DNA of 64,000 nucleotides from Methanosarcina barkeri MS. GTDB lineage: Archaea; Halobacteriota; Methanosarcinia; Methanosarcinales; Methanosarcinaceae. Made by a program: the position numbers and the translations under genes. A model generated the notes under the pieces. It saw only the letters and a list, made by a program, of their open reading frames with translations, was not told the origin of the DNA and did no database searches. How positions within the stretch are numbered: position 1 is the first letter of the stretch; each line of letters opens with the position of its first letter. This document shows positions 1 to 64,000 of the stretch, piece after piece. The stretch spans positions 1,537,168 to 1,601,167 of the forward strand of contig NZ_CP009528.1 in the NCBI RefSeq assembly GCF_000970025.1. The letters run 5' to 3'.

Positions 1-1457
1 GCATTTGGTCCCCAGCAGGGATCAAGCCGGCGAACCAGATGTCCGCGGTCAAGTGGATTATCTTCATACAATTTGGGTCCAGCCTGATATTTCTGGTCGA
101 GACGCGGATCAAAGTACCATTTGTCGCGGGTGCGTTTGATCTTCTCCAGCTTCTTGCCGTCAATATTGGCCGCGGTATAGAAGGCCAGCCTTCGATCGGC
201 ATTCATCACAATTGAAAAGTGCAGATAGGTGAGAATCTGACCTCCGTTCTTGAGCGTTGCGACTTTGGACTGGAGATTCTCGGCCAGTTTGGGAAGCGGC
301 AGATGGTACAGAGAACCCAGGAAATCGGGGTTGTAACCATCCGCCAGGCGGTAATGTTCCATGGGCAGTTTTCCCAGCTCCATTACTGCATCGGGGATGG
401 GTTCTGGGGCGGTTATGATCGCAGGGCCGACCGGACCGGTGCCATGGCTGCGAAGCCTTCTCAGAGCTTCGGCTGCCATCGGCTCGTTCTCACTGCGCGA
501 CTCCAGTGCCTTGAAGATGCGGCTGATGCGCACGCCCTCATTGGCCACCCAGGCAATGGTACTGGGTGCATCGATGCCTTCTTGATAGGGCTGACCGTCT
601 GTCTTGAGGATGTTACCCTGAGCATCTTTCATTGACACTCCTGAATGGTGCAGGCCCACAACCAGCCACTGATCGTTGAATACGGGTGAGCCTGAGGCTC
701 CGCATTGAGTGTCGGTCAGATAGTGCAGCCAGTCGTCGAAGATATCTACAACTTTGTTTTCCCGCAGGCAGCAATTTTTGAGACCACCATCAGGATGCTG
801 AATAATAGAGACGTATTCGCCGGTCCGGACCTTGCCGGTGTCTTCCACGAGACGTAGTAATCCGTAATCGGTAAGCTCTGTCCCTTCTGTGGCAATGGGA
901 GCCACGGATACAAATGTGAAGTCCATTTCCGGATCGGTGACGAAGACCTCGTCGGGTCGCAGGTCGAAGGATTTTGATGTCTTTTTTCGACCGTTTATAT
1001 CTTGTTCATATTCGAACTCTGCAAAACTCTTCTTTGCTAGCTCTGCTGTATCGAGGACATGGTTATTCGTTAGCAGCAGATTTGGGCCGACAAGAAAACC
1101 TGTACCGTAACCTTCTGGTCTGCCGAAGAGGTTCACGACCTGTATTCTGCAAACTGGTCTGGCTGCGAGCAGTCCAAGTTCCAGATAGGAGGTATCGACA
1201 AGATCGCTCTTTCCCATGATCCTCTCCAGGGCTAGGTTATCATTTGGTTCAAGAAAGATCAGTCGTCTCTCTATGGGTTGTGCCTCTGTCAAGGGACTAA
1301 TGATTTCGCGCCTGAATCTTTCGCCTGGCTTCTCCATTTCAGCGGTTTTCTGTCGTATATAATACCTTTCAGAGGCTTTTCTTTGTTGCTCTTCTTTTCG
1401 GGCATAATACCTTTCAGAGGCATTCCTATGTTGCTCTTTTTGGGCATTTTCAAGCAT
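1..1457 (-). CDS. Trypsin-like protease fused to DNA/RNA non-specific nuclease (3' end beyond window)
   Basis: The minus frame is open from the ATG at 1457 to the window edge (485 complete codons, no stop). The start follows an AGGAG six bases upstream. Residues 1-50 are a charged, probably helical region with two near-identical RKASERYY/RNASERYY segments. A trypsin-like fold follows: His133 in TNNHV, Asp179 in PEMDF and Ser255 in GASGSPVF form a plausible catalytic triad. The last residues visible carry DRGH (470-473), the catalytic motif of the endonuclease G/NUC1 family, so the nuclease domain is only partly inside the window. Base composition is clearly GC-richer than the flanking DNA and codon choice differs, which suggests transfer. 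Protease-nuclease fusions of this type are known mainly from bacteria and are suspected conflict effectors; the biological role here is inference. Confidence 0.85.
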   Translation of the reverse strand, partial: MLENAQKEQHRNASERYYARKEEQQRKASERYYIRQKTAEMEKPGERFRREIISPLTEAQPIERRLIFLEPNDNLALERIMGKSDLVDTSYLELGLLAARPVCRIQVVNLFGRPEGYGTGFLVGPNLLLTNNHVLDTAELAKKSFAEFEYEQDINGRKKTSKSFDLRPDEVFVTDPEMDFTFVSVAPIATEGTELTDYGLLRLVEDTGKVRTGEYVSIIQHPDGGLKNCCLRENKVVDIFDDWLHYLTDTQCGASGSPVFNDQWLVVGLHHSGVSMKDAQGNILKTDGQPYQEGIDAPSTIAWVANEGVRISRIFKALESRSENEPMAAEALRRLRSHGTGPVGPAIITAPEPIPDAVMELGKLPMEHYRLADGYNPDFLGSLYHLPLPKLAENLQSKVATLKNGGQILTYLHFSIVMNADRRLAFYTAANIDGKKLEKIKRTRDKWYFDPRLDQKYQAGPKLYEDNPLDRGHLVRRLDPCWGPN

Positions 1458-2245
1458 ATCCTTCTCCTCATCATGACCCAGCAGTTTGAAATTATTATAA
1501 CTTAAGGAAAGCGATTTTGATTTTTATAATAAGCACATTAATATACTTTTAATATAATACTATAAAGTAAATAATATAATCTCCAATTTTTAGTATTTTT
1601 ACACATAATTCAATATAATGTTAGAAATGATAAATATAATTATTTGGAATTTTATATTAGTATTTAATTTTTATTTTCTTTTGGACTGTCTCCTGAACAT
1701 ATGTTCTCTCGATATAAAGAACTGTACCCTCCTTCTATATATCCCGGAAGCCTCTCAATGTCACAGATCTGGAACATCGAGAAAAAATAGTCAAACAGTT
1801 ATAAAGGAAGCGCTGACGTAGATTAGTCATTTTACTTATATTAATTATTTATAAATTATTCCTGAATATATTTAATCATCTGGCTACAAACGATGACTTG
1901 AACCTTCGTATAAAAATTGTATAACTATTTTAAAATAAAACTAATTTTCGCATATATATTGGGAATCATCTTTGTATCTATATATTAAAAATTTTTATGC
2001 GCACTTAAAAACAAAAACTGCAAATAATTATTAATTTTAGATAAGTCTACTTTATAAAAATCAGTAATGTAGTTTTTTCACAGTTGAATTTACTTTTTTG
2101 GCGTTGTGTATATCCAAAATCTTAGTGCAAAGTACGTATTTTAACCTATGGACCCTGTCAATCATAGATTCTAGCATAATTCTATTTCGAAAACTAGTGC
2201 ATTGATTCTCAAATACATGCATAATAAGAAAATAATTACAGCTTA

Positions 2246-2281
2246 TGACGCAAATATTGACGCAAATAATGACACAAATAC
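2246..2281. repeat. Three tandem 12-base repeats
   Basis: Unit tgacgcaaatat occurs at 2246-2257, 2258-2269 and 2270-2281 with one or two changes per copy. No function is apparent. Confidence 0.85.
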
Positions 2282-2375
2282 TGTTTTAAAGTCGCATGGA
2301 ACTCTGTAACACGGAAAAAGCAGCCGGTCGCAGAGTGATTCAATCTGGTTTTCAAAAAGTTCATTTTGGACATGC

Positions 2376-2409
2376 TTTGGAATCGATGCACTAGTGCTTC
2401 GATTCCAAA
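2376..2409. other. 34-base near-perfect palindrome
   Basis: Arms TTTGGAATCGA and TCGATTCCAAA flank a perfect palindromic core GCACTAGTGC; only the T/T pair at 2387 and 2398 fails to match. It lies about 140 bases beyond the stop codon of the minus-strand gene at 2550-3161, so it could end that transcript, or be a protein-binding or recombination site. It is not followed by a clean T tract on the minus strand. Confidence 0.75.
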
Positions 2410-2549
2410 ATTAATTCCTTATTTTTCGGAATCCTAGTACTAGTAATTAAAAAGAGAATAATCGAATGTGACTCTCTCAATATATTTAATCCGGTAAATA
2501 GAAAGCCAGAGACTTTTCTCTGTGAGCATCTGGAGTATTTCGGGGTTAC

Positions 2550-3161
2550 TTAGCTATACCTTCCCTCAAGCACATCCCTGATCGTCTTTACGGTCATGGC
2601 TCCAGGGGTTCCTTTCATATTATGAGGTGGCCAGTCTCCTGACTTTATTTCTTCGGAATTTTCATCATGTTCGTCTTCAAGGAGCAGGATAACCTTTATG
2701 TCTTCAGGAATATCATCAACCATTTTTGCTCCGCATCCCGTAAGTTCGCTAAAAGCTTCTCTCCCTTTTTCTTCATCAAAAGGCGCAGTACAACCTTTTA
2801 CGATATTTGTTCGAAAGCCTCTTTCAAGGAAACCAAGGCTATTAACGTATATGCAGACTTCCTCAACCAGGCCTGTCATGAATACTTCATCGATTCCTAG
2901 CTCTGCAGCTTTCAGTTCGAGTTCGGGGTTCATAAAGGCGTTTAGGTGATCTTTCGGAATCCTGATAACACTGACTGTTCCCCCTTTTACCACCTTTATT
3001 ATCAGCCTGGCTATTTTGTCAACAATTGCCTTTGCCATAGGGGCTACAAGTTTTCCCTCATATAATGTTCCTTCATGTTCGTAGGTTTCATATACGAAAT
3101 CGTTAGTCATATCTATAATAACCAGGGCTTTCAAGGTTTCACCATTCCTTTTTGATTCCAC
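2550..3161 (-). CDS. Isochorismatase-family cysteine hydrolase with displaced active-site segment
   Basis: 203 residues. The N-terminus carries the family Asp (ALVIIDMTNDF, D17), followed by PKDHLNAF (K70, matching the family K..YSAF) and GLVEEVCIYV (C103), giving the Asp-Lys-Cys triad. Members include nicotinamidases and isochorismatases that hydrolyse amides or vinyl ethers. The unusual point is the segment LLLEDEHDENSEE...DWPPHNMKGTPGA, residues about 157-190. In canonical members this stretch, with metal-binding and oxyanion residues, lies between the Asp and the Lys. Here it is at the C-terminus, and the canonical WPPHC Cys is Asn. The Asp-Lys spacing (53 residues) is short by about the length of that segment. 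No neighbouring gene hints at the substrate. The preceding bases show only a weak ribosome binding site. Confidence 0.8.
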   Translation of the reverse strand: MESKRNGETLKALVIIDMTNDFVYETYEHEGTLYEGKLVAPMAKAIVDKIARLIIKVVKGGTVSVIRIPKDHLNAFMNPELELKAAELGIDEVFMTGLVEEVCIYVNSLGFLERGFRTNIVKGCTAPFDEEKGREAFSELTGCGAKMVDDIPEDIKVILLLEDEHDENSEEIKSGDWPPHNMKGTPGAMTVKTIRDVLEGRYS

Positions 3162-3446
3162 ACCACATTTATTTTTATCGATCCTACTTTTAATTTATTA
3201 TATGAACTTCAGCAGGTTCTTGTATGTAAAAAGTTCACTGCTTCGTGTATGAGATCAGATATTTTAAGCTGCTTAAATAAGGTTCTTTGTGGAAAACCAA
3301 AAACACAAGCAACGGGCATGGCAAAGTGGCTTGTCTAAGGATGGAAAGAGCGGGGTTTGCTTGTAATATGTTACCTCAGTTACCTTGAAATGTACTAGAT
3401 AATCTACAGAGAAAATATTTGTCGCTTTATAAACTTACTTAGCTAT

Positions 3447-3552
3447 GAGTCTATCCCATAACTCAAAACTGCTTCTCCAAATATGGAATTAAGAATGATC
3501 AATGAGTCTCTGATCACAGGAAATAGTTCTGAAATTCGTATCAATTTTGATT
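3447..3552 (+). repeat. MITE-like element, 3'-truncated copy
   Basis: Begins gagtctatcccataactcaa, the same end as the elements at 20195, 40477 and 59778, and shares the internal ctctgatcac...aaatagttctgaaat stretch. The right-hand inverted end is missing; the decayed YVTN gene follows directly. Present as an intergenic remnant. Confidence 0.65.
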
Positions 3553-3553
3553 A

Positions 3554-4130
3554 ATGGGCACTGTGAATGTGGAAAAACTGCCTGAGGAAATCGCAGTCTC
3601 CCCGAGTGGAGTAACTGTCTATGTGGTTAATGGAAAAAATAGCACTGTTTCTATAATTGACACTGCAACCGACGCTGTTACAGTCACCTTTGAGGGTAGG
3701 AAATAATCCTTACGGGGTTGCAGTCAGTCCAGACGGAAAAAACATTTATCTGGCTAACCGGCAGGGCAATTCTGTCTCTGTAATTAATGCGACCACAAAC
3801 ACGTCGTAACCACGGTGAATGTAAGGAGCTGACTTGTTGGTGTTTCAGTGAACCCTGAAGGGACAAGTGCGTATGTGGTTAACTACAATGATGGCACCGT
3901 CTCTGTAATCAATACCGGTACAAACAAAGTTACAGCTATTGTGAAGGTAGAAAGCAATCCAATGGTAATCAGGTAGTTCACAGGTAAACTACCTGAAACA
4001 GATTTACCTTCCATACCCCGGAATGGGGAAGAACTCACTCCCAGTATTTATGCATATATTCCTAATGGAAGAGGCGATAGTGTCTCTATAATTGACACTG
4101 CCACAAAAACCTTAATATCTACCGTGGCCT
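3554..4130 (+). pseudogene. Decayed YVTN beta-propeller repeat protein
   Basis: Translation over three frames gives successive YVTN-type blades: AVSPSGVTVYVVNGKNSTVS, then (after a one-base shift near 3700) GVAVSPDGKNIYLANRQGNS, then VSVNPEGTSAYVVNYNDGT, and finally NGRGDSVSIIDTATKTLIS. Stops occur at 3704 and after the blades near 3809 and 3975. Intact relatives are surface-layer or exported proteins with many such blades, common in Methanosarcina. No signal peptide or full set of blades remains, so this is a fragment of a larger gene. Confidence 0.8.
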
Positions 4131-4905
4131 GTATTATCCAGTCTTATTTATTTAATTCGAGTATCTCTATACTATTCTCTGAATTAGCAGGCTGGTCTAT
4201 AGTCCGAAATTTGAGAAGTGTATTGCAGGTATTATATGTATCCTGTACCGAAACCCGCGGGGATATATATAAGCTGGTCAGGACGTATCTCAACCGGGGA
4301 TTCCGTCAATAAAGCAAGGTCTGCCCTTCAAAGATATTACAGGCAGTTTTTATTAAATCCATGAATTTTCCTGCTGTTCTGGTTTAAATCTTCTCTGCTA
4401 CTGAAGGAAGGTTTATCAGTGTTCGGATAGTTTTTCTGAATAATTACCTGAAGTATTAGTTTATTTTTTTCATTTTGATTCTAAACAAAAAAGAAGTCTT
4501 GCGCTCAATATGCAGGGATAGTCATTTACTCAATACGTAGGGAAAGTCATTTACTCAATACGTAGGGAAAGTCATTTTTTATTTTTGAAGGTTTTTGATC
4601 AATAGTAAACTTTGTGCTTGTTAAATTGGCGTTAGCAAGAGAGAGTTAACAGATATAGTAATCTGTTATCTCTCGATGAAAGAACCCAAAAAGATAATAC
4701 CTGGTAATTCAGAAGTTTTATATTATTGGCTTCTGCATTGGTATAGATAATAAAACCCTATTTTTGATGAAAAAATATAGTATATAAGAGATAGAAAGTT
4801 ACAGAATAATAGTCACGTTACTATTAATATGACACAATGTATCTCTTATAAACCCTTAATTCTCAGTTCACCAAACTCTATTTCAGGATGCAATCCGTTC
4901 TTACT
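4131..4905. other. Gene-free stretch with tandem repeat
   Basis: AT-rich spacer between the YVTN relic and the end of the minus-strand exported protein. Apart from the three 25-base repeats at 4504-4578 nothing recognisable is seen. Confidence 0.55.
4504..4578. repeat. Three tandem 25-base repeats
   Basis: Unit ctcaatacgtagggaaagtc + attta at 4504-4528, 4529-4553 and 4554-4578. The second and third copies differ only in the last base; the first differs at three positions. There are no spacers, so it is not a CRISPR array. Confidence 0.9.
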
Positions 4906-5583
4906 TTACTTTTTCCTGAGCTTCCAGCCACCGTATAGGCAAACCAGGCTTCCCAATAATTCGAAACCTGGAGTTGAGTTAACCTTACTCGATTTATTTT
5001 CATTCGAGTCACTTGTGTTAGAAATACTATCATTAACAGAGTTTTCATCATTCTCCGTCGAGCTTGGAGGTTCAAGATCATCCAGAGGTAGGTCATCTTC
5101 GCGCATGAACACTACAGGAACTTCTTTAACCCCCATACTGCTTGCTTTTGTGTCAATAAGCTGATAGAATTCGTCCAACAAAGGCTTATCAACTTTTGAA
5201 CTATTGTTAACACTTATCTCTATAACACCATCAAAGGTTATACCAGAAGTTTTAATAGGGCCAAATGGATCAAAATACTTCAAATTTTCCTGGTCTTGCA
5301 TAAAACTTGAATTATATAAATTGTCCAGTATGTTACTGAGGGTGTTAATCCATTGATACCTCTCCTCCGAAGTTGTAAAAGCTGGTATGCTTCCATATGC
5401 AGCAACACAATACGGATCATTTTTCAGTTTATCAAGAGTTTCCGGGCCAAAGGTAAGCTCCATAGTCATATTTTCTTGTGTGGTCTCATTTTCTTGTGCA
5501 CTTGCGATCGACACTGACAAGATGGCTGCTAATAGTATTGTTGCAAATATCGCACTTATTCCAAATTTTTTCTTTACTATCAT
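4906..5583 (-). CDS. Exported protein with PGF-CTERM sorting signal
   Basis: 225 residues. An N-terminal signal peptide (KKKFGISAIFATILLAAILS, cleavage near SIASA-QE) is followed by an unrecognised domain of about 130 residues, then a Ser/Asn/Asp/Glu-rich linker (about 160-200) with several N-glycosylation sequons. The C-terminus has TPGF, a hydrophobic stretch and KLRKK, the tripartite PGF-CTERM signal recognised by archaeosortase A in Methanosarcina and haloarchaea. The protein is therefore probably cut at PGF and lipid-anchored outside the cell. The central domain is not assigned. It stands alone. Confidence 0.8.
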   Translation of the reverse strand: MIVKKKFGISAIFATILLAAILSVSIASAQENETTQENMTMELTFGPETLDKLKNDPYCVAAYGSIPAFTTSEERYQWINTLSNILDNLYNSSFMQDQENLKYFDPFGPIKTSGITFDGVIEISVNNSSKVDKPLLDEFYQLIDTKASSMGVKEVPVVFMREDDLPLDDLEPPSSTENDENSVNDSISNTSDSNENKSSKVNSTPGFELLGSLVCLYGGWKLRKK

Positions 5584-6261
5584 CTACTCTTTACCTCTTT
5601 TCTTTTATTCAAGAGGCAGGAATAAACAAACCTCAAGTACTCTCAAAGCTATCATTTCTCGCCTCTGGGTATGTGGGTTTCAAATTTAGTTTGATAGACG
5701 CATTTAAACTCCGCACATTACTTTTGAGGCACTTTTTATAAACTTTCTGCACAAACTATCGAATTATGCTACTTTATAACTATTTTGAATTTTACGATTG
5801 AATAACATCATTTTATCTTCTTGCTTTCGTTTTATTCCACGGCAGTATGCCCATTTTCTAAAAAACCATAAATCTAAAAGAATTATCCCAAAATGCTTGA
5901 GACTAATATCTAAAACTAATAAAGTGTAGAGATTTTTTATAGTTAAATCTGTGAATAAAGTATAAAATAAGTTTAGTGCAGAAAATAAGTTTAGTGCAGA
6001 AAGTTTGGTTCGCTGCTTTTTCTGATAATATTTTAAAACCGTTAATCCTAAAAAAAGTAGTTTTTGAAATCGAAGAATACTTTCAACTTACTTGGCAAAG
6101 TATTATAAATTTCAGACAACTTTTGGAAATAAAGGTAAATATGACATAGTGAGCTTCAAAAGCTAACTAAATGTACTCAATAATTTGAATAACCTAAAAC
6201 AGTTATTTACCTTAAACCTCAAAATTTGTTTATATTTTATAAAATTGTTTACGGAAGGTAT
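5584..6261. other. Spacer between exported protein and DUF3795 gene
   Basis: AT-rich and gene-free. It contains two exact tandem copies of aaaataagtttagtgcag at 5964-5981 and 5982-5999. It must hold promoters for both divergent genes. Confidence 0.5.
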
Positions 6262-6546
6262 ATGATGATTTGTGTATGTGGAGTAAATTGTGATGGGTGT
6301 CCTCTCCTGAATAATGAATGCGCCGGTTGTAATGCAATTGAAGGCAAGGTTTATTGGGCTCAGCATATTGGTGCTGATGTCTGCCCTGTTTACAAATGCG
6401 TTAAGGAAAAAGGTTATCAAAATTGCGGCGACTGTTCGCAAATTCCCTGCGAACTTTGGGTTTCTTTAAAGGATCCTTCCTTGAGTGAAGAGGAACATCA
6501 AAAATCAATTCAGGACAGACTTCTCATCTTGAAAGGATTAAGGTGA
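6262..6546 (+). CDS. DUF3795 Cys-rich small protein
   Basis: 94 residues from the ATG at 6262, chosen because GGAAGGT lies just upstream; a longer frame from 6226 lacks a binding site. The sequence CGVNCDGCPLLNNECAGC followed by CPVYKCVKEKGYQNCGDC and CELW matches the DUF3795 family, which is widespread in methanogens and anaerobic bacteria. The Cys pattern suggests binding of metal or an Fe-S cluster, but no function is established. A 45-base stretch coding DCSQIPCELWVSLKD is repeated almost exactly at 12376-12426. Confidence 0.85.
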   Translation: MMICVCGVNCDGCPLLNNECAGCNAIEGKVYWAQHIGADVCPVYKCVKEKGYQNCGDCSQIPCELWVSLKDPSLSEEEHQKSIQDRLLILKGLR

Positions 6547-6768
6547 ACTTCAGATCAAAATTAAATCCAGAAGAAGCATCATAAAAGGTATAGAATAGTA
6601 GTAACTTAATTTTTTTAAATTCGGCTCATTAGATTAAACCATTCCTGATAAGTATAATCAAAAATAGATACCTTAAAACAGTTACGTTTGGAGTCGATAA
6701 ACAAAAAAAATTGATGTAACCACTTGAAAGTTTCAGTATTATTCTTAACTCGTTTTTACCTGAGATTT

Positions 6769-7551
6769 TCAAGCGGTAATGTATTGCTCATTAAGTAGCG
6801 TAAAATTTTTGTCATCTAATTTTGCATTATGAAGGGTTTTTACTTTAGAGAGCTGGTCAAATGATAAGTTTTTCACATTAGTTAGCTTAGCTCCTTGAAG
6901 GTTTGCTTCCTGAAGGTTAGCTTCTTGAAGGTTAGCTTCTTGAAGGTCAGACTTTTGAAGATCAGCTACATAAAGATCAGCTGCCTGGAGGTCAGCCCCA
7001 CGAAGGTTAGCTCCATGAAGATTAGCTCCCTGAAAGTTAGCTCCTTGAAGATTAGCTCCTTGCAAGTTAGCCAAATGGATATTGGATAACTGGAGTTTCG
7101 CTCCTTTAAGGTTAGCTCCCTTAAGGTTAGCCCTTGTAAGATTAGCTCCCTGGAGATTAGCTCCCTGGAGATTAGCTCCTTGAAGATTAGTGCCTATACC
7201 CTCTAAAAGGTACGAATTTGAGAGGTCGGCTCCTTGCAGGTTAGCCTCCTGGAGGTTTGCCTCTTGAAAGTTAGCCCCGCGAAGGTCAGCCCCGCGAAGG
7301 TCAGCTCTATAAAGGTTAGCTCCTTGAAGATCAGCCTGTGTAAGGTTAGCTTTTATGAGATAAGCTTCCTGAAGGTTAGCGTCTTGAAAGTTAGCCCATA
7401 TAAGGTTATTTTTTTCAAGATGGGCGCCTGGAAGGTCAACTCCTCTATAGTTTTTTCTCTCTATAATATTCATATGTAATAATTGGCGCTCCATAAAAAT
7501 AAATATTACTATTCTAGGAAGAAACCTTCCGTTATCCGGGGGTTCGTTCAT
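6769..7551 (-). CDS. Pentapeptide-repeat protein
   Basis: 260 residues. From about residue 45 to 225 nearly every fifth residue fits A(N/D)Lxx, for example ANLQGANLYRADLRGADLRG, about 35 repeats, with a short break at SNSYLLEGIG. Such repeats form a right-handed quadrilateral beta-helix. There is no signal peptide, so it is probably cytoplasmic. The start is uncertain: Met1 (7551), Met20 (MERQLL) or Met27 (MNIIER) could serve, and none has a clear ribosome binding site. Family members include DNA-gyrase-protecting proteins, but most have no known role and nothing here indicates one. The DNA is correspondingly repetitive with a 15-base period. Confidence 0.85.
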   Translation of the reverse strand: MNEPPDNGRFLPRIVIFIFMERQLLHMNIIERKNYRGVDLPGAHLEKNNLIWANFQDANLQEAYLIKANLTQADLQGANLYRADLRGADLRGANFQEANLQEANLQGADLSNSYLLEGIGTNLQGANLQGANLQGANLTRANLKGANLKGAKLQLSNIHLANLQGANLQGANFQGANLHGANLRGADLQAADLYVADLQKSDLQEANLQEANLQEANLQGAKLTNVKNLSFDQLSKVKTLHNAKLDDKNFTLLNEQYITA

Positions 7552-7658
7552 CCGAAGTATAGTTTACATACTGGTTGTGTTTTAAAAAAGAGGAAACTCT
7601 TCGATATGGGTTTTGCTTGCGTTTATGTGCTTTCACAAAAGTAAAAACATTTTAAAAA

Positions 7659-7946
7659 TTAATAATAACATTTTGTGCTCTGAAAGAAAAGCAGGCGACG
7701 CAAAAGTTTAAACGTTGAATAAATTTCAATTCCATTTTGGCATTGTGGAATGATTACGTAAAATGAAACAAATTCAAAGTTGGAGTAAAATAATTGGTCA
7801 CCTGTACACGATATACAACCATAATAAAAAATATTTAAAAAGATATGTTTTGGGATAAAACAATCGCCAAAATCCCAATACCAAGAAACAGGTGCTTTGC
7901 CTTTACTTGTAAGTTTCACCTTTACTTGTAGCAGCAAATAACACCG
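7659..7946 (-). pseudogene. Out-of-frame C-terminal PKD remnant of the adjacent surface protein
   Basis: Directly after the stop at 7947 the minus strand still encodes parts of a PKD domain: SGTTPLTVLFAATSKG in one frame, then SKGKAPVSWYWDFGD in another. Comparison with the intact repeats at about 9380 and 9650 shows that a single T is missing in the codon after Asn-Val (AAT GTG ACt TCT GGA). The rest drifts away after GDCFIPKH, so the domain has decayed further. Confidence 0.75.
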
Positions 7947-10736
7947 TTAGAGGTGTTGTTCCAGAGTCACATTGGATATAAATCCAGCTTGTGGTTCCAT
8001 GGGTCTAGCAGTGAGATCATACATATAGATATCACTAAAAAAAACATGATCAACGGGTAATCTTTGACGACTATCCTTCTTATATACAATCATGTCTCCA
8101 TAGATATCAGGATCTTGTGCACCTCCGCTAGTGGTAATCTGAGTCTCCTTCTGAGTTGAGAGATCGTACATGTAAACGTCCAGGTTTCCATTTCGATCAT
8201 CCTGCCATACTATCTTATTACCATAAATAGCAGGATAGTATTGACTTGATTTATTGGTAGTAATCTGAGTCTTCTTGGAAGTGGATAAATCGTACATGTA
8301 GATATCGGTGGTGACATCTTCTCTGTGCCACTCTTTCCACACTATCCTGTTACCATAGACGTTAGGGAATGTTGCTTCTCCGTTGGAGGTTATTTGAGTT
8401 TCCTTGGAAGTGGAGAGATCGTACATATAAATATCCGGACTTATGTATCGAAGGTCATCCCAGACTATCAAGTTACCTTCCATATTAATAAATAGAGGTA
8501 TTCCGTTTGAAATTATTCGAGTTTCCTTGGAAGTGGAGAGATCGTACATATAAATACCTTTATTTCTAGTTCGATAATCCATCCACATTATCCTGTCACC
8601 ATATATTTTAGGTCTCTGAGCGCGCCCGCTAGTGCTTATTTGAGTTTTTTTGGAAGTAGATATATTGTACATATAGATATTATACTGTCCATTACGATCA
8701 TCTTGCCATACTATTCTATCACAGTAGAGTGAAGGATATGTCTGATTTGATTCATTAGCAGTGATCCTGGTTTCTCTGGAAGTGGAGAGATCGTACATGT
8801 AGATATCGTAGTTTCCGTTGCGAAGGTCTTGCCATACTATTCTGTTACCATAGATATCAGGATTGGATGCTAATTCGCTGGTTGTAATCCGGATCTCATT
8901 TTCTGTAAGTACAATTATTGTATCAGTTTTTGAGGTAGTGCCATAAGCATTTCTTACTGTCAGGTTAACAGTATGGATTCCTGGCGTTGTAAATGTATAA
9001 ACAGGATTTACATCGGTTGAGTCTGTTTTTCCATTATTGTCGAAGTCCCATACCCTTGACGTTGCATTTTGAGAAGTGTCATTAAACTTTACCGTCAGGG
9101 GAGCATAACCCTCGATAATGTTACTACTAAAATTTGCATCGGGGGCTTTTGGATCGATAACAACTATGTAATTTGGCATTGTCGCTGTACTATTACCCAC
9201 AAAATTTCCTACGGTAAGATTTACTGTGTAAATCCCTGGTTTTGTAAATGTGTGGATTGCATTCGTGGTGTGTTTTGAATAAATGCCATCGCCAAAATCC
9301 CAATACCAGGAAATAGGTTCTTCGCCTTTACTTGTAGCTTTGCCAATAATTCTACCATAGAAATACACCATTAGAGGTGCTTTTCCAGAGGTTACATTAG
9401 CATAAAAATCTGCCACTGGTGGTTGTGGAGGAGTTACTGTAATATAATTCGGTTTCGTTACCGTACTATTGCCGGCTTCATTTGTAACTGTTAAAGTAAC
9501 GTTATACACCCCTGGGTTTGTAAACGTATGGGTTGCATTCATGGCATGTTTTGAGTAAATACCGTCGCCAGTGTCCCAATGCCAGGAAGTTGGTACTCCA
9601 CCAGTGCTGGTATCAGTGAATAATACCGTTAGAGGTGCTATTCCGGAAGTCACATTGGATGTAAACCCAGCTTGTGATTCTATGGGTCTAGCAGTGAGAT
9701 CATACACATAGATATCACAAAAATAACCATCGCCAGGGGGCAATCTTTGACGATTATCTCTATACACTATCCTGTCTCCGTAGATATCAGGTCCCATTGC
9801 ACTTCCACTGGTGGTAATCTGAGTCTCCTTTTGAGTTGAGAGATTGTACATGTAAATATTGTAGTTTCCGTTGTGGTGGTTCTGCCACACTATCCTATCA
9901 CCATAGATAGCTGGAGGCGAACCTGACGAGGACTGTCCGTTGTAAGAGATCCGGCTTTCTTTCTCAGTTGAGAGGTTATACATGTAGACATCCCCTCTTC
10001 CACCAGTAAAGTCTGAATTGCGACTACCCTGCCATACTATCCTATCACTGTAGATCACGGGAGCATATGCTCTTCCGATAGTATTGATCATAGTTTCCTT
10101 CTTAGTGGAAAGGTCATAAATGCAAATACTATCTCTGCTAATGGAATTGTTATTTTTATCTATAATAGTTCCATTGTCCCCGTAACCCACCCACACTATT
10201 TTGTTTTCATATATTGAAGGGTTACTTGCAGATCCTCTTGTGGTTATCTGAGTTTGTGTATGAGTGGAAATATTGTACATGTAGACATCAGTCTTGTAGT
10301 TGCGTTCCTCAGCCCACACAATAATATCACCGTAAATATCAGGAACACAATAGGACAAATTCTCTGTGATTAGTGAACTTGTAGAATTAAGTGTATCATA
10401 CACGTAAAGTCTGACCCTAACTGGATTCTCATTTCCATTATAAAGACAGTATACAATTTTATTATCATAAATAGCAGGACGTGCTACGTAATAATAATGT
10501 TCAGGCATGGTAATTATAGTATCATTTCCGGTTTTTAGGTCATAAAGATGAATTTTGTCCCAATATGACCACACCACTTTCTCACCGTAAATAGAAGTCT
10601 CTCCATTTACTCCAATATCCTCTGAGAGCTTAATTTCCTGGGCAGCTAACGTTACAGCTGAGTTTGAAACAAAAAATACGAAAAATAATGCCATTAACAC
10701 TAAAGGTATTGAATGTAACTTTTCCTTATTTGCCAT
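7947..10736 (-). CDS. Exported TolB-like propeller and PKD-domain surface protein, C-terminally truncated
   Basis: 929 residues with a signal peptide (hydrophobic segment about 12-32, ending VTLAAQE). Residues about 35-345 are repeated blades of the type IYGDRIVWQ...IYMYNLSTQKETQIT, a TolB/WD40-like propeller. Three PKD domains follow (about 350-610; motifs WHWDTGDG, WYWDFGDG and RVWDFDNNGK), then a second propeller (about 615-910). The protein ends abruptly at GFISNVTLEQHL, where a one-base deletion removes a further PKD domain (see 7659-7946). Such proteins are typical of the Methanosarcina cell envelope and may serve adhesion or matrix contact. It is divergent from the related gene at 11097. 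Many N-x-S/T sequons suggest glycosylation. Confidence 0.85.
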   Translation of the reverse strand: MANKEKLHSIPLVLMALFFVFFVSNSAVTLAAQEIKLSEDIGVNGETSIYGEKVVWSYWDKIHLYDLKTGNDTIITMPEHYYYVARPAIYDNKIVYCLYNGNENPVRVRLYVYDTLNSTSSLITENLSYCVPDIYGDIIVWAEERNYKTDVYMYNISTHTQTQITTRGSASNPSIYENKIVWVGYGDNGTIIDKNNNSISRDSICIYDLSTKKETMINTIGRAYAPVIYSDRIVWQGSRNSDFTGGRGDVYMYNLSTEKESRISYNGQSSSGSPPAIYGDRIVWQNHHNGNYNIYMYNLSTQKETQITTSGSAMGPDIYGDRIVYRDNRQRLPPGDGYFCDIYVYDLTARPIESQAGFTSNVTSGIAPLTVLFTDTSTGGVPTSWHWDTGDGIYSKHAMNATHTFTNPGVYNVTLTVTNEAGNSTVTKPNYITVTPPQPPVADFYANVTSGKAPLMVYFYGRIIGKATSKGEEPISWYWDFGDGIYSKHTTNAIHTFTKPGIYTVNLTVGNFVGNSTATMPNYIVVIDPKAPDANFSSNIIEGYAPLTVKFNDTSQNATSRVWDFDNNGKTDSTDVNPVYTFTTPGIHTVNLTVRNAYGTTSKTDTIIVLTENEIRITTSELASNPDIYGNRIVWQDLRNGNYDIYMYDLSTSRETRITANESNQTYPSLYCDRIVWQDDRNGQYNIYMYNISTSKKTQISTSGRAQRPKIYGDRIMWMDYRTRNKGIYMYDLSTSKETRIISNGIPLFINMEGNLIVWDDLRYISPDIYMYDLSTSKETQITSNGEATFPNVYGNRIVWKEWHREDVTTDIYMYDLSTSKKTQITTNKSSQYYPAIYGNKIVWQDDRNGNLDVYMYDLSTQKETQITTSGGAQDPDIYGDMIVYKKDSRQRLPVDHVFFSDIYMYDLTARPMEPQAGFISNVTLEQHL

Positions 10737-11096
10737 TTATTTACCCTCAACACACCTCATTAAAAAAATATAATTACTGACCGTTTTTCAATAATTTTTA
10801 CTATTTCCTTTGAATTTCAATCTGTGATTGACTGAATACTCTAAATATGATGACAATTTAGAGTTGTCAAAAACACAACTACTTCAAATAAAAATGAAAA
10901 ACACAATCAGTAATTGTAGTTAAAACAAAATAATTGCAAATAACGCCTGCCTAATGTAGATTCTATCCGTCCTATCCGAAAACCAATAATCAAATATTGA
11001 AAAAGTAAGTACTTTCCTTCAATTGTTTTTCTCCCTTTTCCCCCATATTGCTAATGATCAGCAATGTTGATGTAGTTTTCCAGTATTATATCCTTT
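10737..11096. other. Divergent promoter region of two propeller genes
   Basis: 360 AT-rich bases between two divergent surface-protein genes. Both promoters must lie here. No palindrome or strong repeat is evident. Confidence 0.5.
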
Positions 11097-12089
11097 ATGG
11101 GGATTAATGTGGGAAACAAAATAATACATCTGGTATTTGTTTTGATTTTTCTTACAAGTTTTACATCAATAGCAAACGCTGGCAAAGAGACTATGCTCGT
11201 AAGTTGGAGGCTAACGTTGAGTCCATCGATCTATGGCAACGTTGTTACATGGGCTGATACTTTTGGTAACGGAGTTTTCATGTATAACTTGACTACCGGA
11301 AACATAACCGGGATAGGACGTGCGGATAGTAGCTCATCTATTCATGGAGATAAAATTACATGGTGGGATGATGGAAACATAACTGTGTATAACATTTCCA
11401 CTGGCAAAAAAATGGAAATTGTTAACGCAAGTACACCAGCGATCTATGGTGATAATGTCGTGTACGTAAGGTCAAAATATACTGACGGTCAGCCTGCCTA
11501 TTCTCAAAATGCTGAGTATAATAGTTTGTATTTATACAATCTCAGCACCAATGAAGAAACTCAAATAACTCCATATGAGCATGCCTATTTTGATCCTGCA
11601 ATTTACGGAAATAAGATTGTATGGAAACGGTCAACTCAAGTAAATCCAGGCGAATGGAGTGCAAACATTTCCATATATGACATACCTACAAAGAGAGTAA
11701 GCGACATCAGTAGAAGTGGTAAAGCAGAGGACGGTAAAATTTATGGAAATATTGTCGTGTGGACAGAAAACCAAAATGGATCAAGGTATGTCTATATGCG
11801 AGATATTGCCAAGCACAAAACACGTCAAGTAACATTTGATGGCTATCCGATCAGTCTAGATGTATATGGTGATAGAATAGTGTGGGAAAGAGCATACTGG
11901 GTAGGAAACAACTTCTCAAGTGACATTTATATGTACAATATCTCAACTAATAAGACAACTCGTATTACAAGCAGCACTTATGCAAGAGAGCCTGCAATTT
12001 ACGACGATAAAGTTGTATATGTAGACACACGAAATAACCCAGAATACCAGGAAAACAGAGATATATATTTGTATAATATTTCAGCTTGA
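11097..12089 (+). CDS. Exported single-propeller protein related to the neighbouring surface protein
   Basis: 330 residues with a signal peptide (about 8-28, ending SIANA-GKE). Six or so blades with SIYGNVVTWAD, AIYGNKIVWKR, DVYGDRIVWER and DIYMYNISTNKTTRIT match the first propeller of the divergent protein at 7947-10736, so the pair probably arose by duplication. It lacks PKD domains and a membrane anchor and stops right after DIYLYNISA, so it may be a short secreted form or a truncated gene. The ATG at 11097 precedes the signal peptide; no good ribosome binding site is visible. Confidence 0.8.
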   Translation: MGINVGNKIIHLVFVLIFLTSFTSIANAGKETMLVSWRLTLSPSIYGNVVTWADTFGNGVFMYNLTTGNITGIGRADSSSSIHGDKITWWDDGNITVYNISTGKKMEIVNASTPAIYGDNVVYVRSKYTDGQPAYSQNAEYNSLYLYNLSTNEETQITPYEHAYFDPAIYGNKIVWKRSTQVNPGEWSANISIYDIPTKRVSDISRSGKAEDGKIYGNIVVWTENQNGSRYVYMRDIAKHKTRQVTFDGYPISLDVYGDRIVWERAYWVGNNFSSDIYMYNISTNKTTRITSSTYAREPAIYDDKVVYVDTRNNPEYQENRDIYLYNISA

Positions 12090-12095
12090 AATTCT

Positions 12096-12124
12096 TAAGG
12101 CGAAAGCCTCTTTTTCTTTTTAGG
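12096..12124 (+). terminator. Hairpin plus T tract after the propeller gene
   Basis: AGGC-GAAA-GCCT with the stable GNRA-type loop gaaa, then ctttttctttttag, seven bases after the stop codon at 12089. The T-rich tail fits archaeal termination. Confidence 0.65.
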
Positions 12125-12818
12125 ACGGAGTATAAAGCTAGAAAGTCCTCAGCTAAGCGGTAGTTGCAAATATTTCTCATTTTCTTCTTTTAATTTCTGA
12201 CAATAAACATGGAGTATTTATCAATTTAAATGACAAGATAGAATATATATGAGTTAGGTTTGAGGAAATTAGAAATTTAGAGTGCAGAAAAAATAAAAGA
12301 AAAATGCATCAGTGTTTATTTACTTAACCTAAATTTTTTCTCATGACCCGTGGCGTTCTTTTACGTAATTTCAGTGATTGTTCGCAAATTCCCTGCGAAC
12401 TTTGGGTTTCTTTAAAGGATTCTTCTCGAGTTATTTTATCAAGCTCCATACAATAAGAACTCTTCAAAAAGTTAACAGTGAAATGTTGTAAAAGTTGGTT
12501 ATTATCTAATATTCAATTGATAGTGTTTCCAAAATGAGTTTAGCATTTTCAATTCTTTTTATTTTTCAACTAAGTTAGTTCACTGGAGTAGATTTGACTT
12601 AGTACATAAAATACCAACCACAAACTAATGAACTACTTGACTATTTGAATGCATATAATAGGGTTTGTCATAAGTAAGTCAAAAGGAGAGCAACTAGATA
12701 CTACAGTCTTGACCGCATTTACTTATAGCTTTTCCGGAAAGGAAAATTGATCAAACTTTAGAGAGATTCTAGATAATTTTTTATTAGTCATTATTCAATT
12801 AGAAGTGTGGTTTAAATT
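12125..12818. other. Spacer with a gene fragment
   Basis: About 700 AT-rich bases upstream of the HEPN gene. Apart from the DUF3795 fragment at 12376-12426 nothing recognisable is present. Confidence 0.5.
12376..12426 (+). pseudogene. Fragment of a DUF3795 gene
   Basis: The stretch gattgttcgcaaattccctg and the following 27 bases match 6430-6476 of the DUF3795 gene with one mismatch, and translate as DCSQIPCELWVSLKD. Flanking bases do not match. It is a short, isolated copy, so it is either a remnant of a second DUF3795 gene or a small copied patch. Confidence 0.75.
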
Positions 12819-14195
12819 ATGATTGACAAACAAGACAATTTGAGTTCAGCAGATCGCGAAATCCGTGAAAGTTTTCAAAATTTAATACTAGAAGTTTTAT
12901 CTATTTTACCAAAATATATTCAAAATAGAGAGGACATCCCAATACGTGAGACTCTGAAAGTAGTACCTCTTCATAATGGCTACCAAGAAAAATCACATAA
13001 AGTTTATGATCTTATTTCTGTTATTCCTAATATATACTCTTTAAAAACTTATAACCATTGTCTTCAACTTGTTTCTGAGAATAAACAACTAAGACCACAC
13101 AGTTGCAGTTACTTTGTTATTTTATCGTCTTTTATCCGAGACTACTTAGAGGGAGTTAATCCAGAAAAAGTCGATTTCGACCAAAAGAAATTCGATTACA
13201 TTTTTGAAGAATACATAGATTCATTACTTTCAAAGGATTATGAATCCGTTTCTATTTGTCCTCTAATAGGGTTTGAAAGTGACACCGAAAGCATCACACT
13301 TGACGAAGGTTTGAGTATTAGAAAAATAACACCTGATGAGCTTAACGAAATATGGGATCTCATCTCATCTTTTGATCAAAACTCAGTTAGTTTCAAAGAT
13401 AAGTTAAAGAGTACTAAATACGTGATTGAACAGCTTTCGATAAAAACTAAAAGTTCTGATATTCATTCTGACTATGACTTAATTTCATTTGTAATTTTAG
13501 CTATGAGGCTCTTAAAAAGTGATAAATTCTGGGCTAATCGTAGATCTGATAAGCTACTATTACCTTGGAAGAAGAAATTGTCTAGTATCCACGGCATCAC
13601 CAATTATGATAATCCATTGTTAAACTCTTACCATTATTTTCTAAGTAAAGAGGAAATAACTGATTTGAGAAGAACGTATATTCTGGTAAAAAATTCTGAT
13701 AAAATAATATCTGCGCAAAAGGATAAATCTATTTCAAGATCTATTGAGTGGTTCAACAGATATTTCTATGAATTTAATATCGAACATAGGTTTATTTTCC
13801 TTATGTTGTTAATGGAATCTTTATGCTCATCAGAAGGCGAAAAAACTGAAATTCTATATAAATTATCAAACCGAATTTCTTTAATTATCGGAAGAAATGA
13901 TGAAGATATAATTTCCATTGCTAAATGCGTCAAGAAGCTATATGGTAAGCGAAGTGAAATTATTCACGGTAGTTCCTTGGTAGTAGAAGAAAAGTATGTA
14001 ACAAAGGCAGAAGAATATTCTCGAAGGTTACTTAATATGTTTCTTCTTTTCTCGTCAAACGGGTACACTAAAAATGATATTTTTAACCTTGTAAACCATG
14101 CTATTGTATCAAAAAGTTATAGGGAAGAATTGGATAGAATTGTTAGACCTGAAGAGAATCTGAAGAAATATGGGCTATGTAAAGAAAGCTTGTGA
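12819..14195 (+). CDS. HEPN-domain protein, ApeA-like
   Basis: 458 residues, no signal peptide or membrane segment. The C-terminal 130 residues form a HEPN-type helical domain: FIFLMLLMESLCSSEGEKTE, then KKLYGKRSEIIHGSSL, containing R378-x4-H383, the RNase motif of HEPN proteins. The arrangement, a long N-terminal region of unknown fold followed by this HEPN domain with the phrase (Y/R)..RS..IHG, fits the ApeA-like HEPN family, one member of which acts in abortive phage defence in bacteria. No partner toxin, antitoxin or other defence gene is adjacent. The gene is AT-rich and isolated. The family placement rests on motif and layout, the defence role on analogy. Confidence 0.6.
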   Translation: MIDKQDNLSSADREIRESFQNLILEVLSILPKYIQNREDIPIRETLKVVPLHNGYQEKSHKVYDLISVIPNIYSLKTYNHCLQLVSENKQLRPHSCSYFVILSSFIRDYLEGVNPEKVDFDQKKFDYIFEEYIDSLLSKDYESVSICPLIGFESDTESITLDEGLSIRKITPDELNEIWDLISSFDQNSVSFKDKLKSTKYVIEQLSIKTKSSDIHSDYDLISFVILAMRLLKSDKFWANRRSDKLLLPWKKKLSSIHGITNYDNPLLNSYHYFLSKEEITDLRRTYILVKNSDKIISAQKDKSISRSIEWFNRYFYEFNIEHRFIFLMLLMESLCSSEGEKTEILYKLSNRISLIIGRNDEDIISIAKCVKKLYGKRSEIIHGSSLVVEEKYVTKAEEYSRRLLNMFLLFSSNGYTKNDIFNLVNHAIVSKSYREELDRIVRPEENLKKYGLCKESL

Positions 14196-14396
14196 ACTGT
14201 AAATTCAAGAAATTACTTGTAATATACTAAAATTCTTTTTTATTAAAGTCGATTTAATTTGCTGATTAATGTGGTAATTTCAAAGAGCACAACTCCCTTT
14301 ATTCAGTGAATTGCATCACTCCTTACCTTCTTTTATAATTTTTATTTCAGCCCTTACGATTACTTTCTTACTTTGGTAGAGTTCATACCCACAATT

Positions 14397-15374
14397 TCAC
14401 TTGTTACTTTCTGCCGGACACGATGTATGATCAGTAAACCAGAAACACCTTTCACATCCCAAACACGTATTTACAGGCTCGCTGTTTATCACATGATTCG
14501 CAAATTCAGGGTCAGTTAACATACCCCTGCCAACAGCAACAAGATCCACATAATCATTTTCAATTAAGAACCGTACCTGTTCTTCATTGCGGATTTCATT
14601 GACTGCGATAACGGGAATCTTTACTTCTTTTTTGATCTTACAGCCGCTATAGGTTATAGGACTGCAAATGAAACCGTCTGGAACCGGGTTTGTTGGGGGC
14701 TGCATGCCAAATGAAATGTGCAGTAAATCAATACCGGCTTTCTCAAAGGCTTTGGCTGCTTCAACGCCGTCCTTGCTTTCCGGCAGATGCTCACCCATGC
14801 GCACACTAACAATGAAATTTTTAGGAGTGTTGTTTCGAATCTCCGGCAAAATTTGTGTTAAAACTCTTGCCCTGTATAGAACGTCGCCGCCGTACTTATC
14901 AGTTCGGCGATTGTAAGAGGCATCAAGAAACTTACATAAGGTAAATCCGTGTGCAAAATTAAATTCAACGCCGTCAAACCCTATTTCACAGGCACGAATA
15001 GCCGCACGCTTCATATTTTTTTGCATCGAATGAATTTCTTCGGTTGACAATTCGTTAATATCCATATTGCCGCAATGAAGCTGCATCATTACTGTTGCAC
15101 CATATTCATGGCAGTTGCTCGCAATTTGCTTTAAAGCTGAGATATCACCTGCCGACCACATACCTGTTGAATCTATAGCCCCAAAAACGCTGGTCGCCTG
15201 TACGATGATAAGGCCGGCACCGCCTTTTGCACGTTTCGTATAATGTTCAATGTGCTGCTTGCCATAGTAAGAGCCATTGTCCCCATGAAAGGAAAAAGTA
15301 ACCATAGGAGGCATCACAATTCGGTTTTTTATGTGATTCCCACGAATCACTAATTCATCTGTTATCTCAGTCAT
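14397..15374 (-). CDS. NADH:flavin oxidoreductase, Old Yellow Enzyme family
   Basis: 325 residues forming an FMN-binding TIM barrel. Seen: RIVMPPMVTF at the N-terminus, GGAGLIIVQAT, FDGVEFNFAHGF...FLDASYNRRTDKYGGD (the family phrase is HGAHGYLL..FLSP..N.R.D.YGG), VSVRMGEHLPE, and AVGRGMLTDPEFA near the C-terminus. The C-terminus has C304, C307, C310 and C319, resembling the Fe-S cluster ligands of the 2,4-dienoyl-CoA reductase/trimethylamine dehydrogenase branch, but the second flavin/NAD domain of those enzymes is absent. It probably reduces an activated C=C bond of unknown identity. The gene is isolated; the upstream 337 bases to 15711 show no gene. Confidence 0.85.
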   Translation of the reverse strand: MTEITDELVIRGNHIKNRIVMPPMVTFSFHGDNGSYYGKQHIEHYTKRAKGGAGLIIVQATSVFGAIDSTGMWSAGDISALKQIASNCHEYGATVMMQLHCGNMDINELSTEEIHSMQKNMKRAAIRACEIGFDGVEFNFAHGFTLCKFLDASYNRRTDKYGGDVLYRARVLTQILPEIRNNTPKNFIVSVRMGEHLPESKDGVEAAKAFEKAGIDLLHISFGMQPPTNPVPDGFICSPITYSGCKIKKEVKIPVIAVNEIRNEEQVRFLIENDYVDLVAVGRGMLTDPEFANHVINSEPVNTCLGCERCFWFTDHTSCPAESNK

Positions 15375-15711
15375 TTTATTTTCCCGCTAATTTCTTTTTT
15401 CTGGGGTTAGTGAATTTTAATGAATTCCCTTGATCTCTTCCTATATGATTTTTGCCACAAAAATTCCGAGAATGAGAAACATGGTCACATTTTTGTAGAA
15501 TTCTCTATTTATCTACTAACAAAATATCTAACTATCTATCAAAATATCTAACAAAAGATGTTTAATAAATCAAAAAAAACTCACAGTAAAGAATCGGGAA
15601 ACCTGAATAACACTATTTGAGTATCTACTGTAACTTGCTTGAATTTAAAATCTATGTAGAGGACGAATAATTTGCAAAAGCCTGGAAATCAATTATAATT
15701 TCACTTTCAAG
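15375..15711. other. Spacer, nothing seen
   Basis: AT-rich, with a short run of imperfect aaaatatctaac repeats near 15520-15555. Confidence 0.5.
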
Positions 15712-16089
15712 TTAGTTTGGCTCGGCAATTATTCTAATTATATTCAAAATCTCGGGTTCAAAAGGATTTACCATAAATCCCATAGCGCCTATTTTTAGAG
15801 ATTCTGTTATGATGATCTGCTGTCCGAGAGAGGAAAACATTGCCATTTTTGCTTCCTGGTCTATGATACGAAACTTGTTTAACAAATTTTTCCAATTCAT
15901 ATTGTTTGGCACGTTATCCGGCGCTATTATGTCCATTAAAACGAGGTCTGGTTTTACCTCCATATATTTTTCAATGGCTTCATCGTCGTCAGCCACTTCG
16001 GCAACTACTTCATGCCCATGTTTAAAAAGTGTATCCCGGATCGCTATTCGCATGAACTCAGCATCTTCTACGATCATAACTCGTGCCAT
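15712..16089 (-). CDS. Stand-alone response-regulator receiver domain with altered switch Lys
   Basis: 125 residues, CheY-like. The acidic pair E8-D9 and phospho-acceptor Asp53 in LVLMDI are present, as is Ser in MFSSLGQQ. The nearly invariant Lys before Pro-Phe (usually KPF) is Asn108 (VNPFEPE). The loop after Asp53 carries an expanded NVPNNMNWKN stretch in place of the usual MPxMDG. Loss of the Lys generally impairs phosphorylation-driven switching, so this domain may be inert or signal differently. No histidine kinase or output domain is nearby. The ATG at 16089 starts immediately before the first strand. Confidence 0.85.
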   Translation of the reverse strand: MARVMIVEDAEFMRIAIRDTLFKHGHEVVAEVADDDEAIEKYMEVKPDLVLMDIIAPDNVPNNMNWKNLLNKFRIIDQEAKMAMFSSLGQQIIITESLKIGAMGFMVNPFEPEILNIIRIIAEPN

Positions 16090-16810
16090 TTACAATTCCT
16101 TCTTTTTATTTTTATAAAGATAATTATGTTATTTCCATGTTTTTCACTCATGCTTTTTTAGTCGAGTACTCCTCAGGTTATCTATAAATAAAAACTTACT
16201 CGTAAATTTTACGAAATAAACGACGTTGTACTTTATTAATTTTTTCGTTCAAAACTGATAAAGAGTATGTCTGATCTTCCTGTAATTGTGCCACTATTTC
16301 GAACTACTGGTTTCAGGAAAACGTATTTTATCAACACAATCCTATTCCACGCATTCACTACTGTGAATCTCAACCAAAAATTTAACATTAACAACACTGG
16401 CAAAAGAAAACTATTGGAACCAGTGAGTGGTATAGAACCAGAGTTAGTATAAATTCATGGAGATCAAACTTTGTCCGGCGAAGAACGACTATTTGATTTG
16501 ATCTTAAAACTCTAAATTATTTATTTAGATCTCTTATAAGTTTAGATCTCTTGTAAGTAACTAATCGGGCTTTTGGATTTTGAACTCTGATTGTTAATTT
16601 TATACGCGACTTAATTCCAAACTTTACAATTTCTAAACATCAATATAAGTTGTACTACCAAAGTCTCTAACAATTAATACTTTAGTTGACTTGATTAAAA
16701 ATTAACACTTTAGTTGACTCAATTAAAAATTGATTACTGAAGTTAAGCAGTGTACTAGAAAAATCATACTTTGAAGTTGTAATGCCAGCAACAATACCGA
16801 AATTAAATCA

Positions 16811-16829
16811 AGTTTTGGGATGAGCTCTT
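16811..16829. repeat. Solo end of the MITE-like element
   Basis: agttttgggatgagctctt matches the inverted end shared by the elements at 20195, 40477 and 59778. No matching left end was found within 150 bases upstream. Confidence 0.5.
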
Positions 16830-16957
16830 TATGTAGAGGAATATAAATGTAAACTGTTCTGTCATTTTATGTTACAGCATAATTCCTTTGTTTAATGGGT
16901 ATACGAAAGCGGGAATATTTGATGGAAATACAAAAGCTGGAGTATGAATAAAATTAT

Positions 16958-17107
16958 ATGAAAATTGAAGACTACATAGCTAATTTTCAAATACCTAAGT
17001 ACCTCTATTATATGGATAGTGCGGCAACAAGTCTTATTCCTGAGCTTTAATAACTGCAATGAACGAGTATGACGAAAATACCACGCGTGGAAAGAGTAAG
17101 AAATAAG
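16958..17107 (+). pseudogene. N-terminal fragment of a SufS/Csd-like aminotransferase
   Basis: The translation MKIEDYIANFQIPKYLYYMD continues SAATSLIPEL and stops at 17048; one base out of frame it resumes LITAMNEYDENTTRGKSKK. The phrase YYMDSAATS..PE..I.AMNEY is the N-terminal signature of cysteine desulfurase/selenocysteine lyase (D.AATS..P). The active-site half of the gene is missing. Confidence 0.65.
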
Positions 17108-17165
17108 TAATCGCAATCTTTCCAAAGGATAAGGAATGAGTAATTTACTGCAGGATGATTCCTAA

Positions 17166-17245
17166 TGTCGAGTCAAACACAAAATGTCGTATAAAATCGA
17201 TTGTAATTATTCGGGGCCATTGAATCCTTGATAATTGACTCGACA
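17166..17245. promoter_or_regulatory. 11-base inverted repeat upstream of thiM
   Basis: TGTCGAGTCAA (17166-17176) and TTGACTCGACA (17235-17245) are perfect inverted copies separated by 58 bases. The right arm ends 86 bases before the thiM start. It may be a two-site operator or a stem in the leader RNA. It does not show the conserved core of a TPP riboswitch. Confidence 0.5.
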
Positions 17246-17331
17246 CTAGTTACAATAATTTGATATAAATCTCTGGCACAAGTTGTCAGTATGCGGATAA
17301 ATCGTGTTTTAAAACGTTTTTGAGGAATTCT

Positions 17332-18117
17332 ATGAACAACCCATTAAAAACAATAAGAGAAACAAAACCACTCATACATCATATAACGAACTGGGTAACT
17401 ATATACGACTGTGCAAACATGACAAGAGCTTTTGGTGCGCTGCCTGTAATGGCACATGCCCCTGAAGAATGTGCTGAAATGACAGGGATTTCATCGGCTC
17501 TTGTGCTTAACATCGGAACTCTTACTTCCAAAATAATCGACTCCATGCTTCTCTCTGCTGCCGCTGCAAACGATAAGAAAATTCCGGTCGTGCTTGATGC
17601 CGTCGGGGTTGGAGCTACAAAATTTAGGGACGAAATGGCTGCAAAAATCCTTGGCTCTGTCCGTATCGATATTATAAAAGGCAATTACTCGGAAATTGCA
17701 AAACTGGCAGGTGAAAGCGCTGAAACTAAAGGGGTTGAGGCAACTTCAATTAAGGCGGACCCTGTAAAGATTGCGAAGCAATTTGCAAAATTAAGCTCTT
17801 CCGTTGTTGTGATGACAGGAAAAGAAGACATTATAAGTAACGGAGATAAGGTTTTTATCGTTAAGAACGGACATGAACTTATGGGGTCAATTGTCGGAAC
17901 AGGATGCATGGCTGCATCTGTAATAGGTTTGTTTGCTGCAGTTAACCCGGATTACTGTGAAGCGTCCAGAGAAGCATTGTGTTATTTTGGAGTCGCAGGG
18001 GAACTTGCAGCCAGTAAGTCAAACGGGCCAGGAAGTTTCAAGGTTAACCTGTATGATGAAGTGTTCAACCTGTCGGATGAGAAAGTAAAAAGTATGATGA
18101 ATTTTGAAGAACATTAA
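17332..18117 (+). CDS. thiM: Hydroxyethylthiazole kinase
   Basis: 261 residues from the ATG at 17332, preceded by TGAGG at the right distance; an in-frame TTG at 17320 is less likely. The enzyme phosphorylates 4-methyl-5-hydroxyethylthiazole, salvaging the thiazole half of thiamine. Family signatures are visible: [18 protein letters not shown] at the N-terminus, [30 protein letters not shown] and the anion-hole/catalytic motif [12 protein letters not shown] with the conserved Cys. It lies 214 bases upstream of thiE on the same strand, so the pair makes thiamine phosphate from salvaged thiazole and pyrimidine. The first copy of a 26-base repeat array overlaps its stop codon. Confidence 0.95.
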
Positions 18118-18285
18118 GTTCTGAATAAAAATGGAAAACATTAAGTTCTGAAGAAAAACGGAAAACAATAAGTTCCGAGGATAAAGAGAAAAAAGTAAAT
18201 TCAGAAGAAAAAGAGAATAATCGTAAGTTCGGAAGAAAAAGGTAAATTAAGTAAAAAGAACCATAAGTTCAGAAAAATGAGATTA
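18105..18285. repeat. Degenerate roughly 26-base tandem repeats between thiM and thiE
   Basis: Copies of cattaagttctgaagaaaaa spaced 26-27 bases begin at the thiM stop codon and grow less alike toward thiE (aagttctga, aagttctga, aagttccga, aaattcaga, aagttcgga, aagttcaga). It makes a purine-rich spacer transcript. Confidence 0.75.
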
Positions 18286-18331
18286 TAAAGAGCGTTTTTA
18301 AAAAACGTGCGTATCGGATGGATTAATTATC

Positions 18332-18994
18332 ATGAACCAGAAAGGCTTCAGCTGGAAAAGTTCCCTTTTAAAAGAAATCGATTTCTACCTCGTGACAGAT
18401 TCCGGACTTTCAAAGAAAGGGACTTTATCCAATGTCAAGGACGCAGTCAATTCAGGCTGCAGGATTGTTCAGTACCGGGAAAAGGATAAAAGCACGAAAG
18501 AAATGGTCGAAGAGGCTTCAGAAATTAAGAGAATCTGCAGCGGCAGGGCAATCTTTCTGGTAAACGACAGGATCGATGTTGCTTTAGCAGTTGACGCGGA
18601 TGGAGTCCATATCGGCCAGGACGATATGCCTGTTGAAACGGCAAGAAAGCTCCTTGGTGAGGATAAGATAATCGGCCTTAGCGTAAATGACAGGGAAGAA
18701 GCAATCCTGGCGGAAAAATTAGGGGCTGACTATGTGGGTCTTGGCCCAATATTCGATACTGCTACAAAAAAAGATGCAGGAGAAGGAATTGGTTCACTTA
18801 AAATTCGAGAAGTTAAAGATGCAATAAAACTTCCTGTAGTTGCTATTGGTGGAATAAACAAGGATAACTGCGAGAGTGTTATTCAAAACGGAGCTGACAG
18901 CCTGGTCTCAATTTCTGCAGTTGTGTGCAGTGATGATGTAAAAAGAGAAACTAAATACTTTATTGATATGATTCGGAGAAACAAAAAAGCATAA
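18332..18994 (+). CDS. thiE: Thiamine-phosphate synthase
   Basis: 220 residues, TIM barrel, the usual length. It joins hydroxymethylpyrimidine diphosphate to thiazole phosphate. Visible family motifs: [22 protein letters not shown] (pyrimidine/diphosphate contacts), [20 protein letters not shown] followed by [27 protein letters not shown] and [11 protein letters not shown]. Follows thiM on the same strand and completes salvage of both thiamine halves. The ATG at 18332 is the first plausible start in frame with the barrel; there is no strong ribosome binding site. Confidence 0.95.
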
Positions 18995-19237
18995 GAAGGA
19001 GTAAAAGGACTTATTCTCTACTTTTCTCCACCTTATGCCTGCATTTTTTGAAGAAACTCCCATTTTAGAGCCTTTCAGAAGTCAGTAATGCATGTTAAAA
19101 GTTACAATAAATCTACAATATCAGAGTAGTAGGTCTACAATATCAGAGTGGTCTACAATAATAAGAGTATCCGTACCGGTTTTTCTATTGTATATTGTAA
19201 AATTTATCCAGTAAGCAACCACTTTTCGAATAGGTTC

Positions 19238-19755
19238 TTAGCTTGTTACGTTCATTTCGCCCAGGTAAGGCCCATGCCAGGTGTGCACTCAAATATGGCC
19301 ACTAAAAGCATTAACGCTCAGCATGCCCTTGGTATCATTTCGCCCGAAATCGAAAGTATAATAGCCGGGCATTGCGTGTGATTCCTGTATTTGCGCTTCA
19401 GGTAGGTAGCCAGTCAGGAAATTCTCTGCCAGTTTCTGTGCTCCGGCCAGGTCATAACCAGTGTCTCCTGTCGGAGTTCTTCCCACACCAAAGCGTGTGT
19501 TCCACATCATATTTGGCCCCGGCTCAGGATAGGTAGCTCCGGAATAGCGATCCACCAGTATTTCTGCTATGCTCTGTCCACTGGATAACCCATCATTCCA
19601 GGTCCTATCCCCTGTCCAGGTCCATAGCTGCGATTGTATCCTTGATTGCCCATCGTTCCAGGCCCCATCTATCCTTCAATGGGCTGTACCAATGCAATTA
19701 TTATTCCTATACATACCAGCAACATCACGGACTTTATTGCTCCATATTTGGTCAC
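19238..19755 (-). pseudogene. Decayed exported Gly/Met-rich protein
   Basis: From a GTG at 19755 the translation begins with a signal-like segment (KSVMLLVCIGIIIALVQP), stops at a TAG (19669-19671), then reads MGPGTMGNQGYNRSYGPG and GPGMMGY. One base out of frame it continues SIAEILVDRYSGATYPEPGP to a second half of about 90 residues (GRTPTGDTGYDLAGAQKLAE, then AMPGYYTFDFGRNDTKG). A TGA at 19289 stands where Trp is expected, followed in frame by VHTWHGPYLGEMNVTS and a true stop. Two nonsense codons and one frameshift make a translated product unlikely. Relatives appear to be small secreted proteins of unknown role. Confidence 0.7.
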
Positions 19756-20130
19756 TTTATCCCCACTATATACTTAATTTGGCAAGCTAAAACTTGCTAC
19801 GAAACATATTATACAAAATATTTTATAAAAATTTATTATACTAACAATTCTTCTGAATTCTTTTCGCGTAAATAAATGAACAATTTTACAACCTGAACTT
19901 GGTAATATTAATTACTACAGTTTACTTAAAAAAGTGCATCTCATCGAAATAAGATCGTTTGGAAAATAAGTAACGCAAAAAGTCAATAGATGCAGGATAA
20001 AAATTTGAATTCTCTAATAAAACAGAAGAATGAGGCCTATTTATTCACTTTACACTGTATACTTCCGTCAAACCAGAATCACAAAACCAGTTGTAATTTC
20101 AAAAGGATTTTGTAGAAAAACTATCTAAAT

Positions 20131-20195
20131 CAGCTTTAAGGTTCAGCTTTAAGGTTCAGCTTTAAGGTTTAGCTTTAAGGTTCAGCTTTAAGGTA
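20131..20195. repeat. Five tandem 13-base repeats
   Basis: Unit cagctttaaggtt occurs five times (20131-20195), the fourth copy beginning with t and the last ending with a. It abuts the left end of the MITE-like element. Confidence 0.9.
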
Positions 20196-20326
20196 GAGCT
20201 GATCCCAAAACTCAAAATTGCTTCTCTGAATCCTGTATTCCGAACAATCAATCAAGTTTCTGATCATGAAAACAATCCTGAAAATTCTTGATGATTAAGA
20301 ACGAAATGACTTTTGGGATAGGCTCT
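20195..20326 (+). repeat. MITE-like element, complete copy
   Basis: 132 bases bounded by AGAGCTGATCCCAAAACTCA and TGACTTTTGGGATAGGCTCT; the second is the inverse of the first at 17 of 20 positions. The interior contains aatcaatcaagtttctgatc and atgaaaacaatcctgaaaat, shared with the copy at 59778. It carries no coding capacity, which fits a non-autonomous element mobilised by a transposase elsewhere, or a dispersed RNA hairpin. Confidence 0.75.
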
Positions 20327-20443
20327 TAGTGAGTAAGAGCTGCTCCTAAAGAGTACAGCTACCCTGAATGTTATTCATGAACATACGAACAACACAATAA
20401 CGGCTAATAGACCTTTTTTATTGAAAACAAATTTTTAGAAGAA

Positions 20444-20998
20444 ATGAATTTGTCATCAACAGACATAAAACCTGAGGAATTTGACTTTCTTGTGAAAAAA
20501 GCTCTGGAACTGGAAGCAATTGACGCAAAGATAATTCCCACTTACAATGTCTTTGTAGAGAAAAGAGTGGTTTTAAAATGTAGGGGCTGTATAGGATACG
20601 GAAAAAAGTTGACATGCCCGCCGCATGTTCCGACTGTTGACGAGGTTAGGGAAATCCTTAAAGAATACAGCTACGCAATGCTTGTCAAATTCAGGTCGCC
20701 TGCAATCGCAGATGAAGAAATTGCCAAAGCACCATACAAAACCTGGCTTGACCCAGCAGAACCCGAGGAAACAAGGAAAAAAGCCGCAAAGTTCTGGAAA
20801 GAATATTTTGACTACAGCAAGAAAACGGCTTCCACAATGCTGGAGCTCGAAAAGGTAGCTTTTAATGAAGGCTTCAAATTCGCAGTCGCATTTGTGAACG
20901 GGTCGTGCAGGCTATGTGAGAAATGTAATGTGGAAAAGGGAATCTGTATCCATTCAAAATGGCAAGAATTCCGGAACACGCTGTCGGGATCAATATGA
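20444..20998 (+). CDS. DUF2284 predicted metal-binding protein
   Basis: 184 residues. Two Cys clusters: CRGCIGYGKKLTCPPHVPT near residue 46 and CRLCEKCNVEKGICIH near residue 160, the signature of DUF2284. The first phrase, with CPPH, resembles Cys clusters of corrinoid or metal-handling proteins, and the spacing would suit an Fe-S cluster or zinc. Abundant in methanogens, function unknown. The ATG at 20444 follows agaaga. No neighbour suggests a pathway. Confidence 0.85.
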   Translation: MNLSSTDIKPEEFDFLVKKALELEAIDAKIIPTYNVFVEKRVVLKCRGCIGYGKKLTCPPHVPTVDEVREILKEYSYAMLVKFRSPAIADEEIAKAPYKTWLDPAEPEETRKKAAKFWKEYFDYSKKTASTMLELEKVAFNEGFKFAVAFVNGSCRLCEKCNVEKGICIHSKWQEFRNTLSGSI

Positions 20999-21816
20999 AG
21001 AAAACGGCTGCGGAATCAGGTATGCCCCTGGAATTCCCTATAAAAGGGCAGCCTGAACCAATGTCTATTCTATTGATTGACTGACGGTATCAATTATAAT
21101 TGAACGCTATTTTGAAAATTGTAACGTATTTAATTGGGTATTAACGAATTAAAGTCATAGATGATTGCAAATTTTACTAATAAGGATCTAAAAGCCTCTT
21201 CTGAAGCTATATCTCGAAATATTAATTTATTCTATTAAGTGGAGATTTTAAATGAACATTATTATTCGATATACTAATATTTTTTCTTTAAAGTTTACAG
21301 GCTTCATCATAAGATTTATTGTGATTCTCATTCTTAGCACAGTTTGAACAACAGTTTTCATATGACTGCTTACGGCAGACTCTTCCAATTTTACTTCTTT
21401 CTTTTTTCACCTATTTCCTTTCTCTCGCGGTTAGTTCTTTCCTTTTTCCACTAGCTCACCTACTTTCATGATTATTTGTGATTTTCTTTTGAAGATTTAG
21501 TACCAAAATCTAGTGATGAATGTAAAGTTCAAAATCACTATATTTTGTAATTGGTCACAATCCTTGTGATACAATTTAAGAATTGAAGTCTTAAGATGTC
21601 GAATATCGATTTTGATGAATACCGAATTCTTCTTATTAATTCAGATTTTCAATCAAGAAATACAAAGATCACTGGATTTTGGAACAAAGTCTTTTGAAGA
21701 TTCAATTATATATCTCGCAGTCTCTGTATAACTTTGTTTATATTATTAATTCTTAAACAGCCTTAACTAACTATTAAAGTGGCCAGGTAACGAAGACTTT
21801 ACAAAACCTGGTTAAA
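20999..21816. other. Spacer, nothing seen
   Basis: About 820 AT-rich bases between a plus-strand gene end and a minus-strand gene end. I see no gene, array or strong hairpin. Confidence 0.5.
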
Positions 21817-22713
21817 TTAAGGACTTCGTGCAACTTCTGTACAGCTAGGAGTTTCATTTACATTATCAGAAGTTTCATTTTCAAAATAATCTGAATAATA
21901 TTGACTACTGTATGAAGAAGTAGAATCATTCCCACCTATATTCTGTCCAAGAATGGCCTTGACTCTTACGTATCCCGTCTCATTAACTTTTGCAAATAAT
22001 ATGTTATCATACCAGCCAAAGTATTCACCAGACCACTCCGTTGGGTCATTGTTTGCATCCAACTGAACTTCAAAAGATACCGTACCTCCTCCTTTTAGGT
22101 TATCACTTATATATACGTAAGTATCATATGTTGGACTTGAGACGTACCTAGTGTATTTTCCATAAGGAACTGAAGAAGTATTAGAAGCATTTTCAACAGG
22201 GAACAATATCGGGCTTCCATTATTTATGGGATCAAAAATATCAAAATAATCTGCAATTAAACTCACACCACAATCAATATCTTCAAGCTTGGTCTCATTT
22301 GTTCTGAATCCAAGCATATAGCCTTTATTAGTTTCTGCAATGAAAGATATCCAGTCACTGCATAATTCTTTGTTATCAAAAATTTCGGTTGCATTTTCAA
22401 AATAAGGTCCTTTGTCCTCTTCTTCAGACCAATCAAAGACTTTATGTGTCCGTTTCTGGCTAAAATAAATACCTTTCTGAACAGGGGGAGTAAAAAATTT
22501 ACCCTCCTTTGATGCTGGAATAGGGACCATTATCGCCGTCGTTCCATTCACTTCCCTGCCTGAAAGGCCTGTCACTTTGACATCATAATCACAGAGATAT
22601 CTTTGACCGTAATCTCTCCAATCCACAGAATCCCTATAAATACCATGGACAAATATGCCCATAATCAGAAAAATAAAAAAGACAAAAATCAGCAGAATGT
22701 TTCTTTTTCTCAT
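21817..22713 (-). CDS. Membrane-anchored extracellular protein, unrecognised
   Basis: 298 residues. One N-terminal hydrophobic segment (about 6-24, LLIFVFFIFLIMGIFVHGIY) follows MRKRN, giving an anchored or signal-peptide-bearing protein facing outward. The rest is rich in Asp/Asn/Tyr and sequons; FEVQLDANNDPTEWSGEYFG and YDTYVYISDNLKGGGTVSFE look like a beta-sandwich. The tail is Ser/Asn-rich low complexity. No family is recognised. The upstream 785 bases carry only the inverted repeat at 22960-23025. Confidence 0.7.
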   Translation of the reverse strand: MRKRNILLIFVFFIFLIMGIFVHGIYRDSVDWRDYGQRYLCDYDVKVTGLSGREVNGTTAIMVPIPASKEGKFFTPPVQKGIYFSQKRTHKVFDWSEEEDKGPYFENATEIFDNKELCSDWISFIAETNKGYMLGFRTNETKLEDIDCGVSLIADYFDIFDPINNGSPILFPVENASNTSSVPYGKYTRYVSSPTYDTYVYISDNLKGGGTVSFEVQLDANNDPTEWSGEYFGWYDNILFAKVNETGYVRVKAILGQNIGGNDSTSSYSSQYYSDYFENETSDNVNETPSCTEVARSP

Positions 22714-23498
22714 ATTATCTCGCCTGATATCTGTATAATAAAATTAATTTTATTATACATTATAACTTTCTGGACAACTTCCATTATAACTATTATATAT
22801 TTGAGTCAGAACCGGATGTAATTGGATAAAAGGTGCTTCACGTAGTTTATAAATGATTTGTCTGCGTCGCTAAACCTACTACGTTGGATATCTCTCGTCT
22901 ACTTATTTATATTCAATTCACCAATGTAACGGTTTAATATCAATGATGGTTAAAAATAGAAATATTGGAAACTGATTCTTCAGCCCACAGATCAGATGTA
23001 ATCCTTGGTTCAGTTTCCAATATTTGCTTTTAACTCTTTATGTATTTTGCCAGACCTGCATTATACCTTGCTGTTTCACGCAAAACTTTAGCCGTTATGT
23101 AACTGTGTAGTAGTCGTGTTGAAATTGTCTGGATGACTGTTAATTTCTCCCCACAAAGAATGATAGTAATCAAAGCTAAATTCCGCCAGGTTTTTTGTTG
23201 CTTGAGATGGGCTGCTTATAGATTTAATACAAGTTGGCTACATGCGTCTTCGGTTAAGTGAGGAATCATGACAAATTGCGTTAATTTCCTCAACATCTCT
23301 CAAATATTTCAATAAATTAAAAGCTGGAAAAGGGTATCGATTTCATGTAAATAGGCCAAAATTTAAGGCCGGTTTCTAATGCAAAATCGATAGCTTTCAT
23401 GCAAGAAAATTCCTTAACCGATGACCAATGAAGTTGGCTATAAAATATATGAGTATAAAAAAGTAGTATAAAATACTGAAAAATGAAAATATCGAGTT
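22714..23498. other. Spacer with long inverted repeat
   Basis: Apart from the hairpin at 22960-23025 nothing is recognised in these 785 bases. Confidence 0.5.
22960..23025. other. 16-base perfect inverted repeat, possible structured RNA or terminator
   Basis: AAATATTGGAAACTGA (22960-22975) and TCAGTTTCCAATATTT (23010-23025) are perfectly complementary, with a 34-base loop. TTAAAA and TTTTAA flank the stem and could lengthen it. It sits mid-spacer, far from both neighbouring genes (more than 240 bases). Confidence 0.75.
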
Positions 23499-24857
23499 TC
23501 AGCGTTCTTCATCTCTCAGGATAACAACGTTCCCACGTCCCCGCTTGAACTTCTCAATCAGTTCTCTTCTTTCCAGGTCCGCAAGCATGAGGCTAACCTT
23601 TCCTTCGGAGTATTTCAGCTTACTACGCAAGTCTTTCTGTGTAATCCTGCCTCCCTGACCTCGAATTATATCCATGACTTCCTGGAGATCCGCGGGGAGC
23701 GGGAGCTTCTTCTTGGAAGCAGTAGTTTCAGTTTCAGGACTCTCTGTGGGCTTATCATCCGCTTCGTCAGATAAAATTCCCTGTTTTTCCTTTTGAAGCT
23801 CAGATTCAACCAGTTCTTTTTCATTCTCCTTAGAGTCCACTTTAATATCTGCAGATTCCTTCTGCATTTTCTCTTCCGGAATCAATTCTTTGTGCTCCTG
23901 TAGAGATTCCGGTACCGGCTCTCTCATAGGCTCTTTTACAGGATCTGCTATTGATTCTGTTGAAGATGTAGTTTCGAGGGGCTTTACTTGAGAATCCTGC
24001 ATTTGAGATTCCTGTACTTGAAAATCCTGTACCTGAGAATCCCATTTTAGCTCGGGCTCTAAGCTTTCGTGAGGAACTTCGGCCCTTTTGTCATGGACTT
24101 CTACCGAGAGTTCTGGCACCTTAGGTTTGAAAAAATCTCCTGTAGAATGACTTTTTTCGACTGCTCCTGTACCTGAGATTTGATGTCCCCTAAATGGCTG
24201 ATTTTTCTCTATTTTCTTATCCTTTCTGGAGACTCGGTAGCCCGCTGCAATCAGGATAAGAAATAAAAGGGATGCTATTGGCAGGTAATTCACATTTATA
24301 TAGCCAGTTATGTTTTGGTCAGCCAGATTCATGCTGCTCGAATTGCCTTTGCTTGTCGTTCGACCTGTGGATGTGTCTGTTAGCGAATTTGTTGTATTTG
24401 AAGAGGAACTTTCTGCAGTCCCATTATGGTTTTCGGAAAGTGTGTTTACTTCGGAGTCACCCATAAGTTCCTCGGAATAAACAGGAAGGAGCAGGAGATC
24501 ACGTACATATTTTCCTTGATCCTTAATTTGAATAGTCTCGCTAGCTGTATATGTAACGCTACTGTTCTGATAGTAACTGGCTGTAATGTTGTAATCTCCG
24601 GGCACCAGATCAAAAGAATACAGGCCGTATTTTGCTACCATTGACTGTGAGGGAGTCGAATTTACCTCAACCACAGCATTTTCCAGAGGCTTGAAGGTAT
24701 CCCAGCCATATACCGCCCCGTGGACTGTAGCCGTATTGTTTGCTGCTAAGGCAGGCCCTGCTAAAGCAAGTACGGCAGCGATACAAATAATATAGAGCCT
24801 TATATTCATTTTCGATAGACCCAGAGTTGTATATTGATTTTCGACTTTTCCAGGCAT
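23499..24857 (-). CDS. Membrane-anchored winged-helix regulator with extracytoplasmic beta domain
   Basis: 452 residues from the ATG at 24857, which has AGGAG ten bases upstream; an internal Met17 (24809) begins a more compact signal peptide and is a fair alternative. Order: signal peptide to about residue 38 (ending ALA-ANN); an Ig-like/carboxypeptidase-regulatory beta domain (about 42-120, VHGAVYGWDTFKPLENAVVE, YSFDLVPGDYNITASY); a Ser/Thr-rich stretch; a transmembrane helix (about 193-210, IASLLFLILIAAGYRVSRK); a long charged linker with repeated Q-dipeptide phrases (VQDFQVQESQMQDSQV); and a C-terminal winged helix (about 390-448, GGRITQKDLRSKLKYSEGKV). Topology puts the DNA-binding domain inside, so it may relay an envelope signal directly to DNA. 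Probably co-transcribed with the lipoprotein gene upstream (85-base gap). Confidence 0.75.
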   Translation of the reverse strand: MPGKVENQYTTLGLSKMNIRLYIICIAAVLALAGPALAANNTATVHGAVYGWDTFKPLENAVVEVNSTPSQSMVAKYGLYSFDLVPGDYNITASYYQNSSVTYTASETIQIKDQGKYVRDLLLLPVYSEELMGDSEVNTLSENHNGTAESSSSNTTNSLTDTSTGRTTSKGNSSSMNLADQNITGYINVNYLPIASLLFLILIAAGYRVSRKDKKIEKNQPFRGHQISGTGAVEKSHSTGDFFKPKVPELSVEVHDKRAEVPHESLEPELKWDSQVQDFQVQESQMQDSQVKPLETTSSTESIADPVKEPMREPVPESLQEHKELIPEEKMQKESADIKVDSKENEKELVESELQKEKQGILSDEADDKPTESPETETTASKKKLPLPADLQEVMDIIRGQGGRITQKDLRSKLKYSEGKVSLMLADLERRELIEKFKRGRGNVVILRDEER

Positions 24858-24942
24858 TTTTAATATTCTCCTGGAACGCTTACTGCTTCTTCACGAAATC
24901 TCTCCTGCATCCTGTTTCCGGAGAAGCTTTGTTAACGTGGTA

Positions 24943-26091
24943 TTATTTCATGCCCTTCCTTTGCCCGACTATATCATTATCGTTATTATCAGGCACTTGC
25001 CCGACTATATCTTTATCGTTATTATCAGGCGTTTGCTCGACTATATCATTGTCATTATTATCAGGCCCATTTCCGGTATTATTATGCTTTCCGTCAGGCC
25101 CGTACTCTTGTGGATTCATTCCCTCTTCAAAGAAAGGTTTCGCCCATTCATCTTCTTTTATTGTCTTACCTGCCTCTACAATACTGTAGGTGCCGTCTCC
25201 CTGGAAAGCTACATAACCCTCGCCATCTGCAGTGAGGGTAACGTTTTCAGTGTTTAACATTACTGTCTTACGGGAACCGGAGATTTTCACATCAGCAGAA
25301 TTTATATGGTAAAGGCGTACCGTATCATGCATGTCGGTATTCTCTTCAAATGTATAATTCCCGTTTATATCAATTTCGGAATTCCTGGAGAGGCCCATTA
25401 TTATCATGTCTCCGTTTTCCAGGTGCATATTCAGAGTGAAACTGCCCATAAGAATAGCTTTTCCTTCTCCTGCTGAAGTAAGCCGGGATGTATTGTTGAG
25501 TTCTTCACTTCCCATTAGAGAATTAAGTTCTTCGAAAATATCTCTCAGGACATTATTAGCTTGCATCATACTCTTCTGAGACTGAATCAAATAATCTACT
25601 TCCATATTTTCGGATGAACTGTTGTTATATTGACTCAAATTTGTAATTGAGCTATTATTTTCTTCGCTTAAGGTTGCATTCGCAAGGGCTCGGTACTGCT
25701 TTGCTTCTTTTATAAGACGGTTATACTCTTCAAGCAGGGTTTCAAGTCTGCTAACATCTTTCCCTTCTGCTTTGTAGCGCTCAATACCGGCTTTAAGCTT
25801 TAATGAAATCGTTTCTGCTTTTTCGATGTTTCTGTCAAGAAGGGATGTTGCATCTCTCAGAGTAGGCATGGACTCAGGGCCTGAATTAAACTTATCTTGC
25901 GGAAACTCATGGGGGTGTTGGCCTGGTATTTCACCCACATGGTCCAGGAGCCCTACATAGGGGAAAAAAATAGTCCTAGCTAGGTCTTCTGTAGCTTTAC
26001 AATTAAAGCCCTGAGCCTCCTCATCAACACAGCCTGAGATCACGATAATAGTTGCGAGTATAAGGAGTAAGGACAGAAATTTTATTTTCAT
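24943..26091 (-). CDS. Putative lipoprotein with helical domain and C-terminal 12-residue repeats
   Basis: 382 residues. Signal peptide with lipobox VISGC (Cys21). Residues about 70-200 are helical, with RDATSLLDRNIEKAETISLK and ERYKAEGKDVSRLETLLEEY, similar to the DUF5667-type helical region of exported proteins; a beta-rich part follows (about 205-320, AILMGSFTLNMHLENGDMII). The C-terminus has three 12-residue repeats PDNNDNDIVGQx. The protein is therefore anchored outside. It lies between a small winged-helix gene and a membrane-bound winged-helix gene on the same strand, so the three may form a sensing and control unit; that is inference. Confidence 0.75.
   Translation of the reverse strand: MKIKFLSLLLILATIIVISGCVDEEAQGFNCKATEDLARTIFFPYVGLLDHVGEIPGQHPHEFPQDKFNSGPESMPTLRDATSLLDRNIEKAETISLKLKAGIERYKAEGKDVSRLETLLEEYNRLIKEAKQYRALANATLSEENNSSITNLSQYNNSSSENMEVDYLIQSQKSMMQANNVLRDIFEELNSLMGSEELNNTSRLTSAGEGKAILMGSFTLNMHLENGDMIIMGLSRNSEIDINGNYTFEENTDMHDTVRLYHINSADVKISGSRKTVMLNTENVTLTADGEGYVAFQGDGTYSIVEAGKTIKEDEWAKPFFEEGMNPQEYGPDGKHNNTGNGPDNNDNDIVEQTPDNNDKDIVGQVPDNNDNDIVGQRKGMK
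24961..25068. repeat. Three 36-base in-frame coding repeats
   Basis: Within the lipoprotein gene, encoding PDNNDNDIVEQT, PDNNDKDIVGQV and PDNNDNDIVGQR. The phase of three allows copy number to vary without a frameshift. Confidence 0.85.
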
Positions 26092-26291
26092 ACTGGGCCA
26101 CGTCCTATGGAATAGAACTCATTGCTGGACTGTATCTTTTCATCGAGTTCGTATATTAATATTTGGTTATTTTTAAAAGTCTTTCTCAGAAACAATAGAA
26201 TCGTTCCAAAACTCTGAAGCCTATAATTAACTTCAGGGCAATTTTAGGATTTCCGTTTTCTCCAAATTTTCCTGGCTGTCTCGCCAGGATT

Positions 26292-26624
26292 TCACAACAA
26301 AATAGGAGTTTCCAGGTTCTCTTTTGCGGGCAGAAAAACAATTACTTTTTTCGAGGCCTCATAAATTTTTATTTCCCTTCCTTTCTGACTCCATTTTACG
26401 TGCCTTACTCTAATCATTCCGGCTTCCAGAAGAGAGTCCAGATTATATTTGAGAGTATTCAGACGCACTCCAAGCTCATCGGCAAGGTTTCCTGCCGACA
26501 TTGACTTCTTATTAAGCAGTTTAAGAATTCTGATTGAAGTTTCGCTTGAAAGAAGCCTGGCAATTTTTCTGGAATCTTCGGAAAGCTGCAAAATCAGCAA
26601 TTTTTCCTCCGGGTTATCAGGCAT
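26292..26624 (-). CDS. Small winged-helix DNA-binding protein
   Basis: 110 residues. The stretch IARLLSSETSIRILKLLNKK, then SAGNLADELGVRLNTLKYNL and EAGMIRVRHVKWSQKGRE, is a typical ArsR-like winged helix-turn-helix with recognition helix VRLNTLKYNLDSL and a wing. No metal-binding Cys is present. The C-terminal tail (VIVFLPAKENLETPILL) is short and hydrophobic. It is the first gene of the minus-strand trio with the lipoprotein (200 bases downstream) and the membrane winged-helix protein, so it may control them. Confidence 0.8.
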   Translation of the reverse strand: MPDNPEEKLLILQLSEDSRKIARLLSSETSIRILKLLNKKSMSAGNLADELGVRLNTLKYNLDSLLEAGMIRVRHVKWSQKGREIKIYEASKKVIVFLPAKENLETPILL

Positions 26625-27917
26625 TTTTATCCCTGCTACATTTTTTCTCGTATTTAAGTATTTTCGAAATCCTTTTAATTAATCTTTTTAATTAACCCTT
26701 TTAATTAACTTTTTAAGAAGTTTAGTCAGGAACTATCGAATTGATATTGCAGGTCTTAGTACACATAGTTTCCTCGTAATCTTCTATGCTTTTATAAATG
26801 CTTTTTTGACCGTTTTTTGATTACGGCACAAAATTGCAGCATATCTCTGGGTCTCTGGGTGGAATGTTACTAATCGATATGTTCCTGACAGAGGTGCTAT
26901 ATCTGGATTTAAAAATAAAAGAATACTTACTTTTTTAGGAGTATTCCTGGATTAAATTTACAATTTACACTTTAAATGAAACTATTTTGGAATTTAACCC
27001 TTTATAACCCTTAAATAGATTATTTCGAAGGTTTACCTTCCTTTAACGGTTCAAATTGATTTTTTTATTCCATCAGGCTATTTTTCAAATTAAAAACCGT
27101 TCTAGTTCCAAGATTATAATTTGCGATTGTTGTAAAGTTATATAAAGAATAAAATAAGGACACTTAGTGAATTTAATTCAGAACCAATTAAAACTGAATT
27201 TTCCAAAATAACAGGTAAATAATATTTATTCTATTAAAAAATACGGCGCCTAGAGAGCTCAATAAGTATTAGTTTTAGAATTTACACCCTTTTATGCGAT
27301 TTAAGGTTTAAAAACGCTTATTTCCCAAATTAAGTTCTGTTAGTCATATTATATCTGTAAGTAATATTATATTTAATATAATATAATTTAAAATTGTCAA
27401 TTGGCGGATGGTCAATCTCCGAATAGCCGGTAAGGCGATTAGATCAAAAAAGGAATTACACAATTGAGCTGAAAAAACGTAGAATGAAACTATAAGACAT
27501 CTAGGTTACTTGCAACAACTTGCTTGTGCAACCTGCTTGTGCAACTTGCTTGTAATTTGCTTGTGTAACTTATTTGTTGCTTGTGTAACTTGCTTGTGTA
27601 ACTTGCTTGTGTAACTTGCTTGTGTAACTTGCTTGTGTAACTTGCTTGTATAACTTGCTTATGTTTTATTTCGCTTATCAAATGTGTAAGTCCTATTTAT
27701 ACCTAAAAAGTGCCAGTAGTCATATAAAAGTAAACTAGGGTATTAACTGGCATAATATCGTCCTGCAACAGATATGTTGCAGGAAGTGAATTGAAAAACA
27801 TACAGTTTAAAACTACATCAATTAGACATAATAACATCAATTAGACGCAGTAACATCAAGTTAGGTAAAATAACGTCTATTTGAGAAAATAAGGTAGATA
27901 AAATAAGGAGTGGACAT
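26625..27917. other. Long spacer with 13-base tandem array
   Basis: About 1.3 kb, AT-rich. It contains the 13-base array at 27517-27663. Between 27100 and 27400 there are AT runs (for example atttaatataatataattta) but no gene. Confidence 0.55.
27517..27663. repeat. About eleven tandem 13-base repeats
   Basis: Unit aacttgcttgtgt, nearly perfect for the last six copies (27575-27663) and degenerate with small deletions in the first part. The unit length is not a multiple of three, so an open frame across the minus strand is coincidental. Confidence 0.85.
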
Positions 27918-28295
27918 ATGGGAAAAAAGATATTTGATAGAATAAAGAAGACAATATGCATTTTGATGCTGGCCTTTTTTGTATCGTCAGTAACTATTGC
28001 ATCAGTAAGCGCAGCTTCGCAAAAAACTGAGAATCAATGGGGCAATGAAAAGAAGCAGTGGGAAAATGAACAGAATAATTGGGACAAAGAGAAGAGAAAC
28101 TGGGAAAGCGAAAAGAAAAACTGGGATAATGAGAAGCAGAAATGGAATAATAAGAAACATGGCGACGATTACAAAAAATGGCAAACAAAATATAAAAAAT
28201 GGCAAGATATCTATAAAAAATGGCAAAATACGTATAATAAATGGCAAACAAACCATAAAAAATGGTTAAATAAATATAATCACAGGTCCCATTGA
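27918..28295 (+). CDS. Small exported protein with Trp every seventh residue
   Basis: 125 residues. AAGGAG lies seven bases before the ATG. A signal peptide (about 1-32, ending SVSAA-SQ) is followed by two charged blocks. The first has seven-residue units of the type W(E/D)(N/K)E(K/Q)xx (QWENEQNNWDKEKRNWESEK). The second has KKWQTKYKKWQDIYKKWQNT, again with period seven. No Cys and no anchor are present. The heptad spacing would place the Trp residues on one face of a long helix. No family is recognised. A long helical rod that binds the wall, membrane or matrix is conceivable but unproven. Confidence 0.8.
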   Translation: MGKKIFDRIKKTICILMLAFFVSSVTIASVSAASQKTENQWGNEKKQWENEQNNWDKEKRNWESEKKNWDNEKQKWNNKKHGDDYKKWQTKYKKWQDIYKKWQNTYNKWQTNHKKWLNKYNHRSH

Positions 28296-28842
28296 AACAG
28301 ACGATGAAAACCAAATGTAAAAAATGGTTATGACTGACTCGTAAAACAATGACTGACTCGTAAAACCCTCTATTGGATTGCAAAACGGAAGATTCTTAAC
28401 CATTTGTGTTAAAGGATCTTTCTTGGTCGGACTTATGCAGTTGAAAAGCAAAATAAAGCATGAGCAAGTCTATCATATATGTTATTGATTAGACAATTTG
28501 AAATTTCATGCTACTTTTTTCTCGATTCAACTGCGCAGGTCCTTATAAAATATCCTGATGACAAATGCATTTTTTCTTAAAAACGAAGTATTTAAGGGCC
28601 GAAGTATTTAAGAGTCCTAAGTATTAATCAGTAAATCCTAAGTATTAATTAGTAAATTATTTATAAGATTCTGCTGGAATATAAAGTTCAAAAAAAATTT
28701 ATTCTTTACATTAAATTCCTATAATCTTTTCTGTTTCTAAAAGTAAGCTTATATTTAATCCAGTTAATTTCAGGACTGTTAACAGGCAAACAGCGTTGAG
28801 ACAAAAAGAGCAGGAAAACATGGTAATTAACGGAGGTAATCT
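28296..28842. other. Spacer with promoter of the coiled-coil protein
   Basis: AT-rich; contains short direct repeats (ggccgaagtatttaa-like near 28595-28615 and taagtattaatcagtaaatc near 28620-28655) and the promoter element at 28739-28767. Confidence 0.5.
28739..28767 (+). promoter_or_regulatory. Promoter element shared with the Cys-rich gene
   Basis: aaaagtaagcttatatttaa followed by tccagttaa is nearly the same as 46568-46601 (the latter has five extra bases after ttatat). ttatattt fits an archaeal TATA box. It lies 76 bases before the ATG at 28843. Confidence 0.55.
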
Positions 28843-29673
28843 ATGACAGTAAAAACATTAAAGTTAATTTCCCGTTTTGCGATAGGGCTGATTATATTGA
28901 GTATTATTCCTTCAGGGGCTTTTGCTTCAGAAAACGAAAACCTGACAAACCTGACGGATCTGATTTATGATCCAGGGTCCTGTCCTTCTTGTCCTGCAGA
29001 TAATATAAGCGAAGAAAATTTCACTGAAGTTCAGGCAGACATGCTTGACTCAATCAGTAAGAGAATTGCTGAACTTCAAAATCTCTATAGTGAGGTAAGT
29101 AAGGTTTCAAATGCATCTGACCTCCAGAATGTTTTGTCTAGAAAAAGGCAGGAAAAGGAGGATTTGGAAAATGACGAAAGGAATATAGAATCTGACGAAA
29201 TGCAAACGGAGCCTGAGGAAGGGCATGAGTTTTGTCATATCCTGCTTGAAAATATAACTGATGAAAATTTCACTGACGTTCAGGCTGTTATCCTGGATTC
29301 CATCCAGTACATGGCTGAGGAGTCCGAAACTGCTCAAACCAGGCTCGTGGAAGCCGGTGAGAGCGGCAAAGCTGAAGAGCTCAACGAGAAAATTACTGAG
29401 ATTCGAGACCTGTATGCCGAGGTGAGCGAAGCCTCCACTGCAGCAGAACTCAAAGGGGTCCTATTAACCTATGAACAGGAAAAGGCACTTGATTCCATTG
29501 AGAAGAAAATAGAGCTTCTTAAAGCCAGAATGAACGAAAGCGAAAACGCAAATGATGAACAGCTCAATAGCAGAATTACTGAACTTACGGCCCTGATCGA
29601 AGATCTCAAAGGGGCCGAGTCGTTTGACGAACTAGAGAAAATAATGCACTCAGCTAGGGATACCACAGTGTAA
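28843..29673 (+). CDS. Exported coiled-coil repeat protein
   Basis: 276 residues; GGAGGTAAT precedes the ATG. A signal peptide (about 10-28, ending GAFA-SEN) is followed by two similar units: SEENFTEVQADMLDSISKRI...LYSEVSKVSNASDLQNVL and TDENFTDVQAVILDSIQYMA...LYAEVSEASTAAELKGVL, each about 90 residues. The remainder is a Glu/Lys-rich helix (IEKKIELLKARMNESENAND). Predicted mainly helical and extracellular. No family is recognised beyond apparent Methanosarcina relatives. Duplicated units show internal expansion. Confidence 0.75.
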   Translation: MTVKTLKLISRFAIGLIILSIIPSGAFASENENLTNLTDLIYDPGSCPSCPADNISEENFTEVQADMLDSISKRIAELQNLYSEVSKVSNASDLQNVLSRKRQEKEDLENDERNIESDEMQTEPEEGHEFCHILLENITDENFTDVQAVILDSIQYMAEESETAQTRLVEAGESGKAEELNEKITEIRDLYAEVSEASTAAELKGVLLTYEQEKALDSIEKKIELLKARMNESENANDEQLNSRITELTALIEDLKGAESFDELEKIMHSARDTTV

Positions 29674-29687
29674 AGCAGAAAACGGAT

Positions 29688-29720
29688 GCCGAAGATTCTG
29701 TGCAACAAAAAGTCTTCGGC
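29688..29720 (+). terminator. Hairpin downstream of the coiled-coil gene
   Basis: GCCGAAGA (29688-29695) pairs with TCTTCGGC (29713-29720), loop about 17 bases, 15 bases after the stop codon at 29673. A T tract is weak, so termination is plausible rather than certain. Confidence 0.55.
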
Positions 29721-29925
29721 CCTATTAACCGTCCTGGTTGAATTCAGGATAACCAAACTGAAAATAACACAAGTGGCAGCGTTGAAATCTAACGCAAAAG
29801 TCCCAACCTATCGAAAAACTGTAACCTGCCAAAAAGAGAAATATCCTCCTGAACATGACTCTGAGAAATTAATCCTCCTGATAGAACTTCAGTATCTTTG
29901 TTTCCCTTTGTCTCAAGATCAGCCT

Positions 29926-30028
29926 GTTTGACCACGCCGACCACGTTGTTGCCGGGGTTTTCGGTCAAGCCTTTTTTAAAAAGGGTTGTGCTTAAGCCTT
30001 TTTTAAAAAGGCTTTTTACCATGCCGAC
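29926..30028. repeat. Dispersed GC-richer repeat with bidirectional hairpin
   Basis: Contains accacgccgaccacgttgtt and ggttttcggtcaagcctttt, also found at 52296-52520 and 54630-54840. At 29994-30017 AAGCCTTTTTTAAAAAGGCTT forms a perfect hairpin with T runs on both strands; it lies between two convergent genes and could terminate both. Confidence 0.75.
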
Positions 30029-30057
30029 AATCTTTTTCGGAAAAAGCGACGCGGGTT

Positions 30058-31716
30058 TTAGTATTTCAACTTCAACTTCATTCCGCAGAAAGGACAGAAG
30101 TTGGGGGCAGTGGTGAAATTCAGGTTTCTGGAGCAATATGGGCAGGTCAGCACGATTCCTTTTTTCTTCTCGTTAATTGCATTTTGGTGGGCTCTGGACT
30201 CCTTGGTTTCTTCAACAGAAATTGAAAGTTCAAGTTCTTTAAGAGAATTCATATTGCAGATATCGCCTGAGATATTTGAAGTTTCAGTCCGAACTTCAGA
30301 ATCATCATCTGTCATGCAATTCCTAGAAACTGGCTTTGCGCCAGAGATTTCTGTCTCATCCGGAGAGGTTACTGATGAGGAATTGGATTTATTTATTTTT
30401 TCAAGAGCTTTCAATGCAGCCCTTCGCACGCAGGCATCTGTACTTTCAGTAGCTCTGACAAGTCCTGAAACTGCCTCTAAGGTACCGATTTTCTCGAGTG
30501 AGCAGATAGCGACTTTTTGCATTGAACGATCAGGTTTTTCAAGAATTTCTACCAATTTAGGAACAGCTTGCTGTGCTTTGAGGTCCCCAAGTGCAGAAGC
30601 TGCAGCTTCTCTCACTACTGCCTTAGTGTCATCAAGGGCTCTGATAAGCCCTGAAATAGCTTCAATAGTGCCTGATCTTCCAAGGCCCAAAACTGCTGAT
30701 TCTCTGACCGAATTATCAGGGTCGTTAAGAGCTTTAACCAGCCCTTCTATGGCTTCAGGGGTTCTGCTTTTTCCAAGAGCACAGGTAATCGCCTTCCTTA
30801 CGGAGTTTTCATATATATCAAAAGCTTTAACCAGTCCCCTGGCCGCTTCCGGAGAACCTATATCTCCCAGTGCATCTGCAGCGCGGCTTCTCAGATACCA
30901 GTCAGGGTCATCCAGGGCTCTCAAAAGCCCTGAAACTGCTTCAGGCGTTCCGATCTTCCAAAGAGCTTCAATTGAAACTTTTCTCACATCCCTGCTCGAA
31001 GCTCCGAGAGCTTTGACAAGAACAGGCACTGAAGTTGACATACTTACAATTTTACAAAGAGTTTCTGATGCAGTTTCCTGTACAGGTTGCTTTGGGTCCC
31101 TGAGGATTTCCATCAGCTCATCAAGCACATCTGACTTGCCTCTTTTTCCCAGTGTTTCGGCAGCTTGCTGCCTTGTTTTGTTATCCGAGTTTTCAATTAC
31201 CTTTACCAGACAGAGAGCAGCTTCATAAGTGTCAATTTTCCCAAGAGCTATTATTGAAATCCTTCTCAGCGAATTATCTGGATAAGCTAGGGCTTTTTCA
31301 AGGCCGTAAATTGCATCTCTTGAACCTATCCTCATCAAGGATTTCACCGCTTCCTTCTGGACAAACCTGTCCCTGTCCTCGAACCCTTTCATAATGCCTG
31401 AGATAGCTTCAGGTGTGCCTATTTTTTCAAGGGAAGCAATTGCAGTCTTTTTAACCGGACTATCAGGATCATTAAGTGCATTTATAAGATCAGGGACAGC
31501 TTCCGGCGTATTGAGTTTTCCCAGGGCTTCTGCAGCAGCGGTTCTTACTTTCGGATTTGAATCATCCAGCGCTCCAATCAGTGCGGGTAACGCGTAAGGG
31601 TCCCCTAGCGTTCCAAGTTTTTCGGCAGCAATTGCCCGGTTTCCCGCAAAGACCGAGCGTTCCAATTTCTTAATAAGATTCTTTATATTATCATCCATTT
31701 TCCTTCTATCCCCCAT
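30058..31716 (-). CDS. HEAT-repeat protein with C-terminal zinc ribbon
   Basis: 552 residues. About fourteen HEAT/PBS-lyase-type units of 31 residues from residue 15 to 440, with the pattern P.L..AL.D....VR..AA.ALG.IG. (for example VRTAAAEALGKLNTPEAVPD). An acidic, Ser-rich linker (about 445-515) leads to TCPYCSRNLNF...FCPFCGMKL, a zinc ribbon with two CxxC pairs. No signal peptide. Such units form a curved solenoid for protein-protein contact; related proteins act in phycobilin or other complex assembly, but here the partner is unknown. It is convergent with the coiled-coil gene across the hairpin repeat. Confidence 0.85.
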   Translation of the reverse strand: MGDRRKMDDNIKNLIKKLERSVFAGNRAIAAEKLGTLGDPYALPALIGALDDSNPKVRTAAAEALGKLNTPEAVPDLINALNDPDSPVKKTAIASLEKIGTPEAISGIMKGFEDRDRFVQKEAVKSLMRIGSRDAIYGLEKALAYPDNSLRRISIIALGKIDTYEAALCLVKVIENSDNKTRQQAAETLGKRGKSDVLDELMEILRDPKQPVQETASETLCKIVSMSTSVPVLVKALGASSRDVRKVSIEALWKIGTPEAVSGLLRALDDPDWYLRSRAADALGDIGSPEAARGLVKAFDIYENSVRKAITCALGKSRTPEAIEGLVKALNDPDNSVRESAVLGLGRSGTIEAISGLIRALDDTKAVVREAAASALGDLKAQQAVPKLVEILEKPDRSMQKVAICSLEKIGTLEAVSGLVRATESTDACVRRAALKALEKINKSNSSSVTSPDETEISGAKPVSRNCMTDDDSEVRTETSNISGDICNMNSLKELELSISVEETKESRAHQNAINEKKKGIVLTCPYCSRNLNFTTAPNFCPFCGMKLKLKY

Positions 31717-32222
31717 TAGTGTAAAGCTTATCAGGACTAACTATAATATAAAAAACATTTTAAAGTATATCGTCAACAGACTAAATATATATAAAATGTA
31801 TTCAGTCTTTTAATTCTAAAAGTGGCACTTTCAATTCCTGGTTTTCTAGCCTGTTGTGTATACAATTTTTACATAACTAACCCCATCTGTTTACCGACCC
31901 CATTTGTTTACTAATCCCATCTGTTTAAATGAGCTTGATAAGTTGCAAATGTCCATTCTTTACACTATTAAACTCATCCCTTAACAGTTTACGTTTTTAA
32001 ATATATTACATTCAAAGATATATGAAGTTTTAGATTGTTAATATAAATAATATGTAATTTGGTTGCCTTGCATTTTTTTCAGGTTACTCTCAGGTTACAG
32101 GCTTCATTTTAAAAACCTACGTTTAGAGAAAGTGTAGATTTTGAATTGAAAAAGGAAACGTAAAATGAAAAATGAAACAAATTATAAAAAGAAAGATATA
32201 TGAGAAAGTTTGCCGAGATAAA
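31717..32222. other. Spacer, nothing firm seen
   Basis: AT-rich, with the short direct repeat accccatctgtttacc / accccatttgtttact / atcccatctgtttaa (31880-31926). No gene. Confidence 0.5.
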
Positions 32223-32931
32223 TCAGTAAAACGGAGCCGTAAGCGAAGGGGGATAGTAGTGAGTTGAGAGCAGGATAAACAGGCCAGATACTGGTACTGT
32301 GATATTACCATCTATATTCTCGACTCTTTCTATAAGTGTACATACTATTCCTGCAAAGACCCCGGCAAAGCCCATTTTTGCGCCGATAATTATGCAAAGC
32401 AGGAGCATACCTACAGTACCTTCCCAGGCTTTTGCCCTTTTGTTATACTTAAGGTTCCTTATTATGTCTGTAATCCCATTCCATATGCCATGAAAAGTAC
32501 TGGAACCACTCCAAGCCAGAAACTCCTGTCAATGTACCAGGTAAAAAGCACTATCAATCTCCAGCTTAATGTAAAATCAACATCATAGAGGTTTTCGGGG
32601 TCCTGGAACCAGTACATTCTCTTGTTGAATTTATGCGGCGGTAGGTTATAAGAGCAAGTCCATAAGCAGTAGCGACCGATAAAGCAGGCTCATGAGCAAT
32701 AAAGGGGAGTAGCATTGCTGTCAATCAGCCAGCCAGGAAGTGAATTACTTTTCTTGAAAAATACATTGAAGAATTAATCGATCTTCCTTTTTCCAAAGCA
32801 GTTTGATATATCTTTTTTGAGAAAATCAAAATCACAAACAGGTTCCAGACTGCAATTGCCTTAAAGACAGGCAGATCTTCCAGTATAGATTTCAATGAAA
32901 TTTGAAACACAGCCTCCATGATACACTCCAC
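32223..32931 (-). pseudogene. Decayed dolichol-kinase-like (SEC59/DGK1) membrane protein
   Basis: Reading from 32919 gives MEAVFQISLKSILEDLPVFK, then YFSRKVIHFLAG and a TGA where Gly is expected. It resumes LLPFIAHEPALSVATAYGLA, shifts frame, continues MYWFQDPENLYDVDFTLSWR and FWLGVVPVLFMAYGMG, shifts again, and ends LKYNKRAKAWEGTVGMLLLC...GFAGVFAGIVCTLIERVEN. The order SRK.IH..AG, then K..KAWEGT, then a further helix with a Glu fits the CTP-dependent polyprenol kinase family. At least one nonsense codon and two frameshifts are present. A ribosome binding site (GGAG) is still visible at the start. Confidence 0.65.
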
Positions 32932-33136
32932 ATCTTCTAAATATTAAATTTTTTGAATTTATTACCACCATTTCTGTTGAATAAAATTTCTCATAAAATA
33001 TCTATAACTGCGAAGACTGGTTACGGAAACCTTTCTAAAAATAAAATTTCCCCATTTTTATTTTTTAACTTTTTTTAAATAAATATAGAAATACCTATAT
33101 ATTTTATAATCTTTGTACTGTCAATGGAGGACCTAT

Positions 33137-33886
33137 ATGAGATTCAACAAGCAGATCTTTACAATACTTATTCTATCTCTTTCACTGGCCCTTTTAGGAA
33201 GCGGATGCATCTCCGAAGGTGAAGGAGCAGAGGGCAATGCCACACAAGGAATAACCGAAAGCGAGTTTTCTAATATCAGGGAAAATCCGGTAACACCATG
33301 GAATCCTGTACCTACAGCACCTGATATTGATCCCACAGCTTATATTGACCCTCAGGCTTCAGTTATAGGAAATGTGACAATAGGTGCCAGTATTATGGTT
33401 TCCCCTATGGCATCTATTCGGAGTGATGAAGGAATGCCGATTTTCGTGGGAAGCAGGAGTAATGTCCAGGACGGAGTTGTGCTTCATGCACTTGAGACAA
33501 TTGATGAGGAAGGTGAACCTGTAGAAAAGAACACTGTTGAAGTTGCCGGCGAGAAATATGCAGTTTATATAGGAGAAAATGTTTCACTTGCTCACCAGTC
33601 CCAGGTTCATGGCCCGGCTTCCGTAGGCAACGATACTTTCATTGGTATGCAAGCTTTCGTTTTTAAGTCAAAGATAGGAAACAACTGCGTACTTGAGCCT
33701 ACAGCAGCAGCAATTGGTGTAACTGTTCCTGACGGAAGGTATATTCCAGCAGGTGTGGTTGTCACTTCCCAGGAAGAAGCAGATAAGCTGCCAGAAATTA
33801 CTGAAGATTATGCATACAAACATACTAATGAAGCCGTAGTGTATGTAAACGTCCATCTGGCTGAGGGATACAACAAAGCCTCATAA
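33137..33886 (+). CDS. cam: Gamma-class carbonic anhydrase, exported
   Basis: 249 residues from the ATG at 33137, with TGGAGG upstream; an in-frame TTG at 33113 is not needed. It has a signal peptide with a Cys near its end (LALLGSGC), so it is either lipid-anchored or processed there. The rest is a left-handed beta-helix of hexapeptide repeats. Metal-ligand His residues lie in VVLHALE and LAHQSQVHG, and the Arg and Glu of SIRSDEGMP are kept, as in the well-studied Methanosarcina thermophila Cam; much of the sequence is as I remember that protein. It interconverts CO2 and bicarbonate outside the membrane, an activity linked to growth on acetate. A TATA-like ctatatatttt lies near 33095. Confidence 0.95.
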   Translation: MRFNKQIFTILILSLSLALLGSGCISEGEGAEGNATQGITESEFSNIRENPVTPWNPVPTAPDIDPTAYIDPQASVIGNVTIGASIMVSPMASIRSDEGMPIFVGSRSNVQDGVVLHALETIDEEGEPVEKNTVEVAGEKYAVYIGENVSLAHQSQVHGPASVGNDTFIGMQAFVFKSKIGNNCVLEPTAAAIGVTVPDGRYIPAGVVVTSQEEADKLPEITEDYAYKHTNEAVVYVNVHLAEGYNKAS

Positions 33887-33965
33887 CCAGAAACTGTTTA
33901 CACAGCAGGGAATTAATTTAAATAAAAAAGTCAATTGGTTGAAACCAAAAAGCTTAGTTAATCTT

Positions 33966-34011
33966 AAGTTTTGCCCGAGATTCCAGCCTTTATCCTTTTC
34001 GGGTAAAACTT
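33966..34011 (+). terminator. Hairpin downstream of cam
   Basis: AAGTTTTGCCCGA (33966-33978) pairs with TCGGGTAAAACTT (33999-34011) along 13 bases with one G-U pair; loop 20 bases, followed by ctatttta. It lies 80 bases after the cam stop codon. Confidence 0.6.
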
Positions 34012-34274
34012 CTATTTTACTTTCAGATTTCTTTCCTAAATTGGCGAAAATAAGGTTTATTTTCCAATTATAATATTGTCTTATCTTTTAATATATAAAT
34101 ACAATTATAAGCTCATATTAATCAATATAAATAATCAATTTTTTCAACAAATTAGCAATTAAATACAATTATAAGTTTATATTAATAAATATAAATAATC
34201 AATTTTTTCAACAAATTAGTAATTAATTATTTATATGGATAACACTATCTTTTTTAAGTTAACGGTGGTAATTT
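34012..34274. other. Leader region of the propeller gene
   Basis: Very AT-rich; contains the 64-base direct repeat described below and then tttatatggata close to the ATG at 34275. Confidence 0.5.
34097..34224. repeat. Two tandem 64-base repeats
   Basis: 34097-34160 and 34161-34224 match at about 60 of 64 positions (aaatacaattataagctcat ... acaaattagcaatt). Both contain two TATA-like stretches, so promoter elements upstream of the following gene may be duplicated. Confidence 0.9.
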
Positions 34275-35465
34275 ATGAAAATCGCATACAGGTACTTTTC
34301 TTTATTCTTAACGCTCGTACTTCTTACGTTACCTGCAGTAGCGGAACCAGGCGTCGCATCCGACTATAGTAATTTTACGGAAGATGAAACTTATACTAAT
34401 AGCCCTGTAGAAAATATTACTTTTCTTACTGACAGCTCCGAATCAGAATTGTTTCCTGTATGGACTGCCGATGGAAATTCTATTCTGTATACGGTTCACA
34501 GGGACGGATCCGATAATTTAGAATCGTATAAAATGAAAGCAAACGGAAGTGAAATAGAGCGAACAGGCATTGGGGAGGGAAACCTTGCCGGCTTTAGCGA
34601 TATAAATCCTAATGGAACCGAATTGCTTTCAACGAAATTAAATGGTTCCCAAACCGGCCTTTATCTTGTGAATCTAGAAAACGGAACTGTAACCCCGGTT
34701 GCGGATGATCCTGACAAATCCGAAGGTTGGGGTTCATGGTGCCGCCTTGGAAAAAAAATCGTGTATACTCAGAAGTCAGGGGATGCCCCTTCCGAGCTCT
34801 GGATAGTTAATCGGGATGGAAGCGATAAGAAAAGGCTCGGTACTTCCGAAAATGTCGGAATGGGAAAAGACTGGTGCCCTCTTGGCCTGAAAATAGTATA
34901 CAGTGCTAATGATTCTAAAGAGGAACCTGATCTATGGACAATAGAATGGCATGGCACAAACCAAACTCAGCTTACCGATACTCCATACGGGGAATGGGAT
35001 CCCTCTTATAGTCCAGATGGAAAAAGAATAGTATACATATCCGACGAAGGAGGAAAGCCTGAAATCTGGCTTCGTGATACCAAAGGAAGCTATAAGGTCA
35101 TGCTTACAAACAATATCGGAGTAATCGACTCAAGCCCCAGATGGAGTCCTGACGGCTCAAAAATAGTTTTTACGGTACATAGGATGCAGAATATTTTGGA
35201 AAATTCTACAGTAAATGGTTCGAGTTCTGTTTTACTTAATGGTTATATCAGTAATATGATTACGGATAATTCTACGATGATGGATAATTCTACAATGGCA
35301 AATAATTCTATAATTGGTGGCTCAGATATTGCTGTTATAGAACTTGAACCTTTATTAAGCATTTTAGACTCTACTTCAGAAAATGGTTTAGATAATTTTA
35401 CAATTAGTGGCTCAGATACCGTAGTTATAGATCCTGGATCTACATCTTCGGCCTCTCCTCTTTAA
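34275..35465 (+). CDS. Exported TolB/PD40-type beta-propeller protein
   Basis: 396 residues, signal peptide (about 5-24, ending AVA-EPG). Residues about 50-310 hold repeated PD40 blades: ELFPVWTADGNSILYTVHRD, PSYSPDGKRIVYISDEGGKP and SPRWSPDGSKIVFTVHRM. The C-terminal 80 residues are Ser/Asn/Thr-rich with short repeats (NSTMMDNSTMANNSIIGGSD), probably a stalk, without a visible membrane anchor. It is in a different blade class from the proteins at 7947 and 11097. The function is presumably binding of a surface partner; nothing nearby tells which. Confidence 0.8.
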   Translation: MKIAYRYFSLFLTLVLLTLPAVAEPGVASDYSNFTEDETYTNSPVENITFLTDSSESELFPVWTADGNSILYTVHRDGSDNLESYKMKANGSEIERTGIGEGNLAGFSDINPNGTELLSTKLNGSQTGLYLVNLENGTVTPVADDPDKSEGWGSWCRLGKKIVYTQKSGDAPSELWIVNRDGSDKKRLGTSENVGMGKDWCPLGLKIVYSANDSKEEPDLWTIEWHGTNQTQLTDTPYGEWDPSYSPDGKRIVYISDEGGKPEIWLRDTKGSYKVMLTNNIGVIDSSPRWSPDGSKIVFTVHRMQNILENSTVNGSSSVLLNGYISNMITDNSTMMDNSTMANNSIIGGSDIAVIELEPLLSILDSTSENGLDNFTISGSDTVVIDPGSTSSASPL

Positions 35466-35726
35466 ATAATTTCCAGATAATATTTAACAGAGGCTGAAGT
35501 CGATGATTTTAGTAAGGCTCAGAAAAAAAGAACTACTATTATTTTTAGATTGATTTCTTAAACTTTGAGCGCGATCATCGAACTCTATATCATCGAAATC
35601 CATATATCTGAACTCCACACGACTGATATCTATTATAGCATGTCTGTCATGGAAACTGAAGGATGGAAATTAAAGGCATTGGCGTCGATCCATCCTACTT
35701 TCCATTTTTGTTCTTTTATTCTTTAA

Positions 35727-36932
35727 TTATTCATCCAGCCCTTTTCTTCCAAAAATGTAATTTGCAACCCTTATAGCATCTATTTCTCCGGTTTCCTTTT
35801 CCGGAGAGTCGCTCAGTTTTACGACAGGAATACCGTCAATGCTGTGCAGCTTTATGACCATGTTAAGAGGAGGGCTTTCTCGGAAAAAATCGGAGTTGTT
35901 GGTAAGGCTTGTGCCTATGCCGAAACTGCAGTTGATTTTACCTTCACAATATTTTTTGAGCTGGATAGCCGTATCCGCATTGAGGGCATCACTGAAAACA
36001 ATTAACTTTTTCATGGGATCTATGCCCATTTTCCGGTAGTGCTCTATCACAGCATCCACAAAATCGTAAGGGTCTCCGCTGTCGTGCCTGAACCCGTCGT
36101 AAACTTTTGACAACCTCAGGTCCATATCTTTAAAAAAGGCTTTTGAGCCGAAAGTGTCCGTAAGGGCGATTCCCAGGTCCCCTTTATAAACATCTATCCA
36201 GTTTTCAAAAGCAAACCGGTTTGCATACCTTAGCCCTACAAGTGCTGAGGTACCCATAATCCATTCGTGCCCGACAGTTCCGATCGGTTTCAGGCCGTAT
36301 TTTTTTGCAAAATACACATTGCTTGTTCCTGTCAGGGTTTTTATCCCTGTCAGGGTTTTCATCACATGGTCGTGGAGTTCGGAACTTCTTCGCCTGCGGG
36401 TCCCAAATTCCGAAAAAAGACAGTTGTTTTCCTCAAGGGCTTTTCCCATCTCAAGAATTTTATTTTCATAGGCAGTCAATACGGATTCGGAAGTACAACC
36501 CTTTTGGGAATCTCTATTCCACTCTTTTTCAATGGTTGTGAAATATAGTTCCGAAACCGTAGCCATAAGGACAATTTCCCAGAGAATCGTGCTGTGCCAG
36601 GGTCCTTTTATCCGAATGTCCAGATCTTTTTCTTCGGTAAGGCAGACTTTTACCTCACCTGGCTTGAAGCGGAAATTCTTAAGATATTCAAGGTACATGG
36701 GTTTCAGGTAAGGGCATTTCTCTGAAAGCCAGTTGTATTCTTCTTCTGTTAATGCTAATTTCGAGATCTCTTCGCGTATAGTCCTTTTCAGTTCTTCTAC
36801 AAACTCCGTAGTAAAGCGCTGGGAACCCCGGTTAGTAAACCGGTATTCAGCCTCAGCTTTAGGAAAAAGTTCAAGCACTGCAAGTTGCATGGTGAATTTA
36901 TAAAGGTCGTTATCAAGTATGGATTGTATCAC
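35727..36932 (-). CDS. pncB: Nicotinate phosphoribosyltransferase
   Basis: 401 residues, the usual length. It makes nicotinate mononucleotide from nicotinate, PRPP and ATP in NAD salvage. Motifs: the N-terminal [45 protein letters not shown] (the regulatory phospho-His region), [31 protein letters not shown] and [11 protein letters not shown]-type [17 protein letters not shown], then GIGTSLTNN. Monocistronic by appearance. The start at 36932 fits the family N-terminus. Confidence 0.95.
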
Positions 36933-37247
36933 AGAAGGTCTTCCTGTAGCGTTTTAAATGCTTCTAAAGCAAATATTTTTTATTTAATTACACCTTTTGC
37001 TCCAGATATATAACGGTTTTATTTTTAAAATTTCTGACACACGTGTATAACTTCTGTGGACAAAGTCAGGTTTTCTTTATTAGCTTTCAGAAAATAGAAA
37101 AGATTTTTTGAGAAAAGATTTTTTGAGAAAAGATTTTTTGAGAAAAGATTTTTTGAGATAAGGCTTTTTCGGGCTTCACGCCAAACAAATAATTACGTGA
37201 AAAGCGATACTTATTCCGGATACTAATTTAGAGAGGTATTTGGGGAG
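36933..37247. other. Divergent spacer with tandem repeats
   Basis: Promoter region between pncB (minus) and the gamma-lyase (plus). It holds the 15-base repeats at 37096-37155. Confidence 0.5.
37096..37155. repeat. Four exact tandem 15-base repeats
   Basis: agaaaagattttttg four times without change (37096-37155). Perfect identity suggests recent expansion. Confidence 0.95.
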
Positions 37248-38432
37248 ATGAAAAGAGAAGTGAAGTTCGCAACAAAATGTGTACATGCCGCAGAAAAGCC
37301 GGATCCGGTTTTTGGGGCGCATACAACTCCGATATTCCAGACTTCAACGTTCATTTTTGAGAATGCCAGGCAGGGAGCAGCGAGGTTTGCAGGAGATGAA
37401 TCCGGGTACGTATATGCCAGAATTCCTCCAAATACTCCCACGCATGCGGTTCTCGCTGAAAAATTTGCTGCGCTTGAAGGTGGGGAAGCGGGGCAGACCT
37501 TTGCCTCTGGAATGGCAGCGATCACTGCAATTGCGTTAACTGCCCTGAAGCAGGGAGACCACCTTATCTCAACGGATGTGGTATACGGCTGCACCTACAG
37601 CCTCTTTTCTCAGGTTTTGCCAGGGCTTGGAATAGAGGTCAGTTTCATCGACACTTCTAAAACCGAAAATGTAAAGCGAGTTTTCAAACCCGAAACAAAA
37701 ATGGTTTTTCTTGAGAGTCCTGCCAATCCTACGCTTACCGTGTGTGATATTACCGAAATAGCCAGGATAACCGGAGAAAACGGGGCCCTCTGCGTTGTGG
37801 ACAACACTTTTGCAACGCCTTATTTCCAGAGACCTCTTGAGCTTGGGGCGGACCTTTCCCTAAGTAGCTGTACAAAATATATAGGCGGCCACGCAGATCT
37901 CCTTGGCGGAATCGTTGCAGGAAATAGGGATTTTATAGACCGAATGTCCACAATTGTCGGATATACGGGAGGCATTATGGGTCCTCATGAAGCCTGGCTC
38001 TGCATAAGAGGGCTTAAAACCCTGCATATCCGGATGGAAAAGCACGCTGAAAATTCAATGAAGGTTGCGGAATTTCTTGAATCCCGACCCGAGGTAGATT
38101 GGGTCAGGTATCCAGGACTTCCAGGGCATCCTCAGCACGAACTTGCACGCAAGCAAATGAGTGGGTTCAGCGGGATGCTCTCTTTTGAGGTAAAGGGCGG
38201 AATTGAAGCCGGGAGGAAGCTCATGGACAATGTAAAGCTCTGTTCTCTTGCTGTGAGCCTCGGAGCTACGGATACCCTTATTCAGCACCCTGCATCGATG
38301 ACTCATGCATGTGTTCCTCATGAAGTAAGAAAGAGTGTAGGCATAACTGACGGGCTTGTCAGGCTCTCGGTAGGGATTGAAGATTACGAAGACATAATTG
38401 AAGACCTCAAACAGGCCCTTAAGGCAATTTAA
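37248..38432 (+). CDS. Methionine gamma-lyase / cystathionine gamma-synthase family PLP enzyme
   Basis: 394 residues. PLP-binding features of the Cys/Met metabolism family: FAALEGGEAGQTFASGMAAI, VVYGCTYSLFSQVLPGLGIE, VFLESPANPTLTVCDI, VVDNTFATPYFQRPLELGAD, and SCTKYIGGHADLLGG with the PLP Lys. The Cys in YGCTYS occupies the position of the catalytic Cys typical of methionine gamma-lyase, favouring breakdown of methionine to methanethiol, 2-oxobutyrate and ammonia over a synthase role; homocysteine synthesis cannot be excluded. GGGGAG directly precedes the ATG. No partner gene follows. Confidence 0.9.
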   Translation: MKREVKFATKCVHAAEKPDPVFGAHTTPIFQTSTFIFENARQGAARFAGDESGYVYARIPPNTPTHAVLAEKFAALEGGEAGQTFASGMAAITAIALTALKQGDHLISTDVVYGCTYSLFSQVLPGLGIEVSFIDTSKTENVKRVFKPETKMVFLESPANPTLTVCDITEIARITGENGALCVVDNTFATPYFQRPLELGADLSLSSCTKYIGGHADLLGGIVAGNRDFIDRMSTIVGYTGGIMGPHEAWLCIRGLKTLHIRMEKHAENSMKVAEFLESRPEVDWVRYPGLPGHPQHELARKQMSGFSGMLSFEVKGGIEAGRKLMDNVKLCSLAVSLGATDTLIQHPASMTHACVPHEVRKSVGITDGLVRLSVGIEDYEDIIEDLKQALKAI

Positions 38433-38750
38433 GCCAGCTCTTGAAGCAATTTAAGTCTTCCAGACCTAAATGTGTTACCTGTTTAATGGCCGAGCTGTGG
38501 TTACTTATTTCATGACCTAATCACTGTTACTTATTTCATTTTCAAACTCAGATAAGGTATATGTGCTGTAGAAATAATCATTCATTTGTGAAATTAAGTA
38601 CTCAAAATTGTACCTGTAATATCAATTTTGAAATATCTGGAAAGTTAAATCCGGAAAATTAAGTCTGGAAAGTTAAATCCAAAAAATTAAGTCTGGAAAA
38701 TTTAAAAGTAAGGTTAAAGCCGTAAAGTTAAAACTCGGGGGGAGTTTCAT
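38433..38750. other. Spacer with 28-base repeats
   Basis: 318 bases leading to the PfpI gene; see the array at 38637-38720. Confidence 0.5.
38637..38720. repeat. Tandem 28-base repeats upstream of the PfpI gene
   Basis: ctggaaagttaaatccggaa + aattaagt at 38637-38664, a second copy at 38665-38692, and a partial degenerate third. The array ends about 30 bases before the start codon. Confidence 0.85.
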
Positions 38751-39251
38751 ATGAAGGCACTCATATTCGGAGCCGATGGTTTTGAAGATCTTGAACTTTT
38801 CTATCCTTACCACCGCTTGAAAGAAGAGAGGATTACAACACATATAGCTTCAATGAAGAAGGGGCTAATAAAAGGAAAGCATGGTTATGAGGTCAATGTA
38901 GACATTGCTTTTAAAGACATAAACCCTGAAGATTATGGTATTCTTGTAATATCCGGAGGAAAAGGCCCCGAAAAAATGAGGCTTGACGAGAATGCACTTG
39001 AGATTACAAGACACTTTTTCAAAGAAAACAAACCGGTTGCTGCAATTTGCCATGGTCCACAGGTTCTCGTCTCTGCAGGCGTTATAAAAGGCAAGAAAGC
39101 AACCTGCTGGCTAGGGATAAGGGATGACATCATAGCCGCAGGAGCACTTTACGAAGATACAGAAGTTGTAATTGACGGAAATTTTGTATCTTCAAGAAGC
39201 CCTGCTGACCTTCACGCCTTTGGAAGAGAAATGATTAAGCTACTAAAGTAA
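38751..39251 (+). CDS. DJ-1/PfpI family protein
   Basis: 166 residues, full length for the family. Catalytic-type residues: Glu in GADGFEDLEL, Cys in AAICHGPQVLVSAG with His directly after, and the C-terminal SSRSPADLHAFGREM. Family members include intracellular peptidases, deglycases and stress chaperones; the precise activity cannot be told. A strong ribosome binding site (GGGGGAG) lies eight bases before the ATG. The stretch GIRDDIIAAGALYEDTEVVI is typical of the PfpI branch. Confidence 0.9.
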   Translation: MKALIFGADGFEDLELFYPYHRLKEERITTHIASMKKGLIKGKHGYEVNVDIAFKDINPEDYGILVISGGKGPEKMRLDENALEITRHFFKENKPVAAICHGPQVLVSAGVIKGKKATCWLGIRDDIIAAGALYEDTEVVIDGNFVSSRSPADLHAFGREMIKLLK

Positions 39252-39595
39252 ACAGTTTTTGTTTCTTCCTTATCCTTTAATCATTTATGATACAGTTTTT
39301 GTTTCCTCTTTCTCCTTTAACTATTTATTTTTTTGTCTGTAGCTTTTTTAGCTCCGTTTTAGTTTTTCCTTCTCGAATTTATGCTTCTTCCACCCCGTCA
39401 CTAATTATCACTAACTAATAGACATATCAATAGACATTTTTCGGAATGAATGAAAATTTGATCGCAATTATCAAACTATTTCCTCTGAAAAAATACGTTG
39501 TCAATATAAATTTTTTGTATTTTATACATGTGCCAAAGGCTTATGAGGGTTTCTACAAATTAAGGTCTCATTTTCAATTAGGCCATCAATGTCTG
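39252..39595. other. Spacer between convergent genes
   Basis: 344 bases, with the direct repeat tacagtttttgtttc(c)tc at about 39251 and 39291. No gene. Confidence 0.5.
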
Positions 39596-39871
39596 TTACC
39601 AACCCTTTTTATATTTCTTTGGAAGTTTCTGCTCCTTATTATTAGCTTTTCTTTCACGCGTCGATCTCTTAGCTTTTTTTGATTCAGATGTTTCATGCTT
39701 CAAAATATTTGAGCCTTGATTTTTTCTGGTTTTAGTATCTTCAAAAGAAGACGGCTTAGTATCTTCTTCCTCTTTTTTAACAAGCTTTTTCATGCTATCT
39801 AGCATTTTCTTAAAAGGATTTTTTCTTTTTTCGGGATTATTGTGCGAACTATTAGGGTTATTATCAGCCAT
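39596..39871 (-). CDS. Small, very basic Lys-rich protein, unrecognised
   Basis: 91 residues, about one third Lys/Arg, with Glu, Ser and Asn making up much of the rest (KNPFKKMLDSMKKLVKKEEE). No hydrophobic core, signal peptide or Cys; probably disordered. It might bind nucleic acid, but no motif says so. No ribosome binding site is evident, so it could be leaderless. Codon use looks like that of the host, and the frame has no overlap with another gene. Confidence 0.5.
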   Translation of the reverse strand: MADNNPNSSHNNPEKRKNPFKKMLDSMKKLVKKEEEDTKPSSFEDTKTRKNQGSNILKHETSESKKAKRSTRERKANNKEQKLPKKYKKGW

Positions 39872-40030
39872 AAATTATCAACCATAAAACTGCATACTTT
39901 TTTATTATCTTATTATTTTCGTAAGCAACATTAGGATTAGCAGGTAAATGCTAACAACAATGAATATGAATTGTTGCAAAGATATTTTAGAGAATTACTG
40001 CATCGTGCATTAATTTATTTATATACTTAA

Positions 40031-40042
40031 CTACATATGTAG
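40031..40042. promoter_or_regulatory. Palindrome CTACATATGTAG before a ribbon-helix-helix-like gene
   Basis: A perfect 12-base palindrome lying between an AT-rich TATA-like tttatttatata (about 40014-40025) and the GTG start at 40047. The TATA-to-start distance (about 26 bases) implies a leaderless transcript, and a protein bound here would block initiation. It suits autorepression by the encoded protein. Confidence 0.6.
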
Positions 40043-40046
40043 TAGT

Positions 40047-40457
40047 GTGAAACAGTATAAAACTATTCGACTCTCAAAAAGTGTATTTTCAGACCTGAAA
40101 GCCTTGCAAAAAGATGGTGAATCGATTCCAGATACCGTCAGAAGAATACATAATGATTACTTGGATTGTATTGAAGAAATTCAGTACAGATATTCAAGAG
40201 ATCTGATGAATGACGGGTCATTTACTCAGTATATTTCTATCACTGCGAGTGATAACAGTAGGTACGGTCCACGATATAATGAATATTTCATGAAGATCGG
40301 AGACGATATGAATGACATCGTTAGGCTTCCAAAAGACGTTCTTGATGAAATTAGATGGATGCCGCAACACCCCGATGAGATATTCAATACTACCATGTTC
40401 ACTTTGATATCTATTGAAAAGGCTTTGATGGAATGGAATAGAGAAGATAAAAAATAA
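40047..40457 (+). CDS. Ribbon-helix-helix-like DNA-binding protein
   Basis: 136 residues from the GTG at 40047. The first 30 residues, KTIRLSKSVFSDLKALQKDG followed by ESIPDTVRRI, fit a CopG/Arc-type ribbon-helix-helix (beta strand, helix, turn, helix). The remaining 100 residues (YSRDLMNDGSFTQYISITAS, YFMKIGDDMNDIVRL) are not recognised and may bind a ligand or partner. No toxin gene is adjacent. The palindrome between the TATA-like box and the start suggests that it controls itself. A MITE-like element begins 20 bases after the stop codon. Confidence 0.65.
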   Translation: MKQYKTIRLSKSVFSDLKALQKDGESIPDTVRRIHNDYLDCIEEIQYRYSRDLMNDGSFTQYISITASDNSRYGPRYNEYFMKIGDDMNDIVRLPKDVLDEIRWMPQHPDEIFNTTMFTLISIEKALMEWNREDKK

Positions 40458-41039
40458 AACTGATGTGTCTCTCTTTGAGCTCATCCCAAAACTCAAAATT
40501 ATTTCTCTTGACCTCAATAAATAATAACTAGAGTTTCTTATCGTGAGAAATGGTTCTGGATTTCTGTTCAATTTCAGAATAAAAATTGGTTTTGAGATAA
40601 GTTCTTTTTAAAGTTTTTGATGTTTATACAGTTCTTATATCTGTTATGTTTACTGACTTACAATTCAATCAACTTCGTTACTCCGTTTTCTAATCCTTCA
40701 ATACGGTAGCCAGGAAATGAAATATCTTAATTGCTCCTTCCTTTAAAGATTTTTTTCTGGATATATTTGGTCCGTCTGGCTAGAGTGATATTACTGGCTT
40801 TTGCACGTGGTTACTGGCCGGGTTACGATACTACGATTGAGTTAGCTGTCACGATTATCCCAAGATAACAATGTATAAAAAAACTCTTTTAATTATCTTC
40901 ATGATGTCAATAAGCTATTTACCGTGCAAATGTATATATTTTAAAACTGTTTATAAGTTATTATCTAATTTATAAAGTAATTGTAAAAGATTTTTTAGCT
41001 AACAACCTATTCATAAACTCGAAATATCAGGAGGTTACC
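40458..41039. other. Spacer with MITE-like element
   Basis: 582 bases; the first quarter is the element at 40477-40606. The rest holds no gene and ends with the leader of the next regulator. Confidence 0.5.
40477..40606 (+). repeat. MITE-like element, diverged copy
   Basis: 130 bases bounded by gagctcatcccaaaactcaa and tggttttgagataagttctt. The ends match the family consensus, but the interior is more diverged (tcgtgagaaatggttctgg resembles the copy at 3447). Confidence 0.65.
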
Positions 41040-41438
41040 ATGAAAGACTCTGAAGTAAAAGTGTTGGACGAAAATGACTATATTTTTATTAAAGCATTAA
41101 ATAATCTTGGAATGTCACGAAATGCCGCTACAACCATGGCATATCTTATGAATGTAGATGAAGCTTCATCCCGGGAAATTGAAATAAGTACCGGATTAAG
41201 GCAACCCGAAGTCAGTCTTGCAATGAGATTAATGTGCAACCATTCCTGGGTTAATATGCGCTCGGAAAAAAAGCCTGGAAAAGGGAGACCGATGAAAATA
41301 TATTCTCTTGCTGTTTCGGTTGAAGAGATCATAAGTTATTACGAAGATAGGATTTACAAAGAATCTCAAGCAACCATATCAGCAATCAAAAAGCTGAAAG
41401 TGATGAGCAAACAAGTGCCTCTTACATCTTTAAAATGA
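41040..41438 (+). CDS. Winged-helix transcriptional regulator, TrmB-like
   Basis: 132 residues. AGGAGGT lies five bases before the ATG. The domain reads IFIKALNNLGMSRNAATTMA, then SSREIEISTGLRQPEVSLAM (recognition helix) and SEKKPGKGRPMKIYSL (wing), followed by a C-terminal helix (IISYYEDRIYKESQATISAI) that could dimerise. Small regulators of this kind are common in methanogens and haloarchaea. The long AT-rich leader (582 bases) suggests independent control. No target can be named. Confidence 0.8.
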   Translation: MKDSEVKVLDENDYIFIKALNNLGMSRNAATTMAYLMNVDEASSREIEISTGLRQPEVSLAMRLMCNHSWVNMRSEKKPGKGRPMKIYSLAVSVEEIISYYEDRIYKESQATISAIKKLKVMSKQVPLTSLK

Positions 41439-41805
41439 AAAAATTCAAACAGAGCTAGCTCCATAATGGTTGACAATCTTTTTTGGAATTCACTATTATG
41501 GAGTGGAAAAAACATTTAATATTGACAGCTTGCTCGTGTGTAATTTCGTTTAGCTTTTCAATCTCTCATTTTTATTGTGCGGCTGGTTCTTTGAAAAGCA
41601 AAGTCTTAACGCCAGATGCTCCGAAATATCCTTATTCCAAGCAATAGTTGCTATTGTAAGTAGCTTCCAGGTATATGCTTGCGGTTATATCTGCGGATTA
41701 TAAGCCTTCAATTTTAGTGCAAAAATAGCTATCACGAATTCCCCCAATGCGTGCTCCAGTTCAGTCTGGTTTTAGTGGCTCTTATTAGCTACTTTTTTTC
41801 TGTAG
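41439..41805. other. Spacer between convergent genes, nothing seen
   Basis: 367 bases, no recognisable gene, repeat or hairpin. Confidence 0.5.
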
Positions 41806-42018
41806 TTAATCTAATTCGATTAAATTGTGAGTCAATAATAAGGCTGCGACCTCATTTAATGTCAGTTTAAGTTCTGACTTTCCCTGAAATAGTTCATCAT
41901 GGATCGCAGTTAAATACTTTTTATTCGGCGGAATATACCAGTAGGGATGTGATAAAACCCCATTTTCATAAATTAACGATAATTCCTCTATTTTGTTCAA
42001 GACAGCTTTTTTATCCAT
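41806..42018 (-). CDS. Small protein, unrecognised
   Basis: 70 residues, MDKKAVLNKIEELSLIYENG..., ending AALLLTHNLIELD. AAGGA lies four bases before the ATG, which supports translation. The sequence looks like a compact mixed helical domain with an internal HPYWYIPPNKKY turn. No signal peptide or Cys. No family recognised. Confidence 0.6.
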   Translation of the reverse strand: MDKKAVLNKIEELSLIYENGVLSHPYWYIPPNKKYLTAIHDELFQGKSELKLTLNEVAALLLTHNLIELD

Positions 42019-42388
42019 AGTTCCTTCGAAAATAATGTTTATAGTTCTCTCAAGCTCCTAGATAAAAGATATACGTTTTCCAATGTTAGGGTTCTCTCTT
42101 AAGTTCCCCATTTATCTCATATATCTTATATTAACTCTCTTATATATTCTTCTAAAATTGCTATTTTGTTTTATTTCAGTCGTTTAGCAAAATAGCAGAA
42201 ACCTTCTCACAATCCTGTTTTTAAGCCTGTTACGAGTGTATGCCCCGCTACGAGCGTATGCTTATCTTCCTGAATATGAAAGTCAGAGAAAAAATTAGAG
42301 GACGAACACTCGGCTGGCACAGCTCTAGCAGCGAAACTGGGACATGATACCTATTATTTAAATATCGAGGGCTATATCTAGTATCAAG
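42019..42388. other. Spacer between divergent genes
   Basis: 370 bases with promoters for the small protein and rio2. Direct repeats ctgttacgagtgtatgccc / ctacgagcgtatgct occur near 42230-42261. Confidence 0.5.
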
Positions 42389-43552
42389 ATGATCGACGAA
42401 GCGCTGAGGGTTTTTAAAGATCTTGACTCTAAGGATTTCAGGATCCTGACTGGCATTGAAACCGGAATGAAGCATTATGAATGGGTGCCAATGGAAGAAC
42501 TGAATAAATATACCAGGATGCCCTTTGAGAAGCTGGAATATAAACTAAAAAAGCTTGTGCGGAATAAGCTTGTGATCAGGACTACCCAGCCTTACGAAGG
42601 TTTTCAGATTTACTTTGAAGGGTATGATGTCCTTGCCCTTAATGCCTTTGTCAAGAGAAAGAGTATCAGTGCAATAGGAGACGAAGTAGGGGTAGGAAAG
42701 GAATCGGTTATCTATGAAGCAATCCTTCCGCCTGAGCTTGCAATTGGGGAACCTGTTCCGGTTGTAATCAAGTTTCACAGGGAAGGAAGGACAAGTTTTA
42801 AACAGATAAAACGTGTGCGTGAGCACCTGGGAGAAAGGGAACACTTTTCCTGGATCTATGCAGCCAGGCTTGCAGCCCAGCGGGAGTACGATATCATGAC
42901 CACTCTGTATTCAGAGGTCTCAATTCCAAAGCCCTTTGACCACAACAGGCATGCAATAGTCATGGAGCTTGCAAAAGGTAGCCTTCTTTCAAAAACAAAA
43001 CTTATTGACCCCGAATGGTATCTAGATGAGATCCTTAAACAGGTGAAAATTACCTATTCACTGGGAGTCATCCATGCCGATTTAAGTGAGTATAATATCT
43101 TTGTTTCCGAAGATGGCATCCAGCTAATTGACTGGCCTCAGTATGTCACTCCTGAACATCCCCACGCCGACGAAATTCTCGAAAGGGACGTTTCAAATAT
43201 CCTGACTCATTTTTTCCGAAAATACGGAATTAAAAGGGAGCTTGATGAAACAATCCGCGAAATTAAGAGTCAGGCAGGCAAAAACACAGAGGATATAAAA
43301 AAAGGCACAGAAAGCGAGACTAGTAGAGGTACTGTAGAAGAAGGGGAGCTTGAAGAAGCTCTGGAAGAAGATTTTGAAGAGGATATTTTCCAGGAAGAAG
43401 ACTTTGAGGTCGAAAGTTTCGAAGCTGAAGAATTTGAGGCTGAGAAATTTGAGGCTGAAATAATCAAATCCGACGAAACTGAAGCAGAAAATCGAAAAAT
43501 ACAGAATCCCAAAAAAGCTGCCTCGAAAAAAGAGACTACAGATAAAGAGTAA
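42389..43552 (+). CDS. rio2: Rio2-type atypical protein kinase
   Basis: 387 residues. An N-terminal winged helix (about 1-85, DFRILTGIETGMKHYEWVPM), then the RIO kinase core: GVGKESVIYEA (phosphate loop), VVIKFHREGRTSFKQIKRVR (with the ATP-contacting Lys), IVMELAKGSLL, GVIHADLSEYNIFV (catalytic Asp) and IQLIDWPQYV (metal Asp). RIO2 acts in late maturation of the small ribosomal subunit in archaea and eukaryotes. The C-terminal 90 residues are strongly acidic and repetitive (FEVESFEAEEFEAEKFEAEI), a low-complexity tail that is not part of the core. Confidence 0.95.
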   Translation: MIDEALRVFKDLDSKDFRILTGIETGMKHYEWVPMEELNKYTRMPFEKLEYKLKKLVRNKLVIRTTQPYEGFQIYFEGYDVLALNAFVKRKSISAIGDEVGVGKESVIYEAILPPELAIGEPVPVVIKFHREGRTSFKQIKRVREHLGEREHFSWIYAARLAAQREYDIMTTLYSEVSIPKPFDHNRHAIVMELAKGSLLSKTKLIDPEWYLDEILKQVKITYSLGVIHADLSEYNIFVSEDGIQLIDWPQYVTPEHPHADEILERDVSNILTHFFRKYGIKRELDETIREIKSQAGKNTEDIKKGTESETSRGTVEEGELEEALEEDFEEDIFQEEDFEVESFEAEEFEAEKFEAEIIKSDETEAENRKIQNPKKAASKKETTDKE

Positions 43553-44452
43553 ATTGAGGTTTTGGTATTTTTCTTTAAATTACTTATTTTCCAAATAATA
43601 ATCACAAAAGGTGATTTTACAAAAATATTGTCTATTTGTTTTTTAAATAAATTTTTAATACTTATCGTATGGATTATACCTGATTAAGGCTATTTTAAGT
43701 TAGTAATCTAGAAACAAGCCATAAAAAGGTATGATACATAACAAAAATTATTGAGAAGAAAGTCAAATATTTATTGCTACAACTGAGTGATTTTTTAGGG
43801 GTTGCAAAAACAATAGTTGTAAGCCTGAAGAGCATTGAAGGTAGACAAATATGAAAAACTATTTAGAAAAAAGTAAAAGACAAAAAGGAAAATATAAGAG
43901 TTTATACTCTTCACACCAACCAGTTACTACTCAACCAGTTACTACTCAACCAGTTACTACTTATAGATTTTATAAGTCACCTTTTTGAAAAATCAACATC
44001 TTCAACCACTTGCTTTTCAACATATTAAAACATTCAAGTGACATTTAGGCAATATTTTTGCACTAAACTCTTCGCTTGATTCTTATTTCAATGACCTTCT
44101 TCTCTAATTGGTACGCTTGCCTCAAAATTAACTCGAACAAAAGTCTTCTGGTCTAAAATGTTAATGGAACTCAATAAATTACTTGGTTCAAGATTATAAT
44201 CTATTTTATATTGTTTTAGTTCACTCTTTCTATTTTATATTCTTCTTAATATTTTACTAAAAACCGTCATTTTGTTTATTATTACTTCAATTTATTAAGT
44301 TCTTTCAATGAGTAACATATTACACTAGTTAACATTGTAATAACTGGAGTTTTAATCAATAGATGATAATTATTAAAGTATAACCAAAAAAAATTTAAAA
44401 ATAACTTCAAAAGATAAAACGACAAATGAACAAATATGAGAGAAAAGGTATC
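43553..44452. other. Long AT-rich spacer
   Basis: 900 bases with no gene; contains the three 15-base repeats at 43917-43961. Confidence 0.55.
43917..43961. repeat. Three exact tandem 15-base repeats
   Basis: caaccagttactact three times without change. Confidence 0.95.
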
Positions 44453-45937
44453 ATGAAAAGTAAAATCGTAATTTGCATATTCTTATTAAGCATTACCATA
44501 GCGAGCCTTGGATGCAGTTCGCAGTCAGATGGGTCACAAGAGAGTTCTCAACTAAATGACACGAAAAATGAGATTGCTGGAGATCTCAAGGACATAGAAG
44601 GCACCTGGATGGGAAATTTAACAGCCCCAGGTGGATTGGAGTTAAGGATTGTGTTCAATATTTCTACTAATTCTGATGGGTCTATCAATGCCAGTATGGA
44701 CAGCCCTGATCAGGGAGTAAGCGGCATACCTGTTGAAAGTGTTAGTTATAAGGATGGTAACCTGAACCTTGGAGTAAAATCCATAAAGGGAAGTTTTGAA
44801 GGGATATATAAGGAGAATAACAAAACCATAGAAGGAGAATGGAAGCAAGCAGGATCAGCTTTTCCACTTGTGCTTGAAAGGGTCGAGAAAGTTCCTGAAA
44901 TGCACCGAGAACAGGACCCGGTAAAGCCTTATCCGTATACCGAAGAAGAAGTTGTTTATGAAAATAAAGAAGCAGGAGTAAAGCTGGCAGGAACGTTAAC
45001 TCTTCCGCAGTCAGAGGGGCCTTTCCCGGCAGTCATACTCATAACGGGTTCAGGCCAGCAAAATCGTAATGAGGAAATTGCGGGTCATCGCCCGTTCCTT
45101 GTACTTTCAGACTATCTGACGCGACAGGGAATTGCCGTGCTTCGGGTCGATGATCGAGGTATTGGAGGTTCAACCGGAAACTTTTCACAGGCTACAACTG
45201 AGGACTTTGCTGGAGATGTACTCACAGGAGTTGAATACCTCAAAAATCGCAAGGAGATCGATCCAGGTCGAATTGGACTGATTGGACACAGCGAAGGAGG
45301 GCTGATTGCCCCTATGGTAGCAGTAAAGTCTCCTGATGTTGCATTCATTGTACTCATGGCTGGTCAGGGAATTACCGGGGAAGAGATTTCATACCTCCAG
45401 AGTGACCTGATTTACAGGGCAGAAGGGGTAGACAATGAAACCATCGCGCATAACGAAGCTCTGTTGAGAAGAATGTATTCTGTGGTAAAAGAAGAACAGA
45501 ATAACACAGCAGCTGAGGAAAAGCTTCGGGAGATTCTAAAAGCCGAGATGGCAAATACAAGTGAGCAGAAAATAGAAAGTTCAGACCATTCCGAGGCTGT
45601 CATTGACGCTCAAGTAACAGCACTCACCTCGCCATGGATGCGCTTTTTCCTTACATATGATCCCAGGCCAACCTTAATGAAAGTCAAATGTCCTGTCTTG
45701 GCTATAAATGGAGAAAAAGACCTTCAGGTTCCGCCTGAAGAAAATCTCAAGGCTATAGATGAAGCTCTCAAGGCTGGAGGTAATAAAGACTATACAGTTA
45801 AAGAACTGCCAGGTCTCAACCATTTATTCCAGACCGCTAAAACAGGGTTTCCCTCAGAGTACTCAAAAATAGAAGAGACAATTTCTCCGGCTGCTCTGGA
45901 GATTATAGGGAACTGGATCTCGGAACATACACAGTGA
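44453..45937 (+). CDS. Alpha/beta-hydrolase lipoprotein
   Basis: 494 residues from the ATG at 44453, preceded by AAAGGT; a longer frame from 44426 adds nine residues before the signal peptide and seems less likely. Signal peptide with lipobox IASLGC, then a beta domain (about 45-145, DIEGTWMGNLTAPGGLELRI), then the hydrolase fold: VILITGSGQQNRNEE (oxyanion region), VLRVDDRGIGGSTG, GLIGHSEGGLIAPMVA with nucleophile Ser in GHSEGG, INGEKDLQVPPEEN (Asp) and LPGLNHLFQ (His). It probably acts as an esterase or peptidase outside the membrane. The layout resembles a common secreted family of bacteria, so transfer is possible. Substrate unknown. Confidence 0.85.
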   Translation: MKSKIVICIFLLSITIASLGCSSQSDGSQESSQLNDTKNEIAGDLKDIEGTWMGNLTAPGGLELRIVFNISTNSDGSINASMDSPDQGVSGIPVESVSYKDGNLNLGVKSIKGSFEGIYKENNKTIEGEWKQAGSAFPLVLERVEKVPEMHREQDPVKPYPYTEEEVVYENKEAGVKLAGTLTLPQSEGPFPAVILITGSGQQNRNEEIAGHRPFLVLSDYLTRQGIAVLRVDDRGIGGSTGNFSQATTEDFAGDVLTGVEYLKNRKEIDPGRIGLIGHSEGGLIAPMVAVKSPDVAFIVLMAGQGITGEEISYLQSDLIYRAEGVDNETIAHNEALLRRMYSVVKEEQNNTAAEEKLREILKAEMANTSEQKIESSDHSEAVIDAQVTALTSPWMRFFLTYDPRPTLMKVKCPVLAINGEKDLQVPPEENLKAIDEALKAGGNKDYTVKELPGLNHLFQTAKTGFPSEYSKIEETISPAALEIIGNWISEHTQ

Positions 45938-46651
45938 AAATCAAAACAAGAAATTTAAAAAGTTATAGGGTGAAGGGAGAATAATAGTACTGTAAATGTA
46001 TAGACATCTTTTTATTGTAACTTTTCCTTCCTCTTTTACGATATTGATTAATATTTATAATCTTTGTTTCTATTATGTAATTATTAATAACGATTTCTAC
46101 TAAAATATATCTATCTATCTGTTATATATTGAGTATACAGGCAAAATATATCTTTAAATATCCTCTTACATATTTATAAAATTCGAAGTTGTTCTAAAAT
46201 AGCTAGACAAAGGATTTACTTTCCACTGGCCACTAATAAAATAGGCAGATAATATTATTTAAAAGCCTATATTCCGTCTATTATTCTATATTTTAATTAA
46301 ACAAAGATAATCAGAGTTTTTAAATAAATATATGACTTTAATAAAGCAGGTATGTGAAAAAAAGTATCATCCAGCAGGCTTTTTTGAATATAAGTAACTA
46401 CATTAACTTTTTAGGAGATAAAACTTTCAGAAAAGGCCTTCATTTGGTTTTTAACTAACGAGAGATATAGTTACGTACAATTTGTAATATTATCATCTTT
46501 CAGTATATAAAATAAAGCATTATAAAGCTTTAAATTCCATTTTTGAGTTTTATAAAAGTACATAAAAAAAAGTAAGCTTATATATTAGTTTATCCAGTTA
46601 ACTCCTGTTACGGATATTCTCAACAAATATAAGTATATCAGGAGGAAAAAA
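45938..46651. other. Spacer with promoter of the Cys-rich gene
   Basis: AT-rich, gene-free; the promoter element at 46568-46601 is listed separately. Confidence 0.5.
46568..46601 (+). promoter_or_regulatory. Promoter element shared with the exported coiled-coil gene
   Basis: aaaagtaagcttatatatta + gtttatccagttaa. The same sequence, five bases shorter, lies at 28739-28767. ttatatatta is a good TATA box; the A of the ATG is 51 bases after this element. Confidence 0.55.
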
Positions 46652-47329
46652 ATGAATTTTAACAGAAAGTCAATATGGAAAATTACGGCATCTGTTTCTG
46701 TTATATTAATGTTATTGATATTAGGGATTTCTTCAGCTTCGGCATGTCCAGCCAAATCTACTGCCGAATCTACTGACTATAATTATACATATGTCTCATC
46801 CCATAGCAACTGCGACAACGCCGAGTGTGAAGGAAACTGCTGTGATGAGTGTGCAGATGTTTGTGGCCAGGATTGCAAAGGAGAATGCTGTGACAACTGT
46901 ACTGAAAACTGTAACTGTACTGAAAACTGTAATGGATCAGACTGTGCAGGAAACTGCTGTGACGAATGTGCAGATGTTTGTGGCCAGGATTGCAAAGGAG
47001 AGTGCTGTGACAACTGTACTGAAAACTGTAACTGTACTGAAAACTGTAACTGTACTGAAAACTGTAATGGATCAGACTGTACAGGAAACTGCTGTGACGA
47101 ATGTGCAGATGTTTGTGGCCAGGATTGCAAAGGAGAATGCTGTGACAACTGTACTGAAAACTGTAACGGATCCAACTGTGTAGATAACTGCTGTGACAAC
47201 TGTAACGGGTCCAACTGTGCAGATAACTGCTGTGACAACTGTACTGAAAACTGTAACGATGACGATTTTGCAAAAGACTTCCCTGACGACTGTATAGTAA
47301 TCTGCGACCAAGATTGCGCAGGAAACTAA
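46652..47329 (+). CDS. Exported Cys-rich repeat protein
   Basis: 225 residues; AGGAGG precedes the ATG. A signal peptide (about 10-31, ending SSASA-CPA) is followed by about 180 residues with about 50 Cys. Three long repeats each read NCCDECADVCGQDCKGECCD then NCTENCN and a GS(D/N)C link; shorter DNCCDNC units follow. Most CC and CxxC/CxxxC pairs are spaced by Asp, Glu, Asn and Gly. The composition suits dense metal binding or a disulfide-linked extracellular fibre. NCT sequons could be glycosylated. The gene repeats are also near-exact at DNA level (about 117-135 base units), so repeat number may vary. No family is recognised. Confidence 0.8.
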   Translation: MNFNRKSIWKITASVSVILMLLILGISSASACPAKSTAESTDYNYTYVSSHSNCDNAECEGNCCDECADVCGQDCKGECCDNCTENCNCTENCNGSDCAGNCCDECADVCGQDCKGECCDNCTENCNCTENCNCTENCNGSDCTGNCCDECADVCGQDCKGECCDNCTENCNGSNCVDNCCDNCNGSNCADNCCDNCTENCNDDDFAKDFPDDCIVICDQDCAGN

Positions 47330-47570
47330 AAGACCACCTGCAGCAAATAAACCTTAATAGCCTATTATTGATTCAGACTTGATAAACAAGAGGAGAATTT
47401 CGAGTACTTTATCTTGGTAACTTATACATTTCCCGATATATCATTCTGATTTTTCGAAATTCTCTTTATTACTTTTTTAATTTACATGATGTTTTAGCCT
47501 TTCGTTATTATGATTTGCGCCTTGTTATTATTATTTAAGCTGCATTTTTTAAGACCCTAAAAGGCAGGAT

Positions 47571-48881
47571 TCAACCCTGAGAAACAGAAGGAAACGGCGT
47601 TACCAGTACTTTATCTATTCGATTGCCGTCCATATCCGCAACCTCGTACCTCAATCTTCCTAGAACGATATGGTCTCCGGTTACTGGAATTCGCTGCAGG
47701 ATAAAAATGATCAGCCCTGCTGTGGTACGATAGTACCCAAGTTCCTCACCTGGAAATGAGTCCACAGACAGGACATCTTTAAGTTTCTCAATGGGAGTGT
47801 CCCCATCTATCAACCAGGAACCATCTTCCCTAACACTAATCTGTGTCTCCACGGGCTCGCCAAGGGAGCGGACTTCACCCACTATAGCCTCAAGGATATC
47901 ATGAAGGGTTATTACACCCTGAATACTCCCGTATTCGTCAGTTATAAGGGCAATATGTACTCCGGTTTCCTTGAATGACTCAAGAAGCTTCAGGACTGAG
48001 GCGCTTTCAGGTACAAAGAGCGGTTTTGTAACAAGTAATTTGAGATTAACAGTCCCACTTTCCACAAAATTCTCAAGGACTTTTTTTACGGATATCATCC
48101 CGACGATATTATTCAGATCACCTTCATATGCAGGAAAATTGGATCTACCGCTTTCGATCATTTTCCGCAGATTTTCATCAGTTTGGTCTTCAAGGTCAAG
48201 CGCAATAAGGTCAGTGCGATGCGTCATAAGAGAATCTACACGTCGGTCACCGATCTCAAGCACACTTTCTATCATGCTTAATTCGGCTTTCTCAAACACT
48301 CCAGCTCTGGCTCCTTCCTCAAACATAATCTTAATTTCCTCTTCTGTTACCGGGGGCTCAACAGTCTTCCTGACTTTCATGACCCTGAGCACAGCTTCGG
48401 TAGAACTACTGAGAATAACTACAAGCGGCCTTGCAATAATAGAAAGATAAAACATAGGTTTTGCGATACTGGAGGCAATTGATTCCGCATTATTGAGCGC
48501 AAGCCTTTTTGGGACAAGTTCTCCGAAAATTAAGGTCAGGTAAGTAATTAAGAGCACTACAAGAGTGATGCTTATCACGTTACTGTACGGAGAAAGGGCA
48601 GGAAATTTTTCAAGGTATACTGCAAACTCTTCTGATATCGTAGCTCCACCAAACGCACCTGTAAAGATTCCTACAAGAGTAATTCCTATCTGGATCGTTG
48701 AGAGAAAAGGAGTTGGCTCATTAGCAAGCTTAAGTGCAACAGCTGCCCGTTTATCTCCTTCTTCCTCCCGTTGCTTCAAGCGGGTTTTCTTTGCAGATAC
48801 AAGAGCAAATTCTGACATGGAAAATATGCCATTGAGTGCGATCAAAACAAGGACGATTGCGATCTCAAGTAAATATGCCAT
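47571..48881 (-). CDS. CNNM/CorC-HlyC family membrane protein
   Basis: 436 residues. N-terminal DUF21 membrane domain with four hydrophobic segments (about 1-180; MSEFALVSAKKTRLKQREEE), a pair of CBS domains (about 205-335; DSLMTHRTDLIALDLEDQTD and ALITDEYGSIQGVITLHDIL) and a C-terminal CorC/HlyC domain (about 345-430; GSWLIDGDTPIEKLKDVL). The family is linked to magnesium or cobalt transport and efflux, with CBS domains sensing adenosyl ligands. No ion can be assigned from sequence alone. The start at 48881 begins the first membrane helix. Confidence 0.9.
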   Translation of the reverse strand: MAYLLEIAIVLVLIALNGIFSMSEFALVSAKKTRLKQREEEGDKRAAVALKLANEPTPFLSTIQIGITLVGIFTGAFGGATISEEFAVYLEKFPALSPYSNVISITLVVLLITYLTLIFGELVPKRLALNNAESIASSIAKPMFYLSIIARPLVVILSSSTEAVLRVMKVRKTVEPPVTEEEIKIMFEEGARAGVFEKAELSMIESVLEIGDRRVDSLMTHRTDLIALDLEDQTDENLRKMIESGRSNFPAYEGDLNNIVGMISVKKVLENFVESGTVNLKLLVTKPLFVPESASVLKLLESFKETGVHIALITDEYGSIQGVITLHDILEAIVGEVRSLGEPVETQISVREDGSWLIDGDTPIEKLKDVLSVDSFPGEELGYYRTTAGLIIFILQRIPVTGDHIVLGRLRYEVADMDGNRIDKVLVTPFPSVSQG

Positions 48882-49229
48882 TTTAAAGGTATTGGTCTGG
48901 TTATAACATAAAGTTATTTATAATCTTTAGAAAAATTTATGCATCTATATACTTCTTATCTTACTACGAGTATCTCTATTTTTATTCACTCGTTTTTTCG
49001 TAGAGTAGCTAATTTTCCTGCAATTTCGACCGACTGCCGACCCCTTTGGAATTCTCTCCACAACCCAGATTTTAATTCTTACAGCTTCAATTTAATTCTT
49101 ACAGCCCCAATAAGTCCTACAACTCCAATCTTAATTCTTACAGCTCCAATCTTAAGCCCTGTATTTTTTTCAATCTGAAAACGAGTAAGATTTTCCCGTT
49201 TTATTCCAACAGATTTTTTAAATTTATCT
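48882..49229. other. Spacer with degenerate repeats
   Basis: 348 bases between two minus-strand genes; see the array at 49071-49155. Confidence 0.5.
49071..49155. repeat. Degenerate roughly 20-base repeats
   Basis: Four copies of ttaattcttacagctccaat with changes and a size shift (ttaattcttacagcttcaat, ttaattcttacagccccaat, aagtcctacaactccaatc, ttaattcttacagctccaat). Confidence 0.75.
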
Positions 49230-50033
49230 TTAGAAAATCTTTCCAGGCCTGTCTTCGTTTATTGCTCTGATCCTTCTGAGCAATACAGGATGTGTTGAAA
49301 ACAAATTGGTAGACCAGACCCAGAAACCTTCAGGACTTACTGTGGTTTCAAGGTATTCCTCATAATCAACAACTTTGTAAAGGTGTTCGCCTGCTGAAAG
49401 AACTATAAGCCCTTTTTCGCCTGAAGGAACGAGCCGAATTGCAATTCTGTCCGAAGTATATTCCCTTGCCCGGCTCAGGGCAGTCCATAGAAAGTCCTTG
49501 AGGACAGGCACAAAAGCAATTGGAAAGATAGCAAGATTGTAGAGTAGGGTCACATGTCCTGCCTTTATGTGGGCCAGTTCGTGAGCAACAATGAACTCAA
49601 GTGAATCAAAGTCTCCTTCCCTGTATGCGACCTCAACTATATCCGCGTAAAAAACCACATAATTTTTTCGGAAGTACAGCCGGGTAGCAAACGCGTTTAA
49701 AATCCCGCCTTCCTGAATTAAAAAGGCATCCGGAACTTCTTTAAAGTTCAGTTCATAAGAAAGGCGTTTTATGACTTCATAGAGTTCAGGAAACTGCTTT
49801 TCTGAAAGTTTGATCGCATTTGCCATCATTCCTCCGTAGGTCTGCCCGGAAACAAATGAGAGAAATGCAATCGCTGCCGGAACTACCAGTATATATTCAG
49901 GCCCGAGTTCTTCAGGATATAGAAGTGGAACTGTCATTAGTGTGACATAAATAAAAATACTGATCAGCAGGCAGATAACAAAAAGAGGTATTTCGGCAGG
50001 ATGTCTGAGATTTCTTACTTCGCTATCCAGCAA
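49230..50033 (-). CDS. M48-family membrane zinc peptidase
   Basis: 267 residues. Two hydrophobic segments near the N-terminus (about 16-34 and 47-65), then FIVAHELAHIKAGHVTLLYN with the HEXXH zinc motif, and REYTSDRIAI about 65 residues later, where the Glu is the third ligand as in HtpX/Ste24 relatives. These enzymes act on membrane proteins in quality control. The substrate is unknown. Shorter than bacterial HtpX and missing the last membrane segment pair. Confidence 0.9.
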   Translation of the reverse strand: MLDSEVRNLRHPAEIPLFVICLLISIFIYVTLMTVPLLYPEELGPEYILVVPAAIAFLSFVSGQTYGGMMANAIKLSEKQFPELYEVIKRLSYELNFKEVPDAFLIQEGGILNAFATRLYFRKNYVVFYADIVEVAYREGDFDSLEFIVAHELAHIKAGHVTLLYNLAIFPIAFVPVLKDFLWTALSRAREYTSDRIAIRLVPSGEKGLIVLSAGEHLYKVVDYEEYLETTVSPEGFWVWSTNLFSTHPVLLRRIRAINEDRPGKIF

Positions 50034-50169
50034 GTTATTCTTTCCCCCACTTTTCTCAAAATGAAATTATATTGCCAAAATTAAGATGATATTGCAAAGT
50101 TCAGTAAAGAGTATATTGCACATCGATTACATATTAATTTTCTTAAGAAATAGCAGGTTTCACAGGAAT

Positions 50170-50590
50170 TTAATTCATGGGAAGCTTTTGCCGAAGTACT
50201 TGAGCGTGCAATAAATGAGTATAAAAACGGGGTATTAACACAGTGCAGGCTATAGAAGAGCTCCTCTATCTAGTAAAGAAAATCAGTGAAGATGATAAAA
50301 GAGGTGAAGGATTAGAGATGATAAAAGAGGTGAAGGATTAGAGATGATAAAAGAGGTGAAGGATTAGGCTTGAATAGTGAAAAAATTGCTTTTTATGAAG
50401 CTCTTGCTGACAATAAAAGTGTCGTGGAAATCCTGGCAATGAAACATTAAGGCTCATGGCAGTCGAACTTGTCAAGATTATTCGGCAAAATGCAGGCGTT
50501 GACTGAACTCTCCGGAAAAATATCCAAGCAAAAATAAAGGTCAATGTAAAACGATTGTTGAAAAAGTACGGATATCCTTCATGTCATTAA
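50170..50590 (+). pseudogene. C-terminal relic of a type I restriction HsdR subunit
   Basis: Frames join to read SWEAFAEVLERAINEYKNGV, VQAIEELLYLVKKISEDDKR, LNSEKIAFYEALADNKSVVE, NETLRLMAVELVKIIRQNAG and NVKRLLKKYGYPSCH. The order matches the C-terminal region of HsdR (ending VKR.L.KYGYPP). Defects: a frameshift near 50240, a 26-base expansion at 50291-50368 that inserts a stop, a frameshift near 50445, and TGA for Trp in VD-stop-TLR. No motor domain, hsdM or hsdS remains in the window. Confidence 0.8.
50291..50368. repeat. Three tandem 26-base repeats inside the hsdR relic
   Basis: gatgataaaagaggtgaagg + attaga at 50291-50316, 50317-50342 and 50343-50368. In intact relatives this segment (EDDKRGEGL) should occur once, so the gene tract expanded here. 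Confidence 0.9.
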
Positions 50591-50731
50591 GCGAAGAAGC
50601 TTTCTGGGATTGAACAAAAACTTCTGGCTACTATTTGCTTCCCAAAGTGGGATAAACGCAGAGTGAAATTTGAAAAATAGCAGTATTGATATACTGTTAT
50701 AAGTTTTTAAATAGAATCAAAAATTTTTAAG

Positions 50732-50803
50732 TGGACTCGGCGGGATTCGAACCCGCGGCCTTTACGTTGCGAACGTAACGATCTTCCCCTGATCTACGAG
50801 CCC
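50732..50803 (-). tRNA. tRNA-Ala (anticodon CGC)
   Basis: The reverse complement folds fully: acceptor GGGCTCG with CGAGTCC (including G3:U70, the alanine identity pair), D stem GATC/GATC, anticodon stem TTACG/CGTAA with loop TTCGCAA, variable AGGCC, T stem GCGGG/CCCGC with TTCGAAT, discriminator A. CCA is not encoded. No intron. A T-rich stretch follows on the minus strand. It lies 64 bases after the ef1B stop codon and may share its transcript. Confidence 0.95.
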
Positions 50804-50867
50804 TTTTGGAGAAAGGAGAATATAGAAGATGGTTTTTCCGGACACATTGTCCGGGTCTTTTCTCCTC

Positions 50868-51137
50868 TTAAATACGATAGACATCCACAACCTGGACGTT
50901 TTCAACGCCGGAAACTTTTGCAAAGGCTTCTTCTGCAGGCTCAGTTCCGCCTTCTTCATCATTAACTATTAATGTTACAATCAGAGCATTCAAACCAAAA
51001 GCAATAGGCTCTTCAACAATATCTCCGTGAAGGTCTGCTCCTGCTGGAATTACGCCCTTTATCTTCCCTTTCAGCTCTCCAAGGTCAGTATCAACGCTTT
51101 CTGGCATAATTTTAATCTTTGCTGCAACGTCACCCAT
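50868..51137 (-). CDS. ef1B: Translation elongation factor 1-beta
   Basis: 89 residues, full archaeal length (MGDVAAKIKIMPESVDTDLG, FGLNALIVTLIVNDEEGGTE, ending VQVVDVYRI). It catalyses GDP/GTP exchange on EF-1alpha. The zinc-ribbon gene lies directly upstream (90 bases) and tRNA-Ala downstream, all on the minus strand, an arrangement known for methanogens and their relatives. Confidence 0.95.
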   Translation of the reverse strand: MGDVAAKIKIMPESVDTDLGELKGKIKGVIPAGADLHGDIVEEPIAFGLNALIVTLIVNDEEGGTEPAEEAFAKVSGVENVQVVDVYRI

Positions 51138-51227
51138 TCTTATTCCTCTACTTTTATCTGATCTTTTTGACCGAGTTTTATTTCATTTACATTTTTGGCA
51201 TAAATCTGGTTCGGGATTATTGCCTAA

Positions 51228-51416
<189 letters not shown>

Positions 51417-51611
51417 TTACTTCAAATTAATAGTTATTTCAAATAGTGAATTTTGTAACGAATTGCCGGTGAATTAGGCGCCTTCCTTAAGCATCAAGCT
51501 TCTGCTTTTCCTGGCACCTTTGTTAACGTTAGCAAATTTAATGAACTGAATTTAATTAATGCTTTTGGACATGCTGTGCTTCTTCTGCCCTAGTCATATA
51601 CGATATACGAT

Positions 51612-52280
51612 TTAAATATTCCCCTTTACCACAGTACCGAGCACAGACTTTCCATACACGGCCTGAATTACTCTATCCGAAGATTTCCCGTTTACAATCA
51701 GGCACTCCATTCGGTTTTTCAGAAGAAATTCCGGCAGGGCAAAATCAATACAGCTTTCACGACTTCCTCTATAGCTGTCAGCAGAAATTTCCCTGACTAA
51801 TTTCCCATTTCTGAATATGCCGTCCACATCCGTGGCCTTTATTAAGGTTGCCCCAATCTGCTTTGCAACCCAGGCCGCGATAGTATCCGAGGTCACATCC
51901 CAGCTATGAGGCAGAGGATCCTTTGTTCTCAAGAGCCTGTATGGGAAAAGAACAGATACACCCTGAGGCAGACTAGCTATCGAATCTATTCCCAGTGCGC
52001 GGCTTTTATCCTTCAGATAGCAGGCATACTGTTCCATACCCAGTATAGCCATCCAGTGAGCTGCATCCGCACTCAGCGAAAATCTCTCATCAGTTTTCCT
52101 TACAGCATCAGCAAAAATGCCTCCTCCGGGTACTATTAGAATGGAATAAGGATGTTCTTCGGATGTACATGCTTCCTCTGGAATTCTCGGGCTCTCTGAG
52201 CCAAATTCCTTTACCAACCTGTCTACAAGCTCGGGAGCCTCTTTGATAAGGCTTCCTCCTATTTTAATTACCACTCTCAT
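51612..52280 (-). CDS. mfnE: Furan phosphate kinase of methanofuran synthesis
   Basis: 222 residues from the ATG at 52280 (AAAGGA upstream); an upstream in-frame start at 52313 lies in the repeat element. Amino-acid-kinase fold: VVIKIGGSLIKEA, LIVPGGGIFADAVRK, MAILGMEQYACYL, SWDVTSDTIAAWVAKQIGAT, KATDVDGIF. MfnE phosphorylates 5-(aminomethyl)-3-furanmethanol phosphate to the diphosphate in methanofuran assembly. It lies downstream of mfnF and mfnD in the same direction, though a hairpin-rich repeat of about 225 bases separates it from mfnF. Confidence 0.9.
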   Translation of the reverse strand: MRVVIKIGGSLIKEAPELVDRLVKEFGSESPRIPEEACTSEEHPYSILIVPGGGIFADAVRKTDERFSLSADAAHWMAILGMEQYACYLKDKSRALGIDSIASLPQGVSVLFPYRLLRTKDPLPHSWDVTSDTIAAWVAKQIGATLIKATDVDGIFRNGKLVREISADSYRGSRESCIDFALPEFLLKNRMECLIVNGKSSDRVIQAVYGKSVLGTVVKGNI

Positions 52281-52295
52281 AGTTTTTCCTTTCAG

Positions 52296-52520
52296 GCAAC
52301 CGTTGAGCCGCAACCGTTGCGCCGGTTGATCACGCCGTCATGACGTTTTAGATTTAGCAGTAGTTTTCGGTCAAGCCTTTTTTCAAAAGGGTTGTGCCAC
52401 AACCGTTGCGCCGGTTGATCACGCCGACCACGTTGTGGTTGGAGTTTTCGCTTAAGCCTTTTTTGAAAAGGCTTGCGAGCAAGCAGTTTTTTGAAAGAGC
52501 TTGTTTTTAAAAAGGCTTGC
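52296..52520. repeat. Dispersed repeat between mfnF and mfnE
   Basis: Carries two ordered copies of cgttgcgccggttgatcacg and related phrases (gttttcggtcaagccttttt, gtggttggagttttcgctta), each followed by a hairpin (aagccttttttgaaaaggctt at 52454-52474). The same unit occurs at 29926 and 54630. The mfnF stop codon lies inside its right end. Confidence 0.85.
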
Positions 52521-53490
52521 AGGCAAGCAGCCTGGCAGCCGCATATGCCGGAAAGACTTTTGAGATCTCTTCTCCCCAGCGTCCAGATACTGAAATACAT
52601 TCGAAACCAAGCCGCTCTGCAGCTTCCTTTATAAGAAACTCCCCAAGGCCTGCAGCTGCGATTCTTTTAAGCCCGTTCCTTTCTGCAACTTCGGAAATCG
52701 CTTCAGCCAGGACAGAGATTTGTTTTTCCTTTACCTGGGCCGCAATTTCGTAGATATCGTCTTCCTGGATTTCGGAAAGGTCTGCACATACTAGCCTTGC
52801 AAGCCTGCGCATAGCATCAGTTTTGCTCCTGCCTGCTCCATCAGCGGTCTCGCATGTGTACATATTTTCATCAATTTTTCCAAGCAGGAGATAAGCGTCT
52901 GCAGTTGTAGCAAAGAGTTCGGAAGCTGTCCTACACCAGCCCTTTTCAAGTTTTACTTTTTCTAAAAGTGCGGCAAGGTTTGTCCGGAGGGTGCCTGCAT
53001 ATACTAGCTCACTTCTGACCAGTCGCTCAAAGTCAGTAAGCCCGGCTTTATGTTCTCCTGACAGGATAGGAATAATATCGCTTGTTGTACTTCCCACATC
53101 CACAAAAATACAGTCTCCGATCTCTTCTCCTATCAACTTAGTTGAAGCCGCCCAGTTGGCAGCAGCAAGTTCTCTCATATCGTCAGCTTCACTCTGGAAC
53201 TTCCCCAGACTGTTTATATAAGACACCTTTGAGAGTCCAAAGGCAGAATCGACACATGACTTTATAAAGCGGATTCCCTGTTCCTTATCCTCAAAGCAGT
53301 CCGCAAGTTCACCGGTCATAACAATAGCAACTTTTTCGGGCTGCAGCCGCTGTGCGATTTCCTTTAAAACTTCCGGAAGCCGTGTATTCTTCCAGAGGGG
53401 CAAATAGTGCAGTTCTACAATAGTTCCGTCCGAGGAGGCAAGTTTAGTATTCGCTCCTCCAATATCAAGCCCGATAACTTTAGAATTCAT
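52507..53490 (-). CDS. mfnF: Condensing enzyme of methanofuran synthesis (ASKHA family)
   Basis: 327 residues from the ATG at 53490 (AAAGGG upstream); an upstream in-frame Met at 53538 is less likely. ASKHA fold: VIGLDIGGANTKLASSDGTI, VAIVMTGELADCFEDKEQGI, CIFVDVGSTTSDIIPI, LVYAGTLRTNLAALLEKVKL, AAAGLGEFLIKEAAERL. MfnF joins the furan diphosphate to gamma-glutamyltyramine. It lies downstream of mfnD and upstream of mfnE. The last codons, encoding ACKPF and the stop, coincide with the dispersed repeat, so the original C-terminus was probably replaced. Confidence 0.9.
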   Translation of the reverse strand: MNSKVIGLDIGGANTKLASSDGTIVELHYLPLWKNTRLPEVLKEIAQRLQPEKVAIVMTGELADCFEDKEQGIRFIKSCVDSAFGLSKVSYINSLGKFQSEADDMRELAAANWAASTKLIGEEIGDCIFVDVGSTTSDIIPILSGEHKAGLTDFERLVRSELVYAGTLRTNLAALLEKVKLEKGWCRTASELFATTADAYLLLGKIDENMYTCETADGAGRSKTDAMRRLARLVCADLSEIQEDDIYEIAAQVKEKQISVLAEAISEVAERNGLKRIAAAGLGEFLIKEAAERLGFECISVSGRWGEEISKVFPAYAAARLLACKPF

Positions 53491-53603
53491 TTTTGAGCCC
53501 TTTGTCATGTTTTTTTCAATCTGTTCTCTATCTTTCAAGCCTCTGGCTTTTTAACTGTTCCTTATATTTCAAGCTTCAGGCTTTTCAATCTGTTTCCTAC
53601 CTT

Positions 53604-54563
53604 TCAAGCTCTTCCGAAAAGCTCGCCCAATGCATCCTTTGAAAAGCGGTATTCTCCCTCAATATGTATAGAGTCCGGAAGTTCTCCAAACTTATTTTTC
53701 AAAAGCAGGTCTCCAATTTCTTCTCGCATAACGCGGCTAATGCCGAAAAGCGAAGCTGTAGGCCTGGGATTTACATCTACTACATACGGAAGGTCAGCAA
53801 GTATGATGTCTACACCCACATATCCGAAACAGTCCAGACATTTGACTGTGGAGATTGCGGTTTCATAGAGTTCGTCTCGCCTTGGAGTCTGGTAAGGAGT
53901 AAGGCTTCCGTTGTATTTTATGCCGGAAACTCCTGTTTTCTCATTTTCTCTGGTTTTAACCTCTTTCTCGCCAAACTCTATAAACTGACAGTTTACAGTA
54001 AGAGGAAGCGGTTTTTTTCCTGCGATAAGGCTTACGCTCAGAGTTTTTCCTTCAACATACTCGCTTGCAATAAATTCTTCGTTGTTCTCAAACTCTGTGA
54101 CGAGGTATGTTGTCTCTGCACCGCAGCCGAACCTGGGCTTTGTAACATACTTTTTGCCTTCTTCAGCTTTTTTTGCGATCTCAGGGGCTTTAATTCCGGC
54201 TTTCGTCAGAATTTCCGTGCACATCAGCTTATCAGCACAGCAGGCTGCCGACTGAGGTGAACATCCCAGGTTTACGGTATTTTCTTCAAGGACTTTATTC
54301 AACTCGGGAAGCATGGAATCAGGTGCAATAATCAGCCCTGCATCACAGTCCTTTGCCTTTTTCTCAATTACCTGCATGAAATTTTCAGCTGTAGATTCAA
54401 TGCACGTGCCTGTGCAGATTTCCGTACCTGCTGAAGGGTAGTATACCTCGTGCCCAAGACGAACAAAGCTTTCCGAAAGGGTTTTTAGCATGGCAGCTCC
54501 CTCCGGGATAAGGGACTTTTCAATGTCCGTGCCGACAGCAAATTCTGCAATCAGGATTTTCAT
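53604..54563 (-). CDS. mfnD: Tyramine-L-glutamate ligase
   Basis: 319 residues, ATP-grasp fold. MfnD joins tyramine to the gamma-carboxyl of glutamate, an early step of methanofuran synthesis. Visible: MKILIAEFAVGTDIEKSLIP at the N-terminus, AACCADKLMCTEILTKAGIK, YVTKPRFGCGAETTYLV (ATP Lys), FIASEYVEGKTLSVSLI, GYVGVDIIL and YVVDVNPRPTASL with the metal-binding Asn. First gene of the mfnD-mfnF-mfnE set. A dispersed repeat lies just upstream (54630-54840). Confidence 0.9.
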   Translation of the reverse strand: MKILIAEFAVGTDIEKSLIPEGAAMLKTLSESFVRLGHEVYYPSAGTEICTGTCIESTAENFMQVIEKKAKDCDAGLIIAPDSMLPELNKVLEENTVNLGCSPQSAACCADKLMCTEILTKAGIKAPEIAKKAEEGKKYVTKPRFGCGAETTYLVTEFENNEEFIASEYVEGKTLSVSLIAGKKPLPLTVNCQFIEFGEKEVKTRENEKTGVSGIKYNGSLTPYQTPRRDELYETAISTVKCLDCFGYVGVDIILADLPYVVDVNPRPTASLFGISRVMREEIGDLLLKNKFGELPDSIHIEGEYRFSKDALGELFGRA

Positions 54564-54629
54564 CGGAAAGGAAAAACTCGGGAACTTATTTATTACTTTT
54601 TGTCCCAGGTCTTTTCAAAAAAATACTTA

Positions 54630-54840
54630 ATGTGCAACCGTTGAGCTGCAATCGTTGCACCGATTGATCACGCTGTTATGACTTTTTTGATTTAGCAGTA
54701 GTTTTCGGTCAAGTCTTTTTTAAAGGGTTGTGCCACAACCGTTGCGCCGGTTGATCACGCCGACTGCATTTGTTGCTGGATTTTTCGGTCAAGTCCTTTT
54801 TAAAAGGCTTGCGGTCAGGCAGTTTTTAAAAAGGCTTACT
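54630..54840. repeat. Dispersed repeat upstream of mfnD
   Basis: Two copies of the same unit as at 52296: ttgatcacgctgttatgact...gttttcggtcaagtctttttt and cgttgcgccggttgatcacg...tcggtcaagtcctttttaaa, more diverged from each other than the copies at 52296. It lies in the divergent gap between mfnD and the gene at 54905. Confidence 0.85.
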
Positions 54841-54904
54841 AAAAATGAAATTGCGTATGTAAAAGTTTATATAAATTATACAGTTTATAACATAAAGTTA
54901 AACG

Positions 54905-55363
54905 TTGAAAAACATAAAGGTGCCTGGTACTATTAACAGCATAAACCCAAATACTCAGTCGATCTTTGAAAACCCGTTTGTCAAAACCCTTGCCATTGCG
55001 GTTTTCATGGGTATATTCCTGGTTGATATGGGGCTCGGGCTCTTTGAGGTTTTTTCCACAAAAGAAAGTCCATTGCCCTCCGCAGTCGTACTTTTGATCT
55101 TTGCGGTAATGTTTATTGCAGGCATGGTTTTTTACGAAAAACGTGGGCTGGATACCCCAAGTTCCCTTGTCGGTGGAGCTCTTGCAGGTTTTGGCTTTTC
55201 CTTTGTGTTTGTGTCGCTTGTAGGCGGCGTACAGTTTGCACTGGGAGGAGGAATTTCAGCCATCGGGTGGGACCAGGTGATTTCGGCAGTTGCGGCTTCC
55301 ATGATTGCAAGCGTAGTAATGCTCAAAACACTTTTCGATAAACTTCAAAACCACTTTTACTGA
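54905..55363 (+). CDS. Small membrane protein, unrecognised
   Basis: 152 residues if translated from the TTG at 54905. Four hydrophobic segments: KTLAIAVFMGIFLVDMGLGL, AVVLLIFAVMFIAGMVFY, LVGGALAGFGFSFVFVSL and VISAVAASMIASVVMLKTLF. Helices 1-2 carry FEVFSTKE in the loop. No family is recognised. A TATA-like tttatataaa (about 54869) lies 36 bases upstream of the TTG; no ATG start is available before the first helix, so the start is uncertain. It is followed by grpE (127 bases) on the same strand. Confidence 0.65.
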   Translation: MKNIKVPGTINSINPNTQSIFENPFVKTLAIAVFMGIFLVDMGLGLFEVFSTKESPLPSAVVLLIFAVMFIAGMVFYEKRGLDTPSSLVGGALAGFGFSFVFVSLVGGVQFALGGGISAIGWDQVISAVAASMIASVVMLKTLFDKLQNHFY

Positions 55364-55490
55364 TTTTTCTTTTTCTTCGCTTTCTTGAGTGATGTGTATC
55401 TTCAAATACCCAAAAATTATTTATAGAATTACAAACAATCACAGATCAGGACGAGCGAAACCGTTGTACTTACTTGATGGGGTTCGACTA

Positions 55491-56120
55491 ATGAAAATAT
55501 TCAATAAAGAAAAGAACACGGATTCTAAAGAAGATGCCCAGGCTGGGACTGAAAATTCTGAAGCCCAAAATTCTGGTTCTTCGGCGGAAGAGATTAATGA
55601 AGCACGGGAAAACCCCGAGGAGGCTTCTGCCAGTTCGGAAGCTGAGAAAAGTCCTGAAGTCAGGTGCCAGGAGGAGAAACAGGTTCTCATGGATAAGTAC
55701 TACCGGCTTGCAGCAGACTTTGACAATTTCAGAAAACGGACCGCCCGCCAGATGGAGGAAAACCGGAAAGCTGCTCTCGAGCAGGTACTTCTTGACTTTC
55801 TGGAAGTAACGGATAATTTTGATCGCGCCCTTAAATCTGCAAAAACCGCAGAGGATATGAACTCGATCGTCGGTGGAATAGAACAACTTTCAAGGCAGTT
55901 TTTCTCAATCCTCGAAAAATATGGGATTGAGAAGATTGAGAGTGAAAAAGCCAGTGAATTTGACCCTCACAGGCATGAAGCAATTCAACATATCGAGACC
56001 TCTGAAGTCCCGGACAATACTATAGTAGAGGTTTACAAAACCGGATATGCTCTTAACTCTAAAGTTATCAGGCCTGCTATGGTCTCAGTGGCCAGAAATC
56101 CTGATGAAGCCGAGAAATAA
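55491..56120 (+). CDS. grpE: Nucleotide exchange factor GrpE
   Basis: 209 residues from the ATG at 55491; a longer in-frame stretch from 55389 has no start signal and does not resemble GrpE. An N-terminal acidic, disordered stretch (SEAQNSGSSAEEINEARENP) precedes the family core YYRLAADFDNFRKRTARQ, VLLDFLEVTDNFDRAL, and the C-terminal beta domain FDPHRHEAIQHIE, VYKTGYALNSKVIRPAMVSV. It swaps ADP for ATP on DnaK. First gene of grpE-dnaK-dnaJ. A TATA-like ttatttataga precedes it. Confidence 0.95.
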   Translation: MKIFNKEKNTDSKEDAQAGTENSEAQNSGSSAEEINEARENPEEASASSEAEKSPEVRCQEEKQVLMDKYYRLAADFDNFRKRTARQMEENRKAALEQVLLDFLEVTDNFDRALKSAKTAEDMNSIVGGIEQLSRQFFSILEKYGIEKIESEKASEFDPHRHEAIQHIETSEVPDNTIVEVYKTGYALNSKVIRPAMVSVARNPDEAEK

Positions 56121-56325
56121 AGGAGAAAAATCTTACTCCTGAATTAAAGCATACTTACTCTCTAATTAAACTGAACATAATTAAACTGAACAACTTTACT
56201 CTAACTTTACCAGATAACTTAATTACTAATTTAACTTAATGATTTGTCTAAATATTTTGTAACGTTATGATTGAATGAAAACTTTAATTGAATAATTTAA
56301 TCAGGTAATCTAGTGAGGATAAAAC

Positions 56326-58253
<1,928 letters not shown>

Positions 58254-58354
58254 AACAAAGTAATGAAACAGGCCTGGAGATTCTCAGGCCTTACCGGAAA
58301 CCTGGCTTTGCAGGCTCCGGAACTTTATCTTTTTTAAAATAACAGGGAATCCTG

Positions 58355-59524
58355 ATGGCCACAACACGTGATTATTACGATATTCTCGGATTATCCAAAG
58401 ATGCCTCACCCGAGGATATAAAGAAAACCTATCGAAAACTTGCGCTAAAGTATCATCCTGACAGAAATAAAGAACCCGGAGCTGAGGATAAGTTCAAGGA
58501 GATCTCTGAGGCTTATGCCGTTCTTTCGGATGATGAGAAACGCGCTCAGTACGACCGTTTCGGACATGCCGGAATAAACGGGCAATACAGCGCAGAAGAT
58601 ATCTTCCGTGGTGCGGATTTTGGCGGCTTCGGAGATATATTCGAAATGTTTTTTGGCGGCGGGGGAAGCAGACGAGGTCATATGGGACCAAGGAGAGGTT
58701 CCGATCTCCAGTATGACCTTTACATTACCTTTGAGGAAGCAGCCTTTGGAGTCCGTAAAGATATCAATATCCCTAGAACGGAAAGATGTTCTAAATGTTC
58801 CGGAACCGGAGCCAAACCTGGAACAAGCCCGAAGCGCTGTCCCACATGTGGCGGTACAGGTCAAATCCACACAACTCGCTCCGGACTGGGTATGCAGTTT
58901 GTAAGCACCTCTACTTGCAGTACCTGCCATGGCAAGGGTCAGGTAATTGAGTCTCCCTGCCCGGTTTGTGGCGGTACAGGCAGAGTTCGAAACAAGAGGA
59001 AGATAACAGTAAACGTACCTGCTGGAGCCGATTCAGGCATGAGTCTTAGACTCAGTGGAGAAGGAGATTCGGGAGAGCCCGGGGCTCCGTCCGGAGATCT
59101 CTATGTCGTGCTTCATGTGAAGGAACACCCCTACTTTAAGAGAGTCGATTACGATGTAATTTCCGAGCTTCCTATCTCTTTTGTCCAGGCTGCGCTCGGT
59201 ACGGATGTAATGGTCGATACTCTTCACGGGAAAGTCAAGATGAATATCCCTGCAGGAACCCAGACCCACTCTGTATTCAGGCTTAAAGATAAAGGAATTC
59301 AACACCTTCACGGAAGTAGAAAAGGCGATCAGCTTGTCAGGGTTGTAATCAAGACTCCGACAAAACTTACTCAGGAACAAAAAGAGCTACTCCGCCAGTT
59401 TGAAGCTCTGAGCAGCGGCAAAAACCCAAATGGAGATGAGAAGGGAGGAAATGAGAAATCCACAGAAAAATCCCGAAAAAGTAAAGGTTTTTTTGAGAAA
59501 GTAAAGGATGCCTTTGAAGGGTGA
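58355..59524 (+). CDS. dnaJ: Chaperone DnaJ (Hsp40)
   Basis: 389 residues, full type I DnaJ. J domain (1-70) with HPD in LKYHPDRN; Gly/Phe-rich region ([20 protein letters not shown]); four zinc motifs [24 protein letters not shown] and CPVCGGTG; substrate-binding domain ([20 protein letters not shown]); C-terminus Lys-rich. It stimulates DnaK ATPase and delivers substrates. It lies 166 bases after dnaK beyond the microsatellite. Confidence 0.97.
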
Positions 59525-59740
59525 AGTACTCCTCTGCCCAAAAGGTATGCCTTTTCTGTCAAGGAAGGGGCTTCTTGATTCATAGATGACCTCATGGTCA
59601 CTTCAGACAAGCTTGAATACAGGCACTTTCTACCCTACTGAGGCCCACTCCACCATTCGTTTTGGCTTTACGTGATAACAAATTAAGAACAGTGAGAGCT
59701 TCATTACGACCTTTAGAACCTGGAGGTTAACTCTTTGAAA
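59525..59740 (-). pseudogene. Possible C-terminal relic of a TnpB/IS200-605 protein
   Basis: Reverse frames read GSKGRNEALTVLNLLSRKAK, then VESACIQACL and, one frame over, SLSEVTMRSSMNQEAPSLTE. The phrases IQAC and MNQEAPSL resemble C-termini of IS200/605 TnpB proteins in Methanosarcina as I remember them; this is a weak match over few residues and the zinc ribbon and catalytic parts are missing. Confidence 0.35.
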
Positions 59741-59777
59741 AAGGTTGCTTGATTCTCGCTAATCTTAATCTGTTAAT

Positions 59778-59907
59778 GAGTCCGTCCCAAAACTTGAAAT
59801 TTGCTTATTGGACATTGTATTTTGAATAATCAATCAAACTCATGATCATGAAAACAATTCTGATAATTCCCAACAATTAAGAGTAAAGTGGCTTTTGGGA
59901 TAGACTC
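59778..59907 (+). repeat. MITE-like element, complete copy
   Basis: 130 bases bounded by gagtccgtcccaaaacttga and tggcttttgggatagactc. Interior aataatcaatcaaactcatg + atcatgaaaacaattctgat is shared closely with 20195-20326. Confidence 0.75.
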
Positions 59908-59928
59908 AATTATATGTTTGGAAGTATT

Positions 59929-60009
59929 ATTAGATTATTAGAATCAATAACGAAAATTAGATTCTTAAAATCAATAACGAAAATTAGATTATTAGAATCA
60001 ATAACGAAG
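59929..60009. repeat. Three tandem 27-base repeats
   Basis: attagattattagaatcaat + aacgaaa at 59929-59955, 59956-59982 (with two changes) and 59983-60009. Confidence 0.9.
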
Positions 60010-60522
60010 GAGTGTTGAAAAGTTGACGGCTTTCAGTTCCCATCTGGCAAGCCCCCAGTTTTCACCGGAAGCTGTCGAGGAAGGGACTTTATGCCTTAGA
60101 ATTAAATTCATTCCCTTCGTTCTTTCCTGGGGCCGTTTCATTTTCTAACTTATTCTTTACTTTATCTTATTTCCTGAGGACTCGTTCACTTTGGTATTTG
60201 TTTTTTACTGCAAAAACTCCAAAATGTTTATATAATTGTTCAGGGTTAACATTTTAGCTTGTAGTTGTATTTAAAAAGCCTGGATCTTACAAACTCTGTT
60301 TGCAAAATATTTAACTTTTAGAGATGGTCAATACGCTGATTAATTTTATCACAAACAGTTTATCGGGCCGCGTTCCACAGTTTTGTTTTATCTGTGTGTT
60401 CTTAACTTTTTATATTTATTTACTCAATTTTTCATATCTTACTGATCTCGTGCCTGTTGCTTTTTATACGCCAGGTTCCATATTTAAAGGTTCGTTAAAA
60501 ACAGTTTTTCTGAAGGTGTGCT

Positions 60523-61869
60523 ATGAAGGTTATAATTATCGGCGCAGGGGAAGTAGGTTATCACATCGCAAAGGCTCTTTCCCCCAAAAACGATGTAATA
60601 ATTATTGAAAATAATGAAGAAGCATCAAAACGGGCAGACGAACTTGATGTCCTTGTTATTGAAGGAAACGGAGCAAATGCTGAGATCCTATCAAATATTC
60701 TTCAGGATACTGATTTGCTTGTAGCTGTGACAGGTATGGATGAGGTTAACATTGTAGCCTGCATGACCGCCAAGCTGATTACCCGGGGAAAGCCCGGATG
60801 GAAGGAAACTAAAACTATTGCCAGAGTCAGTAACCCGGATTATATTGATTCACCTGTAACCTCAAGGACTCAGGCCGGAGTCGATATAATGATCTGTCCT
60901 GAACTTTCACTTGCCTCTGAAGTTGCTGAGATCCTGTCAAGTCCATCCGCAATAAATGCCGAAATGTTTGCCGATGGAAAAGTCAGGATGACTGAGTATG
61001 CAATAAACCCCGAAAGCGAGCTCGTAGGAAAGCAGATTCGGGACCTCAGGCTTGCTGACTGTTGCATTGTTAGTGCGATTTTTCGAGGGCATGAAATAAT
61101 TATTCCTCATGGAAACGACCTAATTAGCGCAAACGACCATATGGTAGTTGTGGGTAAGCCTGAATCTATGGAAGGGCTAGGCAGTACTTTAGGGAACAAG
61201 GTGCCCCACAAAAATAGAATTCTTCTCATAGGCTGTGGCATTGTAGGATTTTATCTCGCCAAACTGATAGACAAAGAAGAAAATGCCGACCTTAAAATTG
61301 TCGAGCATAGTAAAAGCCGCTGCATAGAAGTGGCAGAGAGGCTGGAAAATGCCCTTATTTTAAACGGAGACGGTACTGACATCAGTCTACTCAGGGAGGA
61401 AGGCATTGAGAATATGGACGTTGTTATCTCGGTTACGGACAGCGATGAGAAAAATCTCCTGTGTGCTCTTCTTGGAAAGCAACTGGGTGCAAAGAAAGTG
61501 ATTGCCAGGGCTGACCGCTCGGACTATCTTCCCCTCTTTGAAATGGTTGGCATAGATCTGGCAGTCAGCCCCAGAGAAGCTACTGTAAACGAGGTACTTA
61601 AGCTTACAATGGGCAGAGGAATACAAACCCTGACGACCATTGAAGGCGAAAAGGCGGAAATCATAGAGTATACGGCTTCCAAGAGCTCAAAAATTGTCGG
61701 AAAACCTTTAAATAAGGTAAAATTCCCAAGGGGAGCTCTTATTAATATGGTAGTTCGTGGGAAAGACACCATAGTCCCTAGAGGGGACTTCATCGTTCAA
61801 GATCAGGATAGAGTGGTTATCTTTTCCATGGCTTCTGCAATGTCAGAAATAGAAAAATTTTTTAGATAA
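60523..61869 (+). CDS. trkA: Trk potassium uptake regulatory protein TrkA
   Basis: 448 residues. Two tandem RCK units: an N-terminal Rossmann domain (VIIIGAGEVGYHIAKALSPK), a TrkA-C domain, then a second Rossmann domain (RILLIGCGIVGFYLAKLID) and TrkA-C domain. It binds NAD(H) or nucleotides and gates the TrkH channel. It ends three bases before the TTG start of trkH, so the two are coupled. An AAGG-type signal precedes the ATG. Confidence 0.97.
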   Translation: MKVIIIGAGEVGYHIAKALSPKNDVIIIENNEEASKRADELDVLVIEGNGANAEILSNILQDTDLLVAVTGMDEVNIVACMTAKLITRGKPGWKETKTIARVSNPDYIDSPVTSRTQAGVDIMICPELSLASEVAEILSSPSAINAEMFADGKVRMTEYAINPESELVGKQIRDLRLADCCIVSAIFRGHEIIIPHGNDLISANDHMVVVGKPESMEGLGSTLGNKVPHKNRILLIGCGIVGFYLAKLIDKEENADLKIVEHSKSRCIEVAERLENALILNGDGTDISLLREEGIENMDVVISVTDSDEKNLLCALLGKQLGAKKVIARADRSDYLPLFEMVGIDLAVSPREATVNEVLKLTMGRGIQTLTTIEGEKAEIIEYTASKSSKIVGKPLNKVKFPRGALINMVVRGKDTIVPRGDFIVQDQDRVVIFSMASAMSEIEKFFR

Positions 61870-61872
61870 TCT

Positions 61873-63324
61873 TTGGGAGGAAGGTGGTTTCTTATAGATA
61901 ACAGTGCAGTCTTTAATGCATTAGGAAAAATTCTTTTCCTTCTGGCATTTACAATGCTTGTTCCCCTTTTAGTAGCCTTTTACTACCGTGAACCTCTTGT
62001 CCCCTTTATTGTTTCCTTTTTCATAACACTTGTTTCTGGCTTGCTTCTCATGCGATTCAAAGGTCGTGAGGATTGGCAGCAAAAAGAGGCCCTTGCCATT
62101 GTGGCTTTGAGCTGGCTTGCAGCAGCTATTTTCGGGGCGATTCCTTTTCTTTTTGAAGGAGTTTCTTTTATTGATGCAGTTTTTGAATCAATGTCGGGTT
62201 TTACTTCAACGGGTTCTTCAATTCTTACGAATATAGAGAGCTATTCAAGAGGACTTCTTTTCTGGCGGTCTTTTACCGCCTGGCTTGGAGGCATGGGAAT
62301 CATTGTACTTTTCATAGCAGTTCTGCCAAAGCTCGGAGTTGCCGGCCGTCAGCTGTTCAGGGCTGAGGCTCCAGGTCCTACTGAAGATAAACTGAAGCCA
62401 AGAATCCGGGAAACTGCAAGGATTCTATGGACGCTCTACATTCTTATCTCTGCTCTTGAAGTTGTGGCTCTATTTCTGGGTGGAATGTCCCTTTACGATG
62501 CTCTCAATCATTCTTTTGCCTGTATGGCTTGCGGGGGATTTTCTACTTATAATGCAGGAATAGAAGCTTTTCACAGTCCTATTATTGAATTTATTCTCAC
62601 ATTTTTCATGTTTATTGCTGGGGCTAACTTTGCTCTTTATTACCGGGTGATTCGTGTCAATAAGTTTGCTCTCTTTCGAGACGAGGAATTCAAGGCCTAT
62701 TCTTTTTTTATCCTCGGTTTCACGGGTTTACTTACACTGGTTCTATTCAAAGATATGGGATTCTCTCCATTCAATTCTTTTCGTTATGCCATATTTCAGA
62801 TAACCTCTGTTATGACAGCCACTGGCTTTGCTTCAACGGATTTTAATATGTGGAAGGACTCAGCAAAAATTCTGGTTCTTTCAGTCATGTTTATCGGAGG
62901 CTGTGCGGGTTCTACAGGCGGTGGCATGAAGGTTGTACGTTTTCTGTTGATGTTAAAATATGCAAGGAGAGAACTCTTCAAATTTGTTCATCCTCGACTC
63001 GTCAGGTCTATCCGGTTAAATAATAAAGCAGTACCGGAAGACATTTTACAGTCAATTCTCTCTTTTGTTGTGCTTTATATAGGAGTTTTTGTTGTAGGTA
63101 CAGTGCTTCTAACACTACTGGGAGTTGATATGGTAAGCTCGGTTACAGCTTCGATAACGACTCTCGGAAATATAGGTCCTGGTTTTAACATTGTCGGGCC
63201 TATGGCAAATTTTGAATCAATCCCACTGCTAGGCAAAATTATTCTTATCAGTAATATGTGGGTAGGCAGGCTAGAGGTTTATACCGTGCTTGTACTCTTT
63301 ACAAGGGAATTCTGGCACTCATAA
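61873..63324 (+). CDS. trkH: Trk potassium uptake membrane protein TrkH
   Basis: 483 residues; about ten membrane helices with four pore loops of the Trk/Ktr/HKT type (SGFTSTGSSILTNIE, ACMACGGFSTYNAGIE, VMTATGFASTDFNMW, SSVTASITTLGNIGPG) and the intramembrane gate stretch GCAGSTGGGMKVVR. The TTG at 61873 is the first in-frame start; the ribosome binding site GGGAGG overlaps its first codons, so the true start may be slightly downstream. Coupled to trkA, forming the classic K+ uptake pair. The C-terminus is full. Confidence 0.95.
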   Translation: MGGRWFLIDNSAVFNALGKILFLLAFTMLVPLLVAFYYREPLVPFIVSFFITLVSGLLLMRFKGREDWQQKEALAIVALSWLAAAIFGAIPFLFEGVSFIDAVFESMSGFTSTGSSILTNIESYSRGLLFWRSFTAWLGGMGIIVLFIAVLPKLGVAGRQLFRAEAPGPTEDKLKPRIRETARILWTLYILISALEVVALFLGGMSLYDALNHSFACMACGGFSTYNAGIEAFHSPIIEFILTFFMFIAGANFALYYRVIRVNKFALFRDEEFKAYSFFILGFTGLLTLVLFKDMGFSPFNSFRYAIFQITSVMTATGFASTDFNMWKDSAKILVLSVMFIGGCAGSTGGGMKVVRFLLMLKYARRELFKFVHPRLVRSIRLNNKAVPEDILQSILSFVVLYIGVFVVGTVLLTLLGVDMVSSVTASITTLGNIGPGFNIVGPMANFESIPLLGKIILISNMWVGRLEVYTVLVLFTREFWHS

Positions 63325-63634
63325 AGAGAATTGTGGAAAAAAAAAGGAGTATTAAAATGCTGTTTTATCCTAAAATAATTTCGAGAATTGTGAAAAAAAG
63401 ATACTGTACAATCTTCGAGGGCTGACCATTTGACTGGTTTCAGTGCATGCTGAAAATTTATCTTAGTTCCTGTAGACTACCACGAGCCAGAAAAGTCCCT
63501 AACTTTGAGACCCTATCTGAAGATTCTATAATATATTTTTTAATGTGGGTAGGATCTAAATTTCTTCTCGTATCTTATATGTCACATTTGTAAAATGACT
63601 TTAAATTATTTACTCAAATTGACAAAGAGTTGAT
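63325..63634. other. Spacer, short repeat only
   Basis: Contains gagaattgtg(g)aaaaaaa twice (63327 and 63383) and no gene. It lies between two convergent genes. Confidence 0.5.
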
Positions 63635-64000
63635 TTATTGCGTGGCTAGATATAGGAAATAAAGGCCGATTATTATAATTGATACTCCTATTACTCTATC
63701 CATGAGGTCACCACTCATTCTGGTGGTTTCCTTAATTTTTTTACCTATTGAACCACCAATAGAGCTGATCACCATAAGAGGAATACTTAGACCAATAGCG
63801 TATATTAACATAGTAAGTGTCCCTTGAAGCGGCGTTTGATACAATCCTATATAAGTTAATACAATTATTAGCATCGGAGCACCTCTACCTATTGTAATTG
63901 CCCCAAAAGAAAGCCCAAGTAAGAATGCTCCCATTATTGTGTAAGAGTTAGGTAATTTAAAAAAATTGTACATGCTTCGTATTGGTGGTTTGTAAACATG
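63635..64000 (-). CDS. CcdA-like cytochrome c biogenesis/thiol transport membrane protein (5' end beyond window)
   Basis: The frame is open to the window edge, so the apparent start at Met (63973) is internal; at least 121 residues are visible. Three hydrophobic helices: MGAFLLGLSFGAITIGRGAP, LIIVLTYIGLYQTPLQGTLT, and MLIYAIGLSIPLMVISSIGG, then a last helix VIGVSIIIIGLYFLYLA. The layout fits the C-terminal half of CcdA/DsbD-type transporters. At the position where many members have the second redox Cys (PC..P) this one has GRGAP. The strand runs toward trkH (convergent). Confidence 0.7.
   Translation of the reverse strand, partial: HVYKPPIRSMYNFFKLPNSYTIMGAFLLGLSFGAITIGRGAPMLIIVLTYIGLYQTPLQGTLTMLIYAIGLSIPLMVISSIGGSIGKKIKETTRMSGDLMDRVIGVSIIIIGLYFLYLATQ

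What the first reader, a model, noticed from the sequence alone, without database searches (positions are those of the whole stretch)
2550..3161. Isochorismatase-fold enzyme with its metal/oxyanion segment moved to the C-terminus
D17, K70 and C103 occur in canonical order and context, but the DEHDEN...WPPH..KGTPGA segment, which lies between the Asp and the Lys in nicotinamidases and relatives, follows the Cys instead (about 157-190). The Asp-Lys distance is short by the length of that segment. This looks like a segmental rearrangement within a compact fold, which is uncommon and would be a natural test of fold tolerance.
Basis: partly seen in the sequence, partly recalled or inferred. Interest (0 to 1): 0.65.

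Follow-up and report, generated by a model that had tools for sequence, protein, structure and literature searches.

The report
Isochorismatase-fold enzyme with reordered segments
Methanosarcina archaea carry a nicotinamidase-like enzyme in which one piece of the chain, the strand and loop that hold the metal, has been cut from the middle and moved to the end while every active-site residue was kept, a rare natural case of a protein surviving a change in the order of its parts.

Summary
The ORF (true start a TTG at 3134; CDS 2550-3134, minus strand, 194 aa) is an isochorismatase-fold protein in which the "beta-2 strand + metal/substrate loop" segment (S) follows the catalytic core instead of lying between the Asp and the Lys. 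Canonical order is A-S-B; here it is A-B-S, which is not a circular permutation. Moving S to every possible position scores best against canonical relatives at exactly the canonical slot (87.5 against 38.5 bits). The order is fixed in 30 of 35 genomes of Methanosarcina and its sister genus, and in none of 77 other genomes of the family, with D8, K61, C94, D154, H156, E162, W168 and H171 invariant and dN/dS about 0.13. It is therefore an old, functional rearrangement, not an assembly error, pseudogene or duplication. AlphaFold2, given canonical fragments in the alignment, folds the permuted chain confidently (pLDDT 91, pTM 0.89); residues 1-141 superpose on P. horikoshii nicotinamidase at 2.0 A. 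That S sits in the canonical slot in cis is inferred (coordinates not visible); a domain swap is not excluded. Likely function: metal-dependent nicotinamidase-type cysteine amidohydrolase, substrate uncertain. Non-circular permutations are known but rare; none was found reported for this fold.

The parts
2550..3134 (-). CDS of the permuted isochorismatase-fold protein, 194 aa, TTG start
   Evidence: TTG conserved 26/26; stops upstream in some homologues
3137..3143 (-). GGTGAAA, probable ribosome-binding site before the TTG
   Evidence: GGTGAAA or a close form (GGTGGAA, GATGAAA, GGGGAAA) at the same place in the homologues
2979..3134 (-). Part A, residues 1-52: beta-1 with catalytic D8, F13, a hairpin insertion (about 15-27) and helix 1
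2703..2978 (-). Part B, residues 53-144: Lys strand (K61), Cys helix (C94), strands 4-6
   Evidence: matches profile positions 90-172 of PF00857
2553..2702 (-). Part S, residues 145-194: moved segment, beta-2 strand plus metal/substrate loop (D154, H156, E162, W168, H171, GTPGA) and a terminal helix
2694..2717 (-). Linker 140-147 (DDIPEDIK) joining strand 6 to the moved strand; P143 invariant, positions 142 and 146 I/V
3111..3113 (-). Catalytic Asp D8 codon
   Evidence: 26/26
2952..2954 (-). Catalytic Lys K61 codon
   Evidence: 26/26
2853..2855 (-). Nucleophile Cys C94 codon
   Evidence: 26/26
2622..2675 (-). Metal/substrate motif D154-x-H156 ... E162 ... W168-P-P-H171
   Evidence: D/H/E/W/H 26/26; roles by homology to PncA D49, H51, W68, H71 (PMC3025910)

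Best explanation
It is a non-circularly permuted isochorismatase-fold enzyme. In an ancestor of Methanosarcina and its sister genus the segment holding strand beta-2 and the metal/substrate loop left its place between helix 1 and the Lys strand and came to follow strand 6 (A-S-B became A-B-S). The moved segment still folds into the same place in space, beside beta-1, reached through an 8-residue linker from strand 6, so that D154/H156/H171 bind a metal and W168 faces F13 over the D8-K61-C94 triad. The protein then works like a nicotinamidase: Cys attacks a carboxamide, a thioester forms, and water hydrolyses it; the likely reaction is nicotinamide to nicotinate, for the nicotinate phosphoribosyltransferase that the same genome encodes. 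Shown here: the order, its conservation, the homology of all three parts, purifying selection, and a confident predicted fold. Inferred: the slot in cis, metal binding, and catalysis. Least certain: the substrate.
For: Three-part homology out of order: PF00857 and PDB nicotinamidases match in separate pieces, and one collinear match appears when S is put back (phmmer to 3s2s from 1.7e-10 to 3e-16, Pfam 52.8 to 65.4 bits). Plasmid tblastn finds 41 records against 1. The insertion scan peaks at the canonical slot. Fixed in 30/35 genomes of two genera; catalytic and metal-motif residues invariant; dN/dS median 0.13, segment 0.11. AF2 with canonical fragments: pLDDT 91.2, pTM 0.89. VIA-align: residues 1-141, 131 aligned, 2.0 A, Z 13.9 to 1ilw. 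In the DSSP string strands 55-61 and 148-154 have equal length, and the lone bridge residues 10 and 156 have the same offset as strands 2-7 and 148-153, as expected if S lies beside beta-1 (inference). PncA roles of D8, K96, C138, D49, H51, H71, F13, W68 from PMC3025910. It is the only PF00857 protein of this genome, and a NAPRTase is present.
Against: Coordinates of the model cannot be seen, so slot and active-site distances are not measured. With permuted homologues alone AF2 gave only pLDDT 59.9 and pTM 0.60; the good model had fragments of canonical relatives in its alignment and may lean on them. The K61-P70 stretch is the least certain part (block mean 62). Residues round the Cys differ from PncA: V90 for Ala134 (A134V cripples MtPncA; PMC3025910), E/D91 for Thr, E92 for Asp, L152 for Thr47. 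NAPRTase also occurs in 58 family genomes without this gene, and five Methanosarcina genomes lack the gene.
Confidence: 0.62

Rival explanations
1. Same permuted protein, but the C-terminal segment completes the active site of a partner subunit (domain-swapped dimer), because an 8-residue linker from the end of strand 6 has to reach the start of a strand four places away in the sheet.
For: The sheet is six-stranded and parallel (PMC3025910); with the strand order 321456 (from memory, SCOP c.33) the end of strand 6 and the start of strand 2 are far apart. Nicotinamidases are often oligomers (general knowledge).
Against: The monomer model is confident through the linker (block means 97 and 96 for residues 131-150), which is unusual for a chain end that belongs in another subunit.
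Confidence: 0.18
2. The permuted protein kept the fold but has another role: an amidohydrolase for a different small amide, or a non-catalytic binder.
For: Changed residues around the Cys (GLV[ED]EVC for G(V/I)xT(D/N)xC) and Thr47 to Leu152; not over any equivalog cut-off in NCBIfam; no conserved operon.
Against: Triad, metal motif and the stacking residues F13 (25/26) and W168 (26/26) are conserved, as expected for nicotinamide or pyrazinamide.
Confidence: 0.17
3. In the fold the Lys strand (55-61), joined directly to helix 1, takes the beta-2 slot beside beta-1 and the moved strand becomes the new edge strand, so that two strands have changed places and the active site is rebuilt.
For: A sequential superposition cannot tell the two strands apart; the K61-P70 loop is the low-confidence part of the model.
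Against: It would move the metal ligands a strand away from D8 although all of them are invariant; the bridge pattern 10/156 fits S beside beta-1.
Confidence: 0.07
4. Artefact, pseudogene or chance similarity of a C-terminal extension.
For: None found in any call.
Against: Thirty genomes with the same order, purifying selection stronger on the segment than on the core, hhalign E 1.7e-8.
Confidence: 0.01

Closest known systems
Nicotinamidase/pyrazinamidase PncA (PF00857; Streptococcus 3s2s and 3o90, B. subtilis 5zn8/6a8l, P. horikoshii 1ilw/1im5, M. tuberculosis 3pl1)
   Same: All three parts are homologous; D-K-C triad, D-x-H..W-P-P-H metal/substrate motif, K-to-C spacing of 33, fold of the core (Z about 12-14).
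   Different: Order A-B-S for A-S-B; Thr47, Ala134, Thr135 and Asp136 positions are L, V, E/D, E; a hairpin insertion after beta-1; a free C-terminal helix after GTPGA.
Non-circular permutations in proteins: BPP-1 phage capsid protein against HK97 gp5 (PMC3863775), DNA methyltransferase classes (Bujnicki 2002, cited in PMC10085705)
   Same: Exchange of two adjacent elements with the spatial fold kept (N-beta-alpha against N-alpha-beta in BPP-1).
   Different: Here the parts are recognisable by sequence, in a 194-residue enzyme whose active site is built from all three parts, and the change is confined to two sister genera.
Circularly permuted enzymes
   Same: Order of parts changed within a domain.
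   Different: A-B-S is not a rotation of A-S-B; duplication followed by new start and stop alone cannot give it, an internal loss is also needed.

Membership tests
Isochorismatase-like hydrolases (PF00857) | Score over the family's curated cut-off | tested here: met
   52.8 bits against 27
Isochorismatase-like hydrolases (PF00857) | Core alpha/beta fold | tested here: met
   Predicted model: residues 1-141, 131 aligned, 2.0 A, Z 13.9 to 1ilw; a prediction, not a solved structure
Nicotinamidase PncA | Catalytic Asp, Lys, Cys in order, with the Lys-Cys spacing | tested here: met
   D8, K61, C94 26/26; K-C 33 as in 28 canonical sequences
Nicotinamidase PncA | Metal ligands Asp/His/His and stacking Phe/Trp | tested here: met
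   D154, H156, H171, W168 26/26, F13 25/26; presence of residues only
Nicotinamidase PncA | Metal segment between Asp and Lys in the chain | tested here: not met
   It follows the Cys in all 30 genomes
Nicotinamidase PncA | PncA-like residues before the Cys (A/L-T-D/N-x-C) | tested here: not met
   V-E/D-E-V-C
Nicotinamidase PncA | NCBIfam equivalog cut-off (PRK11609) | tested here: not met
   24.3 bits against 174
Nicotinamidase PncA | cis-peptide oxyanion hole, metal binding, hydrolysis of nicotinamide | not testable with these tools
   needs structure and assay
Circular permutation | Order is a rotation of the canonical order | tested here: not met
   A-B-S against A-S-B
Non-circular permutation | Homologous parts in a non-rotated order with the spatial fold kept | tested here: inconclusive
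   Order and homology met; the core fold is met in prediction; the place of S in space is inferred

The most novel reading that the evidence does not exclude
A single-domain metalloenzyme whose active site needs all three chain parts tolerated, in nature, the exchange of two internal parts without loss of any active-site residue, through a path with non-collinear intermediates, and became fixed in a genus. Either the central strand is now the last to be made and slots into the middle of a parallel sheet in cis, or the enzyme became an obligate swapped dimer.
Probability: 0.8. Interest if true: 0.75.

Novelty: new variant of a known kind. Interest (0 to 1): 0.66.

Why it matters
Non-circular permutations within a domain are described as rarer than circular ones (PMC10085705), and a reported natural example (PMC2096629) rests on 42 superposed residues of two different proteins. 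Here the homology is plain from sequence, the enzyme is small, canonical relatives have solved structures, and about 30 natural variants exist. One can make the chain in canonical order and compare folding, stability and activity directly, and ask whether a central strand of a parallel sheet can be added last. It also shows that order-dependent profile searches score such proteins only in pieces, so more may be hidden as ordinary family members.

Tried and rejected
Circular permutation: rejected, the order is not a rotation. Duplication of the segment: rejected, only 11 residues lie between helix 1 and K61. Assembly error or pseudogene: rejected (30 genomes, dN/dS 0.13). GTG start at 3161: rejected in favour of the conserved TTG. 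First AF2 job with 22 permuted sequences: pLDDT 59.9, not used for conclusions. Gene neighbourhood: no conserved operon; nearby MscS, CorA-like and DUF432-like genes, and in several genomes an aldehyde:ferredoxin oxidoreductase with a MoaD/ThiS-like gene upstream, named by eye from the translations. NAPRTase co-occurrence as functional proof: rejected as weak, since 58 family genomes have NAPRTase without this gene. Intermediate forms (A-S-B-S, tandem copies): none seen in 393 genomes sampled from the phylum. The two g146 genomes of the family with partial hits hold canonical-order proteins. Literature for a permuted isochorismatase or nicotinamidase: nothing in the held library.

Full report
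Observation. The minus-strand ORF at 2550-3161 is real. A TTG at 3132-3134, preceded by GGTGAAA, is identical in all 26 homologues examined, and some homologues have an in-frame stop upstream of it, so the gene most likely runs from 3134 to 2550 and the protein has 194 residues.

Is the order really changed? PF00857 matches in two stretches, the best covering only profile positions 90-172, and phmmer aligns the nicotinamidases 3s2s, 3o90 and 5zn8 in three stretches out of order. A profile of canonical relatives likewise matches residues 1-57, 59-129 and 137-184 as three out-of-order pieces (best 38.5 bits). When the C-terminal segment was cut off and put at each of the 145 possible places, the nine best places were residues 50-58 (up to 87.5 bits, one collinear match); shuffled segments at residue 52 gave a mean of 54 and at most 66 bits. 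Put back in this way, the sequence matches 3s2s over its length at E 3e-16 (from 1.7e-10), PF00857 in one stretch of 65.4 bits, and 41 plasmid records instead of 1. hhalign puts the segment profile on canonical columns 44-96 with Prob 95.4 and E 1.7e-8. Twenty-eight canonical segments supplied as loose fragments all aligned to residues 147-190. Asp-Lys is 53 residues against 79-84, and Lys-Cys is 33 in both. The canonical order is A-S-B and this one is A-B-S, which is not a rotation; the change is a non-circular permutation.

Is it maintained? The same order occurs in 26 of 31 Methanosarcina genomes and 4 of 4 genomes of a sister genus, and in none of the other 77 genomes of the family; a pattern scan of one genome for each of 84,980 species found only Methanosarcinaceae-like records. 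In 26 sequences D8, N11, D12, K61, C94, D154, H156, E162, W168 and H171 are invariant. Pairwise dN/dS has a median of 0.13, and 0.11 for the segment alone. Several of the same genomes also carry canonical-order paralogues that the family search finds full-length, so the method sees the usual order where it exists.

Structure. With only permuted homologues AlphaFold2 gave pLDDT 59.9. With canonical relatives added as separate fragments, so that no canonical row imposes an order, it gave pLDDT 91.2 and pTM 0.89. VIA-align places residues 1-141 on P. horikoshii nicotinamidase (131 residues, 2.0 A, Z 13.9) and on other nicotinamidases. A sequential aligner cannot report where the moved segment lies, and coordinates are not shown. 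Two indirect signs suggest the canonical slot: the Lys strand (55-61) and the moved strand (148-154) have equal length, and the isolated bridge residues 10 and 156 have the same offset of 146 as strands 2-7 and 148-153. This is inference. The linker 140-147 is confident, the loop K61-P70 is not. The canonical fragments may have steered the model.

Function. PncA uses Asp8, Lys96 and Cys138, metal ligands Asp49, His51, His57 and His71, and the substrate-stacking Phe13 and Trp68 (PMC3025910). The permuted family keeps equivalents of all but the variable ligand His57, where E162 is a candidate. It differs just before the Cys (V90, E/D91, E92) and at Thr47 (L152). Metal-dependent amide hydrolysis is therefore the best-supported activity, and nicotinamide the best single guess. 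A nicotinate phosphoribosyltransferase lies in the same window at about 35.7-36.9 kb, and the permuted protein is the only PF00857 member in this genome. This is weak support, because NAPRTase is common in the family without it.

Origin. Any path from A-S-B to A-B-S needs either a direct transposition of S or a tandem duplication with loss of S from the first copy and of A and B from the second. No intermediate was found. The nearest canonical relatives are only about 27-33% identical, so the donor is not identified.

Comparison with the known. Non-circular permutation is a described but rare kind: BPP-1 capsid protein (PMC3863775), DNA methyltransferases (cited in PMC10085705), and a structural example in PMC2096629. 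No report on the isochorismatase fold was found in the held library; most subscription papers are not in it. I file it as a new variant of the isochorismatase/nicotinamidase kind, not as a PncA member, because the order and the Cys-motif tests are not met.

Noticed in passing
window 35730-36899 (-), continuing beyond: Nicotinate phosphoribosyltransferase (NAPRTase, PF04095 + PF17767), 33 kb from the permuted gene; 10-20 kb away in G001, G007, G016, G022 and G023.
   Followed up: partly
window 1-1523 (-): Protein with a trypsin-like domain (PF13365) followed by a DNA/RNA non-specific endonuclease domain (PF01223), cut by the window edge; an unusual protease-nuclease combination.
   Followed up: partly
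window 3560-3800 (+): Fragment resembling YVTN-type beta-propeller repeats, apparently interrupted; looks like a decaying surface-protein gene.
   Followed up: no
window 6769-7551 (-): Pentapeptide-repeat protein (A-N-L-Q-G/E pattern), 260 aa.
   Followed up: no
G363:C40:15505-15771: A second, degraded partial copy of the permuted gene (three stop codons) in a sister-genus genome.
   Followed up: no
homologues L001-L026, N-terminus: The gene has a TTG at the likely start in all 26 homologues examined; automatic annotation may call it 9 or more residues too long.
   Followed up: yes

Follow-up and report, generated by a model that had tools for sequence, protein, structure and literature searches.

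An exported cysteine-array protein of Methanosarcina barkeri MS and the upstream element it shares with other exported proteins

Metallothioneins form a class of small thiolate proteins, and several of their features recur in a Cys-array protein of Methanosarcina barkeri MS: a chain that is very rich in Cys, poor in or free of His, of low complexity and without a hydrophobic core, and a variable number of repeats. However, metallothioneins are cytosolic, whereas the Cys-array protein is predicted to be exported and is acidic, and their hallmark, CxC, is significantly depleted in it (3 occurrences against 9.3 expected from shuffles) and absent from the other 11 orthologues. An earlier note on this DNA had found no known metallothionein pattern to fit, and none of the metallothionein families in Pfam and NCBIfam matches. 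Vanabins, the vanadium-binding proteins of ascidians, share with it a polar, Cys-rich chain and CxxxC-like spacing. Vanabin2 has a compact fold with nine disulfides, and a vanabin (PDB 1vfi) was the sole PDB profile match, but at E 1.4 it is not a relative by this test. Among bacteria, OmcA and OmcB of Chlamydia are disulfide-linked, Cys-rich envelope proteins. They may serve as a works-like analogy, as they too are rich in Cys, leave the cell and are made together with other surface proteins, but their partners are a lipoprotein or porin, while those of the Cys-array protein are PKD and Ig-like proteins. The PKD surface proteins of Methanosarcina are likewise exported, with a related signal peptide and the same 22-nt upstream element (28 of 98 sites), but have a folded beta domain with 1–7 Cys and lack a Cys array. 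No description of the Cys-array protein or of the regulon marked by the 22-nt element was found in the open literature.

The window, i.e. the whole stretch of 64,000 nt that was analysed, belongs to a chromosome of 4.53 Mb, which is accompanied by a second contig of 41.7 kb. When an 8-kb piece of this contig was compared, 80% of it matched a plasmid of M. barkeri 227 at 100% identity. The gene and its surroundings have the following features, numbered within the window.

44426–45937, + strand: upstream neighbour, exported alpha/beta hydrolase with a lipobox (Pfam Peptidase_S9 / alpha-beta hydrolase; synteny)
46513–46534, + strand: 22-nt upstream element, TAAAGCATTATAAAGCTTTAAA, in all aligned orthologues and common to the regulon
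46570–46588, + strand: putative BRE/TATA box, AAGTAAGCTTATATATTAG, 57 nt downstream of the element start
46640–46645, + strand: ribosome binding site AGGAGG, from the sequence, kept in orthologues
46652–47329, + strand: gene for the Cys-rich exported protein (225 aa, 50 Cys), from ORF translation and purifying selection
46652–46744, + strand: predicted signal peptide, 31 aa, cleaved between A-S-A and C32 (alignment A1)
46826–47254, + strand: Cys-repeat array, seven strict 13-aa modules C-x3-CC-x2-C-x3-C
46895–47164, + strand: two successive 135-nt DNA repeats, 99% identical (DNA repeat comparison, TRF)
47255–47326, + strand: acidic C-terminal tail (NDDDFAKDFPDDCIVICDQDCAGN), present also in the two nearest relatives
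47571–48881, − strand: downstream neighbour, convergent, CNNM/CBS/CorC-type membrane protein (Pfam CNNM, CBS, CorC_HlyC; synteny)

Where about 50 Cys in near-exact repeats had been proposed, the product has exactly 50, all of them at or after C32, which directly follows the signal peptide MNFNRKSIWKITASVSVILMLLILGISSASA. R5, K6, A29, A31 and C32 are invariant across the 9 aligned members (alignment A1), with the cleavage pattern A-x-A followed by C, and inspection reveals the basic n-region, hydrophobic core and AxA site typical of Sec/SPase I export. Taken together, the ATG with AGGAGG 6 nt upstream, a promoter of the TATA type and the invariant A29, A31 and C32 around the signal-peptide cleavage site argue for a real exported protein, and the earlier claim of export is thus upheld at the level of sequence. 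A lipoprotein was considered and rejected: the lipobox [LVI][AST][GA]C is missing, position −3 is Ala in aligned members, and the Cys position is shifted in L009 and L091. Reverse-strand ORFs were also rejected, as they are a mirror image of the repeat and selection acts on the + frame. The mature chain (194 aa) is 25.8% Cys, carries a net charge of about −39 (44 Asp/Glu vs 6 Lys/Arg/His), and contains 31 Asn, a single His, no Met and only 6.7% hydrophobic residues. It belongs to no Pfam family at E≤10 and to none in NCBIfam, and a PDB sequence search gave nothing significant. An AlphaFold2 model with four sequences as input reached a pLDDT of 35 and is uninformative; the helices that it places at the modules are of low confidence.

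The basic module is 13 aa long with 5 Cys, C-x-G-x-C-C-x2-C-x3-C, and usually occurs as a pair which, with linkers of 3 and 4 residues, forms a 33-aa, 10-Cys unit. In the window protein the seven strict modules (starting at nt 46826, 46874, 46943, 46991, 47078, 47126 and 47216) are separated by 3-aa linkers or by longer stretches, often containing Cys, and are accompanied by NCTENC inserts. The recurrence of a unit and of NCTENC phrases, noticed earlier at both protein and DNA level, is borne out: there are three occurrences of CADVCGQDCKGECCDNCTENC and seven of NCTENC, and in the DNA a 135-nt unit is present in triplicate, with 99% identity between two of the copies and TRF scores of up to 532 over the repeats of the gene. 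In a relative, G040 (277 aa, 63 Cys), the array consists of 11 modules with a strict spacing of 17, 16, 17, 16. Elsewhere in the window, nt 6769–7551 (−) encode a 260-aa pentapeptide-repeat protein of the ANLQGANLQ type, which is the origin of a 15-nt tandem array detected by TRF, and nt 58182–58253 are a perfect (TAAA)18 microsatellite.

A profile search of 31 Methanosarcina genomes recovered eleven proteins that clearly belong to the CxGxCC type, with G012 as a weak match, and when the profile was extended to 393 genomes of the phylum every match lay in Methanosarcina. The DNA pattern of the module gave scattered matches outside the genus, largely single or low-complexity, true arrays being found only in Methanosarcina, and the viral contigs and plasmids searched yielded no relative. 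Between orthologues, dN/dS of the mature chain is 0.15–0.46, and against one near relative the Cys codons give 0.02, with 48 of 50 Cys retained; these values are approximate, since the repeats blur pairwise alignments. For the pair formed by the window protein and G040, the Cys codons have a dS of 0.74 and a dN of 0.015, and the other codons a dN/dS of 0.32. By these codon comparisons the gene is under purifying selection, which is strongest at the Cys codons.

The promoter and signal peptide are retained across orthologues while the Cys spacing changes (x3, x2 or x4). Cys number ranges from 16 to 63, with a density of 19–28% in the Cys-rich members; negative charge and a scarcity of hydrophobic residues, Met and His are retained, while length, Cys number and spacing vary. 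The main spacing is x3, with a Cys periodicity of about 4 residues in most orthologues, but it is x4 in G009, and CxxC runs occur in G014 only, where a single module is followed by CxxC repeats. The G009 protein (238 aa, 40 Cys, mostly C-x4-C) has no CxGxCC module, yet it lies downstream of the orthologous hydrolase gene, its upstream region can be aligned with that of the other loci, and its signal peptide is homologous; G003 and G012 carry related forms. A constant density combined with rebuilt spacing points to Cys density as the selected trait and argues against one conserved disulfide fold, so that thiol density rather than a fixed fold seems to be under selection. The variation in Cys number and spacing is consistent with the earlier suggestion of a thiol chemistry other than that of a single compact disulfide domain.

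Most loci of the family lie between the alpha/beta hydrolase and the CNNM/CorC protein, but neither neighbour is part of the Cys-array unit, and an operon with the hydrolase was rejected in view of a 714-nt gap and the separate promoter of the Cys-array gene. G020 has an empty site, in which some 540 nt without a gene separate the two flanking genes. In G015 and G006 the promoter of the Cys-array gene is followed by a low-Cys protein made of RLRDGSC repeats (7 and 10 Cys), and in G041, G042 and G004 by short ORFs only (46–65 aa, 2–5 Cys). The occurrence of a degenerate short ORF, a low-Cys protein or no gene at several Methanosarcina loci indicates that some members of the genus can do without the protein. 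In G013, the reverse complement of L087 (1396–1695), downstream of the orthologous hydrolase, encodes an exported protein of 100 aa that is rich in Lys, has 14 Cys arranged in runs of CxxC and carries a signal peptide like that of the regulon's Big_9 family.

Alignment of the regions upstream of the orthologues shows a block, TAAAGNNTTATAAAGCTTTAAA, at nt 46513–46534 and a BRE/TATA-like block 57 nt further on. The distance from the 22-nt motif, TAAAGNNTTATNAAGYTTTAAA, to the BRE/TATA box is nearly constant at 57 nt, being 56–58 nt at all but two of the sites with a recognised TATA block; the long-Cys-repeat family gave no match to the TATA pattern used. Of the 31 Methanosarcina genomes, 27 contain the motif, with 98 sites in all (≤1 mismatch), and the reversed-pattern control gave 2; in 81 genomes from other genera of the family there were 10, each with one mismatch. 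We infer that the element is a regulator site.

Five sites (≤2 mismatches) occur in the genome of M. barkeri MS, all 140–190 nt upstream of genes for exported proteins: the Cys-array gene, a 618-aa protein, two PKD proteins of 142 aa each, and a Big_9 protein (142 aa, 15 Cys) with an Ig-like domain. The 618-aa protein (L229, 56 Cys) begins with NCSLx pentapeptide-like repeats, which give a weak match to Pfam Pentapeptide, and continues with TSTEDKTCDNAA repeats; it belongs to a long, Thr/Ser-rich repeat family (with L230, L231 and L232) having a Cys about every 11 residues. By type, the 98 sites comprise 28 PKD genes (1–7 Cys), 18 of the Cys-array locus type, 15 Big_9 Ig-like genes (12–19 Cys) and 11 of the long Cys-repeat family, the other 26 being mostly one conserved non-coding locus. 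At this locus a region of about 470 nt follows the element (L188:516–1030, −; L141:1586–2100, +; and about 18 further loci), ending in a strong GC-rich hairpin (CAGGCAAC...GTTGCCTG) and then a T-rich stretch. It has no match in Rfam and is a candidate new ncRNA. A DUF1699 gene also stands behind the element in two genomes, G016 (L227:261–671, +) and G022 (L180), and is possibly a further member of the regulon or its regulator. That the gene shares this unusual promoter with exported, mostly Cys-rich proteins suggests a thiol-rich programme of the cell surface that had not been described before, and not an isolated metal-binding curiosity.

Our preferred reading, to which we would give a probability of roughly 0.42, is that the gene encodes a secreted, low-complexity, thiol-dense protein of the envelope or matrix, cross-linked by disulfides, within a regulon of surface proteins that share one promoter type. 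The protein would be expressed as part of this small regulon, exported by the Sec route and freed of its signal peptide between A31 and C32, and we infer that it would then stay outside the membrane, with no anchor of its own. There the chain, acidic and either flexible or with short helices, would display the many Cys of its CxGxCCxxCxxxC modules, and these would most likely form disulfides within the chain, between chains and with co-expressed Cys-bearing proteins, which could toughen or tune the matrix; in the reduced state the thiols could also bind metal. The surface-type partners, the lack of an anchor, the Cys-spaced long partner and an enrichment of N-x-S/T sites in the M. barkeri-like group (12 where 3.2 would be expected), which would be compatible with a surface glycoprotein, all favour this reading, and isolated Cys about every 11 residues, as in the long partner, suit cross-linking better than chelation. 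The constraint on Cys codons, the composition retained despite rebuilt spacing, and the G009 protein are also counted in its favour. Against it are the low-confidence structural model, the absence of the N-x-S/T enrichment from several orthologues and the dispensability of the gene, and a reducing, sulfide-rich habitat speaks against stable disulfides.

Nearly as likely is that the same thiols act as a secreted metal sink, with metallothionein-like clusters outside the cytoplasm that bind soft metals (Zn, Cu, Cd, Ni, Fe) or FeS species, whether to detoxify them or to gather Fe and Ni. A chain with 26% Cys, CC and CxxC pairs, many acidic residues and no hydrophobic core would be in keeping with this, turnover of spacing is expected where only ligand density counts, and the G014 orthologue is a CxxC array. 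According to PMC9124975, M. barkeri MS acquires Fe and S from pyrite, for which extracellular reduction is thought necessary, but the accessible portions of the two pyrite papers (PMC9124975, PMC10846266) do not name the Cys-array protein. CxC is depleted in all orthologues tested, His is nearly absent, no metal transporter or metal regulator is evident among the genes behind the shared promoter, and the one profile match to a metal-binding protein, vanabin, is non-significant. Given the CxC depletion and the surface-type promoter partners, an envelope or matrix role fits at least as well as metal capture. Thiol density in a strict anaerobe, together with several Cys-rich co-promoter proteins, could alternatively indicate a sacrificial redox buffer, in which surface thiols consume oxygen or oxidants, become disulfides and are re-reduced by extracytoplasmic thioredoxin-like proteins; this is improbable, as no known oxidative-stress gene was seen with the promoter element and the co-regulated PKD proteins have few Cys. 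Less probable still is a binding or adhesion domain of defined fold, built from repeats of small, disulfide-rich helical hairpins like those of vanabins or hairpinins, each 33-aa unit contributing two helices of the CxxxC type. The periodicity near 4 residues, the helices tentatively modelled at the modules and the non-significant vanabin2 match would agree with such hairpins, but the number of Cys per module is odd, Cys are gained and lost among close relatives, x2 or x4 arrays replace the spacing at orthologous loci, and the pLDDT is 35. The conductive material raised in the earlier note found no backing in a haem form, nor did its Fe-S matrix as a general ferredoxin-like one: CxxCH, as expected of a c-type cytochrome or haem nanowire, is absent from 12 of 12 orthologues, and the ferredoxin-type CxxCxxCx3C is not conserved across orthologues, CxxCxxC runs being confined to G014.

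Beyond the single protein, the shared promoter may mark a genus-specific programme for a thiol-rich coat of Cys-array, Ig-like, PKD and Cys/Thr-repeat proteins plus a structured ncRNA, in which selection on the Cys arrays concerns only their thiol density and orthologous genes are hence rebuilt with quite different spacings; in this full form the proposal is tentative and rather unlikely. Repeat proteins rich in Cys would not be expected outside the cells of strict anaerobes and have for the most part not been described there, and what is new here is the 22-nt element that links the Cys-array gene with three further families of exported proteins and with a candidate ncRNA. Through it a curious ORF becomes a regulon open to testing, and the search for the regulator gains a starting point. 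A connection with Fe/S supply deserves a test, given the use of pyrite and the response of M. barkeri MS PKD surface proteins to the Fe/S source described in PMC10846266 and PMC9124975. The regulon may be relevant to matrix formation in Methanosarcina, to its dealings with metals or pyrite, or to its survival of oxygen.
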